Assembly (NCBI GenBank): GCA_945864305.1
Contig: CAMBAJ010000008.1
Coordinates: 1-46,998, forward strand
DNA from: an uncultured Clostridia bacterium
GTDB lineage: Bacteria > Bacillota > Clostridia > Oscillospirales > Oscillospiraceae
DNA length: 46,998 bases
Direction of reading: 5' to 3'
Position numbers and translations under genes: made by a program. Of the stretch, positions 1-46,998 are shown piece after piece; position 1 is the stretch's first letter; the number at the start of each line of letters is the position of its first letter. The notes below the pieces were generated by a model, which saw only the letters and a list, made by a program, of their open reading frames with translations, was not told the origin of the DNA and made no database searches.

Positions 1-1
1 G

Positions 2-505
2 ACCGGCTTCACCAAGTGCGGCGGCAACTACGCCGCCTCCATCAAGGCCGGCGAGATGGCCGAGGAGCAGGGCTTCGCCCAGGTCCTGTGGCTGGACGGC
101 GTGGAGAAGAAGTACGTCGAGGAAGTTGGTTCCATGAACATCATGTTCAAGATCGACGGCAAAATTTACACCGCCGCCTGCACCGGCACCGTGCTGCCCG
201 GCGTCACCCGCCGCAGCTGCATCGAGCTGCTGAAGGACTGGGGCTATGAGGTCATCGAGGGCAAGATCGCCATCGCCGACATCATGAAGGCCGGCCACGA
301 GGGCAAGCTGGAAGAGGTCTTCGGCACCGGCACCGCCGCCGTCGTGTCCCCCGTCAAGGAGCTGGACTGGAAGGGCGACAAGGTCTTCATCAGCGAGGGC
401 AAGATCGGCCCCGTCACCCAGAAGCTGTACGACACCATGACCGGCATGCAGTGGGGCAAGATCGCCGACACCAAGGGCTGGATCGTTCCCGTCTGCAAGG
501 GCTGA
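2..505 (+). CDS. ilvE: Branched-chain amino acid aminotransferase, C-terminal part (5' end outside window)
   Basis: PLP-dependent fold-type IV aminotransferase that interconverts leucine, isoleucine and valine with their 2-oxo acids in the cytoplasm. The visible 167 codons begin just before the PLP lysine: the run TKCGGNYAAS matches the family's catalytic-lysine segment, with the lysine codon at 14-16. Further on are EEVGSMNIMF (the class IV signature region) and FGTGTAAVVSPV, the glycine-rich loop that holds the cofactor phosphate. The stop codon TGA is at 503-505 and a strong hairpin terminator follows. About half of the usual roughly 340-360 residues lies upstream of the window. The family call is secure; which amino acids it prefers in vivo cannot be read here. 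Confidence 0.93.
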   Translation, partial: TGFTKCGGNYAASIKAGEMAEEQGFAQVLWLDGVEKKYVEEVGSMNIMFKIDGKIYTAACTGTVLPGVTRRSCIELLKDWGYEVIEGKIAIADIMKAGHEGKLEEVFGTGTAAVVSPVKELDWKGDKVFISEGKIGPVTQKLYDTMTGMQWGKIADTKGWIVPVCKG

Positions 506-528
506 TACCTCATTTAAATAATAAAAAA

Positions 529-562
529 ACAAGTGGGAGGAGCTGAAGCTCCTCCCACTTGT
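529..562. terminator. Bidirectional intrinsic terminator between ilvE and the GNAT gene
   Basis: A 15-bp perfect stem (529-543 with 548-562) closes a 4-base loop. A run of seven A (523-529) on the left gives a U-tract for the minus-strand transcript, and a pyrimidine-rich CTTCTTTC follows on the right, so it can serve both convergent genes. Confidence 0.88.
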
Positions 563-583
563 CTTCTTTCCGCCGCTTCGCTC

Positions 584-1150
584 TCAGCACGCCGCCAGAA
601 TCTCCGCCAGCCGCTCCAGCGGCACCTGGCCGATGGGCGCCAGGGGCGCCGGGTCCGGGTCATAGGGGGCGATCTGCTTTTCAAACCAGGCCACGTCCCT
701 CCAGGTGCCGTCCTTGTAGCCGGTGCTGCGCTGAGTGCCCATATGACGGAAGCCCATACTGCCGTGGAGCCCCTCGCTCTTCTCGTTGGGCACCGTCACC
801 AGGGCGTAGACCGTGTGGATGCCCTGGAGCCGCAGCATCTCCATCAGCGCCGTGTACAGCCGCCGCCCCAGGCCCTGTCCGGTGCGGGAGCGGTCCAGAT
901 AGACGGACAGCTCCGCGTTCCACTGGTAGGCCGCCCGCTCCGCCTGGCGGTGGGCGTAGGCGTAGCCCCAGATGCGGCCGTCCTCCTCGCAGACGATGTA
1001 GGGATACGCCGCCCGGATGCTCCGGATGCGCTCTGTAAACGATTCCACCGAGGGCAGCGCGCACTCGAAGGTGATGGGGGTGTCGATATACTGGCCGTAG
1101 ATGGCCAGCAGGGCCGGGGCGTCCGCCTCTTCCGCAAACCGAAATGTCAT
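584..1150 (-). CDS. GNAT-family N-acetyltransferase (phosphinothricin acetyltransferase-like)
   Basis: Predicted 188-residue acetyl-CoA-dependent N-acetyltransferase. It opens with MTFRFAEEADAPALLAIY, typical of the PAT-like branch. It carries the acetyl-CoA pyrophosphate-binding motif RTGQGLGRRLY near residues 108-118, followed by ALVTVPNEKSEGLHGSMGF, matching the conserved asparagine/serine helix and the GF turn of motif B. The ATG at 1150 was chosen because AGGAGGAG lies just upstream; longer in-frame extensions have no such site. It is convergent with ilvE and shares its terminator. Family members acetylate amino groups of phosphinothricin, methionine sulfone or other small amines; the substrate here is unknown. 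Confidence 0.86.
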   Translation of the reverse strand: MTFRFAEEADAPALLAIYGQYIDTPITFECALPSVESFTERIRSIRAAYPYIVCEEDGRIWGYAYAHRQAERAAYQWNAELSVYLDRSRTGQGLGRRLYTALMEMLRLQGIHTVYALVTVPNEKSEGLHGSMGFRHMGTQRSTGYKDGTWRDVAWFEKQIAPYDPDPAPLAPIGQVPLERLAEILAAC

Positions 1151-1184
1151 GGTTCTCTCCTCCTGAAAACACAATAGAAAGACA

Positions 1185-1208
1185 GGGACGTACGGCGTTG
1201 TACGTCCC
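1185..1208 (-). terminator. Probable intrinsic terminator of the zinc-ribbon membrane protein gene
   Basis: A 9-bp perfect stem (1185-1193 with 1200-1208) with a 6-base loop. On the minus strand it is followed by TGTCTTTCTATTGTGTTTT, a moderately U-rich tail. Confidence 0.6.
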
Positions 1209-1214
1209 CGTTGG

Positions 1215-1643
1215 TCAGGTCTTTGCGTGAATCTGCGCACCGCACTTGGGGCAGGTGATGATGATCTTCCCCTTGCCCACCGGGACGCGGCAGATGGTCT
1301 TGCAGTTCTTGCAGGTAAAATACTTGTGGTCCTTGTCGGCGTGGCGCTCCTTGGCCCCGGCCCGGCTGCTCTTCATCCGCCAGACCCAGTTCACAAATTT
1401 CTGATTCTCCCCCCGCCGCTTGGACAGATTTTTGGAAAACATGCGGAACAGCACATACACCCAGCCCGCCATGGACAGCCAATACAGCACCATGGAGACC
1501 GCCGCGTGGTTCCGCTGCACCAGCATCGTCACCACATCCAGGATCAGCACCACCCACATCAGCACCAGGTTCAGCTGGTCCATGCCGTTGCGGCCGTACA
1601 TGAACCGGGCGATGGCATTTCCGATTTTCCGGAAAACGTTCAT
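1215..1643 (-). CDS. Small membrane protein with C-terminal zinc ribbon, function unknown
   Basis: A 142-residue protein of no family I recognise. Two hydrophobic segments at about residues 20-41 and 46-66 predict a hairpin in the membrane. A basic linker follows, then a C-terminal four-cysteine knuckle: C111-x2-C114 and C131-x2-C134, arranged like a zinc ribbon (CKNC ... CPKC). The ATG at 1643 has AAAGGAG about a dozen bases upstream. It sits alone between the GNAT gene and divergent htpG. A membrane anchor plus cytoplasmic zinc ribbon is a common plan for small regulatory or scaffold proteins in Clostridia, but no specific role can be given. Confidence 0.76.
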   Translation of the reverse strand: MNVFRKIGNAIARFMYGRNGMDQLNLVLMWVVLILDVVTMLVQRNHAAVSMVLYWLSMAGWVYVLFRMFSKNLSKRRGENQKFVNWVWRMKSSRAGAKERHADKDHKYFTCKNCKTICRVPVGKGKIIITCPKCGAQIHAKT

Positions 1644-1824
1644 ATGCTCCGAACTCCTTTGCCGGCGGCACCCGCCGGCCTGTTTTTTTCATATTTTACT
1701 CGCAAAGCCACGCCGAAACAACTCCTTACAGCCAGAATTTACAAAATGGTCATTTATTTCCGGCTTTCCCTGTGCTATATTTGCTTGTTGATAAAAAATA
1801 AAAATGAAGGAAGTGTATTCCCCC

Positions 1825-3708
1825 ATGGCAAAAAAACAATTCAAGGCGGAATCCAAGCGGCTGCTGGACCTGATGATCAACTCCATCTACACCCACAAGG
1901 AGATTTTCCTGCGTGAGATCATCTCCAACGCCAGCGACGCCTGCGACAAGCTGTGCTACCAGGCCCTGACGGACGACTCCGTGGGTCTGAACCGCAAGGA
2001 TTTCAAGATCGAGCTGAAGGTGGACAAGGAAAACCGCCTCATCACCGTCAGCGACAACGGCATCGGCATGGACAAGGAGGACCTGGAGAACAACCTGGGC
2101 GTCATCGCCTCCTCCGGCTCCTACAAGTTCAAGCAGGAGGTGGGCGACGACGCCAAGGACACCGACGTCATCGGCCAGTTCGGCGTGGGCTTCTACTCCG
2201 CCTTCATGGTGGCGGACCACATCACCGTCGTGACGAAGAAGTACGGCAGCGACACCGCCTACATGTGGCAGTCCGCCGGCGCCGACGGCTACACCATCAC
2301 CGAGTGCGAGCGGGACAGCGTGGGCACCGACATCATCATGCACATCAAGCCCGACACCGACGACGAGAAGTACAGCGAGTTCCTGGAGTCCTGGCGCATC
2401 CAGGAGCTGGTGCGGAAGTACTCCGACTACATCCGCTTCCCCATCCGCATGGAGGTCTCCAAGACCCGGAAGAAGGAGGGCTGCCCCGACGACAAGCCGG
2501 AGTACGAGACCTATCAGGAAGAGGAGACCCTGAACTCCATGGTGCCCATCTGGCAGCGCCGGAAGTCCAGCGTCAAGCCCGAGGAGTACAACAAGTTCTA
2601 CCGGGACAAGTTCCACGACTACACCGACCCCCAGCGGGTGATCGCCGTGTCCGCCGAAGGCGCCGTCACCTACAAGGCGCTGCTGTTCATCCCCGGCGCC
2701 ACCCCCTACGACTACTACACGAAAGAGTATGAGAAGGGCCTCCAGCTCTACTCCAACGGCGTGCTCATCATGGACAAGTGCGCCGACCTGCTGCCGGAGC
2801 ACTTCCGCTTCGTCCGGGGCGTGGTGGACTCCCCCGACCTGAGCCTGAACATCTCCCGGGAGCTGCTGCAGCACGACCGCCAGCTGAAGGTCATCGCCGC
2901 CAACCTGGAGAAGAAGATCAAGAGCGAGCTTGCCAAGATGCTGAAGGACGACCGGGAGGCCTACGAGACCTTCTGGAAGAACTTCGGCCGCCAGCTGAAG
3001 TACGGCGTGGTGGGTGAGTACGGCGCCCACAAGGACCTGCTCCAGGACCTGCTGCTGTTCTACTCCTCCACGGAGAAGAAGCCCGTCACGCTGGACGAGT
3101 ACGTCTCCCGGATGAAGGAGGACCAGAAGTATATCTACTACGCCTCCGGCGAGACCCTGGACAAGATCGACAAGCTGCCCCAGACCGAGGGTCTCAAGGA
3201 CAGCGGCACCGAGATCCTCTACTTCACCGAGGAGGTGGATGAGTTCTGCGCCCAGGTCATCCACGCTTACAAGGACAAGGAGTTCCGCTCCATCCTGGAT
3301 CAGGAGATCGAGGAGGGCGCGGAGAAGAAGGCCGAGGAGGCCGCCGACGCCCACAAGGCCGCCTTTGACTTTGTCAAGGAGACGCTGGGCGAAGCCGTGA
3401 AGGAGGTCAAGGCCTCCGCCCGCCTGAAATCCCACCCCGTCTGCCTGACCGCCGGCGAGGGACTGAGCTTCGAGATGGAGAAGTACTTCCAGTCCGTCCA
3501 GCCCGACAGCGCCATCAGGGCGGACCGCATTCTGGAGCTGAACGTGGACCACCCCGCCTTCCAGGCGCTGGAGACCGCCGTCACGGAGGACCCGGAGAAG
3601 GCGAAGAAGTACGCAACGCTGCTGTACGACCAGGCGCTGCTGATCGCGGGCCTGCCTCTGGACGACCCCTCCGGCTACACCGATCTGGTGTGCGAGCTGA
3701 TGAAATAA
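1825..3708 (+). CDS. htpG: Molecular chaperone HtpG (Hsp90)
   Basis: Cytoplasmic ATP-dependent Hsp90 chaperone of 627 residues, full length for the family. The N-terminal GHKL ATPase domain shows all the landmarks: LFLREIISNASDACDK-type helix with the catalytic glutamate and asparagine, DNGIGM (N2 box), the glycine-rich lid segment SGSYKFK, and GQFGVGFYSAFMV (G2). The middle domain includes LYSNGVLI and NISRELLQ, with the conserved catalytic-loop arginine. A C-terminal dimerisation domain follows. The ATG at 1825 (MAKKQFKAES) was preferred over an in-frame ATG at 1804, because GAAGGAAG lies at a usable distance only from the former. No CIRCE element was seen upstream. A bidirectional terminator follows. 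Confidence 0.97.
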   Translation: MAKKQFKAESKRLLDLMINSIYTHKEIFLREIISNASDACDKLCYQALTDDSVGLNRKDFKIELKVDKENRLITVSDNGIGMDKEDLENNLGVIASSGSYKFKQEVGDDAKDTDVIGQFGVGFYSAFMVADHITVVTKKYGSDTAYMWQSAGADGYTITECERDSVGTDIIMHIKPDTDDEKYSEFLESWRIQELVRKYSDYIRFPIRMEVSKTRKKEGCPDDKPEYETYQEEETLNSMVPIWQRRKSSVKPEEYNKFYRDKFHDYTDPQRVIAVSAEGAVTYKALLFIPGATPYDYYTKEYEKGLQLYSNGVLIMDKCADLLPEHFRFVRGVVDSPDLSLNISRELLQHDRQLKVIAANLEKKIKSELAKMLKDDREAYETFWKNFGRQLKYGVVGEYGAHKDLLQDLLLFYSSTEKKPVTLDEYVSRMKEDQKYIYYASGETLDKIDKLPQTEGLKDSGTEILYFTEEVDEFCAQVIHAYKDKEFRSILDQEIEEGAEKKAEEAADAHKAAFDFVKETLGEAVKEVKASARLKSHPVCLTAGEGLSFEMEKYFQSVQPDSAIRADRILELNVDHPAFQALETAVTEDPEKAKKYATLLYDQALLIAGLPLDDPSGYTDLVCELMK

Positions 3709-3712
3709 GCGC

Positions 3713-3747
3713 AAAAAATTCCCGACCTGTCGGCCGGGAATTTTTTT
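3713..3747. terminator. Bidirectional intrinsic terminator between htpG and galM-like gene
   Basis: The AAAAAATTCCCG arm (3713-3724) pairs with CGGGAATTTTTTT (3735-3747). The flanking A and T runs give a U-tract in both directions, fitting the convergent genes. Confidence 0.9.
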
Positions 3748-3754
3748 GTTCCGT

Positions 3755-4642
3755 TTACTCGCCCAGCAGGGTGACCGTGTAGCAAAACGACTTGCTCTCC
3801 CCCGGCGCCAGGGTGACGCACCAGGGCTTGTCCTCGAACCTTCCGCTCTCATTGTCGAAGGCGGCGCAGCCCTGCCAAGGCTCGATGCAGATGTAGGGCG
3901 CCGTCTTGCCGGGCATGGTCCAGAAGGCCACCATGGGGAATTCGGAGAAGTCCACCCGGACGCCCCGGCCCGTGTCTTTGTGGCACAGGCGGACGGTCTT
4001 GGACCGCAGCCCCTGATAAATCAGGGTGTCTACCCGGTCGAACACGGCGTGGTCCAGTTCAATGGTGTCCGTGCGGTCCAGAGGGACGCCCCGCACACCG
4101 CTTTGCAAACAGCCGCCCTCGCCCGGCAGGATGGAGGCGGTATCCTCCGTCTGGTCAAACACCAGCCGGTAGTCCTCGAACCGCTCTCCCGCGCCCAGCG
4201 GGCACCGGAAGGCCGTGTGGGCGCCGATACAGAAGGGCATGGGGGCCGCGCCGGTGTTGGCGACGGTGAAGCGGGTGGCAAAGCCGTCCTCCCGCAGCTC
4301 ATGGCGGACCCGCAGGGAGAACGGGAAGGGGTACTGGGCCAGCGTCTCCGCGCTCTCCCGGAGCCGGAACTCCACGAAGTCCTCCCCCTGCTCCGCCGCC
4401 TGAAATTCGCTCCGCCGGGCGAAGCCGTGGCGGGCCATCTCGTATGTCTTTCCGCCGATGTTGATCTTGCCGTCTTTCAGGCCGCCCACGATGGGAAACA
4501 GGACGGGACTCCGCCCGGACCAGTAGGCCGGGTCGCCGCCCCAGATGTACTCGGCGCCGTTCCGGTCCCGCAGGGAGACCAGCTCGCCGCCCAGGGTCTC
4601 CGCCCTGGCGGTGAGCCCGCCTTTCCGGAATGTCAGTTCCAT
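3755..4642 (-). CDS. Aldose 1-epimerase family protein (LacX/GalM-like)
   Basis: A 295-residue galactose-mutarotase-like beta-sandwich protein. Such enzymes interconvert alpha and beta anomers of aldoses. The LacX-like signature is visible: GGELVSLRDRNGAEYIW near the start, PIVGGLKDGKI, the histidine motif ARHGFAR (about residue 70), the second histidine in FCIGAHTAFRCP (about residue 155), and CIEPWQG towards the C terminus, carrying the likely catalytic glutamate. It is the last gene of a minus-strand operon, 12 bp after the NifU-domain gene, and has GGAGGAGCG before the ATG. The operon partners give no sugar context, so the physiological substrate is open. Confidence 0.86.
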   Translation of the reverse strand: MELTFRKGGLTARAETLGGELVSLRDRNGAEYIWGGDPAYWSGRSPVLFPIVGGLKDGKINIGGKTYEMARHGFARRSEFQAAEQGEDFVEFRLRESAETLAQYPFPFSLRVRHELREDGFATRFTVANTGAAPMPFCIGAHTAFRCPLGAGERFEDYRLVFDQTEDTASILPGEGGCLQSGVRGVPLDRTDTIELDHAVFDRVDTLIYQGLRSKTVRLCHKDTGRGVRVDFSEFPMVAFWTMPGKTAPYICIEPWQGCAAFDNESGRFEDKPWCVTLAPGESKSFCYTVTLLGE

Positions 4643-4654
4643 GTCCGCTCCTCC

Positions 4655-4948
4655 TTACAGATGGTGGTCCCGCAGGAGCCGCTTGGCCTGCTCCCACAGC
4701 TCGTCGCTGACGGTCTGCACCACGGATACCTTCTGGACCAGCTCCGGCAGAGCCTTCACCACTTCCGCCTCCACCAGCGTCTCGTTGGTCAGGTCCGCCG
4801 AGGGACAGCCCGCGCACTGGCCCAGCAGCTTCACGTACAGCACGCCGTCCTCCAGATGGTCGATCTGAATCTCCCCGCCGTGGGCCCGGAGGGCGGGCCG
4901 GACCTGCTGGTCCAGAACGGCCTCGATGCGCTTCAAATCCTCACTCAT
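4655..4948 (-). CDS. NifU-like domain protein (Fe-S cluster scaffold type)
   Basis: A 97-residue single-domain protein. It has the NifU C-terminal fold pattern: VRPALRAHGGEIQIDHLEDGVLYVKL followed by the cluster-binding pair in GQCAGCPSAD (C-x2-C, about residues 44-47). Stand-alone proteins of this type can carry a [4Fe-4S] cluster between two subunits and pass it to client proteins. AGGAGGAAC precedes the ATG at 4948. That ATG overlaps the stop of the upstream AAA+ ATPase gene by 8 bases, so the two are probably translationally coupled. Whether the ATPase/VWA pair is involved with its iron-sulfur role is unknown. Confidence 0.86.
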   Translation of the reverse strand: MSEDLKRIEAVLDQQVRPALRAHGGEIQIDHLEDGVLYVKLLGQCAGCPSADLTNETLVEAEVVKALPELVQKVSVVQTVSDELWEQAKRLLRDHHL

Positions 4949-6473
4949 GACTTTGTTCCTCCTTCTCCGCCGCCTTGGCCGCGGCGATCTCCTCCCGGAT
5001 GCGGTGCCGAGTGTCGTCAAACAACAGCTCCTTGTTGTGCCGGAAATAGGCGTCACAGCCGAAGTTCTCCACGAACCAGGAGGTGTCGTATCCGGCGGTG
5101 ACCTCCGTCACGAAGATCACCAGCTCCTGTCCCTGGCCGAAGGTCTGCTCCAGGAAGCGGAAGGCGTTGTCGAACTGGGCACCGGTCTCCGCGCCGAGAG
5201 TTCTCCGCTTCTCCACCTCGCCGCCGAACCAGCCCCGGACGGCGTCCATGGCCTCCGCCGGGGCGGTGATATCCTCCTTCGCCAGCCGCTGGCGGTAGTC
5301 CTCCAGAGCGCCCAACTCCAGCATCCCCAGGTCCCGGGTCTCCTTGTCCAGCTGGCCGGCCTCCTTCGCCTGCTTCAGCTTCTCCTGCCGCCGCCAGATC
5401 AGCTGGCCCAGCACCGCCTGGGGGGCGGCGTCCGCGATCTTGCCCTTGAACTCCGTCAGGGCACCGTGGAGGGCCGTGGTCAGGGCGTCCTGCCGCCGGG
5501 TGTTCCGGGCGGCCTCCGCCAGACGGCTCAGCACCAGCCCCATGACGGACAGCTTCTCGTCAAAGGGCGCCTCCCGCAGCTCCAGCACCGTGATATTCTG
5601 CCACGTGCCCTTCAGAATGTCGTCCACGTGGTAGGTCTTTTGGTATTTATAGTACAGCTCCAGATAGTTGGCGAAGTCCTTGGCGATGCGGGGCAGCTGG
5701 ATGTACTGCCCCACCACCTCCCGGTCCACCCGGAGGCCCAGCTGCTCGTAGGCCAGAATCAGCTCGGAGAGGTCCTCCCAGCCCCGGGCGGTAGCGAACT
5801 GCAAACCGTCCACCGTGGTCTCGATGCGGTAGAAATTGTCCTTCTTGATGTCAAGATAGGAGATGACCGCGCCGTGGAGGCCCTTCCGGTAGGCGTACTC
5901 CTTCCAGACGGCGAAGTCCTCCGTGACGTCGATGCGCTTCACCCGGTCCAGCGTCACCACGTCGAAGTCCCGGACGGACTTGTTGTACTCCGGCGGGTTG
6001 CCCGCCGCCACGATGAGCCAGCCCTCCGGCAGACGCTGATTGCCGAAGGTCTTGCACTGCAAAAATTGCAGCATCATGGGCGCCAGGGTCTCGCTGACGC
6101 AGTTGATCTCGTCCAGAAAGAGGATGCCCTCCCGGATGCCCGTCCGCTCCATCAGCTGGTACACGGAGGCCAGAATCTCGCTCATGGTGTACTCCGTGAC
6201 GGAGAACTCCTGCCCGCCGTAGGTGCGCTTTTCGATGAAGGGCAGGCCGATGGCGCTCTGGCGGGTGTGGTGGGTGATGGTGTAGGCCACGAGACCCACG
6301 CCCTCCTCCGCCGCGATCTGCTCCATGATCTGGGTCTTGCCGATGCCCGGAGGGCCCATCAGCAGCACGGGCCGCTGCCGGACCGAGGGGATCAGGTAAT
6401 TCCCCAGGGCGTCCTTTTTGAGATACGCCTTCAGCGTGTTGGCGATCTCCTGCTTTGCCTGTTTGATGTTCAT
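4941..6473 (-). CDS. MoxR-type AAA+ ATPase
   Basis: A 510-residue AAA+ ATPase. Walker A GPPGIGKT is at residues 40-47 and Walker B ILFLDEIN at about 117-124. Sensor-1 asparagine lies in IVAAGNPPEYNKS and an arginine-finger/sensor region follows in LDRVKRIDV. The C-terminal 250 residues are helical and charged, with no family I recognise. MoxR ATPases work with VWA-domain partners as chaperone-like machines that insert metals or assemble complexes. The VWA partner is encoded immediately upstream (12-bp gap) and a NifU-domain protein downstream (8-bp overlap). The pairing is seen; the client is unknown. Confidence 0.9.
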   Translation of the reverse strand: MNIKQAKQEIANTLKAYLKKDALGNYLIPSVRQRPVLLMGPPGIGKTQIMEQIAAEEGVGLVAYTITHHTRQSAIGLPFIEKRTYGGQEFSVTEYTMSEILASVYQLMERTGIREGILFLDEINCVSETLAPMMLQFLQCKTFGNQRLPEGWLIVAAGNPPEYNKSVRDFDVVTLDRVKRIDVTEDFAVWKEYAYRKGLHGAVISYLDIKKDNFYRIETTVDGLQFATARGWEDLSELILAYEQLGLRVDREVVGQYIQLPRIAKDFANYLELYYKYQKTYHVDDILKGTWQNITVLELREAPFDEKLSVMGLVLSRLAEAARNTRRQDALTTALHGALTEFKGKIADAAPQAVLGQLIWRRQEKLKQAKEAGQLDKETRDLGMLELGALEDYRQRLAKEDITAPAEAMDAVRGWFGGEVEKRRTLGAETGAQFDNAFRFLEQTFGQGQELVIFVTEVTAGYDTSWFVENFGCDAYFRHNKELLFDDTRHRIREEIAAAKAAEKEEQSHE

Positions 6474-6485
6474 ATCAGTAACTCC

Positions 6486-7856
6486 TTACAACTGGGGTAA
6501 TTCATCCAAATCAACGAGGTCCGGCGTCTCCTCCGCCGTCTCCCGCACCGCCTTTTCCAATCCCGGCAGGTCCAGCACCAGCCGGATGGCCCAGGGCGGC
6601 ATCTTCACGGACAACGGCGGCTCCTCCAAAAGGACAAAGGCCGTGTCGTAGGGCGGGCGCTTCTGGGGATAGACACCCATGCCGTCGGTGAAGTAGATCA
6701 GGCCCCGGAGCGAGGTGAAGGCCCCCGCCTTTTGCAGCTCCGCCACGTGCGCGAACACGGGGCGGAAGTCCGTGGCGCTGCCGCCGGCAAGCTGGAAGTG
6801 GTCCATGTAGTCCTTCAATTCCTCCAGGTCGTGGATGGCGGTGTCGGACCGGACCTGGTCGTCACACTGAATAATGCGGATGTTGACCTTCCGGGTGAAG
6901 GTCTCCGTGCTGCGGAGGATGGCATAGGTGCAGGCCAGGAACTGCCGCACCAGCTCGCCGGAGGTGGACATGGAGGTGTCCACCGCGATGACGAAGTCCT
7001 CGATGCGCTTCTCCTCCTTGGTCTCCGGCGGCTCCACCAGAGGCATGTTGCCGTAGAGCCGCAAGCCGTAGGTGTAGAAGATATAGTCAAAGGCGTCGCC
7101 GTCCACCGCCATGACCTCCCGGGGCACGGCGAACCGCCGCAGGAAGGCCCGGTAGTCCACGTCGTCCCGGACGGCCACCTGAATCTGCTCAAGGACGGCC
7201 TCACCGCCGGTGGCCTGGCCCGCCAGCACCGTCTCCATGCCGGTCCGGGTCTTTTCCGACAGGTCCTTCCACTTCTGGTCCTGCTGCTGGGACTGCTCCT
7301 GGCTGTCCTGCTGCTCCGGGTCCCAGAGGCCGTGGTCGTCCACCAGAAACCGCCGCTGGAGCTGGGCCACCTCATACTCCGGCAGGTGCAGCCGCAGCAG
7401 GCGGCGGTAGATGCCCTCGGCGGTCAGCACCGGCATGTCCCGCCGGCACTCGCCGTAGAACTTCTGCTTGATGGGCACCGTGCCCTCCCTGAGGCAGGGG
7501 TAGTCCAGCTCGTCCAGAATGCTCTCCACCGCCGCGTCGCAGGCCAGGTCCCACAGCTCCGGGACCTTGCCCTTCTTTTTCGCCAGATGGCGGAGCATAC
7601 AGTGCAAAATCACGTGGAGATAGGCCCGATTGGTGAGCACCCGGCTGCGGAGATACCGGTCCGCCAGGTAGGACCCGTCGTAGTACAGCGTCTCGCCATC
7701 GGTGGCGAGGGACAGCGTCACCCCGCCGCCGGGCTGGAACCGCAGGGCGCACAGGGCCACGTCCAGATAGGGCAGGTTCATATACAGCTCATTGCGGGCG
7801 GTGAACAAAATCTCCTGCCCGATGGCGGAAAAATCCTTCTTTGCTTCCTCTTCCAC
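6486..7856 (-). CDS. VWA-like domain protein with N-terminal putative metallopeptidase domain (DUF2201 type)
   Basis: About 456 residues in two parts. The N-terminal part (about 15-130) resembles the putative metallopeptidase domain found with VWA domains in MoxR partners. The zinc-binding helix reads HVILHCMLRH (residues 81-90): both histidines of HExxH remain but valine replaces the catalytic glutamate, so a peptidase reaction is doubtful. A Q/E/K-rich linker follows. The C-terminal VWA-like domain has a MIDAS motif, DTSMSTSGE, near residue 310. I chose the GTG at 7856 because AGAGGAGG sits 7 bases upstream. In-frame ATGs at about 7901-7907 would overlap the preceding gene and lack a good site. 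It is most likely the partner of the downstream MoxR ATPase. Confidence 0.84.
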   Translation of the reverse strand: MEEEAKKDFSAIGQEILFTARNELYMNLPYLDVALCALRFQPGGGVTLSLATDGETLYYDGSYLADRYLRSRVLTNRAYLHVILHCMLRHLAKKKGKVPELWDLACDAAVESILDELDYPCLREGTVPIKQKFYGECRRDMPVLTAEGIYRRLLRLHLPEYEVAQLQRRFLVDDHGLWDPEQQDSQEQSQQQDQKWKDLSEKTRTGMETVLAGQATGGEAVLEQIQVAVRDDVDYRAFLRRFAVPREVMAVDGDAFDYIFYTYGLRLYGNMPLVEPPETKEEKRIEDFVIAVDTSMSTSGELVRQFLACTYAILRSTETFTRKVNIRIIQCDDQVRSDTAIHDLEELKDYMDHFQLAGGSATDFRPVFAHVAELQKAGAFTSLRGLIYFTDGMGVYPQKRPPYDTAFVLLEEPPLSVKMPPWAIRLVLDLPGLEKAVRETAEETPDLVDLDELPQL

Positions 7857-7903
7857 GTCCCGGCCTCCTCTCTTGCGGGGATGCGGCGTGATGCCGCGCA
7901 TTG

Positions 7904-8881
7904 TCACAGGTCAAAGGTCTTGTCCAGGCCGGAGGGGAAGCGCTTGTGCTGCTCCTCCAGCAAGATCGCCAGCGCCTCCGGGGCGCCCTCCTCCCGGGCC
8001 AGGGCGCAGGCGCCGGACAGCAGCTCCCGCGTGGGCTCCGTCCGCGCCAGCAGGAACCGCAGCCCCGCGGGGTCCCGCTCCGCCAGCAGCCAGCGCACCG
8101 CCTCGTCCGTGTGGTCCCGGAGATAGGCCGTGTACCGGCGCTCCGCCTGCTCCGTCAGCTCCACGGGATACCGCAGCCGCCACCAGGCCAGCCGCAGGGC
8201 CGCGCCGTCGTCGTGCTCCATGCCCAGATAGCTGCGCCACAGGCCGTCGTACTCCTTCATGGTCAGCTTCTTCTGGCGGAAGCAGTGGTGATAGGGATAG
8301 CCCGCGCCGTAGATGTTGTAGTCAAAGTGGTGGGCGGGGCAGTTCTCCTCGTAGACCTCCATGTACTCCGGGAACAGCAGACGGGCCGTCTGGCCGTCCG
8401 GCTCCGTGACGGTCACGTCCAGCTCCCGGCTGAGCTCGTCGGCGAAGTAGGCCAGGGACTCCCCCTGCTCCCCCGTCCGGGTCAGGTGGAAGGTGTCCAG
8501 CGCCCGGCAGTTCATCAGCGCCCCGCCGCCCCAGAAGGTCACACCGTCCCACAGGCGGAGGGTTTTGAGCCTGTCGCAGTTCAAAAAGGCGTAGTCCCCC
8601 ACCCGGCGCAAGGACGGCGGCAGCGTCAGCTCCCGCAGGCCGTGGTTGTTCCAATCGGCGTCCGCCGCCACGGGGCCGCAGGTGACCTGCACCGCCTCCC
8701 CCTCCGCTTCCCCGGCGGTGGGGGCCAGGGCGTGATCGCCCAGGGCCGTCACCGGCAGGCCGAACAATTCCTCCGGCAGGGCGGCCCGCTCATCGCAGGT
8801 GACGGCCCGCAGCAACGTGACGCCCGCCGCCTCCCGGCGGATCACCAGTTTCCAGTTGTTGACGCCGCTGACGGTCTCCAC
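7904..8881 (-). CDS. BspA-type leucine-rich-repeat-like protein, function unknown
   Basis: A 325-residue protein that heads the operon. Residues about 75-130 contain degenerate BspA-type repeats (LRELTLPPSLRRVGDYAF, NCDRLKTLRLWDGVTFW, NCRALDTFHL). The C-terminal half is helical and rich in aromatic and arginine residues, with a short ankyrin/HEAT-like feel (AERRYTAYLRDHTDEAVRWL). No signal peptide or membrane segment is visible, so it is probably cytoplasmic, unlike secreted BspA proteins. The start is a GTG at 8881, with GGGAGGA 8 bases upstream. Its stop lies 47 bp before the start of the VWA gene. It may be an adaptor or client of the VWA/MoxR machine, but that is inference. Confidence 0.66.
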   Translation of the reverse strand: METVSGVNNWKLVIRREAAGVTLLRAVTCDERAALPEELFGLPVTALGDHALAPTAGEAEGEAVQVTCGPVAADADWNNHGLRELTLPPSLRRVGDYAFLNCDRLKTLRLWDGVTFWGGGALMNCRALDTFHLTRTGEQGESLAYFADELSRELDVTVTEPDGQTARLLFPEYMEVYEENCPAHHFDYNIYGAGYPYHHCFRQKKLTMKEYDGLWRSYLGMEHDDGAALRLAWWRLRYPVELTEQAERRYTAYLRDHTDEAVRWLLAERDPAGLRFLLARTEPTRELLSGACALAREEGAPEALAILLEEQHKRFPSGLDKTFDL

Positions 8882-8982
8882 AGGGCAGTTCCTCCCGGTT
8901 TCAGTCTAATCTCATGTAGTGTATCACAAAATCTCCCCGTTTCCTAGGGGCGGCGTCACAAAAAGAAATTTTCAGAACCCCC

Positions 8983-9024
8983 TTGACATTCTGTACATAC
9001 TGTATATACTGTACATGTACAGTA
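8983..9024 (+). promoter_or_regulatory. Promoter and operator of the GntR-ABC operon
   Basis: TTGACA (8983-8988), a 16-bp spacer and TATACT (9005-9010) form a sigma-A promoter. A perfect 18-bp palindrome TACTGTACATGTACAGTA (9007-9024) overlaps the -10 box and start site. Partial copies of the same half-site (CTGTACATACTGTATA) fill the spacer. This is a fitting site for autorepression by the GntR protein encoded directly downstream. Confidence 0.8.
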
Positions 9025-9042
9025 CGAACAGGAGTGACATCC

Positions 9043-9423
9043 ATGGAGCTCATTATCCGAAACACGACAAACCAACCCATCTACGATCAGATCTGCTCCC
9101 AGATCAAGGCGCAGATCATCACCGGCCAGCTGACCCCCGGCGAGGCGCTGCCCTCCATCCGGGCGCTGGCCAAGGACCTGAAAATCTCCGTCATCACCAC
9201 GAAGCGGGCCTACGACGAGCTGGAGGCCGAGGGCTTTCTCTACACCGTGGCCGGCAAGGGCTGCTTTGTGGCGGAGAAGAATCTGGACCTGGTCCGGGAG
9301 CAGCAGCTGAAGGACCTGGAGGCCCATCTGGCCGCCGCCGCGGAGCTGGCGAAAAGCTGCGGCGTCAGCCGGGAAGAACTGCACGAGATGCTGCGCATCC
9401 TGCTGGAGGAGGAAGAGCGATGA
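9043..9423 (+). CDS. GntR-family transcriptional regulator, YtrA type
   Basis: A 126-residue repressor. Residues about 10-75 are a GntR winged helix-turn-helix (PIYDQICSQIKAQIITGQL, then PSIRALAKDLKISVITTKRAYDELEAEGFLYT and the wing GKGCFVAEKN). A short C-terminal helical tail of about 45 residues follows. The short tail is diagnostic of the YtrA subgroup, which usually controls neighbouring ABC exporters. The ATG at 9043 has AGGAG 8-10 bases upstream; an in-frame ATT/TTG start further upstream would lie inside the promoter. Its stop overlaps the start of the ABC ATPase gene (ATGA), so the three genes form one operon controlled by the operator at 9007-9024. Confidence 0.94.
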   Translation: MELIIRNTTNQPIYDQICSQIKAQIITGQLTPGEALPSIRALAKDLKISVITTKRAYDELEAEGFLYTVAGKGCFVAEKNLDLVREQQLKDLEAHLAAAAELAKSCGVSREELHEMLRILLEEEER

Positions 9424-10274
9424 ACGCCATCCAATTATCTCATATCAACAAGTCCTTCGGGGACTTTGCCATCCGGGACCTGTGCCTGGAGGTGCCCAGC
9501 GGTACCATCTGCGGCCTGGTGGGCGAAAACGGCGCCGGCAAATCCACCACCATCCGGCTTTTGATGGGCGCCCTGCGGCCCGACAGCGGCTCCGCCCGGG
9601 TGCTGGGCACGGACGTGTCCTCCCCGGAATTCCGGGCGGTGAAGGAGGACATCGGCGTGGTGCTGGACGAGGCCTACTTCCCCGAGTCCCTGAACGCCGT
9701 CCAGGTGGGCAGAATCATGGCCGGGACCTACCGCCGCTGGGACCAGGGGCGGTATGACGGCTATCTGAAGCGCTTTGACCTGCCATTGAAAAAGCAGTTC
9801 AAGGACTTCTCCCGGGGCATGCGGATGAAGCTGGCGATTGCCGTGGCATTGAGCCACCAGCCAAAGCTGCTGGTGCTGGACGAGGCCACTGCCGGACTGG
9901 ACCCCATCGTCCGAGACGAGGTGCTGGACCTGTTCAACGAGTTCACCCGGGAGGAGGACCACTCCATCCTGATCTCCTCCCACATTTTGAGCGACCTGGA
10001 GAAGCTGTGCGACTACATCGCCTTTCTCCACAAGGGCGACCTGCTGTTCTGCGAGGAGAAGGACCGGCTGCTGGAGGAGTACGGCATTTTCGAGGACTCC
10101 AGGGAAAATCTGGACTGCCTGATGCCCGAGGCCGTGGTGGCCCGGGAGGAGACCCGCTACGGCGGCGTCCGGGCGCTGGTGCGGCGGGACCTGGCCCCCG
10201 CCGGGTTCCGGATGGAAAAGCCCTCGGTGGAGGATATCATCCTCTTTCTGGTGAAAGGAGCGAAAAACAGATGA
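9420..10274 (+). CDS. ABC transporter ATP-binding protein (exporter type, YtrB-like)
   Basis: A 284-residue nucleotide-binding subunit. Walker A GENGAGKST is at about 35-43, the Q-loop region includes GVVLDEAYFPESL, the signature is a divergent FSRGMRMKLAIAVAL, Walker B is LLVLDEATAGLDP, and the switch histidine lies in SSHILSDLEKLCD. A C-terminal extension of about 60 residues, as in bacitracin- and Ytr-type exporters, ends at the permease start. ATGA overlaps join it to the regulator before it and the permease after it. Relatives export peptides or cell-wall-active compounds, or respond to envelope stress; the substrate is unknown. Confidence 0.93.
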   Translation: MNAIQLSHINKSFGDFAIRDLCLEVPSGTICGLVGENGAGKSTTIRLLMGALRPDSGSARVLGTDVSSPEFRAVKEDIGVVLDEAYFPESLNAVQVGRIMAGTYRRWDQGRYDGYLKRFDLPLKKQFKDFSRGMRMKLAIAVALSHQPKLLVLDEATAGLDPIVRDEVLDLFNEFTREEDHSILISSHILSDLEKLCDYIAFLHKGDLLFCEEKDRLLEEYGIFEDSRENLDCLMPEAVVAREETRYGGVRALVRRDLAPAGFRMEKPSVEDIILFLVKGAKNR

Positions 10275-10891
10275 AAGCCCTGCTGATGAAAGATTTCTAT
10301 ACGCTCTGGCGGCAGCTGAGAGTCTATCTGCTGGTGATGCTGGTCATCTCGGTGTTCAACGGCTCCTTCGGCAACATTTTCATCACCATCTGGGCAGCCC
10401 TGCTGCCCTACACCGCCATGGCCTATGACGAGCGGAGCAAGTGGGACCAGATGGCCGCCATGATGCCCTACTCCACCCGGGACATCGTGGTGAGTAAATA
10501 CGTGATGGGCTGGCTGTGCACGGCTGCGGCGGCGCTGTTCGCCATGGTCCTCCAGCTGCTCCAGACCGTGCTGGGCTCCCCCCTGGCCGCCTTCGCCCCC
10601 GTGGACAATCTGATGGGCTGCTGCGCCAGTCTGTGCGTGTTGGCCATCACATTGCCGCTGATGTTCCGCTTCGGCGTGGAAAAGGGACGGCTGATGATGT
10701 TCCTCATCATCTTCCTGGTCTGCGGCTCCGCCGGGGCCCTGTCCTCCATCGCCATCTCCGTGGACCATACCGCCGGGGGCCTCTCCGGGCCCTTCGCCGC
10801 TCTGATGGCGGTCCTCCCCATCGCCGCCGCGGCGCTGACCGCTGTGTCCGTGCCGCTGTCCATGAAGTTCTATGCCCGGCGGCAGGCATAA
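10271..10891 (+). CDS. ABC-2 type transporter permease
   Basis: A 206-residue integral membrane protein with about six hydrophobic segments: around residues 15-35, 37-50, 80-105, 120-135, 145-165 and 175-195. The sequence between the second and third segments, AMAYDERSKWDQMAAMMPYSTRDIVVSKY, is typical of the ABC2_membrane_2 type found with YtrA-regulated exporters, where a conserved lysine/tyrosine follows the cytoplasmic loop. The ATG overlaps the ATPase stop by 4 bases, so the two subunits are made together. A bidirectional terminator follows. Confidence 0.88.
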   Translation: MKALLMKDFYTLWRQLRVYLLVMLVISVFNGSFGNIFITIWAALLPYTAMAYDERSKWDQMAAMMPYSTRDIVVSKYVMGWLCTAAAALFAMVLQLLQTVLGSPLAAFAPVDNLMGCCASLCVLAITLPLMFRFGVEKGRLMMFLIIFLVCGSAGALSSIAISVDHTAGGLSGPFAALMAVLPIAAAALTAVSVPLSMKFYARRQA

Positions 10892-10905
10892 GCGCCGCCC
10901 CGCAA

Positions 10906-10934
10906 AAAAGCCACCGGCAATGCCGGTGGCTTTT
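10906..10934. terminator. Bidirectional intrinsic terminator
   Basis: A 14-bp perfect stem (10906-10919 with 10921-10934; the central bases form the loop). AAAAAA precedes it and TTTT follows. It serves the ABC operon on the plus strand and the YhfC-type gene on the minus strand. Confidence 0.88.
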
Positions 10935-10943
10935 CCTGTATGT

Positions 10944-11702
10944 CTATGCCGCTTCCGCCGCCGGGACGTCGGCCCGGTACAGCCGGAGGGCCCACAGGCA
11001 GACCAGCGCCGCGAACACCGCCATGCATGCCTCCGAGGTCCAGAGGGTGATGACGCCCCGCTGGTACAGGGCGGCGAACACGTCCATCCCGGCGTGGAGC
11101 AGAATGGCGGCGGGGTACAGCCACCGCTTTCCCGGCCGCTTCACCGCCTGGAACACCAGGACGCTGAGGGCGATGTGGAGGCAGATGGCCACCAGCCGCT
11201 CCACGCCCACCACCAGGAAATACGATGCCGGAGCCGCCAGCGCGGCGGGCGTGGCCGCCAGGGCGTCGCCCGTCAGGGTCCCGGCGTTGTACTGGAGGGC
11301 CGGCACCAGATTCATCACCGCCGCGACGCCGCCCAGCAGCAGGGACTCCAGCCCGCCGTGGCCGATGCCGTACATGACGCCGGTCTCCCGGCCGTCCCGC
11401 CCTTTCAGCAGAAAGCGGAACCCCGCCAGCCGCCCGGTCTCCTCAAAGATGCCGGCGGCCAGGATGCCGTAGAGCACGTAGGCCCAGGTGTGGGACATGA
11501 TGAAGCCGTCGGGCCGCAGGAGCAGCAGGTGCGGGATCTGCTCCAGCACCAGGGCGAACAGGAAAAACATGGCCGCCCCCACCACGGCCCCCCGCCAGGG
11601 CGCCCCGGTCCTTTTTCTCCACAGAAGCAGCAGCACGACAGGCGCCCCAATGACCAGTACCACGCTGAGTACCATGGCGCCGATTTGCAAGCCAGAAAAC
11701 AT
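10944..11702 (-). CDS. YhfC-family intramembrane metalloprotease-like protein
   Basis: A 252-residue polytopic membrane protein with about seven hydrophobic segments. It carries the YhfC/CPBP-like motifs: the glutamate pair in FEETGRLAGF (about residue 101), the histidine-glycine motif GIGHGGLE (about residue 128), and a third histidine in CLHIALSVLVFQ with a later HAGMD. These residues line up with the predicted metal site of the family. The ATG at 11702 follows GGAGGGAG; the longer in-frame start at 11747 has no ribosome binding site. The biochemical role of YhfC proteins is not established. The neighbouring ABC exporter faces it convergently and is not co-transcribed. Confidence 0.8.
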   Translation of the reverse strand: MFSGLQIGAMVLSVVLVIGAPVVLLLLWRKRTGAPWRGAVVGAAMFFLFALVLEQIPHLLLLRPDGFIMSHTWAYVLYGILAAGIFEETGRLAGFRFLLKGRDGRETGVMYGIGHGGLESLLLGGVAAVMNLVPALQYNAGTLTGDALAATPAALAAPASYFLVVGVERLVAICLHIALSVLVFQAVKRPGKRWLYPAAILLHAGMDVFAALYQRGVITLWTSEACMAVFAALVCLWALRLYRADVPAAEAA

Positions 11703-11785
11703 AGAAATTATCTCCCTCCGTTTCAGGATAGCACCAGCGTAAACCATCCAGCAGGGGGAATGTCAAGAGAAAACCCGAAAAAAAC

Positions 11786-11817
11786 ATCCCGGATGTCAGC
11801 CATCCGGGATATTTTTT
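11786..11817. terminator. Bidirectional intrinsic terminator downstream of ppaC
   Basis: A 10-bp perfect stem (11786-11795 with 11801-11810) closes a 5-base loop. A run of A precedes it and ATTTTTTT follows. On the minus strand it lies about 165 bases past the ppaC stop. Confidence 0.85.
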
Positions 11818-11829
11818 TCAAATCCGTTT

Positions 11830-11970
11830 TGCACGAATTCACTTCGGGCAAAACACCTCTGCCCGCCGAAGCGACTCCCCCGCCGTGCGGGGGAGAGGGG
11901 GGTATCGAAACCGTTGTGCCGCCGCAGGCGGCGCGGCGGTTTCGTATCTAGGGGGGATGAAATCCCCCCT
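11830..11970. repeat. Hairpin-rich palindromic block in the ppaC 3' region
   Basis: At least three dyads follow one another: CTCCCCCGC/GCGGGGGAG (about 11874-11896), CGAAACCG/CGGTTTCG with inner CCGCC/GGCGG pairing (about 11907-11944), and GGGGGGAT/ATCCCCCC (about 11951-11970). The block is not coding and lies between the ppaC stop and its terminator, so it will be transcribed as a structured 3' UTR. Similar GC hairpin blocks lie elsewhere in the window, suggesting a dispersed intergenic repeat family. Confidence 0.55.
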
Positions 11971-11980
11971 GGAGTGCGCC

Positions 11981-13597
11981 TTAGCCCCACAACGCCGACA
12001 GCATCGGAATGACCTGCTTCTTCCGGGACATGATCTTGGGCAGGAACGCCGCGTTCGCGTCCTCGCTCTTGATGTTGAACGCCTGCCGGATGGTCTCCTC
12101 GTCGCCCACGTACAGAAGCTGGGTGCCCTCCAGCAGCACATCCGTGATCATCAGCACCACCGTGTCCAGGTGCTTGTTCTTCCGGATGGTCCGCATGACC
12201 TCCAGAAACTCCTCCTTGCGGCCCAGCAGGCGGTCGGAGTCCATGCAGGTGATCTGGCTCACCGCCAGGTCGTGGCCGGCGATGTGGAACTCCTTGTAAT
12301 CCGTGCGGAGCATGGCGTCCACGCTCTTGTCGTCCCCGCAGGTGGCGGAGAAGATCGCCTGGCCCAGCTCGTCCAGGGACACGTTGGCGATGCGGGCCAT
12401 GCGGTGGGCCACGTCGATGTCCCGCTGGGTGCAGGTGGGGGACTTGAACATGACCGTGTCGGACACGATGGCCGCGGCCATCAATCCCGCCATCTTCGCC
12501 GTGGGCATCAGGCCCTTTTCCTGGTACATGCCCGCCACGATGGTGGTGGTGCTGCCCACGGGCTCGTTGCGGACGTAGATGGGGTTCTTCGTCTCGATAT
12601 CCGCCAGACGATGGTGGTCCACGATCTCCAGAATCTCCGCCTGGTCCAGGCCCACCACGGACTGGGCCTTCTCATTGTGGTCCATCAGCACCACCCGCTT
12701 CCGGCGGGGGCGCAGCAGATGATAGCGGGACAGCGTGCCCACGACCCGCTCCTCCTCGTCCAGGATGGGATAGGAGCGGAAGCGGGTCTCCAGCACAGCC
12801 TCCTGCACATCGTCGATGTAGTCGTTCAGATGGAAGCAGACCAGGTCCTTGCTCTTGCAGATACGGCTGATGGGCAGGGCGTGGCAGATCAGGCGCACGG
12901 CCCGGTAGGCGTCATAGGGGGTGGAGACGACGCAGGTGTCCGTGTCCAGGTCCAGCAGCTCCTGGCTGACCTCCGCCTGGCAGACGATGACGCAGTTCAC
13001 CCGCAGCTCCAGGGCCCGGCGGATCATGTCCGGCTGGTCGCCGCAGATGACAATGCTCTCCCGGTCCGAGAACATCAGGTTCTCCCGGCCGGCGGGCAGG
13101 GCCACCGTCACCTCGCCGGAGATCTCATCCACCATCTCGCCGCCCTCGTTGAGAATCTTGCCCTCCAGCACCGACAGCAGGTTGTACACCGGAAGGCTCT
13201 GCACCATGGGGTTGCGGACGGAGATCATGTCGTAGTTGGCCACGTCTCCGGCGGAGAGCATGCCGTACAGGGTGCCGTCCTCGTTGGCCACGGGGATGGC
13301 GGAAATTTTGTTGCTCTGCATCAGCTGCCAGCCCCGGCTGATGGTGGCGGCGGCGGACAGGGTGGGCGGCGTGTCGTAGTCCAGGTCCCTGACCTGGGTG
13401 CGCAGGTCGCTGATCAGCTGGGGCGGCTGGAAGCCGAACCGGTCCAGCACGATCTGGGTCTCATCGCTGATCTGGCCCAGGCGGGCGGCCTTGTACTCCC
13501 GGCTGCCCAGGGCGTTTTTCAAAGCCGCGTAGGCCATGGCGGACACGATGGAATCCGTGTCCGGATTGCGGTGGCCGGTGATGTAGATAGTATCCAT
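11981..13597 (-). CDS. ppaC: Manganese-dependent inorganic pyrophosphatase with CBS and DRTGG domains
   Basis: A 538-residue family II pyrophosphatase that hydrolyses pyrophosphate to phosphate in the cytoplasm. The DHH catalytic part is split by a regulatory insert. It begins with ITGHRNPDTDSIVSAMAYA (metal ligands). Two CBS domains (about 75-130 and 250-305) flank a DRTGG domain, then MDHNEK, the DHH motif IVDHHRLADI and GSTTTIV return, and the DHHA2 part ends with SRKKQVIPML. Characterised CBS-PPases are inhibited by AMP/ADP and stimulated by diadenosine polyphosphates; the DRTGG-containing form is typical of Clostridia. The ATG at 13597 has AAAGGAG 9 bases upstream and the promoter lies at 13700-13728. 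Confidence 0.95.
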   Translation of the reverse strand: MDTIYITGHRNPDTDSIVSAMAYAALKNALGSREYKAARLGQISDETQIVLDRFGFQPPQLISDLRTQVRDLDYDTPPTLSAAATISRGWQLMQSNKISAIPVANEDGTLYGMLSAGDVANYDMISVRNPMVQSLPVYNLLSVLEGKILNEGGEMVDEISGEVTVALPAGRENLMFSDRESIVICGDQPDMIRRALELRVNCVIVCQAEVSQELLDLDTDTCVVSTPYDAYRAVRLICHALPISRICKSKDLVCFHLNDYIDDVQEAVLETRFRSYPILDEEERVVGTLSRYHLLRPRRKRVVLMDHNEKAQSVVGLDQAEILEIVDHHRLADIETKNPIYVRNEPVGSTTTIVAGMYQEKGLMPTAKMAGLMAAAIVSDTVMFKSPTCTQRDIDVAHRMARIANVSLDELGQAIFSATCGDDKSVDAMLRTDYKEFHIAGHDLAVSQITCMDSDRLLGRKEEFLEVMRTIRKNKHLDTVVLMITDVLLEGTQLLYVGDEETIRQAFNIKSEDANAAFLPKIMSRKKQVIPMLSALWG

Positions 13598-13699
13598 AAA
13601 CTTGCTGCTCCTTTGGAATGATCGTCCGGGGTTCCCAGGCTCCGGTCCGTTTCCCCGCGCGTCCGCGCGGTCTTGGGCTGACGGCCTAGTGACAGTATG

Positions 13700-13728
13700 A
13701 TTATGCTGCCCCGGCCGGACTTTGTCAA
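13700..13728 (-). promoter_or_regulatory. Promoter of ppaC
   Basis: Read on the minus strand: TTGACA (13728-13723), a 17-bp spacer and CATAAT (13705-13700). The -35 is consensus, the -10 matches 5 of 6, and the spacing is ideal. It sits about 100 bases before the ppaC start. Confidence 0.82.
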
Positions 13729-13840
13729 TCTCCGCCGCCACGAAAGTTTCCCGTTTTACTTCCGTTGTTTCGTGCTTTTTACGCAAATTTTATCCAGTGG
13801 AATTCGTTTTTGTCTCGCGTATACGTATGTGAAAAAGCGA

Positions 13841-14051
13841 CCCGCAAATTGCGGGCCTCTCTCAGCTTGTCGAAAAAATTTTTTTGACAAGCTGAGCAAG
13901 TTTTTCAGAACTTAATAAGCTCTGAAAAACTTATGATTGAAAGCGAAAGACACCCCTCCTGGGTTTCTTTCGCAGCTATCTTCCTTCCCGTCACATAAAA
14001 TTTCCGGAGTTATCGACAGATTAACAGCGGCCCGCAAATTGCGGGCCGCTG
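13841..14051. repeat. Cluster of five palindromes between the TipAS gene and the ppaC promoter
   Basis: Five dyads lie within 211 bp. (1) CCCGCAAATTGCGGG at 13841-13855. (2) An 11-bp arm pair 13861-13871/13886-13896 around an A-run/T-run, nearly a full 36-bp palindrome. (3) A 17-bp arm pair with one mismatch centred near 13915 (13898-13932). (4) A 13-bp arm pair with one mismatch at 13943-13955/13961-13973. (5) A 13-bp arm pair at 14025-14051 whose core repeats the first one. The last can end the TipAS transcript, but it has no clear U-tract. No gene is visible here. Confidence 0.7.
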
Positions 14052-14058
14052 TCCCTCA

Positions 14059-14352
14059 TCATCGGTTTTCCAGATACGCCTCGATGGCCTCGCCCATGAA
14101 GTGGGCGGTGCCGTCGCCGAAGCTGTCCAGATGCTCGGCGAAGCGGTCGTCCGCGCCGTACAGCCAGGCCAGCCGCCGCAGCTTTTCCTCGTCGCAGCCG
14201 TTGTGGTACTCCGCCAGATGGTCCCGCCAGCGGACCACCAGCGCCCGGGCCTCCGGGCTGGCGGGGTCCCCCTTCTTCGCCTCGGCGGCAAAGGCCGTCA
14301 GGATGGCGTCGGCGGCCTCCTGCTCCGGGCTTGCGCCTACATAACTTGCCAT
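14059..14352 (-). CDS. Stand-alone TipAS antibiotic-recognition-domain protein
   Basis: A 97-residue protein matching the TipAS domain, which in Streptomyces TipAL binds thiopeptides and in relatives binds other polycyclic drugs. Visible landmarks are SPEARALVVRWRDHLAEYHNG, corresponding to the conserved helix with the tryptophan-arginine pair, then EEKLRRLAWLYGADDRFAEHLDSFG and AHFMGEAIEAYLENR, the typical ending. The N-terminal MerR DNA-binding domain normally fused to it is absent, and the start is clear (ATG at 14352, GGGAGGA 7 bases upstream). Such short forms also arise as alternative products (TipAS) that sequester drug. It follows the peptidase gene by 24 bp, so the two are probably co-transcribed. 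Confidence 0.76.
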   Translation of the reverse strand: MASYVGASPEQEAADAILTAFAAEAKKGDPASPEARALVVRWRDHLAEYHNGCDEEKLRRLAWLYGADDRFAEHLDSFGDGTAHFMGEAIEAYLENR

Positions 14353-14376
14353 GTGTTTTTCCTCCCTATGCGGCGC

Positions 14377-15450
14377 TCACAGGACGATCAGGTCCTTGGG
14401 TGCCTTGGTGATATTCCGGCAGCCGGTCTCCGTCAGCAGGATGACATCCTCGATGCGGACGCCCAGCCTTCCCGGCAGATAGATGCCCGGCTCCGCCGAG
14501 ATCACCGCGCCGGCGGGCAGCGGTTTTTCGTTCATGGGGGAGGCGTTGGGTGCCTCGTGGATCTCCACGCCCACGCCGTGGCCGAAGCTGTGGCCGAAAT
14601 AGGCCCCGTAGCCCGCCGCGCTGATGACGGCCCGGGCCGCACCGTCCACCTCCCGGCCGGTGAGCCCGGCCCGGGCGGCGGCGATGCCCGCCTCCTGGGC
14701 GGACAGGACCGTCCGATAGACCGTTTGCATCTCCTCCGTGGCAAAGCCCACCGCCACCGTCCGGGTCATGTCGGAACAGTAGCCGTGGTACACGCAGCCA
14801 AAGTCCATGGTGACGAACTCGCCCTGCTGGATGGTCTTCTCCGAGGGGACGCCGTGGGGCAGGCTGCCGTTGGGGCCGGAGACCACGATGGGGTCGAAGG
14901 ACATGTCCGACGCGCCGTAGTGGAGCATCAGGTATTGCAGCCGGGCGGCGATCTCCTTCTCCGTGACGCCGGGGCGAATCTCCTCCAGGATGTCCTCCAG
15001 GGCCCGCTCCGCGATGCGCTGGGCCGCCACCATGGCCTCCAGCTCCTCCTCGTCCTTGACCATGCGCAGCTGCCACAGCAGGTCCGTGGCGGGCACCAGG
15101 TCGCAGGACAGCGCCTTGCGGTAGCGCTCATGGTCCTGGACGGTCATATAGGCGTCCTCAAAGCCCATCCGCCGGATGTGCTGCTCTGTGACAGCCTCCT
15201 CCAGCAGGGCCCCGTAGCCCCGGCCGTGGCCGATCTCCCGGACCTCCGCCCCCTGAACATACCGCAGGGCGGCCTCCGTATAGCGGGAGTCGGTGAAGTA
15301 GTAGGCCTTCTTAGCCGTCACCAGGGCCACGCCGTCGGTCCCGTAGGAGTGAAAACCGGAGGCGTAGAAGCGGTTGGCCTCCCCGGTCAGGAGCATGGCG
15401 TCCAGGCCATGGCCCTCCAGCTGCGCGGCAATTTTCTGAAAATGATTCAT
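14377..15450 (-). CDS. Xaa-Pro aminopeptidase / M24 family metallopeptidase
   Basis: A 357-residue cytoplasmic dinuclear-metal aminopeptidase that removes N-terminal residues preceding proline, or cleaves Xaa-Pro dipeptides. An N-terminal creatinase-like domain (about 1-125) is followed by the pita-bread catalytic domain. All metal-ligand motifs are present: FVTMDFGCVYHGYCSDMTRT (two aspartates), FGHSFGHGVGVEIHEAP (histidine), ISAEPGIY (glutamate) and GVRIEDVIL (glutamate). The ATG at 15450 was chosen for its AAAGGA; an upstream in-frame start has none. It lies 55 bp downstream of pyrG on the same strand and is followed by the TipAS gene. Confidence 0.94.
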   Translation of the reverse strand: MNHFQKIAAQLEGHGLDAMLLTGEANRFYASGFHSYGTDGVALVTAKKAYYFTDSRYTEAALRYVQGAEVREIGHGRGYGALLEEAVTEQHIRRMGFEDAYMTVQDHERYRKALSCDLVPATDLLWQLRMVKDEEELEAMVAAQRIAERALEDILEEIRPGVTEKEIAARLQYLMLHYGASDMSFDPIVVSGPNGSLPHGVPSEKTIQQGEFVTMDFGCVYHGYCSDMTRTVAVGFATEEMQTVYRTVLSAQEAGIAAARAGLTGREVDGAARAVISAAGYGAYFGHSFGHGVGVEIHEAPNASPMNEKPLPAGAVISAEPGIYLPGRLGVRIEDVILLTETGCRNITKAPKDLIVL

Positions 15451-15505
15451 GCTTGTCCTTTCCAATTACATGCACGGGTTTCGTATCACTATTAAATTAA
15501 GGTAT

Positions 15506-17116
15506 TTAATCGGAAGCCTCCATCTTTTCCACCGCGGCCTTCACAAAGCCGTAAAACAGCGGATGCGGCCGGTCAGGCCGGCTCTTGAACTCGGGGTGGA
15601 ACTGGGCGCCCACGAACCAGGGGTGCTCCGGAATCTCCACGATCTCCACCAGGCGGCCGTTGGGGGACAGGCCCGCCAGGACCATGCCCTTGGCGGTCAT
15701 CTCGTCCCGGAAGTCGTTGTTGAACTCAAAGCGGTGGCGGTGGCGCTCGGAAATCTCCGCCACGCCGTACAGCTCCCGGCTGTGGGTCCCCTCGGTCAGG
15801 ACGCAGGGGTACTTGCCCAGCCGCATGGTGCCGCCCTTGTCGGTGACGTTCATCTGGTCCGGCATCAGATCGATGACCGGGTGCTTCGTGGTCTCAGAGA
15901 ACTCGGAGGACGTGGCGTCATCGTAGCCCAGGACATGGCGGGCGAACTCGATGACCGCCATCTGCATGCCCAGGCAGATGCCGAAGTAGGGGATGTTGTT
16001 CTCCCGGGCGTAGCGGCAGGCGGAGATCATGCCCTCGATGCCCCGGTCGCCGAAGCCGCCGGGCACCAGAATGCCGGTGCAGCCCGCCAGCCGCTCCGCC
16101 GCGTTGGCGTCGCTGACCTCCTCGGAGTTCACCCACTCGATGTCCACCACGGCATCGTTGGCGGTGCCGGCGTGGTTCAGGGACTCCACCACGGAGAGGT
16201 AGGCGTCGTGGAGCTGGGTGTACTTGCCCACCAGGGCGATGCGCACCTGCTTGTGGGCGGCCTTCTCCCGCTGGACCATGGCGCTCCACTCCCGCAGGTC
16301 CGGCTGGTGGGTGATGAGGCCCAGCTTGCGGCAGACCACCTCGTCCAGGCCCTCCTTCGCCATCAGCAGGGGCACTTCATACAGTGTCTCCGCCGTGGTG
16401 TTCTGGATGACGCAGTCCGGCTCCACATTGCAGAACAGGGCGATCTTCCGGCGGACGTCCTCGGTGATGGGCGCGTCGCAGCGGCAGACCAGAATGTCCG
16501 GCTGGATGCCCAGGGAGAGCAGTTCCTTGACGGAGTGCTGGGTGGGCTTGCTCTTCAGCTCGCCGGAGCCGGGAATCTGGACGATCAGGGGCACGTGGAT
16601 GAACAGCACGTCGCCGTGGGGCCGCTCTGCCGCCACCTGCCGGATGGCCTCCAGGAAGGGCTGGGACTCGATGTCGCCCACGGTGCCGCCGATCTCGGAG
16701 ATGACCACGTCCACGTTCTCGTCGGCCATGGCGTAGATGCGGCTCTTGATCTCATTGGTGATATGGGGGATGATCTGGACCGTGGCGCCCAGATAGTCGC
16801 CCCGGCGCTCCCGGTTCAGGACGGACCAGTAAATTTTACCGGAGGAGATGGAACTGTTCCCGGACAGGTCCTCGTCCACGAACCGCTCGTAGTGGCCCAG
16901 GTCCAGGTCTGTCTCCGCGCCGTCGTCGGTCACGAAGACCTCACCGTGCTGATAGGGGCTCATGGTACCGGGGTCCACATTGATATAGGGGTCGAATTTC
17001 TGGTTGCGCACCCGGACGCCCCGCTGCTTCAGCAGCCGTCCCAGAGACGCCGCGCAGATACCCTTGCCCAGGCCCGACACCACGCCGCCGGTCACAAATA
17101 CAAATTTCGTTGACAT
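15506..17116 (-). CDS. pyrG: CTP synthase (glutamine-hydrolysing)
   Basis: A 536-residue enzyme making CTP from UTP, ATP and glutamine, the last step of pyrimidine nucleotide synthesis. The N-terminal synthetase domain (about 1-265) starts [16 protein letters not shown], with the ATP P-loop and the signature [21 protein letters not shown]. The C-terminal class I glutamine amidotransferase has [12 protein letters not shown] (oxyanion), the nucleophile cysteine in YFGICLGMQ and the catalytic HPEF near the end. The length is normal. The ATG at 17116 was chosen over a start nine bases upstream. The promoter at 17567-17595 implies an unusually long leader of about 440 bases, which may carry control elements. 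Confidence 0.98.
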
Positions 17117-17560
17117 GCCTCTCACCTTACCTTTTCACACAATTATTGACCATTTTCAGAATCATACGCAGTTCGTTGCCCGATTTATTTTCGCCGCGGC
17201 GCGCCCCAGGGCGGTATCTCTTGCCGCTTTGCGGCAATTCACCTTCTGTACGTGGCGAAAATACCTCGACCCAGCCTCGGCCCAGAGGAACGGGCCTCGG
17301 CAGACCCGGCGGTATGATGCCGGGCCAGCCGCCTTGGGCGGCGTTCACCAGTGACCGACGTCACTGGTGGGGGGGATTTAAAGGGGGGACCTGTCCCCTC
17401 TTTATCACAAATAAAAAATCACCGTCGGACCATTTTTGCGGCTAAGAATCCCAGTCTCTTTCGGGACTCTCAGCTGCGATCCGCGGTGTCGCTCGTCTGT
17501 TCGATTATCGTCGCTCTGCGGCCCTGCCGCAAACCGCTGCCAAAGCACTTCGAAAAATAC
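17117..17560 (-). promoter_or_regulatory. Long 5' leader of pyrG, hairpin-rich
   Basis: A stretch of about 440 bases without a gene, transcribed if the promoter at 17567-17595 drives pyrG. It contains several dyads: TTGCCGC/GCGGCAA (17222-17238 region), CCAGTGAC/GTCACTGG (about 17349-17368), a GGGGAC/GTCCCC pair near 17386-17400, and AGTCTC/GGGACT near 17454-17474. On the minus strand GATTTTTTATTT (near 17408-17424) is a U-rich run, but I cannot pair a strong stem directly in front of it. The GC hairpin part resembles other intergenic blocks here. No known riboswitch was recognised. Confidence 0.5.
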
Positions 17561-17566
17561 TTTCTC

Positions 17567-17595
17567 ACTATATCACCGCCGTTTTTGATTGTCAA
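17567..17595 (-). promoter_or_regulatory. Promoter reading toward pyrG
   Basis: On the minus strand: TTGACA (17595-17590), a 17-bp spacer and TATAGT (17572-17567). This is a near-consensus sigma-A promoter. The next gene downstream is pyrG, about 445 bases away. Confidence 0.82.
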
Positions 17596-17741
17596 CGCTC
17601 CTCTTTTCCCATTCCCTCCAAATTTTTTCGCAATTCGCACAAGGTCAAAAAATTCCGTCTCCCGGCCATTTCCGGCCGTTTTTCCATCGTGTCTGTCTCT
17701 TACGCCGGAAAACGCCCCATTTATTTTGTATAAAATGACGA

Positions 17742-17770
17742 TTGACTTTATCTCTTTAAAGCTGTATGTT
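17742..17770 (+). promoter_or_regulatory. Promoter of the leader peptide and first ABC operon
   Basis: TTGACT (17742-17747), a 17-bp spacer and TATGTT (17765-17770). The predicted start near 17777 lies about 40 bases before the leader-peptide ATG. Confidence 0.75.
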
Positions 17771-17816
17771 GTAAAAGCAATCTAAGATTTGCCAGTGGGC
17801 GGAAAGGAGTTTCACG

Positions 17817-17933
17817 ATGCGTCGCGTGGTTATTCGTCCCCAGCGGTCCGCTCTGGACTCCTATTATTACTTTAGCAAGGTCCGCTACGCGGGCCGTTTT
17901 CCGCGCACCCTGTCACCGTCCGACTGTGCATGA
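17817..17933 (+). CDS. Leader peptide with Tyr-Tyr-Tyr-Phe control codons (attenuation peptide)
   Basis: A 38-codon reading frame starting ATG at 17817, with AAAGGAG 7 bases upstream (17803-17809), and ending TGA at 17931-17933. It begins MRRVVIRPQRSALDS, then codons 16-19 are TAT TAT TAC TTT (Tyr-Tyr-Tyr-Phe, 17862-17873), and codon 24 is another Tyr. It is basic, has no domain and is probably not functional as a protein. Its place before an intrinsic terminator and an amino-acid importer operon, together with mutually exclusive pairings around the Tyr codons, fits a ribosome-mediated attenuator in which scarce charged tRNA-Tyr or tRNA-Phe stalls the ribosome. Confidence 0.78.
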   Translation: MRRVVIRPQRSALDSYYYFSKVRYAGRFPRTLSPSDCA

Positions 17934-17980
17934 CCGCCGTATGAAGAGCGGCCCTGTCCAGACGGACAGGGCCGTTTTTT
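17844..17980 (+). promoter_or_regulatory. Transcription attenuator with competing hairpins
   Basis: Segment 1 CGGTCCGC (17844-17851, upstream of the Tyr codons) can pair with segment 2 GCGGGCCG (17889-17896). Segment 2 can alternatively pair with segment 3: GGGCCGTTTT (17891-17900) with AGAGCGGCCC (17945-17954), a 10-bp helix with two G-U pairs. Segment 3 also forms the left arm of the terminator (17949-17959 with 17964-17974). A ribosome stalled on Tyr codons 16-18 would cover part of segment 1, free segment 2, form 2:3 and prevent termination. Without a stall, 1:2 and 3:4 can form and transcription stops. The pairings are seen; the mechanism is inferred from classical attenuators. Confidence 0.7.
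17949..17980 (+). terminator. Intrinsic terminator of the attenuator
   Basis: An 11-bp perfect GC-rich stem (17949-17959 with 17964-17974), a loop of AGAC, then six T (17975-17980). It stands between the leader peptide and the lipoprotein gene with no other gene end nearby, so it must control read-through. Confidence 0.9.
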
Positions 17981-18031
17981 ATAGTGTCCCTTGCAATTCA
18001 TACCGAAATTTCAAGTAAGGAGAACAAAACG

Positions 18032-19045
18032 ATGAAAAAGAAGCTGCTTGCACTGACTCTGGCCGCTCTGATGGTCATGAGCCTCGCCGCCTGCGGCGGT
18101 TCCAAGGAAGAACCCGCCGCCGAGACCCCCGCCGAAACCGAACAGACCGAAACCCAGGAACCCGCCGCTGAGACCTACAAGGTCGGCATCTGCCAGCTGG
18201 TCCAGCACGAGGCGCTGGACGCCGCCACCCAGGGCTTCATCGACGCCCTGAATGAGAAGCTGCCCGGCCAGGTGGAGATCGACAACCAGAACGCCTCCAA
18301 CGACATCCCCATGTGCTCCACCATCGTCAACCAGTTCATCGCCGCTGACGTGGACCTGATCATGTGCAACGCCACCCCCGCCCTGCAGGCCGCCGCTGCC
18401 GCCACCACCACCATCCCCATCCTGGGCACCTCTGTCACCGAGTACGGCGTGGCCCTGGGCATCAGCAACTTTGACGGCACCGTGGGCGGCAACATCTCCG
18501 GCACCTCCGACCTGGCTCCTCTGGACCAGCAGGCCGCGATGATCCAGGAGCTGTTCCCCGACGCCAAGACCGTGGGTCTGATCTACTGCTCCGCCGAGGC
18601 CAACAGCCAGTATCAGGTGGACGTGGTCAAGGCCGAGCTGGAAAAGCTGGGCTACACCGCCACCCTGTACTCCTTCTCTGACTCCAACGATCTGGCCGCC
18701 GTCACCGAGAGCGCCGTGGCCGCCTCCGACGTGATCTACGTCCCCACCGACAACACCGTGGCCGCCAACACCGGCATCATCGACAACATCTGCCGTCCCG
18801 CCAAGGTCCCCGTCGTCGCCGGCGAGGAGGGCATCGTCAAGGGCTGCGGCGTGGCCACCCTGTCCATCAGCTACTATGACATCGGCTACAAGACCGGTGA
18901 GATGGCCGCCCAGGTCCTGACCGGCGAGGCCGACATCTCCACCATGCCCATCGAGTACGCGCCTCAGTTCACCAAGAAGTACAACGCTGAGATCTGCGCC
19001 GACCTGGGTCTGGAGATTCCCAGCGACTACGTCGCCGTCGAGTAA
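18032..19045 (+). CDS. ABC transporter substrate-binding lipoprotein (TrpX-like, ABC_sub_bind family), Tyr/Phe-attenuated operon
   Basis: A 337-residue lipoprotein with a signal peptide (MKKKLLALTLAALMVMSLAAC) whose lipobox LAAC places the lipidated cysteine at residue 21. A Glu/Thr/Pro linker and the ABC_sub_bind fold follow: YKVGICQLVQHEALDAA, DNQNASNDIPMCSTIV and GVALGISNFDGTVGGNISGTSD. The family includes the predicted tryptophan importer protein TrpX and is paralogous to the protein at 21413. The ATG at 18032 follows AAGGAG. It is the first gene after the Tyr-rich attenuator, so tyrosine and/or phenylalanine, or a derivative, is the likely ligand (inference). A strong hairpin separates it from the permease, as is usual where the binding protein is needed in excess. 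Confidence 0.9.
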   Translation: MKKKLLALTLAALMVMSLAACGGSKEEPAAETPAETEQTETQEPAAETYKVGICQLVQHEALDAATQGFIDALNEKLPGQVEIDNQNASNDIPMCSTIVNQFIAADVDLIMCNATPALQAAAAATTTIPILGTSVTEYGVALGISNFDGTVGGNISGTSDLAPLDQQAAMIQELFPDAKTVGLIYCSAEANSQYQVDVVKAELEKLGYTATLYSFSDSNDLAAVTESAVAASDVIYVPTDNTVAANTGIIDNICRPAKVPVVAGEEGIVKGCGVATLSISYYDIGYKTGEMAAQVLTGEADISTMPIEYAPQFTKKYNAEICADLGLEIPSDYVAVE

Positions 19046-19069
19046 TTTTTCGGCAGGTTTTTTGAAAAA

Positions 19070-19104
19070 GCAGCGGGAAAGGGCTTCCCTTTCCCGCTGC
19101 CTTT
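19070..19104 (+). terminator. Hairpin between binding protein and permease (partial terminator or mRNA stabiliser)
   Basis: A 14-bp perfect stem (19070-19083 with 19087-19100) with a 3-base loop, followed by CTTTTGC. The tail is short, so some read-through into the permease gene is expected; it would lower permease expression relative to the lipoprotein. Confidence 0.75.
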
Positions 19105-19149
19105 TGCTAATATGTTGATATCTATCAACACTTTTGGGGGAAGATACAT

Positions 19150-20073
19150 ATGAATCCAATCGCGCTTCTCAACTCGCTCCCCGGCGCGGTCTCACAGGGA
19201 CTGATCTGGGGCATCATGGCCATCGGCGTCTACCTCACCTATAAGATTCTGGATGTGGCGGACCTGACGGTGGACGGCACCATGTGCACGGGCGGTGCCG
19301 TGTTTATCATGCTGACCATGGCCGGCTGGTCCATTCCCGCCGCGCTGCTGGCCTCCTTCGCGGCCGGTATGCTGGCGGGTCTGGCCACGGGCCTTCTCCA
19401 CACCGCCTGCGGCATCCCCGCCATTCTCTCCGGCATCCTGACCCAGCTGGCTTTGTACTCCGTGAACCTGCGGATCATGGGCAAGGCCAACCAGCCCATC
19501 AACGCCAACAACTACAAGCTGCTGGTGTCCTCCCGGAACGTAAAGGTCCTGTCCGTGGAGAACCCCATCCTGGTGGTGGGCATCGTGTGTCTCGTGGTCA
19601 TCGCCCTGCTGTACTGGTTCTTCGGCACGGAGCTGGGCTGCGCCCTCCGCTCCACCGGCTCCAACCCCGCCATGAGCCGGGCCCAGGGCATCAACACCAA
19701 CTTCACCACCGTTCTGGGCCTGATGCTCTCCAACGGCCTGGTGGCCCTGTCCTCCGCTCTTTTGAGCCAGTATCAGGGCTTTGCCGACGTCAGCATGGGC
19801 CGCGGCGCCATCGTCATCGGCCTGGCCGCCGTCATCATCGGCGACGTGATCTTCGGCAAGGTCTTCACCAACTTCGCCCTGAAACTCCTCAGCGTGGTCA
19901 TCGGCTCCGTCATCTACTACACCGTGTACTCCCTGGTCATCTGGCTGGGCATGAGCGGCGACGACATGAAGCTCATCACCTCCCTGATTGTGGCCCTGTT
20001 CCTGTCCATTCCCTACTGGAAGGGCAAGTACTTCAGCAAGCCCGCCAAGAAAGGAGGCGCCGCAAATGCTTGA
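19150..20073 (+). CDS. ABC transporter permease (TrpY-like), first operon
   Basis: A 307-residue membrane protein of the branched-chain/ribose-type permease superfamily, with about eight or nine hydrophobic segments. It starts with VSQGLIWGIMAIGVYLTYKILDVADLTVDG, characteristic of TrpY-like permeases (the DVADLTVDGT motif), and has RSTGSNPAMSRAQGIN, matching the cytoplasmic coupling loop (RA.G.N) that contacts the ATPase. The ATG at 19150 has GGGGGAAG 7-12 bases upstream. The last 8 bases overlap the ATPase start. It forms the channel for the substrate delivered by the upstream lipoprotein. Confidence 0.92.
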   Translation: MNPIALLNSLPGAVSQGLIWGIMAIGVYLTYKILDVADLTVDGTMCTGGAVFIMLTMAGWSIPAALLASFAAGMLAGLATGLLHTACGIPAILSGILTQLALYSVNLRIMGKANQPINANNYKLLVSSRNVKVLSVENPILVVGIVCLVVIALLYWFFGTELGCALRSTGSNPAMSRAQGINTNFTTVLGLMLSNGLVALSSALLSQYQGFADVSMGRGAIVIGLAAVIIGDVIFGKVFTNFALKLLSVVIGSVIYYTVYSLVIWLGMSGDDMKLITSLIVALFLSIPYWKGKYFSKPAKKGGAANA

Positions 20074-20860
20074 GATCAAAGAAATCTGGAAGACCTTCAA
20101 CGCCGGCACCGTCAACGAAAAGCAGGCCCTCCGGGGCGTCAGCCTGACCCTGAACGACGGCGACTTCTGCACCGTCATCGGCGGCAACGGCGCCGGTAAG
20201 TCCACCATGCTCAACGCCGTGGCCGGCACCTGGACCGTGGATTCCGGCACCATCTCCATCGGCGGCACCGACGTCACCCGCCTGCCGGAGTACAAGCGGG
20301 CCAAGTTCATCGGCCGCGTGTTCCAGGACCCCATGCTGGGCACCGCCCCCACCATGCAGATCATCGAAAATCTGGCGCTGGCGGCCCGCCGGGGCCAGAC
20401 CCGCAGTCTGAAGTGGGGCATCACCAAGGCCGAGAAGGAGCGGTATCAGGAGCTGCTCCGGGGCCTGGACCTGGGTCTGGAGGACCGGCTCACCAGCAAG
20501 GTGGGCCTCCTGTCCGGCGGCCAGCGCCAGGCGCTGACGCTGCTGATGGCCTCTTTGCAGAAGCCCAAGCTGCTGCTTCTGGACGAGCACACCGCCGCCC
20601 TGGACCCCAAGACCGCCGCCAAGGTGCTGGAGCTCTCCGACCGCATCGTGGAGGAGAACCACCTGACCACCATGATGGTCACCCACAACATGAAGGACGC
20701 CATCGTCCACGGCAACCGGCTGATCATGATGTATGACGGCCGCATCGTCATCGACGTCTCCGGCGAGGAGAAGAAGAAGCTGACGGTCCCCCAGCTGCTG
20801 GACCTGTTCAGCAAGGTCAGCGGCAGCGACGAGGCCGACGACAAGCTGCTGCTGTCCTGA
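20066..20860 (+). CDS. ABC transporter ATP-binding protein (TrpZ-like), first operon
   Basis: A 264-residue importer ATPase. Walker A is GGNGAGKST (about 40-48), the Q-loop RVFQDPMLGTAPTM, the signature LLSGGQRQALTLL, Walker B LLLLDEHTAALDP, and the switch histidine VTHNMKDAI. AAAGGAGG precedes the ATG at 20066. The start lies within the permease 3' end: the shared bases ATGCTTGA hold the ATPase start and the permease stop, giving tight translational coupling. The same 8-base overlap occurs in the second operon. It ends the operon; a GC hairpin follows. Confidence 0.95.
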   Translation: MLEIKEIWKTFNAGTVNEKQALRGVSLTLNDGDFCTVIGGNGAGKSTMLNAVAGTWTVDSGTISIGGTDVTRLPEYKRAKFIGRVFQDPMLGTAPTMQIIENLALAARRGQTRSLKWGITKAEKERYQELLRGLDLGLEDRLTSKVGLLSGGQRQALTLLMASLQKPKLLLLDEHTAALDPKTAAKVLELSDRIVEENHLTTMMVTHNMKDAIVHGNRLIMMYDGRIVIDVSGEEKKKLTVPQLLDLFSKVSGSDEADDKLLLS

Positions 20861-20889
20861 TTTTTCCCGGTTTTTCATGAGATTTCGCT

Positions 20890-20916
20890 CCCCCGGGCGG
20901 TGCTTCCGCCCGGGGG
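20890..20916 (+). terminator. GC-rich hairpin after the first ABC operon
   Basis: An 11-bp perfect stem (20890-20900 with 20906-20916) with a loop of TGCTT. Only weak T-richness follows (GGAATTGTTATCCC), so it is a poor intrinsic terminator by itself but the likely transcript end. Confidence 0.55.
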
Positions 20917-20966
20917 GGAATTGTTATCCCTTTACCGCGCTGACGCAAATTTGTGCAATTTGGGGG

Positions 20967-20995
20967 TTGACAATCGTCCGCCGTGTGCGTATAAT
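20967..20995 (+). promoter_or_regulatory. Consensus promoter of the T-box operon
   Basis: TTGACA (20967-20972), a 17-bp spacer and TATAAT (20990-20995): a perfect consensus sigma-A promoter. Predicted transcription start near 21002. A promoter this strong fits a transcript that is controlled after initiation. Confidence 0.94.
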
Positions 20996-21002
20996 GCAAA
21001 GC

Positions 21003-21283
21003 AATCAAACAAACCAAACCGATGAGCAAGAGGAGTACCTGGTCAGGTCACCTTTCAGAGAGCCGTGGATGGTGGGATCACGGCAGAGAACTTTCCAGCG
21101 AATGGACTTGCGAGGGCAGAGCGAACGGGCGGACGCCTCAGTAGCGGCTGACGGGGACCGCACCCGTTACCAGCGCGGCACGGATGGATGTCCGTGAGAC
21201 GAGCGGGCGCTATGCGCCAACTTGGGTGGTACCGCAGGATTCAGAGTCTTGTCCCAATGATGGGATGAGGCTTTTATTTTTTT
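21003..21283 (+). promoter_or_regulatory. T-box riboswitch, tryptophan specifier (UGG)
   Basis: Senses uncharged tRNA and lets transcription continue when the amino acid is scarce. Stem I base GCAAG (21026-21030) pairs with CTTGC (21107-21111), and CTGG (21039-21042) with CCAG (21095-21098). The internal loop has AGTA on the left and CGAATGGA on the right, so the specifier after GAA is TGG (21103-21105), Trp. The T-box itself, TTGGGTGGTACCGCAG, lies at 21222-21237. The terminator is a 12-bp stem with G-U pairs (21245-21256 with 21261-21272) followed by TTTATTTTTTT. One caveat: the T-box variable base is U, which pairs best with an A discriminator, whereas many bacterial tRNA-Trp have G. Confidence 0.92.
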
Positions 21284-21412
21284 CCCGGGAGGTCCATGAC
21301 ATGAGACGGCTGACAAAACGATGGTGACGCCGCTGACTTACAGTTTCAGACGCACCGCAAACTGCCATACAACAATTTTACAATCACAATCTTTCAGATA
21401 GGAGAATCGATC

Positions 21413-22444
21413 ATGAAAAACTTCAAGAGATTTGCTTCCGCCATTCTGGCTCTGACCCTGGCCCTGTCCCTCACCGCCTGCGGCGGCTCCAAGGAGACCG
21501 CCTCCGACGCCCCCGCTGATTCCGGCGATTCCGCCCCCGCCGAGGAGACCGCCAAGGTCTACAAGATCGGCATCTCCCAGTACGGCGAGCACGCCTCCCT
21601 GGACAACTGCCGGGAGGGCTTCCTCCAGGGTCTGGCCGAGGCCGGTCTGGTGGAGGGCACCGACTTTGAGGTGGACTACCAGAACGCCGGATTCGACGAC
21701 TCCATCGCCACCCAGATCGGCCAGAGCTTCTCCGCCGAGGATGTGGACCTGATGGTCGCCATCGCCACCCCCTCCGCCACGGCCTGCTACGCCGCCGCCG
21801 AGGACAAGGACATCCCCGTCATCTTCACCGCCATTACCGACCCCGTCCAGGCCAAGCTGGACTCCGGCAACGTCACCGGCACCTCCGACAAGCTGCCCGT
21901 GGAGGCCCAGCTGGACCTGATCCGTCAGATGCAGCCCAACGCCAAGACCATCGGCATCATCTACACCACCAGCGAGCCCAACTCCGTCTCCGCCATCGCC
22001 GAGTACCAGGAGAAGGCCCCCGACTTCGGCTTTGAGATCGACGCCATCGGCGTCACCGCCCAGTCCGAGGTCACCCAGGCCGCCGACACCCTGATCTCCC
22101 ACAAGGTGGACTGCATCTCCAACCTGACCGACAACAACGTGGTGGGCGTCCTGGCCGCCATCCTGGAAAAGACCAACGAGGCCGGTATCCCCATCTACGG
22201 CTCCGAGGTGGAGCAGGTGAAGCTGGGCTGCGTGGCCTCCGCCGGTATCGACTACGTCCAGCTGGGCATCCAGACCGGCAAGATGGCCGCCAAGGTCCTG
22301 ACCGGCGAGGCCACCTGCCAGGACCTGCCCTATGAGACCATCGAGGAGTACGGCATCTACATCAACTCCGACATGCTGGACGCCATGGGCATCACCCTCC
22401 CCGACGAGATCGCCGCCAAGGCCGTGGAGGCCAGCGAGGCCTGA
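21413..22444 (+). CDS. ABC transporter substrate-binding lipoprotein (TrpX-like), Trp T-box operon
   Basis: A 343-residue lipoprotein. The signal peptide ends in the lipobox LTAC with cysteine at residue 20, followed by a Ser/Asp/Ala linker. The ABC_sub_bind domain shows YKIGISQYGEHASLDNCREGF, DYQNAGFDDSIATQIGQSF, FTAITDPVQAKL and NVTGTSDKLPVEAQLDLI, close to described TrpX proteins. TAGGAGA precedes the ATG at 21413. The Trp T-box immediately upstream makes tryptophan the most likely ligand, in line with the TrpXYZ importers predicted in other Firmicutes. It is clearly paralogous to the protein at 18032 but not a recent copy: identity is confined to motif blocks. Confidence 0.93.
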   Translation: MKNFKRFASAILALTLALSLTACGGSKETASDAPADSGDSAPAEETAKVYKIGISQYGEHASLDNCREGFLQGLAEAGLVEGTDFEVDYQNAGFDDSIATQIGQSFSAEDVDLMVAIATPSATACYAAAEDKDIPVIFTAITDPVQAKLDSGNVTGTSDKLPVEAQLDLIRQMQPNAKTIGIIYTTSEPNSVSAIAEYQEKAPDFGFEIDAIGVTAQSEVTQAADTLISHKVDCISNLTDNNVVGVLAAILEKTNEAGIPIYGSEVEQVKLGCVASAGIDYVQLGIQTGKMAAKVLTGEATCQDLPYETIEEYGIYINSDMLDAMGITLPDEIAAKAVEASEA

Positions 22445-22476
22445 TTTTCACACCAACATCATAAGGAGCTGTTTTC

Positions 22477-23340
22477 ATGAAACTTGTCACGTATCAGTAT
22501 GACGGCATCGAGCGCGTGGGCGCCCTGACAGCGGACGGCGCCGCCATCCTCCCCCTGCCCTATCCCGACATGAATACCCTCATCGAATCGGCTTCCTTCG
22601 CCGACCTGCTCTCTGCCGCCAGCGCGGCAGAGAGCTCTGGCGCTTCTGTGCCGGCGGCGGAGGCGGTCCTGTGCGCTCCCATCCCCCGGCCCCGGCAGGA
22701 CATCATCTGCCTGGGCATGAACTACCGGGACCACCTGACCGAGGCCGCCAACTACGACAGCGCCTTCGCCAAGGAGCGGCCCGTCACCGTGTACTTCTCC
22801 AAGCGGGTCAGCCAGGCCGTGGCGCCGGAGGGCTTCATTGAGCGCCACGCAGGTCTGACAGAGCGGCTGGACTATGAGAACGAGCTGGCCGTCATCCTCG
22901 GCAAGACCGCCCGGGACGTGAAGGCCGCCGACGCGGCGGACTACATCTTCGGCTACACCATCGTCAACGACGTGTCCGCCCGGGAGGTCCAGACCGCCCA
23001 CAAGCAGTTCTACTTCGGCAAGAGCCTGGACGGCTTCACCCCCATGGGCCCCTGCATCACCACGGCGGACGAGATCGCCTTCCCCCCGGCGCTGACGCTG
23101 ACCACCCTGGTCAACGGCGAGCTCCGGCAGAACTCCAACACCAGCCTGCTCCTCAACAGCATCGCCGAGATCATCGAGGAGCTGTCCTCCGGCATGACCC
23201 TGCTACCCGGCACCATCATCGCCACCGGCACCCCCGCCGGCGTGGGCATGGGCTTTGATCCCCCGAAATTCCTGGCCTCCGGCGACGTGGTGGCGTGCAC
23301 CATCGAGGGCATCGGCACCCTGCGGAACACCGTCCGCTGA
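22477..23340 (+). CDS. Fumarylacetoacetate hydrolase (FAH) family protein inside the Trp importer operon
   Basis: A 287-residue cytoplasmic enzyme of the FAH superfamily, whose members hydrolyse or decarboxylate 2,4-dioxo acids and related compounds with a divalent metal. The fold core is visible: DIICLGMNYRDHL, ERLDYENELAVILG (two metal-binding glutamates, around residues 134-136), IFGYTIVNDVSAREVQ (the metal aspartate), and IATGTPAGVGMGFDPPKFLASGD near the end. AAGGAG precedes the ATG at 22477. It lies 32 bases after the lipoprotein and 29 before the permease, so it is part of the T-box transcript. No FAH gene occurs in the sister operon. The substrate is unknown; an aromatic or indole-derived oxo acid is only a guess. 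Confidence 0.92.
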   Translation: MKLVTYQYDGIERVGALTADGAAILPLPYPDMNTLIESASFADLLSAASAAESSGASVPAAEAVLCAPIPRPRQDIICLGMNYRDHLTEAANYDSAFAKERPVTVYFSKRVSQAVAPEGFIERHAGLTERLDYENELAVILGKTARDVKAADAADYIFGYTIVNDVSAREVQTAHKQFYFGKSLDGFTPMGPCITTADEIAFPPALTLTTLVNGELRQNSNTSLLLNSIAEIIEELSSGMTLLPGTIIATGTPAGVGMGFDPPKFLASGDVVACTIEGIGTLRNTVR

Positions 23341-23369
23341 TCTCAAACCCAAACAAGGAGGGTCTCGCC

Positions 23370-24308
23370 ATGCAGGACCTCATCATCAGCACCCTGACCC
23401 AGGGTCTGATTTACGCGCTGATCTCCTTCGGCGTCTACATCACCTATTCCATTCTGGACTTCCCGGACCTGGGCGTGGACGGCACCTTTCCCCTGGGCGC
23501 CGCCGTCACGGCGGTTCTTCTGATCAGGGGCGTCAACGCCTGGCTGACCCTGCCCCTGGCCATGCTGGCGGGAGCTCTGGCGGGCCTGTTCACCGGCTTC
23601 ATCCATGTGAAGTTCCGCATCCGGAACCTGCTGGCGGGCATCATCACCCAGACGGCCCTGTTCTCCATCAACCTCCAGATCGCCGGCTCCAACCTGACGG
23701 TGGACCGGGGGACGGACACCATTTTCACCTCCGCCCCGGTGATGGCCCTGATGGGAAACAGCAATAACATGACCCGCAAGCTGGTGGTGTCTCTGCTGCT
23801 GATCCTGGTGGTGAAGCTGCTGCTGGATCTGTATCTGCGGACCAAGTCCGGCCTGCTGCTGCGGGCCGTGGGTGATAATGGCGGCCTGGTCACCTCCCTG
23901 GCCAAAGACAAGGGCCGGGTGAAGATTCTGGGCCTGGTGATCGCCAACGCTCTGGTGGCCCTGGGCGGCTGCGTGGTCTGTCATGAGCAGCGGAGCTTCT
24001 CCGCCACCATGGGAACCGGCCAGCTGGTCTATGGTCTGGCGGCAGTCATTATCGGCATTTCCCTCATGAACTATTACAGTGCCTCCCCCCTTGCCCGGAG
24101 ACTGCGGAAGCACAAGGGTCTGGGCTGGCTGGCCTCTCCCGCCGGCACCACCGCTGTGATCCTGGGCAGCATTCTCTACAAGCTGTGCATCCAGCTGGCC
24201 CTGAGCATGGGTCTGCCGGCCAATATGATGAAGCTGATCACCGCCCTGCTGTTTTTGCTGGTGCTGGTGCTGTCCGGACGGAAAGGGGAGGAGATTATCC
24301 ATGCTTGA
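23370..24308 (+). CDS. ABC transporter permease (TrpY-like), Trp T-box operon
   Basis: A 312-residue membrane protein with about eight hydrophobic segments. The start is like that of its paralogue: LTQGLIYALISFGVYITYSILDFPDLGVDGTF. The ATPase-coupling loop is LLRAVGDNGGLVTSLAKDKGR. AAGGAGG lies before the ATG at 23370. The 3' end overlaps the ATPase start by 8 bases. It should form the membrane channel for the Trp importer. Compared with the first operon's permease it has extra polar residues between the last two segments (ASPLARRLRKHKGLGWL). Confidence 0.92.
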   Translation: MQDLIISTLTQGLIYALISFGVYITYSILDFPDLGVDGTFPLGAAVTAVLLIRGVNAWLTLPLAMLAGALAGLFTGFIHVKFRIRNLLAGIITQTALFSINLQIAGSNLTVDRGTDTIFTSAPVMALMGNSNNMTRKLVVSLLLILVVKLLLDLYLRTKSGLLLRAVGDNGGLVTSLAKDKGRVKILGLVIANALVALGGCVVCHEQRSFSATMGTGQLVYGLAAVIIGISLMNYYSASPLARRLRKHKGLGWLASPAGTTAVILGSILYKLCIQLALSMGLPANMMKLITALLFLLVLVLSGRKGEEIIHA

Positions 24309-25074
24309 GCTGCGCAACATCACCAAGGTCTATAACCCCGGCACCGTCACCGAGCAGACCCTGTTCCGTGACTTTTCCCTCACCGTGGAGGAGGGGCAGT
24401 TCGTGTCCATCGTGGGCAGCAACGGCAGCGGCAAGACCTCCCTGCTGAACATCATCTGCGGCTCCATCCCCATCGAGGGCGGCGACGTGCTGGTGGGCGG
24501 TCAGAGCATCTCCAGGCTGAAAGACTACCAGCGCTACGCCACCATGGGCCGGGTCTACCAGAACCCGGCGGCGGGCACCTGCCCCAACCTGACCATGCTG
24601 GAGAACCTGTCCCTGGCGGACAACAAGGGCAAGTCCTTCGGCCTTGGGCGGGGCGTGAACCGCAAGCGCGTGGACTTCTATCGGGCGCAGCTCCAGTCCC
24701 TGGGGCTGGGGCTGGAGGATAAGCTGGACGTGAAGATGGGCGCCCTGTCCGGCGGCCAGCGGCAGGCCGTGTCCCTGCTGATGGCCACCATGACGCCCCT
24801 GCACTTCCTGATCCTGGACGAACACACCGCCGCCCTGGACCCCAAGACGGCGGAGATCATCATGGAGCTGACGGACAAGGTGGTCCGGGAGAAGAAGCTC
24901 ACCGCCATGATGGTGACCCACAACCTGCGCTACGCCGTGGAGTACGGCGACCGGATTTTGATGATGGACCGGGGCCACGTGGTCCTGGACCGGGCCGGGG
25001 CGGAGAAGCAGGCCACCTCCATCGACGACATTCTGGGGATGTTCAACCAGATTTCTCTGGAGTGCGGGAACTGA
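24301..25074 (+). CDS. ABC transporter ATP-binding protein (TrpZ-like), Trp T-box operon
   Basis: A 257-residue importer ATPase: Walker A GSNGSGKTS (about 40-48), Q-loop RVYQNPAAGTCPNLTM, signature ALSGGQRQAVSLL, Walker B FLILDEHTAALDP and switch histidine VTHNLRYAV. GGGGAGGAG precedes the ATG at 24301, inside the permease 3' end (shared ATGCTTGA). It parallels the ATPase at 20066 in length, motifs and overlap, so the two operons arose by duplication of a whole transporter set. A strong terminator follows 7 bases after the stop. Confidence 0.95.
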   Translation: MLELRNITKVYNPGTVTEQTLFRDFSLTVEEGQFVSIVGSNGSGKTSLLNIICGSIPIEGGDVLVGGQSISRLKDYQRYATMGRVYQNPAAGTCPNLTMLENLSLADNKGKSFGLGRGVNRKRVDFYRAQLQSLGLGLEDKLDVKMGALSGGQRQAVSLLMATMTPLHFLILDEHTAALDPKTAEIIMELTDKVVREKKLTAMMVTHNLRYAVEYGDRILMMDRGHVVLDRAGAEKQATSIDDILGMFNQISLECGN

Positions 25075-25081
25075 AAAACAC

Positions 25082-25113
25082 GGACGGCCGCCCGAGGGCG
25101 GCCGTCCTTTTTT
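25082..25113. terminator. Intrinsic terminator after the Trp importer operon
   Basis: A 12-bp perfect stem (25082-25093 with 25096-25107) followed by six T. On the minus strand GTGTTTTT follows, so it may also back up termination of the symporter gene. Confidence 0.9.
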
Positions 25114-25123
25114 ACGCCGAACA

Positions 25124-25159
25124 GAACCGGGCGGCCCGCGTTTGCGGACCGCCCGGTTC
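25124..25159 (-). terminator. Second hairpin in the 3' region of the DAACS gene
   Basis: A 16-base arm pair with one mismatch (25124-25139 with 25144-25159) and a 4-base loop, about 37 bases after the symporter stop. There is no direct U-tract; the stem at 25082-25107 lies next in line for the same transcript. Confidence 0.5.
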
Positions 25160-25195
25160 GTATATAGGGGGAGAGTTTGGGAGTTCTGTTTCAGC

Positions 25196-26407
25196 TTACT
25201 TCGCAGCAGCCTTGTTCTTGGCCTTGCCGGTGATGGCGTCCATCAGGACAGCGATAGCGCCGTCGCCGGTGACGTTGCAGGCAGTGCCGAAGGAGTCCTG
25301 GGCGATATACAGGGCGATCATCAGGCCCTGCATGGTGGCGTCGAAGTGCAGCATGGACTCCAGAATGCCCAGAGCGGCCATGACAGCGCCGCCGGGGACG
25401 CCGGGAGCGGCGACCATGGTGATGCCCAGCATCAGGATGAAGGGGAACATCTTGGCGAAGCTGACGGGCTGACCCAGCATCATCATGACGGCGATGGAGC
25501 AGCTGGTCAGGGTGATGGTGGAACCGGACAGGTGAATGGTGGCGCACAGGGGGCAGACGAACTCAGCAATGGCATCGGACACGCCGTTCTTCTTGGTGCA
25601 CTGCACGGTGACGGGGATGGTGGCGGCGGAGGACTGGGTGCCGATGGCGGTGGTGTAGGCGGGGATCATGTTCTTGATCAGGCCGAAGGGGTTCTTCTTG
25701 GCGACAGTACCGGCAATGAAGTACTGGACCACGATGATGACGCAGTGCAGGACGATGACCACGACGAAGACCTTGACGAAGGAGGTCATCAGCTCCACGA
25801 TGGTGCCGGCGTAGGCCAGCTTGGCGAAGATGCCGTAGACGTGGATGGGCAGCAGGGGGATGATGACGCTGGCCACCAGCTTGTTGATGATCTCAGCGAA
25901 GTCGTTCATGGCGTTCTTCAGGGTGACGTTCTTGATGGCGGCCATGCCCAGGCCCAGGACGAAGGCGATCAGCAGTGCGCTCATGACGCCCATGATGGCG
26001 GGCATCTCGATGGTGAACAGGGAGCTGACCACGGTATCCTCCGCGTTCTCGGCGTCAGCCACGAACATATCGGCGTTGACCAGCATGGGGAACAGGGCCA
26101 TATCCACAAAGAAGGCCAGGGAGCCGGCCACGATGGTGGACAGGTAGGCGATGCCGGTGGTCTGTGCCAGGGTCTTGCCGGCGCCGGCGCCCAGATCAGC
26201 GATACCGGGGGCGACGAAGCCGATGATGATCAGAGGAATGCAGAAGCTCAGGAAGTTGCCGAAGATGCTGTTGTAGGTGGCGCCGAGGCGGATGATGAAC
26301 TCACCGGCGCCGCCCATTTTCTGTGCGGCAAAGCCCACAATAATACCGAGGACAATGGCGATGATGAGTTTGGGCAGCAAGCCCAGCTTTTTCTTTTGCT
26401 TTTCCAT
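25196..26407 (-). CDS. Dicarboxylate/amino acid:cation symporter (DAACS family)
   Basis: A 403-residue secondary transporter of the GltP/SstT fold with about eight membrane spans and two re-entrant loops. Signature motifs are TAIGTQSSAATIPVT (the serine-rich HP1 tip), LSGSTITLT, VAAPGVPGGAVMAALG (HP2) and FGTACNVTGDGAIAVLMD in TM8, with the sodium/substrate-binding N-x3-D. The usual acidic-substrate arginine of TM8 is not seen in the expected place (the motif reads NVTGDGAIAVLMD), which favours a neutral substrate such as serine or threonine. That fits the threonine ammonia-lyase gene 75 bp upstream on the same strand. AAAGGA precedes the ATG at 26407. Confidence 0.93.
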   Translation of the reverse strand: MEKQKKKLGLLPKLIIAIVLGIIVGFAAQKMGGAGEFIIRLGATYNSIFGNFLSFCIPLIIIGFVAPGIADLGAGAGKTLAQTTGIAYLSTIVAGSLAFFVDMALFPMLVNADMFVADAENAEDTVVSSLFTIEMPAIMGVMSALLIAFVLGLGMAAIKNVTLKNAMNDFAEIINKLVASVIIPLLPIHVYGIFAKLAYAGTIVELMTSFVKVFVVVIVLHCVIIVVQYFIAGTVAKKNPFGLIKNMIPAYTTAIGTQSSAATIPVTVQCTKKNGVSDAIAEFVCPLCATIHLSGSTITLTSCSIAVMMMLGQPVSFAKMFPFILMLGITMVAAPGVPGGAVMAALGILESMLHFDATMQGLMIALYIAQDSFGTACNVTGDGAIAVLMDAITGKAKNKAAAK

Positions 26408-26482
26408 GTTTTCCTTTGGTCCCCGGCCTTTCTCTCCGGAGACCCCCCTCCTTGTTATTTTATTGTTTGCCGAGGTGATTTG

Positions 26483-27679
26483 TTATGATTTGCTCAGCAA
26501 AGAATAACCCTTGGAAACAAGTGCCTGCTCGATCTCAGCCACATGCTGGCCGTTCCGGGTCTCCAGGACCATGGACACGATGCAGGCGCCCACGTCGGAG
26601 TGCTTATCCTCGCGGGCATGGTTGATGCTGACGATGTTGGCGCCGGTCTCAGACACCACCTGCAGCAGCTGGATCAGGCTGCCGGGCTTGTCGACGACCT
26701 TGGTGGAGATTTCGGCGATGCGACCGGACTTGGACAGGCCCTTGGTGATGATGCGGGACAGGGTGGTGACATCCACGTTGCCGCCGGACACCACGCACAC
26801 GGTCTTCTTGGAAGAGGTATCCACCTTGCCGAACATGCAGGCGGCCACGGGGGTGGCGCCGGCGCCCTCGGCGACGGTCTTCTGGCCCTCCATCAGAGCC
26901 AGGATGGCGGCGGCGATCTCGTCTTCGGAGACGGTGACGATCTCGTCCACGTACTTCTGGCACAGCTCGAAGGTCAGCTCGCCGGGAGTCAGGACGTGGA
27001 TGCCGTCGGCGATGGTGTCGCCGTCGGCCACGGTGGTGACCTTGCCGGCTCTGCGGGACTCATACATGGAGGCCACGGTGCCGGCCTGGACGCCGATGAC
27101 CTTGCAGTCGGGCTTCAGGCTCTTGATGGCGAAGGCGATGCCGCTGATCAGGCCGCCGCCGCCGATGGGGCAGACCACCTGCTCCACGTCGGGGAGCTGC
27201 TCCAGAATCTCCAGGCCGATGGTGCCCTGGCCGGCAATGACGTAGGGGTCGTTGAAGGGATGGGCGAAGGTGTAGCCGTGGAGCTCGGCCAGGCGGTTGG
27301 CCTCCCGGGCAGCGTCGTCATACACGCCGGGGACCAGGACCACTTCCGCGCCGTAGCCCTTGGTGGCCTCCACCTTGCTGATGGGGGCGCCGGCGGGCAT
27401 GCAGATGATGGACTTGATGCCCAGCTTGGTGGCGGACAGGGCGATGCCCTGGGCGTGGTTGCCGGCGGAGCAGGCGATGACACCGCGCTCGGCCTCATCG
27501 GGGGTCAGAGAACGGATCTTGTTGTAAGCGCCGCGGAGCTTGAAAGCGCCGGTGAGCTGCAGGTTCTCGGACTTGATGTACAGGTTCTCCCCGATCTTGG
27601 GGGCACCCTCCAGCGGAGTCCGCCGGGCGATACCGCGCAGAGCGGCCTGTGCATCCTGAATCATTTCCAAAGTCAGCAT
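26483..27679 (-). CDS. ilvA: Threonine ammonia-lyase (catabolic type, with ACT domain)
   Basis: A 398-residue PLP enzyme converting threonine to 2-oxobutyrate and ammonia (serine to pyruvate as a side reaction). The PLP lysine lies in ENLQLTGAFKLRGA (about residue 53), the phosphate-cradling loop is PIGGGGLISG, and ACSAGNHAQG holds the substrate-binding segment. A single C-terminal ACT domain (about 325-398; VDKPGSLIQLLQVVSETGANIVSINHARED) marks the short catabolic/TdcB-like form rather than the long biosynthetic IlvA. GGGAGGG precedes the ATG at 27679. It probably shares a transcript with the downstream DAACS symporter, giving uptake plus breakdown of threonine or serine. The gene name could equally be tdcB. 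Confidence 0.95.
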   Translation of the reverse strand: MLTLEMIQDAQAALRGIARRTPLEGAPKIGENLYIKSENLQLTGAFKLRGAYNKIRSLTPDEAERGVIACSAGNHAQGIALSATKLGIKSIICMPAGAPISKVEATKGYGAEVVLVPGVYDDAAREANRLAELHGYTFAHPFNDPYVIAGQGTIGLEILEQLPDVEQVVCPIGGGGLISGIAFAIKSLKPDCKVIGVQAGTVASMYESRRAGKVTTVADGDTIADGIHVLTPGELTFELCQKYVDEIVTVSEDEIAAAILALMEGQKTVAEGAGATPVAACMFGKVDTSSKKTVCVVSGGNVDVTTLSRIITKGLSKSGRIAEISTKVVDKPGSLIQLLQVVSETGANIVSINHAREDKHSDVGACIVSMVLETRNGQHVAEIEQALVSKGYSLLSKS

Positions 27680-27872
27680 TGTAAAAACCCTCCCAAACAA
27701 TATTCTGGATTATTCAAAAATTTCGTTTATTTATTCATTTTGGTTTTTTGCAGGTTTGCGTTCGTCGTTTTATGTAAAACGGAGCGGATAGATTCCTTCA
27801 TTTTTGTTGAATTTATTTTTCAGTCTCCGTCAAATGGACATTTCTTTTCCATTCGTCCTTTTGTCTAAAACA
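27680..27872 (-). other. AT-rich 5' leader of the threonine ammonia-lyase operon
   Basis: If the promoter at 27873-27901 is used, the mRNA has a leader of about 187 bases, much more AT-rich than its surroundings. I see no strong hairpin, terminator or known riboswitch in it. Confidence 0.5.
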
Positions 27873-27901
27873 ATTATATCGACTCAAACGTTCCATGACA
27901 A
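27873..27901 (-). promoter_or_regulatory. Promoter of the threonine ammonia-lyase/symporter operon
   Basis: On the minus strand: TTGTCA (27901-27896), a 17-bp spacer and TATAAT (27878-27873). The -10 is consensus and the -35 matches 5 of 6. Confidence 0.82.
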
Positions 27902-28101
27902 TGCACAATTCTCCCAAATGTTTTTACTCCGAGTACCGCCTTTTGACGAATTGTCTTTATGTGGCGTACATTTGAATGCTCATTGGAAATAGTTTCCCGG
28001 CCTTTTTGTTATCTTTTTCACGAGCTTTTGACATTTTTCGCCCCTGAGCGACAGATTTCCCTCTCCCTTTTCCCTGTTCAAACCGCACAGGCAAACCAAA
28101 A
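27902..28101. other. AT-rich intergenic stretch, no gene seen
   Basis: The stretch between the threonine ammonia-lyase promoter and the XRE gene terminator. Open frames on the plus strand here have no ribosome binding site and no protein-like composition. Nothing else is recognised. Confidence 0.5.
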
Positions 28102-28129
28102 GGGACACGATCCGGCCGGATCATGTCCC
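28102..28129 (-). terminator. Intrinsic terminator of the XRE regulator gene
   Basis: A 12-base arm pair with one mismatch (28102-28113 with 28118-28129) around GGCC. On the minus strand it is followed by TTTTGGTTTGC. Confidence 0.72.
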
Positions 28130-28168
28130 TCGGGGCCTCACAGGTGGTCTTGTATATTTCTCATTCCG

Positions 28169-28417
28169 TTATTCAGAGAGCAGCTCGTCCGCCGTCACAC
28201 CCAGAGCCTGGGCGATGACCTTCAGCTCGATGTCTGTCACAAACCGGTTTCCGCTCTCTATGCACTGCACGGTATTCTTGCTAACTTCCAGTCCCAAGAG
28301 TTGCAGTCTATCTGCAAAAGCCTTCTGGGAGCACTTGGGCACCAGCGCCATCCGCAGCTTCGCGATTTTCAATCCGCAAATATTCAGCCGTCCATCAGGT
28401 CCCTTCGTCTTGTACAT
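28169..28417 (-). CDS. XRE-family helix-turn-helix regulator
   Basis: An 82-residue DNA-binding protein consisting of one HTH_3-like domain. The helices read LKIAKLRMALVPKCSQKAFADRLQLLG, then EVSKNTVQCIESGNRFVTDIELKVIAQALGVTADELLS, the classical cro/C1 pattern including the IESGNR turn and the GVTADELL end. The ATG at 28417 follows AAGGGGG; an in-frame TTG at 28468 is possible but lacks a site. It faces away from the small unknown gene at 28520, and a dyad between them (28485-28501) may be its operator. The target and signal are unknown. Confidence 0.85.
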   Translation of the reverse strand: MYKTKGPDGRLNICGLKIAKLRMALVPKCSQKAFADRLQLLGLEVSKNTVQCIESGNRFVTDIELKVIAQALGVTADELLSE

Positions 28418-28484
28418 AGGCGCCCCCTTTTGACCTTTAGTGCTTGTCATCAGGGCTATTCTATGCAATAATAAGGATCATATT

Positions 28485-28501
28485 GACCAGTACTGTTGGT
28501 C
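28485..28501. promoter_or_regulatory. Dyad in the divergent region, possible XRE operator
   Basis: GACCA (28485-28489) and TGGTC (28497-28501) form an inverted pair separated by 7 bases, centred between two divergent genes and just upstream of the ribosome binding site of the gene at 28520. Confidence 0.4.
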
Positions 28502-28519
28502 ATTTTAAGGAGGAACCCT

Positions 28520-28786
28520 ATGACCGATCAACTTGTTTTCCTTCAGCTGATGGCCAGGATGATGGACTACTATGGCGTCACCTGCTCTTTCGCCCACGGC
28601 GCCAAAGAGGACCCCGCCTTCTGGGAGCAGCTCATGGACGGGCGCCGCGCGGAGGAGCACCGGGCGCTGGAAGCCATCGCCGCCTGCCTGCGCCGGGACA
28701 CCGGGGACTTCGCCTGCATCGACGAGATCATCGCCATTCTGGAGCCCCTGGGCTACGACACCAACCCCCGCCACGACTTCGGCTGA
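28520..28786 (+). CDS. Small acidic protein of unknown function
   Basis: An 88-residue soluble protein with no family I recognise. It starts MTDQLVFLQLMARMMDYYG, has an acidic helical middle (EEHRALEAIAACLRRDTGD), and ends with an isoleucine/leucine-rich helix and GYDTNPRHDFG. There is no signal peptide or membrane segment. The start is well supported by AAGGAGG 8 bases before the ATG at 28520, and a terminator follows directly, so it appears to be a real monocistronic gene. It is divergent from the XRE gene with about 100 bp between starts and may be its target. Confidence 0.7.
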   Translation: MTDQLVFLQLMARMMDYYGVTCSFAHGAKEDPAFWEQLMDGRRAEEHRALEAIAACLRRDTGDFACIDEIIAILEPLGYDTNPRHDFG

Positions 28787-28796
28787 GGGCAAAAAA

Positions 28797-28822
28797 AGAG
28801 AGGCCGCGTGGCCTCTCTCTTT
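28797..28822. terminator. Bidirectional intrinsic terminator
   Basis: A 9-bp perfect stem (28797-28805 with 28810-28818) with loop GCGT. Seven A before and CTTTT after give tails in both directions for the convergent genes. Confidence 0.85.
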
Positions 28823-28826
28823 TCAT

Positions 28827-29435
28827 TCACTCCATGACCTGAAAGGTATCCGCCATTACGCTCAGCCGCGTGCCGAAGCCCTCAATGGCCTCCATGGGGC
28901 ACTTGTACAGCACGGCGTACATGCCGTTGCCGGAGGGATGGAAGCGGACTTCCAGCATCTCCAGTTCCTCCGTGTCTGTGCCGCCCAGGCCGCCCTGTTT
29001 GTCCTCAACCAGTTGATAGTCATCCTCTTCCGCCCGGACCCAGTCCTGGGCCTGCTCCAGAGTCCGCTCCCCCAGATGCAGAACCGTCAGCTCCACGTCG
29101 TCGTTGAGAATGCTCTCCCAAGTCTCCTTCGGGACGCCGTCCTCCGTATCCGTCTCCAGACGCCAGCCCTCGTCGGGAATGTAGATGGAGTAGCCCTGAC
29201 CGATATGCAGGTCAGCGGTCACCGTCTCCTCCAGCCCCTCGATCATGAACACCAGGTCCTCCTGTTCCTTCCGGCCCAGCTCCGCCGCGGTGGGATTCCG
29301 GTCCGCGGCTGTCTCCGCGGAGCTTTCCTTCTGGGGAGCGGGCGTGGTCTGCGTGGTGGGCGCGGCCGTCTGCCGCCCGCAGCCGGTCAGGGTCAGCGCC
29401 AACAGAAGTGCAAATACCAAGTACCGTTTTTTCAC
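28827..29435 (-). CDS. Hypothetical lipoprotein
   Basis: A 202-residue predicted lipoprotein. The signal peptide starts MKKRYLVFALLLALTL, and the lipobox LTGC puts the lipidated cysteine at residue 19. A Thr/Ala/Pro/Ser linker (about 22-45) follows, then an acidic globular domain with VTADLHIGQGYSIYIPDEGWRLE and a C-terminal beta-rich part (EMLEVRFHPSGNGMYAVLYKCPMEAIEGFG). It resembles uncharacterised surface lipoproteins of gut Clostridia; I recognise no named family. The start is a GTG at 29435, with AGGAGG 9 bases upstream. It stands alone between its terminator and livF, whose own terminator precedes it. Confidence 0.78.
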   Translation of the reverse strand: MKKRYLVFALLLALTLTGCGRQTAAPTTQTTPAPQKESSAETAADRNPTAAELGRKEQEDLVFMIEGLEETVTADLHIGQGYSIYIPDEGWRLETDTEDGVPKETWESILNDDVELTVLHLGERTLEQAQDWVRAEEDDYQLVEDKQGGLGGTDTEELEMLEVRFHPSGNGMYAVLYKCPMEAIEGFGTRLSVMADTFQVME

Positions 29436-29494
29436 TGCGCAAAACCTCCTTTATCTTTTCAGACGATAGTCTGCCCCGAAAAGTTTCAAAAAAT

Positions 29495-29522
29495 CAGAAG
29501 AGGGGACTTTGCCCCTCTTCTG
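29495..29522 (-). terminator. Intrinsic terminator of the liv operon
   Basis: An 11-bp perfect stem (29495-29505 with 29512-29522). On the minus strand it is followed by ATTTTTTG, just after the livF stop. Confidence 0.88.
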
Positions 29523-29529
29523 TAAGCGG

Positions 29530-30243
29530 TCAGGAATTGTGCTTGCCCAGGTACGCCTCTTTCACCTTTTCGTTGACCAGCAGCTCCGCGCCGGTACCGG
29601 ACATGGTGATGTTGCCCGTCTCCAGCACGTAGGCCAGGTCCGCGATCTTCAGCGCCATGTTGGCGTTCTGCTCGATCAGCAGCACCGTCACGCCCTGGCG
29701 GTTGATCTCCTGGATGATCCTGAAGATGTCCTGCACCACCAGCGGCGCAAGGCCCAGGGACGGCTCATCCAGCATCATCAGCTTGGGACGGGACATCAGC
29801 GCCCGGCCCACGGCCAGCATCTGCTGCTCGCCGCCGGACAGCGTGCCCGCCAGCTGCCAGCTGCGCTCCTGCAAGCGGGGGAACAGCTGGTACACCCACT
29901 GGATGTCCTTCTCGATCTCCGCCTTGTCCTTGCGGAGGTAGGCGCCGATCTTCAGATTCTCCAGCACCGTCATGTCCGGGAACACCCGCCGCCCCTCGGG
30001 GCTCATGGCGATACCCTCGCTGATGATGCGGTCGATGGACTTGCCCAGCAGCTCCTCCCCGTTCCACTGGATGGAGCCGGAGGCCGCCTTCACCAGACCC
30101 GTGATGGTCCGCAGGGTGGTGGACTTGCCGGCGCCGTTGGCGCCGATCAGGGTGACGATCTTGCCGTCGGGGACCTCCAGGGAGATGCCCCGCAGGGCCT
30201 GGATGCCGCCGTAGTTCACATGCAGATTTTCAATTTTAAGCAT
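29530..30243 (-). CDS. livF: Branched-chain amino acid ABC transporter ATPase LivF
   Basis: A 237-residue ATPase of the high-affinity leucine/isoleucine/valine importer. Walker A is GANGAGKST (about 38-46), the LivF-typical motif is GIAMSPEGRRVFPDMTVLENL, the signature LSGGEQQMLAVGRAL, Walker B LMMLDEPSLGLAP and the switch region LIEQNANMAL. It is the last gene of the livKHMGF set and overlaps livG by 8 bases. It works as a heterodimer with LivG under the LivH/LivM channel. The motifs leave little doubt about the family; related sets can also carry other amino acids or short amides. Confidence 0.96.
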   Translation of the reverse strand: MLKIENLHVNYGGIQALRGISLEVPDGKIVTLIGANGAGKSTTLRTITGLVKAASGSIQWNGEELLGKSIDRIISEGIAMSPEGRRVFPDMTVLENLKIGAYLRKDKAEIEKDIQWVYQLFPRLQERSWQLAGTLSGGEQQMLAVGRALMSRPKLMMLDEPSLGLAPLVVQDIFRIIQEINRQGVTVLLIEQNANMALKIADLAYVLETGNITMSGTGAELLVNEKVKEAYLGKHNS

Positions 30244-31078
30244 CGTCCGCCACCCCCAGGTACGCGTCGATGACGCGCTGATTGTTCTGAATTTCCGCCG
30301 GAGTGCCCTCGGCGATCAGCTTGCCGAAATCCAGCACGTAAATGCGGTCGGAAATCCCCATGACCAGATTCATGTGGTGCTCGATGAGGAACACGGTCAG
30401 GTCGAATTTGTCCCGGATCTCGCCGATGAAGGCCGTCAGCTCGTCGGTCTCCTGGGGGTTCATGCCCGCCGCCGGCTCATCCAGCAGCAGCAGCTTCGGC
30501 TCCGCCGCCAGGGCCCGGGCGATCTCCAGCCGGCGCTGCTTGCCGTAGGGCAGGCTGGTGGCCAGCTCGTCCTTCACGTCGTACAGCCCCACGGTGTTCA
30601 GCAGCTCCGCCACGTGCTCCCGCTGCGCCGCCTCCTCCTTCCGGTTCAGACGGAAGGTGGCGGAGAAGACGTTGCTGGTGGAGCGGCAGTGCTTGGCGAT
30701 CAGCACGTTGTCGAACACCGTCTGGCTCTTCCACAGGCGGATGTTCTGGAAGGTGCGGGCCATGCCAAGCTTGGTGACTTTATCGGGGGTGGGGGCCAGG
30801 ACGTGGGTGTACTCCCCGTCGTGCTGGCCCTTGTAAAGCTTTTTCATCTTGCCCTGGGGGTGGTTCTCGATGATCTTCTCCCCCTGGAACCAGACCGCGC
30901 CGTTGGTGGGCTGGTACACGCCGGTGACGACGTTGAACGCCGTGGTCTTGCCGGCGCCGTTGGGGCCGATCAGGGCCACGATCTCGCCCCGGTTGATCTC
31001 CAGGTTCAGGTTGTCCACGGCCACCACGCCGCCGAACTGCATGGTGGCGTTTTCAATTTTCAAAACGTTCTCGCTCAT
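30236..31078 (-). CDS. livG: Branched-chain amino acid ABC transporter ATPase LivG
   Basis: A 280-residue ATPase. Walker A is GPNGAGKTT (about 38-46), and the LivG-specific insert TKLGMARTFQNIRLWKSQTVFDNVLIAKH is present. The signature is the divergent LPYGKQRRLEIARAL, Walker B LLLLDEPAAGMNP and the switch histidine LIEHHMNLVMG. It has a roughly 20-residue addition between the first strands (KMKKLYKGQHDGEYTHVLAPTPDKV) compared with the E. coli protein. The start overlaps the livM stop by 4 bases (ATGA) and the end overlaps livF, giving a coupled operon. Confidence 0.96.
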   Translation of the reverse strand: MSENVLKIENATMQFGGVVAVDNLNLEINRGEIVALIGPNGAGKTTAFNVVTGVYQPTNGAVWFQGEKIIENHPQGKMKKLYKGQHDGEYTHVLAPTPDKVTKLGMARTFQNIRLWKSQTVFDNVLIAKHCRSTSNVFSATFRLNRKEEAAQREHVAELLNTVGLYDVKDELATSLPYGKQRRLEIARALAAEPKLLLLDEPAAGMNPQETDELTAFIGEIRDKFDLTVFLIEHHMNLVMGISDRIYVLDFGKLIAEGTPAEIQNNQRVIDAYLGVADDA

Positions 31079-32187
31079 TTGCCGGCAGCCTCCTTCTCAC
31101 GCTTTTTCGGACGTCTGTCCAGCAGATCCGGCAGCTCCTTGTCGCCCATGAGCCCACGGCGGAAGAACAGCACGATGATCATGATGATGACGGACAGCAC
31201 CACCATGCGGAATCCGTTTTTGAATACGGACGGGGCGCTGATGCCCAGGAACTTGCCGGCGTCCAGGCCCCGCAGCAGCCACTCGGAGGAGAAGATGTAC
31301 AGGAAGCTGGCCAGGATGGAGCCGGTGATGGAGCCGATGCCGCCGATGACCACGATCAGCAGAATCTCGTAGGTCAGGGTGCTCTTGAAGGGCGCCGCCG
31401 CGATGGTGCCCATGTACATGGCCATCATGCCGCCGCCGATGCCGGCGAAGAAGGAGCTGATGATGAAGGCCAGCCGCTTGTGGTGGGCCAGGTTGATGCC
31501 CATGGCCTCCGCCGCCACCTCGTCGTCCCGGATGGCCTTGAAGGCCCGGCCGTAGGTGGAGTTGATGAGCAGCACGATGACGGCGATCATCAGCCCCGCC
31601 AGAATGACGTAGGGCGTGGCGTGGGAGAAGGCGGGATAGCTCTTGAGCAGGTTGGAGCCGTTGGTGATGGGGCCCAGGGTGTTCCACTGGAAGAAGGCAC
31701 GCAGAATCTCCGCGAAGCCCAGGGTGGCGATGGCCAGATAGTCGGATTTCAGCCGCAGCACCGGCAGGCCGATCAGGTACGCCAGCAGTGCCGCCAGAAT
31801 GCCGCCCACCAGCAGCGCCGCCAGCATGCCCACCACGGTGCCCACCGTGTCGCCCAGGGCGCCGGAGAAAATCTCCGGCAGGGAGAACTGGATGGCGCCG
31901 CCGTCGAAGTACTGGTAGACGCTGGCCCGTTTGTCCACGGGGATGGTCAGCACGCCGTAGGCGTAGGCGCCCAGCAGCATGAAGCCCGCCTGGCCCAGGG
32001 AGAACAGGCCCGTGAAGCCGTTCAGCAGGTTCATGGACACGGCCACCAGGGAGTAGACCGTGGCCTTCTTGATGACGACCACCACGATGTGGTAGCTGGG
32101 CAGCGTCATGTCCACCACGACGCACACCGCCAACAGAACGGCCAGCACCGCGGCCGTGAAAATGGTCTTTTTCTTACTACTTGTCAT
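31075..32187 (-). CDS. livM: Branched-chain amino acid ABC transporter permease LivM
   Basis: A 370-residue permease with about nine or ten membrane spans. Family landmarks are VAVSMNLLNGFTGLFSLGQAGFMLLGAYAYG (the LivM N-terminal motif), LRLKSDYLAIATLGFAEILR and the coupling loop GRAFKAIRDDEVAAEAMGINLAHHK. GGAGGG precedes the ATG at 32187, 12 bases after livH. The C-terminal tail after the last span is long and highly charged (LLDRRPKKREKEAAGK). It forms the heterodimeric channel with LivH. Confidence 0.96.
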   Translation of the reverse strand: MTSSKKKTIFTAAVLAVLLAVCVVVDMTLPSYHIVVVVIKKATVYSLVAVSMNLLNGFTGLFSLGQAGFMLLGAYAYGVLTIPVDKRASVYQYFDGGAIQFSLPEIFSGALGDTVGTVVGMLAALLVGGILAALLAYLIGLPVLRLKSDYLAIATLGFAEILRAFFQWNTLGPITNGSNLLKSYPAFSHATPYVILAGLMIAVIVLLINSTYGRAFKAIRDDEVAAEAMGINLAHHKRLAFIISSFFAGIGGGMMAMYMGTIAAAPFKSTLTYEILLIVVIGGIGSITGSILASFLYIFSSEWLLRGLDAGKFLGISAPSVFKNGFRMVVLSVIIMIIVLFFRRGLMGDKELPDLLDRRPKKREKEAAGK

Positions 32188-32199
32188 GTCATTCCCTCC

Positions 32200-33078
32200 T
32201 TACACCTTGTCGGTGACCTTTTCACCGAACAGGCCGGTGGGTTTGACGCACAGGACCACGATCAGCAGCGCGAAGGTGAACGCGTCGGAGAAGGTGGTGT
32301 AACCAAGGCCCTTGATGATCTCCTCGCACAGGCCGATGATGAAGGCGCCCACCACCGCGCCGGGGATGGAGCCGATGCCGCCGAACACCGCCGCCACGAA
32401 GGCCTTCAATCCCGGCATGCCGCCGGAGGTGATGGCCACGGAGGGGTAGTTGGTGAAGTACAGCATGGCGCCCACCGCCGCCAGGAAGGAGCCGATGACG
32501 AAGGTCATGGAGATGACGGCGTTGATCTTGATGCCCATGAGCTGGGCGGTCTCGAAGTCCTTGGCCGCCGCCCGCATGGCCATGCCGATCTTGGTGTGGT
32601 TGATGAGGTACACCAGGGCGAATACCAGCACGATGGTCAGCACGGGCGTCACCAGCGTCACCCGCTTGGTGGACTCGCCGAAGATGGTGACGTTTTCGGA
32701 TATCCAGGGGATGGGGTTGGTGACGGGCTGGGGCACGCCGCCGGTGATGTAGAACGCCAGGTTCTGAATCAGGTAGCTGACGCCGATGGCGGAGATCATG
32801 ACGGACATTCTGGGGGCGGTGCGCAGGGGCTTGTAGGCCACCCGCTCGATGGTGAAGCCCAGGATCACCGTGACGATCAGCACCAGGGGCAGGGCGACGT
32901 ACATGGGCAGGGCGGTGGTGGCATAGACCATGACCAGGCCGGCCACCATGAACACATCGCCGTGGGCGAAGTTGATCAGGCGCAGGATACCGTAGACCAG
33001 CGTGTAGCCAATGGCGATCAGCGCGTACTGGCCGCCCACGGAAATGCCGTTGATGACATAAGGCAATATCGCTTGCAT
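32200..33078 (-). CDS. livH: Branched-chain amino acid ABC transporter permease LivH
   Basis: A 292-residue permease with about eight spans. It opens with the LivH pattern NGISVGGQYALIAIGYTLVYGILRLINFAHGDVFMVAG and has the coupling loop GMAMRAAAKDFETAQLMGIKIN and the conserved GGIGSIPGAVVGAFIIG. The ATG at 33078 follows AGGAGG; the longer in-frame extension upstream covers the hairpin region and is rejected. It is separated from livK by about 165 bases containing two hairpins. Confidence 0.96.
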   Translation of the reverse strand: MQAILPYVINGISVGGQYALIAIGYTLVYGILRLINFAHGDVFMVAGLVMVYATTALPMYVALPLVLIVTVILGFTIERVAYKPLRTAPRMSVMISAIGVSYLIQNLAFYITGGVPQPVTNPIPWISENVTIFGESTKRVTLVTPVLTIVLVFALVYLINHTKIGMAMRAAAKDFETAQLMGIKINAVISMTFVIGSFLAAVGAMLYFTNYPSVAITSGGMPGLKAFVAAVFGGIGSIPGAVVGAFIIGLCEEIIKGLGYTTFSDAFTFALLIVVLCVKPTGLFGEKVTDKV

Positions 33079-33116
33079 GGGAAAACCTCCTGTGGTTTTT
33101 CTCCTCTCCGGGGTAC

Positions 33117-33165
33117 TGGGCCGTCTCGAAAAAGCGGGAACTCCCATTCTTTCGAGGCGACCCAA
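33117..33165 (-). other. First hairpin in the livK-livH spacer
   Basis: GGGCCGTCTCGAAAA-like left arm and TTTCGAGGCGACCC-like right arm form an imperfect dyad around about 33118-33163. Together with the stronger stem at 33181-33214 it separates the highly expressed binding protein gene from the permease genes. Confidence 0.45.
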
Positions 33166-33180
33166 TGTGAACGGAAAAAG

Positions 33181-33214
33181 GGATGGCGGAGCGGAGCGGT
33201 CCGCTCCGCCATCC
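33181..33214 (-). terminator. Hairpin with U-tract after livK (partial terminator)
   Basis: A 15-bp perfect stem (33181-33195 with 33200-33214), loop GCGG, followed on the minus strand by CTTTTTCC. It stands inside the liv operon, so only partial termination is likely, keeping the binding protein in excess. Confidence 0.8.
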
Positions 33215-33242
33215 TCTGTGATGCTATACGGTGGTTTTTCAA

Positions 33243-34457
33243 TCACTCAACGCTCTGGACCTTGACGAAGTCCCAGGCGCCGGTCTCGGTGTTGGCGGTC
33301 TTGATGAAGGCGGAGTCGCGGACGGCGTCGCCGATGTCGTCAAACTCGATCAGGCCGGACACGCCCTCGTAGCTGACGCCGGGCAGGGCCTCCAGCACGG
33401 CCTTGGGGTCGGTGCTGCCGGCGGCCTTCAGGGCCTCCAGAGCGGTGAAGTAGGCGTCATAGCCCATGGCGGTGACGGCCGCGATCATGTCGTTGCCGCC
33501 GTTGTTGGTCTTGGCGTCGGCGTTGGCGTTGATCCACTCCTTGATGCCGGTATCAAACTCGGGGTTGCCGCCCTCCTGGTAGAAGGTGGTGACGTAGGCG
33601 CTGATGTTCTTGCCCTTGGCGGACTCGATGACCTTGTTGGAGTCCCAGGTGTCGGAGCCCAGCAGAGCGCCGTCAAAGCCCTGGGCGTCGGCGGCCTCCA
33701 CGATCAGCTGCGCGTAGTTGATGGAGACGGGGGCGAAGATGACGCCGGCACCGGCGCTCTTGGCGTTGTTGATGTAGGAGACGAAGTTGGCGGTGCCCTC
33801 GGGGAAGCTCTCGGCCACCACGGTGCCGCCCAGCGCCTCAAAGGCCTCGGTGAAGTAGTAGACCAGGCCCTGGTCGTAGTCGCTGCCCAGCATGCCCAGG
33901 ACGTAGGCGGTGGTCACGCCCAGCTCGTTATAGGCGTAGTTGGCCAGAACGGTGCCCTGGAAGGGGTCCAGGAAGCAGATGCGGTAGTACACGGAGCAGT
34001 CGGCCGTGACCTGGGGGTTGGTGCAGGTGACGCCGATGGCGGGGATGCCGGCCTCCTCAAAGATGGCGCCGCCGGCCATGGACACGCCGGAGCCGTAGGA
34101 GCCCAGAACCACGGACACGCCGCGGTTCACCAGCTCGGCCGCGGCGGAGGGGCCGTTCTCGGCGGAGGTGCGGTTATCCACGATCTCCAGCTGGACATCG
34201 TAGGTCTCGCCGCCGATCTCAACAGTGGGCTGCACGTAGTTGGCGTACTGCATGCCCAGAATCTCCTGCTTGCCGCCGGCGCCGTTGTCGCCGGTCTGGG
34301 GCTCGAACACGCCGATCTTGACGACCTTGTTGGCGGACGCCGCGGAATCAGCGGGCGCGCTGGAATCAGAAGTGGCAGACTTGTCTCCGCCGCCGCAGCC
34401 GGCCAGCAGGCCGGCTACCATGACGAGAGACAGCAGGAAAGCAGACAGCTTTTTCAT
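33243..34457 (-). CDS. livK: Branched-chain amino acid ABC transporter substrate-binding lipoprotein LivK
   Basis: A 404-residue lipoprotein. The signal peptide is MKKLSAFLLSLVMVAGLLAGC, with lipobox LAGC and cysteine at residue 21, then a Ser/Ala/Asp linker. The type I periplasmic-binding fold follows: KIGVFEPQTGDNGAGGKQEILGMQYAN, VVLGSYGSGVSMAGG and NPQVTADCSVYYRICFLDPFQG. The ATG at 34457 is 9 bases from AGGAGG; another in-frame ATG at 34466 touches that site and is less likely. It heads the liv operon. Ligand residues typical of Leu/Ile/Val binding are not resolvable by eye, so other amino acids remain possible. Confidence 0.95.
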   Translation of the reverse strand: MKKLSAFLLSLVMVAGLLAGCGGGDKSATSDSSAPADSAASANKVVKIGVFEPQTGDNGAGGKQEILGMQYANYVQPTVEIGGETYDVQLEIVDNRTSAENGPSAAAELVNRGVSVVLGSYGSGVSMAGGAIFEEAGIPAIGVTCTNPQVTADCSVYYRICFLDPFQGTVLANYAYNELGVTTAYVLGMLGSDYDQGLVYYFTEAFEALGGTVVAESFPEGTANFVSYINNAKSAGAGVIFAPVSINYAQLIVEAADAQGFDGALLGSDTWDSNKVIESAKGKNISAYVTTFYQEGGNPEFDTGIKEWINANADAKTNNGGNDMIAAVTAMGYDAYFTALEALKAAGSTDPKAVLEALPGVSYEGVSGLIEFDDIGDAVRDSAFIKTANTETGAWDFVKVQSVE

Positions 34458-34513
34458 TCTTTTCATCCTCCTATTATTGGCAGAGTGGTCGCACCACCCC
34501 TTGCATATGCTGC

Positions 34514-34542
34514 ATTTTACGAGGTTCTGACCGTTTGCGCAA
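34514..34542 (-). promoter_or_regulatory. Possible promoter of the liv operon
   Basis: On the minus strand: TTGCGC (34542-34537), a 17-bp spacer and TAAAAT (34519-34514), about 57 bases before livK. The -35 is weak. Confidence 0.42.
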
Positions 34543-34767
34543 GATTCAGAATGCACAGAAAGATTTTGCCCTTTCACCGGTTTTTCGGGCCATTTTTCCG
34601 CACCAGTAGGTCATTTGTCCTCTATGCAGGGACAAATATGGGGCATTCAGGTTTTTGCTGTTTTTTGCCGTCCTTGTTTCGCGGACATTTGTCTTGGTAA
34701 TTTTGCCGAATGCTCTTGAACAGATTTGTCATTTTTTTGATATCCGTCACTTATGTGCAAACAAAAT
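34543..34767. other. Intergenic stretch between livK and the ftsH terminator, no gene seen
   Basis: A moderately AT-rich region. Open frames reading through it on the plus strand continue as antisense shadows of ftsH. Apart from the promoter candidate beside it I see no feature. Confidence 0.5.
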
Positions 34768-34797
34768 GCACCGCCCGTGTATGAATACGGGCGGTGC
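34768..34797 (-). terminator. Intrinsic terminator of ftsH
   Basis: A 13-bp stem with one G-U pair (34768-34780 with 34785-34797), loop ATGA. On the minus strand ATTTTGTTTGC follows, 22 bases past the ftsH stop. Confidence 0.8.
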
Positions 34798-34819
34798 GTC
34801 CCAAATATGCGGAATTTTC

Positions 34820-36670
34820 TCACGCGGGCGTGTCCGTGTCAGCAAACACAGCCAGGAAGGCCTCCCGGTCCATGGTCTCGTGCTCCAGCAGATACGCCGC
34901 CACGGCGTCCAGCTTGTCGCGCTGGCTTTGGAGGATGGCCTCGCAGCGGTCGTAGGCGGCGCCCACCACGGCCTTGACCTCCTCGTCGATCTGGGCGGCC
35001 ACGGCCTCGGAGTAGCTGCGGCCCTGGCCCATGGTCCGGCCGAGAAAGACCTCGTCGTGGCCGGACTCGAAGGACACCGTGCCGATCTTCTCGCTCATGC
35101 CGTAGGAGGCCACCATCTTCCGGGCGATGGAGGTGGCCCGCTGGATGTCGTTGCTGGCGCCGGTGGAGATGTCGCCCAGGCACAGCTGCTCGGCCACCCG
35201 GCCGCCCAGCAGGGCCACGATCTGGTCCTCCATGTAGCCCTTGGAGAGGTAGGACCGGTCCTCCTCCGGCAGGGAGATGGTCATGCCGCCGGCCTGCCCC
35301 CGGGGGACAATGGTGATCTGGCTGACGGGGTCCTGGTCCGGCAGGGCGTGCATCACCACCGCGTGGCCCGCCTCGTGCCAGGCCGTCAGCCGCCGCTCCT
35401 TCTCCGGGATGACGCGGCTCTTCTTCTCCGGTCCGGCGATGACCTTGATCTCCGCCTCTTTCAGGTCCGCCATGTTGATGAACTGCCGGTCCTTCCGGGC
35501 CGCCAGCAGGGCGCCCTCGTTGATCAGGTTCTCCAGGTCCGCGCCGGTGAATCCGGCGGTGCCCCGGGCCAGTTCCTTCAAGTCCACGTCCTCCGCCAGG
35601 GGCTTGCCCTTGGCGTGGACCTTCAAAATCTCCTCCCGGCCCTTGATGTCCGGCAGGCCCACGTAGATCTGACGGTCAAAGCGGCCGGGCCGCAGCAGGG
35701 CCGGGTCCAGCACATCCGCCCGGTTGGTGGCGGCCAGGACCACCACGCCCTCGTTGGCGGCGAAGCCGTCCATCTCCACCAGGAGCTGGTTCAGCGTCTG
35801 CTCCCGCTCGTCGTGGCCGCCGCCCACGCCGGTGCCCCGCTGGCGGCCCACGGCGTCGATCTCGTCGATGAACACGATGGCCGGAGAGGTCTTTTTCGCC
35901 TGGTCAAACAGGTCCCGGACGCGGCTGGCGCCCACGCCCACGTACAGCTCCACGAAGTCGGAGCCGGAGATGGAGAGGAAGCCCACCCCCGCCTCGCCGG
36001 CCACGGCCTTGGCCAGCAAGGTCTTGCCGGTGCCCGGAGGGCCCACCAGCAGTACGCCCTTGGGGATGCGGGCCCCCAGGGTCATGAACTTCTTGGGGTC
36101 CCGCAGGAACTCCACGACCTCCTGCAATTCCTCTTTTTCCTCGTCGGCGCCGGCCACGTCGTCAAAGGTCACTTTCCTGTCCTTGTCGGACAGAGTCCGG
36201 GTCCGGGCCGCGCCGAATTTCGCCATCCGGTCGCCGCCCATGCCCCCCTGGGCGCGCACGAAGAAGAAGTACCACATGACACCCACCAGCAGCGCCATCA
36301 GGACCCACGGGAGCAAAATCTCCAGCCAGTTGGTGTCAGCGGGCGGCGGATAGTCGTAAGAGGTGATGATGCCCTTGGCCTTCTGCTCCAGGATCAGGTC
36401 GTTCATATCCTGGAAGAACAGGTCCACATCATACATCTGATAGCGGACGGTCTTGCTGCCCTCCACCTCCCGGCGGAGGTTCAGGACCAGCGTGTGTTCG
36501 TCCGTGAAGTCAAAGCTCTCCACATTCTCCTGTTCAAACTGCTGCCGGACCTGGGAGTAATCCAGCTTGGGGGTGCTGTTGTCCATCCGCCACAGCCAGC
36601 TGAAGCACAGCAGCATCACCAGCGCCAGAAACAGGAAGCTGAAATTGGACGTGCGGTTTTGTCTTGCCAA
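34820..36670 (-). CDS. ftsH: ATP-dependent zinc metalloprotease FtsH
   Basis: A 616-residue membrane-anchored AAA+ protease that degrades unassembled or regulatory membrane and cytoplasmic proteins. Two spans (about residues 9-27 and 115-138) flank an extracytoplasmic domain. Walker A is GPPGTGKT, Walker B IVFIDEID, and the second region of homology includes [20 protein letters not shown]. The zinc site is HEAGH in [14 protein letters not shown], with the third ligand in [11 protein letters not shown]. The start is a TTG at 36670, with AAAGGAGG 7-8 bases upstream. It lies downstream of hpt as in many Firmicutes, but a 234-bp tandem repeat separates them. Confidence 0.97.
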
Positions 36671-36700
36671 AAAGGTCCCTCCTTTGGGAGTATTGCTGAT

Positions 36701-37168
36701 TTAGTGATTGGAATAGACTTCCGGCTTCAAAACGCCGATGTAGGGCACGTTGCGGTACTGCTGGCAGTAATCGAGGCCGTAGCCCCTTCCCGCCGGGCTG
36801 GCCCGGCGGGAGCCCTTGGATTGGACTTGAACGGCCCGGAATGAATCCGGTCCGTTCCGAGGTTTTGCTCCGCAAAACGCTCGTACGCCGTATCCGGCGG
36901 CGGCGCTCTGCGCCGTCCGTGGTGGTCTCCGGCCTTACTTGCCGGCGTACACCTCCGGCTTCAAAACGCCGATGTACGGCACGTTGCGGTACTGCTGGCA
37001 GTAATCGAGGTCGTACCCCCCTCCCGCCGGGCTAGCCCGGCGGGAGCCCTGCCATTTGATTGGAACGGCCCGGAATGAATCCGGTCCGTTCCGAGGTTTT
37101 GCTCCGCAAAACGCTCGTACGCCGTATCCGGCGGCGGCGCTCTGCGCCGTCCGTGGTGGTCTCCGGCC
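36701..37168. repeat. Two extra partial copies of the hpt 3' end in a 234-bp tandem array
   Basis: The 3' end of hpt (codons for [22 protein letters not shown], at 37169-37250 in the gene) recurs at about 36936-37016 and 36701-36783. The start of the shared CCGGCTTCAAAACG falls at 36721, 36955 and 37189, exactly 234 bp apart. Each unit also holds a common spacer with hairpins (GTTTTGC/GCAAAAC, GGCGC/GCGCC, CCCGCCGGGC/GCCCGGCGGG). The copy nearest ftsH ends KPEVYSNH and stop, the other two KPEVYAGK and stop. These copies have no start and are non-coding remnants, about 95% alike by eye. Confidence 0.92.
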
Positions 37169-37723
37169 TTACTTGCCGGCGTACACCTCCGGCTTCAAAA
37201 CGCCGATGTACGGCACGTTGCGGTACTGCTGGCAGTAATCGAGGCCGTAGCCCACCACGAACTCGTCGGGCACCACGAAGCCGGCCAGGTCGGCGGTGAT
37301 GGCCTTCTCCCGGCGGGCGGGCTTATCCAGCAGCGTCACGATGGTGATGGACGCCGCGCCCTTGGCCAGAAAGTAGTTCTTCAAAAAGGCCAGGGTGTTG
37401 CCGGAGTCCAGAATGTCCTCCACGATGATCAGGTGCCGGCCCGTGATGTCCTGCTGGATGTCGTGGTTGATGCGCACCCGGCCGGAGGACACGGTGGCGT
37501 TCTCGTAGGAGCTGACGGCGATGAACTCCACGTCGCTCTTGAGCTGGCAGGCGCGGACCAGGTCCGCCATGAACACGAAAGAGCCCTTCAGGACGCTGAC
37601 GAACAGCGGGCTCTTGCCCTGGAACTTCTCGTACAGGGCCTCGCCCATCTCGGCGATGCGGGTCCTGATCTCCTCCTCCGTGACCAGAACTTTCAGGATA
37701 TCGTTTTCCATCTCACTTCTCAT
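37169..37723 (-). CDS. hpt: Hypoxanthine phosphoribosyltransferase
   Basis: A 184-residue purine-salvage enzyme that makes IMP/GMP from hypoxanthine/guanine and PRPP. The PRPP-binding motif is HLIIVEDILDSGNTL (about residues 96-110), the active-site loop SVLKGSFVFMADL is near residue 40, and the base-binding end is [28 protein letters not shown]. The ATG at 37723 has GAGGAG 8 bases upstream, inside the (frameshifted) tilS 3' end. It follows tilS as in other Firmicutes. Its last 25 codons belong to a 234-bp tandem repeat, so the present C terminus (AGK) may have been replaced by recombination. Confidence 0.96.
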   Translation of the reverse strand: MRSEMENDILKVLVTEEEIRTRIAEMGEALYEKFQGKSPLFVSVLKGSFVFMADLVRACQLKSDVEFIAVSSYENATVSSGRVRINHDIQQDITGRHLIIVEDILDSGNTLAFLKNYFLAKGAASITIVTLLDKPARREKAITADLAGFVVPDEFVVGYGLDYCQQYRNVPYIGVLKPEVYAGK

Positions 37724-37865
37724 GGTGCTTCTCCTCTGTCTCTTCATAAAATGTTACAACCACCGTTCTGCCCCCGGCAGGCGGTGTGATCTCCGTGTTC
37801 ACGCCGATCCCCGGCACGGCCGCCGGGACCTCTCCCAGCCGCAGCACCGGCAGGCGGTCCCGCGC
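37713..37865 (-). pseudogene. Frameshifted 3' tail of tilS
   Basis: In the next frame, the minus strand from about 37862 to the stop at 37713-37715 encodes RDRLPVLRLGEVPAAVPGIG and 30 further residues. This is just what a TilS C-terminal domain needs after SLKRLCVDRGIPPER (family pattern: kk-fidekIP...RD-iPVl...g). One missing base (CGCGGG where CGCCGGG is expected, at about 37861-37866) explains the break. The restored stop would overlap the hpt start by 11 bases. Confidence 0.78.
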
Positions 37866-39070
37866 TCCGGGGGGATGCCCCGGTCCACGCACAGCCGTTT
37901 CAGGCTCCGGCTCCCCCGTCCGCCGGGGAGGGTCAGCCGGTCGCTGCCCCGCCAGGCCGTCACCCGCAGGTCCGCCTCCGGCGGCAGCGTCAGGCGGTAG
38001 GACGTGCCCCGGCCCGGGAGGTCCGTCAGCGCCACCCGCCACCGTCCGAAGGCCACGCGCTGGCCCAGGCGGATGGGCACTTCCTCCGGCGCCGCCGGGG
38101 TCCGCTCCAGATACAGGGTATACCTTCCCCGCCGCGCCGTCAAGCCGTAGGGCAGGGAGACGGCGGATTCCGTCCGCGTGCCGCGGGCCAGACGGAGCAC
38201 GACGTCCACGTGGGCCGCCGTCAGGTCCCTCCGGTGTCCCGCGGCCCGCGCCAGCAGCAGCAGAGCCGTCCGCTCCGCCACGGCCTCCGGCGCCTCCGTC
38301 AGCACCAGGCAGGAGATGGACAAGCCCTCCGGCGTCTCTTTGGCCTGTTCGGCCAGCCGGGCCGCCAGTGCCTCCAGCGCCCGGCTCTCCCCCGCCAAAA
38401 TTTCCGCCGCCCGGGCCATGTTCTCCACCGCCCGGGGGTTCAGCGCCCGCAGCACCGGCAGCACCTGGTGCCGCAGGACGTTCCTGGCCGCGTCGTCGCT
38501 TTGGTTCGTCTCGTCCTCCACATGGGGGAGGCCGCGGGCGGCGGCGTAGTCCGCCAGCTCCGCCCGGGTGACGCCCAGGAAAGGCCGGAAGAGGTTCTCC
38601 CGCTCCGCCGGGATGCCCGCCAGCCCCCGGGAGCCGGTGCCCCGCAGGAGGTTCAGCAGCATGGTCTCGGCGCTGTCGTCGGCGTGGTGGGCGGTCAGGA
38701 TGGCGGTACAGCCCTGCTCCAGCGCCGCCCGCCGCAAAAAGTCATAGCGCAGCCGCCGGGCGGCCTCCTCGATGGAGAGACCCTCCCCCTCCGCCAGGGC
38801 CCGCACGTCCCCGGAGCCGGAGACAAAGGGGATGCCCCGCCCGGCGCAGAAGCTCCGGACAAAGTCCTCGTCCCGGTCCGCCGCCTCGCCCCGGAGTTGG
38901 TGGTTGAAGTGGGCGGCGGCGACGGATACGCCGTGGGCGCTGCCCCACTCCGCCGTCAGGTCCAGCAGGCACATGGAGTCCAGCCCGCCGGACACGGCGC
39001 ACAGCACCCGGCTCCCCGCCGGGAAATGGGCCCGCAGGAAGTCCCGGGCGAGTTTCAGGTCATTCATCAT
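37799..39070 (-). CDS. tilS: tRNA(Ile)-lysidine synthase TilS, apparent C-terminal frameshift
   Basis: As it stands, a 423-residue frame. TilS converts the wobble cytidine of tRNA-Ile (CAU anticodon) to lysidine using ATP and lysine, an essential step. The N-terminal PP-loop ATPase is intact: AVSGGLDSMCLLD (about 24-36), AAAHFNHQLRGEA, LTAHHADDSAETMLLNLLRGTGSRGL and PFLGVTRAEL. The C-terminal domain runs normally to SLKRLCVDRGIPPER and then leaves the family pattern, ending GTACRCCGWERSRRPCRGSA. The proper continuation is in the next frame (37713-37865). The start ATG at 39070 overlaps the dnaB stop and has no good ribosome binding site, suggesting translational coupling. Confidence 0.9.
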   Translation of the reverse strand: MMNDLKLARDFLRAHFPAGSRVLCAVSGGLDSMCLLDLTAEWGSAHGVSVAAAHFNHQLRGEAADRDEDFVRSFCAGRGIPFVSGSGDVRALAEGEGLSIEEAARRLRYDFLRRAALEQGCTAILTAHHADDSAETMLLNLLRGTGSRGLAGIPAERENLFRPFLGVTRAELADYAAARGLPHVEDETNQSDDAARNVLRHQVLPVLRALNPRAVENMARAAEILAGESRALEALAARLAEQAKETPEGLSISCLVLTEAPEAVAERTALLLLARAAGHRRDLTAAHVDVVLRLARGTRTESAVSLPYGLTARRGRYTLYLERTPAAPEEVPIRLGQRVAFGRWRVALTDLPGRGTSYRLTLPPEADLRVTAWRGSDRLTLPGGRGSRSLKRLCVDRGIPPERGTACRCCGWERSRRPCRGSA

Positions 39071-40412
39071 CGTCGTAGCGGTTATCCAGGGTGGAGAACT
39101 GGGTGTACTCGGGCATCCACCGCAGCTCTACCTTGCCGGTCTCGCCGTGGCGGTTCTTCGCCACGATGCACTCGGCGATGTTGTGTTTTTCCGAGTCCTC
39201 ATTATAATAATCGTCCCGGTACAGAAACAGAACGATGTCCGCGTCCTGCTCAATGGCGCCGGATTCCCGGAGGTCCGACAGCATGGGCCGCTTGTCATCC
39301 CGCTTCTCGTTGGCACGGCTGAGCTGGCTCAGGCAGACCACCGGGACGTTCAGCTCCTTGGCCATGATCTTCAGCATACGGGACATATCGGACACCACCT
39401 GCTGGCGGCTCTCGCCTCCGCCGCTCTTGCCGCCGGCAGAGGTCATCAATTGCAGGTAGTCGATGACCACCAGGCCCAGGTTGTCCAGGCGGCGGCACTT
39501 GGCGTTCATGTCCGCCACGGACAGCATGGGGTTGTCGTCAATGCGGATGTCCACCTTGTTCAGAATCGTGGCGGCGCCGGCGATCTTCTCCCAGTCCGTC
39601 TCCCGGAGGGAGCCGGTTTTCAGGCGGGTGTTCTCCACCAGGGCCTCAGAGCTGAGAAGCCGGGTGGCCAGCTGCTCCCGGGACATCTCCAGGGAGAATA
39701 CGGCCACGGTCTTTTTGGTGCTCTTGGCCACGTTCAGGGCGATATTCAGGGCGAAGGAGGTCTTGCCCATACCGGGGCGGGCGGCCAGCAGAATGAGGTC
39801 GGACTTATTCAATCCGGTGATCTTGTTGTCCACGGCGGAGAGGCCGGTGGACAGGCCCGGCAGATGGTTCTCGCTCTCGCTCATCTCGCTGAGGCGGTCC
39901 AGCACGTCCGGCAGCACCTGGCGCAAAGGCACCATGTCCTGGGCGCTCTGGCCCCGGCGGATGGCGTACACCTTCTGCTCCGCGGCCTCCAGAATTTCGC
40001 TGGCCTCGCCCACGCCCTCCTGCACCAGGGCGGTGATCTCCGCCGCCGCCTGGGCCACGCCCCGCAGCAGCGCCTTGTCCCGGACGATGGCCACGTACTC
40101 CATGACGTTGGCGCTGGTGGGGGTGATCTCCATCAGCTGGGCCAGGTACGAGCGGGTGGTCTGGTCGTCGTAGGTGCCGTTCTTCTGCATCTCCTCGCAG
40201 ACGGTGATGCCGTCGATGGGCTTGGCGTAGGAGAACATGGAGTAGATGGTCTCGAAGATCTCCCGGTTCTGCCGCAGGTAGAAGTCCGAGGGGCGCAGCT
40301 TGTCCATCACGTCTTTGACGCAGTTCGCGTCGATCAGCATGGAGCCCAGGACCGCCTGCTCGCCCTCCAGGGAGTGGGGCATCTGCCGGATCAATAAATC
40401 TTCCATTGCCAT
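39060..40412 (-). CDS. dnaB: Replicative DNA helicase DnaB
   Basis: A 450-residue hexameric helicase that unwinds DNA at the fork. The N-terminal DnaB domain (about 5-105) starts IRQMPHSLEGEQAVLGSMLID. The RecA-like motor has Walker A AARPGMGKTSFALNIA, Walker B LVVIDYLQLM, and motif 4 SQLSRANEKRDDKRPMLSDLRESGAIEQDADIVLFLYRDDYY. The ATG at 40412 was chosen for GGAGGTGA just upstream. rplI and gdpP lie upstream on the same strand, the conserved Firmicutes order, although an 817-bp non-coding block now stands between rplI and dnaB. The name dnaC would be used under Bacillus convention. Confidence 0.97.
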   Translation of the reverse strand: MAMEDLLIRQMPHSLEGEQAVLGSMLIDANCVKDVMDKLRPSDFYLRQNREIFETIYSMFSYAKPIDGITVCEEMQKNGTYDDQTTRSYLAQLMEITPTSANVMEYVAIVRDKALLRGVAQAAAEITALVQEGVGEASEILEAAEQKVYAIRRGQSAQDMVPLRQVLPDVLDRLSEMSESENHLPGLSTGLSAVDNKITGLNKSDLILLAARPGMGKTSFALNIALNVAKSTKKTVAVFSLEMSREQLATRLLSSEALVENTRLKTGSLRETDWEKIAGAATILNKVDIRIDDNPMLSVADMNAKCRRLDNLGLVVIDYLQLMTSAGGKSGGGESRQQVVSDMSRMLKIMAKELNVPVVCLSQLSRANEKRDDKRPMLSDLRESGAIEQDADIVLFLYRDDYYNEDSEKHNIAECIVAKNRHGETGKVELRWMPEYTQFSTLDNRYDDDE

Positions 40413-41229
40413 GGTGGTCACCTCCGGGAGGAGATTGAAATGGTCCCCCGGCGGGGGACTGGGTGCTTCCGCCCCACGGGGCGGGACGGGGGATTGCACC
40501 CCCCATTCTCTTTTGTCTTGCCAAAAGAGAATGCGCCGTGCACGGTGGAAGAGAAAAACGCTGGGGCCCAAATCCTTCCCTGTCGGTCAGGTTTGGGCAG
40601 ACGGGGGTCGAGCGAGCCGGTGCCCCCGTGATTGGGTAGTCTCCTACCGGGTGCGCTTGAGTCTTAGGGAACAGAGAAGTGCTTCCCCGCATTTGGGGGC
40701 GTGGGTGCTTCTTTCGTGGGTGGTCGTCGGATTTGACCAGCATCTCTTTCCGCGCTCCCCGCTTCGCTCAGCGCTGCCTGGGTGGTAGCGGGAATGCCGA
40801 TTCGAGGTCGGCAGAGCGGCAGCGGCGGGAAGAAGCAGGTCAAATCGGTCCTGCACCCACCGACGCACGAAAGCAGTCCGTCGCGGGCGGACAGCCGAAA
40901 ATTTCAGCAGGACAGGGGCCCCCGCGAAAACCCAGCGAAGCGGTTTTCGTGGGGAGAGGACGAGCGTCGGAATGAGCGAGCTTTCGGCGTAAGCCGAAAG
41001 CGAGGGATATGGAGATTGCGAGGACGAGGGCCCGCGCCCAACGCTGACGCCGATTCGACCTCCCAAGGTCTCCTGCTGGGACCCCCGTATCATAAGCAAA
41101 TAAGGCACACCGTGCCGTTTTGCGCCAAAGCGCCTTTTCCTTTGGACCGTGCACGGCCCGTTTCCTTTTCGGCGCAACCGAAAAGGAAATGGGGGTGCAT
41201 CCCCCGTCCCCCTGGTCAGGGGACATCCC
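40413..41229. repeat. Non-coding, hairpin-rich block with related inverted ends between rplI and dnaB
   Basis: This stretch of 817 bp has no credible gene. Near its left end (about 40480-40565) is GGGACGGGGGATTGCACCCC, then a CTCTTTT/AAAAGAG dyad and GCCGTGCACGGT. A clearly related sequence lies inverted near the right end (about 41130-41222): GGACGGGGGATGCACCCCC, then CCTTTTC/GAAAAGG and GGGCCGTGCACGGTCC. Inside are further dyads such as GCTTTCGGC/GCCGAAAGC (40979-41001) and GAAAACC/GGTTTTC around 40925-40950. The inverted ends suggest a non-autonomous (MITE-like) element or a structured intergenic repeat; no transposase or target duplication was identified. Confidence 0.65.
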
Positions 41230-41679
41230 TCACTTCTCCTCAAATACAGACACGTACACCGTGCCCACAACTTCAAATCCCAGCTTGGCCTTGACCTGAT
41301 AGCTGCCGAACGCCTTGATGGGCTCATCCAGCACCAGCTTCTGCTTGGGGATATCGATATCGAACTGGGTCTTCAGCCCCTCGGAAATCTCCTTGGTGGT
41401 CACGGCGCCGAACAGCCGTCCGCCGCTGCCGGCCTTGGCGGTCAGCTTCACCATGCAGCTCTTCAGCTTCTCCACAGTGGCCTCGGCCTCGGCCTTCTGC
41501 CGGGCCTCCTCGGCCTTCCGGGCCTTCTCCTTCAGATTCATGGTGTTGATGGCGTCCGCCGTAGCGGCGATGGCCATTTTCCGGGGCAGGAGGAAGTTCC
41601 GGGCATAGCCCTCGGACACCTCCACCATCTGGCCCTTCTTGCCCTGGCCCTTCACATCTTGCTGTAAAATCACTTTCAT
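41230..41679 (-). CDS. rplI: 50S ribosomal protein L9
   Basis: A 149-residue large-subunit protein that binds 23S rRNA near the L1 stalk. It begins [36 protein letters not shown], the universal L9 start with the RNA-binding GKKG/GYARNFL motifs, then has the long connecting helix ([25 protein letters not shown]) and the C-terminal domain [31 protein letters not shown] precedes the ATG at 41679. It lies 31 bases after gdpP. Confidence 0.98.
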
Positions 41680-41710
41680 GGGTATATCTCCTTATCCAAT
41701 ATAGAAATCG

Positions 41711-43705
41711 TTATTTTTCAAAGTAGGCGTCGATGGCCTCCGTCAGCCGGTCCTTCACGGCCAGTACGTCGCTGTTCTCCACCCGGCCGCCGGCGGTGGT
41801 GGAGTTGCCGCCGCCGCCCAGGGCCTCCAGAATGACCTGCACGTTGACGTCGCCCAGGGAGCGGGCGGACATCTGCACATTCTCCCCATTCCGGAACAGG
41901 ACGAAGGACGCCTTCACGCCCTTGAGGGTCAGCAGCTCGTCGGCCGCCTGGGCCGCCGTCACCCGGTCCACGCCGTCCTTGGGCACCACGGAAATGGCGA
42001 TATCATTGCGGTACAGCTCCGCCCGGCGGATGATGTCATACCGGGCCACCATGTCGTCCAGATCGTTCTGGAACAGGCGCTGGACGTCCGCGGTGTCCGC
42101 GCCGGCCCGGCGCAGGAACGCCGCCGCCTCGAAGGTACGGCCGCCGGTGCGGAGGGTGAAGTGCTTCGTGTCCAGCACGATGCCGGCCAGCAGCGCCTCG
42201 GCCTCCTCGTGGAGCAGGTCCGCCGGGTCCACCAGGTATTGCAACAGCTCCGTCACCAACTCCGAGGCGGAGGAGGCGTAGGGCTCGTGGAAACTGAACG
42301 CGGCGTTTTCGATGTAGCTGGCGGCCCGGCGGTGGTGGTCGATGACCGCCACCCGGTTGCAGGACTCCAGCAACTGGGGGCTCTCCACGATGTCGGGCCG
42401 GTTGGTGTCCACCACCACCAGCAGCGCGCCGGGGCGCATCTTCAAAAACGCCTCGGCGGGGGAGACGAACACGCCCGCGTACTCCGGCAGGGCCTGGAGC
42501 CAGGCGAGCACCGCGTGGGAGGCGTTGTGCTCCAGGTCGATGACGATCTGGGCCTTCTTGCCCCGCTTCCGGGCGGCGCAGCACATGCCGGCGGCGGCGC
42601 CCACGGCGTCCATGTCCGCGAAGCTGTGGCCCATGACGTAGACCTGCTCCGCGTCGGCCAGCAGCTCGCTGAGGGCGTTGGCCATGACCCGGGACTTGAC
42701 CTTGGTGCGCTTCTCCGTGGTCTTGGCCCGGCCGCCGTAGAAGGCGAAGTCCACCTTGTTCCGCACCACGGCCTGGTCGCCGCCCCGGCTCAGGGCCATC
42801 TCCAGAGAGAGGTTGGCGTTTTTGTACAGCTCCGGGATGTGGTCGGCGTCGATGCCGATGCCGATGGACAGCGTGGGGTGGACGCCCTCGCCCACCTTGA
42901 TGTCCCGGATGGCATCCAGAACGGAGAATTTCTCCTCCACAAAGTGCTCGTAGTGCTGCTCCTCAAAGACGAAGAGATAGCGGTCCCGCTCGGTTTTCAG
43001 CAGCAGGCCCTCGCCGGCGGCGGCCCAGTTGTTCAGCTTCTCGTCGATCTGGGCCCGCACGGCGCTGCGCTGGGTGTCGGCGCAGGCCTTCATCAGGTCC
43101 TCGTAGTTGTCCACCATCAAAAGCGCCAGCACCGGGCGGGTGGCGGTGTAGACGGCCTTCAGCTCGTCGGCCTCGGTGGTGTCCACCCAGTAGGTGGTGG
43201 CAACCAGATTCTGCTCCCCGTTCCGGCTCTTGGCCCGGACCAGACTGCCGTAGACCCGGAAGCGGCGCTTGTTCATCAGCACCCGCTGGGGGCACTCCTG
43301 CTTCCCCTCCAGCAGCCACTGGACGGGGAACTCCGGCACGGCGTCCTCCACCCGCATCTCAAAGAGGTGCTCCCGCACCCCCGCCAGCTGGAGGAAGTTC
43401 TCGTTGCTCCAGATGACCTCCCCGGTGTCCGGGCGAAAGACCATGATGGGCAGCGGGGAGTTGATCAGCGTGGATTTGCTGGCGGTGTCCACGCTGCCGG
43501 TGACGCTGTCGATATACTGCAAAATGCCCTGGCGGCGCTTTTTGTTGACCCGGGAGGAGTAGAGGTACAGCGCCACGGTGGCGCAGCCCTCCACCAGGGC
43601 CAGCAGGGGGCTGACCGTCACGGCCGCCAGGGAGAACAGCAGCAGGCACACGAAATACAGCTGCAAATTGGGTTCCAGCAAGCGGGAGAGTTTTTTATTA
43701 TTCAT
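41711..43705 (-). CDS. gdpP: Cyclic-di-AMP phosphodiesterase GdpP (DHH family, PAS and degenerate GGDEF)
   Basis: A 664-residue membrane protein that hydrolyses c-di-AMP to pApA and so tunes osmolyte uptake and cell-wall homeostasis. Two N-terminal spans (about 12-32 and 35-50) are followed by a PAS-like domain (LPIMVFRPDTGEVIWSNENFLQLAG), a degenerate GGDEF domain (SRGGDQAVV in place of GGDEF), and DHH/DHHA1 phosphodiesterase domains: MGHSFADMDAVGAA, VVVDTNRPD, VIDHHRRA and the glycine-rich GGGGNSTTAGG. All DHH metal ligands appear present. The ATG at 43705 follows AAAGGAG. It heads the gdpP-rplI pair and has a candidate promoter at 43749-43777. Confidence 0.96.
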   Translation of the reverse strand: MNNKKLSRLLEPNLQLYFVCLLLFSLAAVTVSPLLALVEGCATVALYLYSSRVNKKRRQGILQYIDSVTGSVDTASKSTLINSPLPIMVFRPDTGEVIWSNENFLQLAGVREHLFEMRVEDAVPEFPVQWLLEGKQECPQRVLMNKRRFRVYGSLVRAKSRNGEQNLVATTYWVDTTEADELKAVYTATRPVLALLMVDNYEDLMKACADTQRSAVRAQIDEKLNNWAAAGEGLLLKTERDRYLFVFEEQHYEHFVEEKFSVLDAIRDIKVGEGVHPTLSIGIGIDADHIPELYKNANLSLEMALSRGGDQAVVRNKVDFAFYGGRAKTTEKRTKVKSRVMANALSELLADAEQVYVMGHSFADMDAVGAAAGMCCAARKRGKKAQIVIDLEHNASHAVLAWLQALPEYAGVFVSPAEAFLKMRPGALLVVVDTNRPDIVESPQLLESCNRVAVIDHHRRAASYIENAAFSFHEPYASSASELVTELLQYLVDPADLLHEEAEALLAGIVLDTKHFTLRTGGRTFEAAAFLRRAGADTADVQRLFQNDLDDMVARYDIIRRAELYRNDIAISVVPKDGVDRVTAAQAADELLTLKGVKASFVLFRNGENVQMSARSLGDVNVQVILEALGGGGNSTTAGGRVENSDVLAVKDRLTEAIDAYFEK

Positions 43706-43748
43706 ACGAATGCTCCTTTTACCGGAAAACATACCGATAGATTTTATT

Positions 43749-43777
43749 AGTATAGCAGTTTTGTCCTCAAGAAGCAA
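43749..43777 (-). promoter_or_regulatory. Candidate promoter of gdpP
   Basis: On the minus strand: TTGCTT (43777-43772), a 17-bp spacer and TATACT (43754-43749), with the start expected about 38 bases before the gdpP ATG. Confidence 0.62.
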
Positions 43778-43861
43778 CAGGCAAACCGCGTTCTCCGGCG
43801 AGGATTCCCCACGGGAGCGGGAAAAACCGGGGCGGGCGGCCCCCGTCCCCCCACAAAAAAA

Positions 43862-43892
43862 CAGCACCGCCGGCATTCAAACGGCGGTGCTG
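43862..43892 (-). terminator. Intrinsic terminator of the MFS gene
   Basis: An 11-bp perfect stem (43862-43872 with 43882-43892) with a 9-base loop, followed on the minus strand by TGTTTTTTTG. Confidence 0.85.
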
Positions 43893-43942
43893 CCCGAGAG
43901 AGGGGAAAGGCGGAGGCGCAGGGAGCGCGGTCCGCCGGGGAA

Positions 43943-45124
43943 TCAGGTTTTGGCGCGGCCGGCCCGGAGCAGCGCCAGATTCAGCGCCGCCGCCAGCAGG
44001 GCCACCGCCGCGGCGGGCAGGCCCAGCAGCCGCAGGCCCACGGCCCCCTGGAGCCCACTGCTGGCGAAGGAGCCCAGGGCGATGCCGATGTTGCCCGCCA
44101 CGGACAGCGTGGAGGCGCAAAGGCTGGAGGCGAAGGGGTACTCCCGCTCCGCCAGGGCCATGGCGTAGACCTGGACCGGCGTGCTCAGCAGATACATCAG
44201 CAGGGCCATCAGCAGCACGGCGGCCACGCCGGTGGCGAACCGGCCCAGCAGCAGGGGCATGGCGGCAAACAGGGCCGTCTGCGCCAGCAGGGCGGCCGGC
44301 GTCCTGTTCACGCCGCCCCGCTCCCCCAGCCATCCGGCCAGCAGGTTGCTGCCCATGCAGCACAGGCCCACCAGCGTCAGCAGCACGGAGACGGCCCCAT
44401 CCCCGGCTCCCAGCACATCCGTCAGGATGGGGGTCACGTAGGTGTAGACCACGTAGGTGGCGGCGTAGGCGCAGACGGTCATGCTCACGCACAGGGCGTA
44501 GCGCCGGTCCCGCAGGACGGTGAACTGGTGGAAGAAGCCCGTCCCCTCCGCCGGAGCCTCGCCGGTCCGGGGCAGCACCCGGGCCAGCACGGGGAGCAGG
44601 ACGGTCCCCGCGATCAGGATCACGGCGAACGTGGCCCGCCAGCCCCACAGGCGGCACAGGGTCTTGTTCAGCGGGTTCCCCACCACGGTGGCCAGAGACA
44701 TGCCTGTGTAGACCATGGCCACGGCCTGGGCGGTATGCTCCTCCGGGGCCGCCCGCCGCACAAAGAGCAGGGCCACCGCCGTCAGCGTGCCGGTCAGCAC
44801 CGCCGCCAGCGCCCGGGCGATGTACAGCACCCCGATGGTGGGCGCCAGCATGCTGACGGCGTTCACCGCCAGAAACAGGGCCAGCAGGACCATCAGCAGC
44901 CGGAACCGGGGCACCCGGGCCGTGGCGGCCATGACCACCGGCGTGCCCACGGCGTAGCCCGCGGCGAACACGCTGACCAGCCGCCCCGCCGCGCTCAGGG
45001 AGACCCCCAGGTCCGCCGCGATGTCCGGCAGAATCACCACGGACACATATTCGCAGGCCCCCAGAACAAAGCCCAGGGCCGTCAGCGCCAGCACCGGCGC
45101 GGTCATCACTCGCTCTTGTCTCAC
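43943..45124 (-). CDS. MFS transporter (AraJ-like efflux permease)
   Basis: A 393-residue major facilitator with twelve hydrophobic segments. Features of the sugar-efflux/AraJ (DHA1) branch are visible: the first helix GFVLGACEYVSVVILPDIAADLGVS, the loop 2-3 region AGYAVGTPVVMAATARVPRF, ALAAVLTGTLTAVALLFVRR in TM4-5, and VGNPLNKTLCRLWGWRATF (motif C/loop). The GTG at 45124 was chosen because AAAGGAG lies 9 bases upstream; an ATG at 45106 has no site. It follows the LacI gene by 87 bases, with an operator-like dyad at 45144-45159 directly before its ribosome binding site. The substrate is unknown; a sugar or a sugar-like drug is plausible. Confidence 0.88.
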   Translation of the reverse strand: MRQERVMTAPVLALTALGFVLGACEYVSVVILPDIAADLGVSLSAAGRLVSVFAAGYAVGTPVVMAATARVPRFRLLMVLLALFLAVNAVSMLAPTIGVLYIARALAAVLTGTLTAVALLFVRRAAPEEHTAQAVAMVYTGMSLATVVGNPLNKTLCRLWGWRATFAVILIAGTVLLPVLARVLPRTGEAPAEGTGFFHQFTVLRDRRYALCVSMTVCAYAATYVVYTYVTPILTDVLGAGDGAVSVLLTLVGLCCMGSNLLAGWLGERGGVNRTPAALLAQTALFAAMPLLLGRFATGVAAVLLMALLMYLLSTPVQVYAMALAEREYPFASSLCASTLSVAGNIGIALGSFASSGLQGAVGLRLLGLPAAAVALLAAALNLALLRAGRAKT

Positions 45125-45143
45125 AGTACCGTCTCCTTTGATT

Positions 45144-45159
45144 CTGTGTGCGTACACAG
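45144..45159. promoter_or_regulatory. Operator-like dyad before the MFS gene
   Basis: CTGTGTGCGTACACAG is a 16-bp inverted repeat with a central mismatch. It shares CGTACACA with the dyad in front of the LacI gene, so both may be bound by the same regulator. Confidence 0.6.
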
Positions 45160-45175
45160 TTTTTGCGGGGGAAAA

Positions 45176-45193
45176 GGGGGACCGCTGTCCCCC
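45176..45193 (-). terminator. Weak terminator-like hairpin between LacI and MFS genes
   Basis: A 7-bp perfect GC-rich stem (45176-45182 with 45187-45193), followed on the minus strand by TTTTCCCCC. Read-through into the MFS gene is likely. Confidence 0.5.
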
Positions 45194-45211
45194 GGGGTCG
45201 TTATGATGATG

Positions 45212-46237
45212 TCACAGGGTCTCCGCGTTGAGGATGGGGCTGGCGGGGTAGAAGAACTCCCGCTCCGGCTGCTTCCGCTCCGCCACGGCCCGGAACAGCA
45301 GGTCCAGGGACTGGTAGCTCTGGTACACCAGATTCTGGTCGATGGTGAAGTCCACCAGGCCCTCTTTCAAAAACCGCCGGATCTCCGGCCCGCTGTCGTG
45401 GGACAGGACGTGGACCCGCCCCGTCCGTCCGCAGCGGCGGATGGCCTCCACGCAGGCGGGGACGCTGAGATTGGCCATGTAGACATAGCGCAGGTCCGGC
45501 TCCGCCTCCAGCGCCGCCGTCACGGCCTCCAGCGTCTCGCCGTAGTCGTTGTGGGTGGCGGCGATGCGGCAGTCCTCCCGCCGGAAGCCCAGCTCCCCCA
45601 GCCGCTCCAGAAAGCCGTCCGCCCGGGCCTTGTGGCCCGCGTAGGCGGGGCCGGCGTAGACCAGCAGCAGCGGCTCGCCGGGCCGCAGGAACTTGGCGGC
45701 GATCTCCCCGGCGATGCGGCCGGCCCGGTGGGCGTCCTCCCCCACGTAGCACAGTCGGGCGCCGCCGGGAATGTCGGAGTTGAAGGTCACCACCGGGACC
45801 CGGCGGGCCTTCAAATCCTCCAGCTTGGCCCGGACGGCCCCGCAGTCAGAGGCACACAGAGCGATTCCCTGAGTCCCGTTCTCCACCGCCTGCTCCATCA
45901 GTCTCAGGCAGGTCTCCGTGTCGCCCTGGGCGTAGTTGTGGATATCCACCGTGACATTGTAGTCCCGGCGGGCCTCCCGGAAGCGGGCCACGCCCTGGTC
46001 CATGGCCTCCCGGACATAGGGGTCCCACTCCGGCTGGACCACCGCCATACGCCGGGCCGTGCCGCTGGTGGCCAGGGCGCTGGCCATCTGGTTGGGGCGG
46101 TAGTCCAGCTCCTCCATGACCCGCAGGACCCGCTCCCGGACCTCCGCCTTGACATAGGGGCGGTTGTGCAGCACCCGGTCCACCGTGCCGATGGAGACTC
46201 CGGCCTGCTCCGCGATCATTTTGATGGTGGCCCGCAT
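45212..46237 (-). CDS. LacI-family transcriptional regulator
   Basis: A 341-residue repressor. The N-terminal LacI HTH is ATIKMIAEQAGVSIGTVDRVLHNRPYVKAEVRERVLRVMEELDYRPNQMASAL (about residues 3-56), including the hinge helix. A type I periplasmic-binding-like sensor domain follows (MAVVQPEWDPYVREAMDQGV, ASDCGAVRAKLEDLKARRVPVVTFNSDI, YVGEDAHRAGRIAGEIAAKFL). Effector-binding residues suggest a sugar, but the exact ligand cannot be told. GGAGGG precedes the ATG at 46237. Its promoter carries a dyad immediately after the -10 box, fitting autorepression, and the MFS exporter is the likely partner. Confidence 0.93.
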   Translation of the reverse strand: MRATIKMIAEQAGVSIGTVDRVLHNRPYVKAEVRERVLRVMEELDYRPNQMASALATSGTARRMAVVQPEWDPYVREAMDQGVARFREARRDYNVTVDIHNYAQGDTETCLRLMEQAVENGTQGIALCASDCGAVRAKLEDLKARRVPVVTFNSDIPGGARLCYVGEDAHRAGRIAGEIAAKFLRPGEPLLLVYAGPAYAGHKARADGFLERLGELGFRREDCRIAATHNDYGETLEAVTAALEAEPDLRYVYMANLSVPACVEAIRRCGRTGRVHVLSHDSGPEIRRFLKEGLVDFTIDQNLVYQSYQSLDLLFRAVAERKQPEREFFYPASPILNAETL

Positions 46238-46261
46238 GGTGGTTCCCTCCCTGTTCTCTAT

Positions 46262-46306
46262 TGTATGTTAACGTACACATAATACCATATAGTGGTTTTT
46301 TGTCAA
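46262..46306 (-). promoter_or_regulatory. Promoter and operator of the LacI gene
   Basis: On the minus strand: TTGACA (46306-46301), a 16-bp spacer and TATTAT (46284-46279). The dyad TGTATGTTAACGTACA (46262-46277), with one mismatched pair and a central TTAACG typical of LacI operators, covers the start site. Confidence 0.82.
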
Positions 46307-46356
46307 GGACTTTCGGTACTTTTTCACACGGAGTCAACATAACACAAAAATTTTTG

Positions 46357-46385
46357 TATACAAACCCGGTTTTCCGTGCTATACT
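46357..46385 (+). promoter_or_regulatory. Probable promoter of the RNase J transcript
   Basis: TATACA (46357-46362), a 17-bp spacer and an extended -10, TGCTATACT (hexamer 46380-46385). The -35 matches 4 of 6. Predicted start about 46391. Confidence 0.65.
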
Positions 46386-46396
46386 ATACTGAGCTT

Positions 46397-46431
46397 AGCG
46401 TCGAGGAGCTTGGCTTCTCCGCTTATTTTTT
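46397..46431 (+). terminator. Terminator-like hairpin at the very 5' end of the RNase J leader
   Basis: AGCG (46397-46400) and GAGGAG (46403-46408) pair with CTTCTC (46414-46419) and CGCT (46420-46423), with a 2-base bulge and one G-U pair. TATTTTTTG follows. No plus-strand gene ends upstream, so it either attenuates the RNase J transcript or caps it with a 5' hairpin. Confidence 0.65.
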
Positions 46432-46677
46432 GTATTTCACCGGTCCGGGACGCGCTTTCCCGCCGGTCGAATAGATCGACAGACTCTCATATCCGGTTCT
46501 GACATGACGTGACCGAACCCCTGCCGGCGAAACGGGGCCGCGCAGGCAACGGGCGTCTGCCCTTTTCATGCCCTCAGGGGCATCGTGCGCCCTTTTGGCG
46601 CCGCTATGGGGTATCCACGGGGCCGGGAGAGCTTCTGTTACATATTTTTTGTATATGCAAAGGAGTTCTTATCATTT
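46432..46677 (+). promoter_or_regulatory. Long leader of the RNase J gene
   Basis: About 245 bases without a gene between the early hairpin and the start codon. It contains several GC-rich dyads (for example CCCCTG/CAGGGG-type and GGGCG/CGCCC-type pairs near 46515-46600) and no open frame with a ribosome binding site until the gene. No known riboswitch class was recognised. Confidence 0.5.
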
Positions 46678-46998
46678 ATGGCTGAAAAACTGAAAATCAT
46701 CCCTCTGGGCGGTCTGAACGAGATCGGCAAGAACATGACCGTCTACGAGTACGGCGGCGAGATCATCGTGGTGGACTGCGGCATGGCCTTCCCCGGGGAC
46801 GACATGTACGGCATCGACAGCGTCATCCCCGACGTGAGCTACCTCATCAAGAACCGGGCCCGCATCCGGGGTCTGTTCATCACCCACGGCCACGAGGACC
46901 ACGTGGGCGCCATCCCCTACGTGCTCAAGCAGGTGAACATGCCCATCTACTGCACCCGCTTCACCGCCGGCCTCATCAAGCTGAAGCTGGAGGAGCAC
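46678..46998 (+). CDS. rnjA: Ribonuclease J, N-terminal part (3' end outside window)
   Basis: The first 107 residues of RNase J, the 5'-3' exo- and endoribonuclease central to mRNA decay in Firmicutes. It starts MAEKLKIIPLGGLNEIGKNMTVYEYGG, followed by IIVVDCGMAFPGDDMYGIDSVIPD and the metallo-beta-lactamase zinc motif THGHEDHVGAIPYVL (H-x-H-x-D-H). The sequence is much closer to RNase J than to other beta-CASP hydrolases. AAAGGAG lies about 12 bases before the ATG at 46678, slightly further than usual. The long leader and the hairpin near the promoter may serve feedback control, since RNase J is sensitive to 5' structure. Confidence 0.95.
   Translation, partial: MAEKLKIIPLGGLNEIGKNMTVYEYGGEIIVVDCGMAFPGDDMYGIDSVIPDVSYLIKNRARIRGLFITHGHEDHVGAIPYVLKQVNMPIYCTRFTAGLIKLKLEEH

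Follow-up and report, generated by a model that had tools for sequence, protein, structure and literature searches.

A putative tyrosine/phenylalanine leader-peptide attenuator upstream of a CD0873-like ABC importer and its relatives in Oscillospirales

An ABC importer of an uncultured Clostridia bacterium of the Oscillospiraceae (contig CAMBAJ010000008.1; the whole stretch of 46,998 nucleotides analyzed here is referred to as the window) is preceded by a promoter, a short open reading frame (ORF) and a terminator-like hairpin, which raises the question of how, and in response to which signal, the importer genes are controlled. A preliminary description of this DNA proposed attenuation by a Tyr/Phe leader peptide. 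Our comparative tests mostly speak for this sequence-based prediction, with corrections to segment 1 of the attenuator and to the substrate of the importer. Very probably, the element acts by ribosome-mediated transcription attenuation: the charging of tRNA-Tyr and tRNA-Phe would be sensed through translation of the leader, and the genes under control would be those of a tyrosine-type ABC importer. The observations behind this reading are the leader ORF, its codons, the hairpins, the conservation of these features, the covariation of the 1:2 and 3:4 pairings, and a computed switch between alternative structures.

The features of the locus are collected in Table 1. The promoter, the Shine-Dalgarno sequence, the 38-codon frame and the run of four aromatic codons were all found by direct reading as previously claimed, and segments 2, 3 and 4 had been placed correctly, with ten pairs between segments 2 and 3. 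The arrangement of promoter, ORF, hairpin and terminator in front of an ABC importer is confirmed as real and beyond chance. Folding of the leader RNA (17780-17980) yields -83.7 kcal/mol, a z-score of -3.83 against dinucleotide shuffles, none of 200 of which was as stable. Two details had to be revised. The terminator is indeed strong, but its stem comprises 16 pairs and not 11. The upstream copy that had been taken for segment 1 can pair with segment 2, but the conserved segment 1 is a local arm downstream of the control codons. A stretch upstream that matches segment 2 over 7 bp or more occurs in 14 of the 80 family members, eight of which, the window and seven close relatives, share a motif of the same kind; pairing of the local 5' arm reaches at least 7 bp in 63 members and at least 5 bp in 75. 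The resulting 1:2 hairpin has a 3-nt loop and lies wholly inside the leader ORF.

Table 1. Features of the leader region and of the importer genes in the window
Feature	Positions	Strand	Basis
Sigma-70-like promoter: -35 TTGACT 17742-17747, 17-nt spacer, -10 TATGTT 17765-17770	17742-17770	+	
TTTAAAG in the promoter spacer	17755-17761	+	direct reading
Shine-Dalgarno sequence AAAGGAG of the leader ORF	17803-17809	+	direct reading
Leader peptide ORF, 38 codons, MRRVVIRPQRSALDSYYYFSKVRYAGRFPRTLSPSDCA	17817-17933	+	ATG 17817, stop 17931-17933; related leaders in orthologs
Upstream copy CGGTCCGC, segment 1 of the preliminary description	17844-17851	+	can pair with 17889-17896
Control codons TAT TAT TAC TTT (Tyr-Tyr-Tyr-Phe), in frame	17862-17873	+	direct reading; Tyr/Phe enrichment across 79 leaders
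Segment 1, GGTCCGC, 5' arm of the conserved 1:2 hairpin, within the ORF	17879-17885	+	alignments, covariation
GCGGGCC, 3' arm of the 1:2 hairpin, start of segment 2 (which runs on to 17900)	17889-17895	+	alignments, covariation
Segment 2, GGGCCGTTTT, antiterminator strand, partner of 17945-17954	17891-17900	+	pairing scan, computed switch
Segment 3, AGAGCGGCCC, partner of segment 2 in the antiterminator and base of the 5' arm of the terminator	17945-17954	+	pairing scan, computed switch
Intrinsic terminator 3:4	17944-17980	+	17944-17959 with 17964-17979, loop 17960-17963, T run to 17980
ABC substrate-binding protein, PF04392, CD0873-like, predicted Tyr ligand	18032-19045	+	Pfam, structure matches, pocket residues
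Permease, PF02653, same importer	19150-20073	+	Pfam
ATPase, PF00005, same importer	20063-20860	+	Pfam

For the attenuator reading we infer ribosome stalling, the tRNA signal, read-through and the substrate. With ample Tyr and Phe, the ribosome would pass the control codons and the 1:2 hairpin would form or re-form; segment 3 would then be free, and the 3:4 terminator would halt RNA polymerase near 17980. With Tyr or Phe in short supply, the ribosome would stall on TAT TAT TAC TTT and cover the 5' arm of the hairpin; segments 2 and 3 could then pair while segment 4 is still to be transcribed, and polymerase would go on into the importer genes. The 5' arm starts 8 nt past the first base of the TTT codon, and the leading edge of a ribosome lies about 12 nt beyond the A-site base; a ribosome with TTT in its A site would thus cover most of the arm.

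The control codons were analyzed in 80 family members and 79 leaders, with codon positions counted in the frame set by the hairpin. An in-frame start with a Shine-Dalgarno match of at least 4 nt was found in 79 of the 80 members (L228, missed in that count, has one in the locus reading), and Tyr or Phe codons occupy 214 of the 316 positions -6 to -3 before the hairpin, whereas the two alternative frames give 25 and 75. These counts are partly selected for because the set was chosen partly for possession of an aromatic leader and because the covariance models contain the 20 bases ahead of the hairpin, positions -6 to -3 included; many of the members are also closely related. At positions -9 to -7 of the 79 leaders the frequency of Tyr/Phe is 6-8% per position, and no Trp codon occurs at positions -6 to -3. 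The codons used at the latter positions are TTT (79), TAT (65), TTC (38) and TAC (32); since both synonymous codons are used for each amino acid, a U-rich tract alone does not account for the run. Wherever the leader is present, both in the ortholog loci and among the 79 leaders, the Tyr/Phe run has been retained, which was the first check proposed in the preliminary description; L029 is a weak case, with one Tyr and no Phe directly before the hairpin. The window itself combines a Shine-Dalgarno-led leader ORF with clustered Tyr/Phe codons in front of a predicted tyrosine importer.

Conservation of the pairings was assessed in an alignment of 18 sequences (A1) and in a larger one of 87 rows (A4), seven of which are antisense or bare terminators with gaps in most hairpin pairs; the cells counted are sequences of related rows and not independent events. 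The 1:2 hairpin is 100% paired and nearly invariant in A1. In A4, 97.1% of cells are paired and both sides change in five of the seven pairs (e.g. GC to CG, GC to AU, CG to UA), counts that lean towards the model because A4 was fitted to its structure; the variants GGTCTGC/GCAGGCC, GACCCG/CGGGTC and GGGTCGC/GCGGCCC are plain in the sequences themselves. The 3:4 terminator is 99.0% paired in A1, with both-side changes in 5 of 16 pairs. The 2:3 pairing is 91.7% paired in the same alignment, compared with 46-66% at slid positions, and no both-side change was found for it in these 18 sequences. Of the three pairings for which covariation had been anticipated, 1:2 and 3:4 show it; 2:3 is strong in the window but shows none in A1. 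Both an anti-antiterminator hairpin and an intrinsic terminator are thus found ahead of the first structural gene.

The hairpin-coding part of the peptide, a VR-aromatic-AG stretch, is well conserved, and in many leaders aromatic residues also follow the hairpin, as could be expected if VR[YF]AG stalled the ribosome by nascent-peptide arrest on free Tyr/Phe or another small molecule, without codon-specific tRNA starvation. TnaC is an example of such an arrest in response to a small molecule. However, the conserved stretch coincides with the RNA hairpin, and the pairing is kept where the peptide has changed to VCYAG (L138), GRFAA (L133), TRLYAG (L135), ARKYLAG (L137) or AREMFAG (L134); moreover, the aromatic run precedes the hairpin at a near-fixed distance, a position in which stalling at its codons would be of use. 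Since the pairing is kept while the peptide changes, we do not adopt nascent-peptide arrest as the first choice and regard it as quite unlikely, and we retain stalling on the Tyr/Phe codons as the preferred explanation.

To compute the switch between the 1:2 and 2:3 structures, transcripts were truncated ahead of segment 4, and the five initial bases of the 5' arm were masked so as to mimic a stalled ribosome. In the window, 6.9 pairs are expected for 1:2 when the arm is free, and masking raises the expected number of 2:3 pairs from 0.1 to 11.1, compared with at most 7.95 in 20 shuffles of the downstream stretch. For the 80 members, the mean expected number of 2:3 pairs rises from 0.33 to 3.98 upon masking, and the summed value of 318 exceeds all 20 shuffle replicates (116-216); at least three expected 2:3 pairs are reached by 34 of the 80 masked members versus 28.3% of the downstream shuffles. 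The 2:3 pairing is therefore convincing for the window itself and exceeds chance over the whole set, but in many of the distant members a different partner or a different layout must be in use.

The nature of the importer was examined through its binding protein, whose best structural match is CD0873 (6hni, E 4.9e-56), ahead of 3lft and 3lkv. As given in the available part of PMC6816091, the ligands of these three proteins are Tyr, Trp and Phe, respectively, and in CD0873 the preference is set by Glu-263 and Tyr-279; the protein of the window carries Glu 265 and Tyr 281 at the equivalents of these published positions. Among the 62 leader-controlled binding proteins passing the motif filter, the first of these positions holds Glu in 59 and the second holds Tyr in all 62. 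The score of the window protein with the TrpX equivalog NF041285 is 236.6 bits, under the cut-off of 390. Given this sub-cut-off score and the Glu/Tyr pocket pair, the importer is better named CD0873-like, with tyrosine as the predicted substrate, than TrpXYZ-type as originally proposed. Between the binding-protein and permease genes there is a further terminator-like hairpin (about 19066-19105, GCAGCGGGAAAGGG...CCCTTTCCCGCTGC followed by a T-rich stretch), with similar ones in some relatives, which may set the ratio of the subunits.

The distribution of the element was studied with two covariance models, R1, run on the own genome and 400 family genomes, and R2, built from 34 members and run on 400 family, 86 genus, 394 order and 391 class genomes. 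In the own genome, a search with R1 for further copies found only the window as a high-scoring match; the next one scored 34.3 bits, and the lower matches L119 and L124 had no such leader on reading. In the genus, 45 of the 86 genomes matched R2 at 1e-7. Four of these are not members (G465, G468, G476 and G486, three without a leader frame and one with only an unrelated long frame), and with these and the degenerate locus L021 removed, model and inspection together place the element in 40 of the 86 genomes. In the family run, 32 hits scored 45 bits or more, and the leader ORF, which starts outside the model, is present in every one of them; 18 belonged to the R2 training set and 14 did not. 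Hits below about 40 bits are mostly plain terminators among those read, with true members in L153 and L154 (R1) and in L197 and L231-L233 (R2). Other weak hits were dropped as non-members by eye (L144-L146, L148-L152, L196, L198-L207, L209-L213, L219-L224, L230), the short frames printed by an automatic scan in L198, L204, L209, L223 and L230 being judged unrelated. By hand count, members occur in the own genus and in 20 further ones, 21 genera altogether, which belong to four families of the order.

In the class, R2 matched five of 391 genomes at 1e-7, the own genome included. The match in G1064 (L236) has the Tyr/Phe leader TYFYFTYF before a binding-protein gene, and that in G867 (L235, 1501-1886), from another family of the class, consists of two tandem Phe-rich attenuators; L237 and L238 proved not to be members when the loci were read. 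Applied to 80 loci from named contigs, R2 gave strong matches in L038 and L039, and among the weaker matches L111, L102, L103, L056 and L100 have an aromatic leader. A loose scan of the named orthologs found at least three aromatic residues in six codons in 34 of 80, mostly by chance; with a reverse-strand control, the same scan yielded at least four aromatics in 11 of 76 forward versus 3 of 76 reverse, and six aromatics in four versus none.

Ten of the 80 leaders precede genes other than those for a binding protein. These encode a chorismate mutase/prephenate dehydratase, as identified by Pfam (L153, L191, L226), a phenylacetate-CoA ligase-like protein behind Phe-rich leaders (L185, with the best NCBIfam match TIGR02155 at 511 bits, under the cut-off of 646, and L227, with AMP-binding domains by Pfam), a GNAT protein (L154, L182, L228), a TrpB-like enzyme (L197) and a DUF554 protein (L141). 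The protein downstream of the tandem attenuators in L235 resembles at its N-terminus the phenylacetate-CoA ligase-like proteins of L185 and L227. Behind the remaining leaders the first ORF looks like a lipoprotein of the binding-protein kind, as it also does behind the second leader of L231, where two successive binding-protein genes each have their own attenuator of the Tyr/Phe leader family. The genes behind the leaders are thus an independent pointer to aromatic amino acids, with the exception of the GNAT and DUF554 genes, for which the leader suggests roles in aromatic amino acid metabolism.

Orthologs of the importer itself are less uniformly regulated. Of 60 relatives searched with the binding protein, 33 have a match at 1e-60, and the upstream regions of a subset of these matches, 25 loci of the own genus and five of other families, were read. 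In 16 of the 25 own-genus loci the leader is present, its core reading S-Y-Y-F-x-K-VRYAG or some variant of that; it also occurs in the named contigs L038, from an uncultured Dysosmobacter with a 90% identical binding protein, and L039. No intact leader was found in 9 of the 25 own-genus loci read, so leader control is not universal. The leader was not seen upstream in L010, L014, L015, L019 and L028, looks degenerate in L021, and in L017, L025 and L030 the terminator directly follows the promoter with no leader ORF, perhaps as a relic of leader loss. The five loci of other families that were read are without the leader; that of L031 has a T-box.

Of 32 ortholog loci, 28 retain the promoter pattern TTGACTT...TTTAAAG, loci without a leader and with a T-box among them, and a longer version of the pattern has one match in the own genome; the TTTAAAG in the spacer is likely an operator. 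The conserved spacer, together with the terminator retained in the three leaderless orthologs, might indicate that control is exerted at the promoter through this operator, the leader terminator being constitutive and the small ORF being unrelated or encoding a microprotein. This explanation is very unlikely in our view: beyond the aromatic run and the hairpin, the leader peptides differ from one another in both sequence and length, the hairpin within the ORF covaries, and the element is also found before unrelated genes, several of which are tied to aromatic metabolism. Attenuation through the leader peptide accordingly remains the reading that we follow.

The usual device for such control in Firmicutes is the T-box, and T-boxes occur both 3 kb downstream of the leader in the window and before the ortholog in L031. 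A T-box or another ligand-binding RNA that acts independently of translation is, however, hardly credible for the leader itself. No Rfam family, T-box RF00230 included, reaches its gathering score at 17600-18100, the best sub-threshold match being ncS011 over the terminator (21.7 versus 48 bits), and the conserved core is a Shine-Dalgarno-led ORF with frame-specific aromatic codons. In the ortholog of L031 (71% identity, another family), the T-box reads UAC (Tyr) at what we take to be the specifier site. Other Tyr/Phe leaders were found before further orthologs, with the runs YYYYYY (L056), YFYYYF (L081) and YYFGFTAYYYV (L090), and the TYFYFTYF leader of L236 belongs with these. The downstream T-box of the window (RF00230, 98.6 bits, 21013-21259, forward strand) reads UGG (Trp) at the specifier and lies ahead of 21413-25074; the second, paralogous importer that follows it nevertheless has a binding protein with the CD0873-like Glu/Tyr pair. 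One locus therefore carries two tRNA-charging sensors of different kind, a leader attenuator and a T-box. Within the second importer cluster there is also a gene of the fumarylacetoacetate hydrolase family (22477-23340).

Beyond the single locus, we lean towards the view that many Oscillospirales possess a distinct family of Tyr/Phe attenuators, characterized by an in-ORF hairpin that encodes VR-[YF]-AG right after the aromatic run, and that this family could serve as a regulon-wide aromatic sensor for the importer, prephenate dehydratase, phenylacetate-CoA ligase-like and other genes, replacing T-boxes and sometimes acting in tandem. At the importer, the sensor would be exchanged (T-box, this attenuator family, other Tyr/Phe leaders or none) behind the same promoter. 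If this holds, peptide attenuation would be a recurrent aromatic sensor in gut bacteria, no rarity in Clostridia and a stand-in for the T-box at the same gene, and the importer would offer a natural case of two unrelated tRNA-charging sensors swapped behind a conserved promoter. It would also provide a searchable covariance model, substrate predictions for uncharacterized importers and roles for genes such as DUF554 and GNAT, and it would bear on how gut bacteria control the uptake of tyrosine and phenylalanine.

In agreement with the preliminary description, no earlier account of a Tyr/Phe leader for the CD0873-like importer family or for Oscillospiraceae was found among the literature matches listed, a scope that mostly leaves out subscription journals, or in Rfam. 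The mechanism is known, whereas the family, the amino acids, the gene and the lineage appear new. The leader-peptide attenuators of Escherichia coli pheA and trp share with the present element a short ORF with the sensed codons, the alternative 1:2, 2:3 and 3:4 pairings and an intrinsic terminator. In contrast to them, segment 1 here directly follows the control codons, segments 1 and 2 lie inside the ORF, Tyr and Phe codons are mixed, and an importer is controlled, in Clostridia.

That peptide attenuators are best known outside Firmicutes, as the preliminary description also stated, holds with the qualification that a few Firmicutes cases (hisZ/hisS, ilv and a candidate at aroF) have already been reported in the parts of the sources available. 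Leader peptides of hisZ/hisS in Bacillus are reported in the available text of PMC2965389, which notes no similarity between Firmicutes and Proteobacteria leaders; they resemble our element as Firmicutes leader peptides standing where T-boxes stand elsewhere, and differ in their His codons and in the genes controlled. In the accessible portion of PMC5794164, the leucine attenuator of Staphylococcus aureus ilv-leu likewise combines a leader peptide with a terminator, supported by reporter and mutant data, and acts through Leu on a biosynthetic operon. The uORFC-13-1 motif of Acholeplasma aroF (24 representatives, at least one Phe codon, according to the excerpted text of PMC8632094) is similarly a candidate, a Phe-coding uORF followed by a terminator at a gene of the aromatic pathway, in another lineage, a likeness that is drawn from its description only. 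The hisZ leader and Lactococcus lactis lysQ are also mentioned in the available part of PMC4833913. The Trp T-box at Streptococcus suis trpXYZ, as described in the available text of PMC9382623, and the T-box of L031 likewise serve a related importer, respond to tRNA charging and choose between terminator and antiterminator, but they bind the tRNA directly and use no leader peptide.
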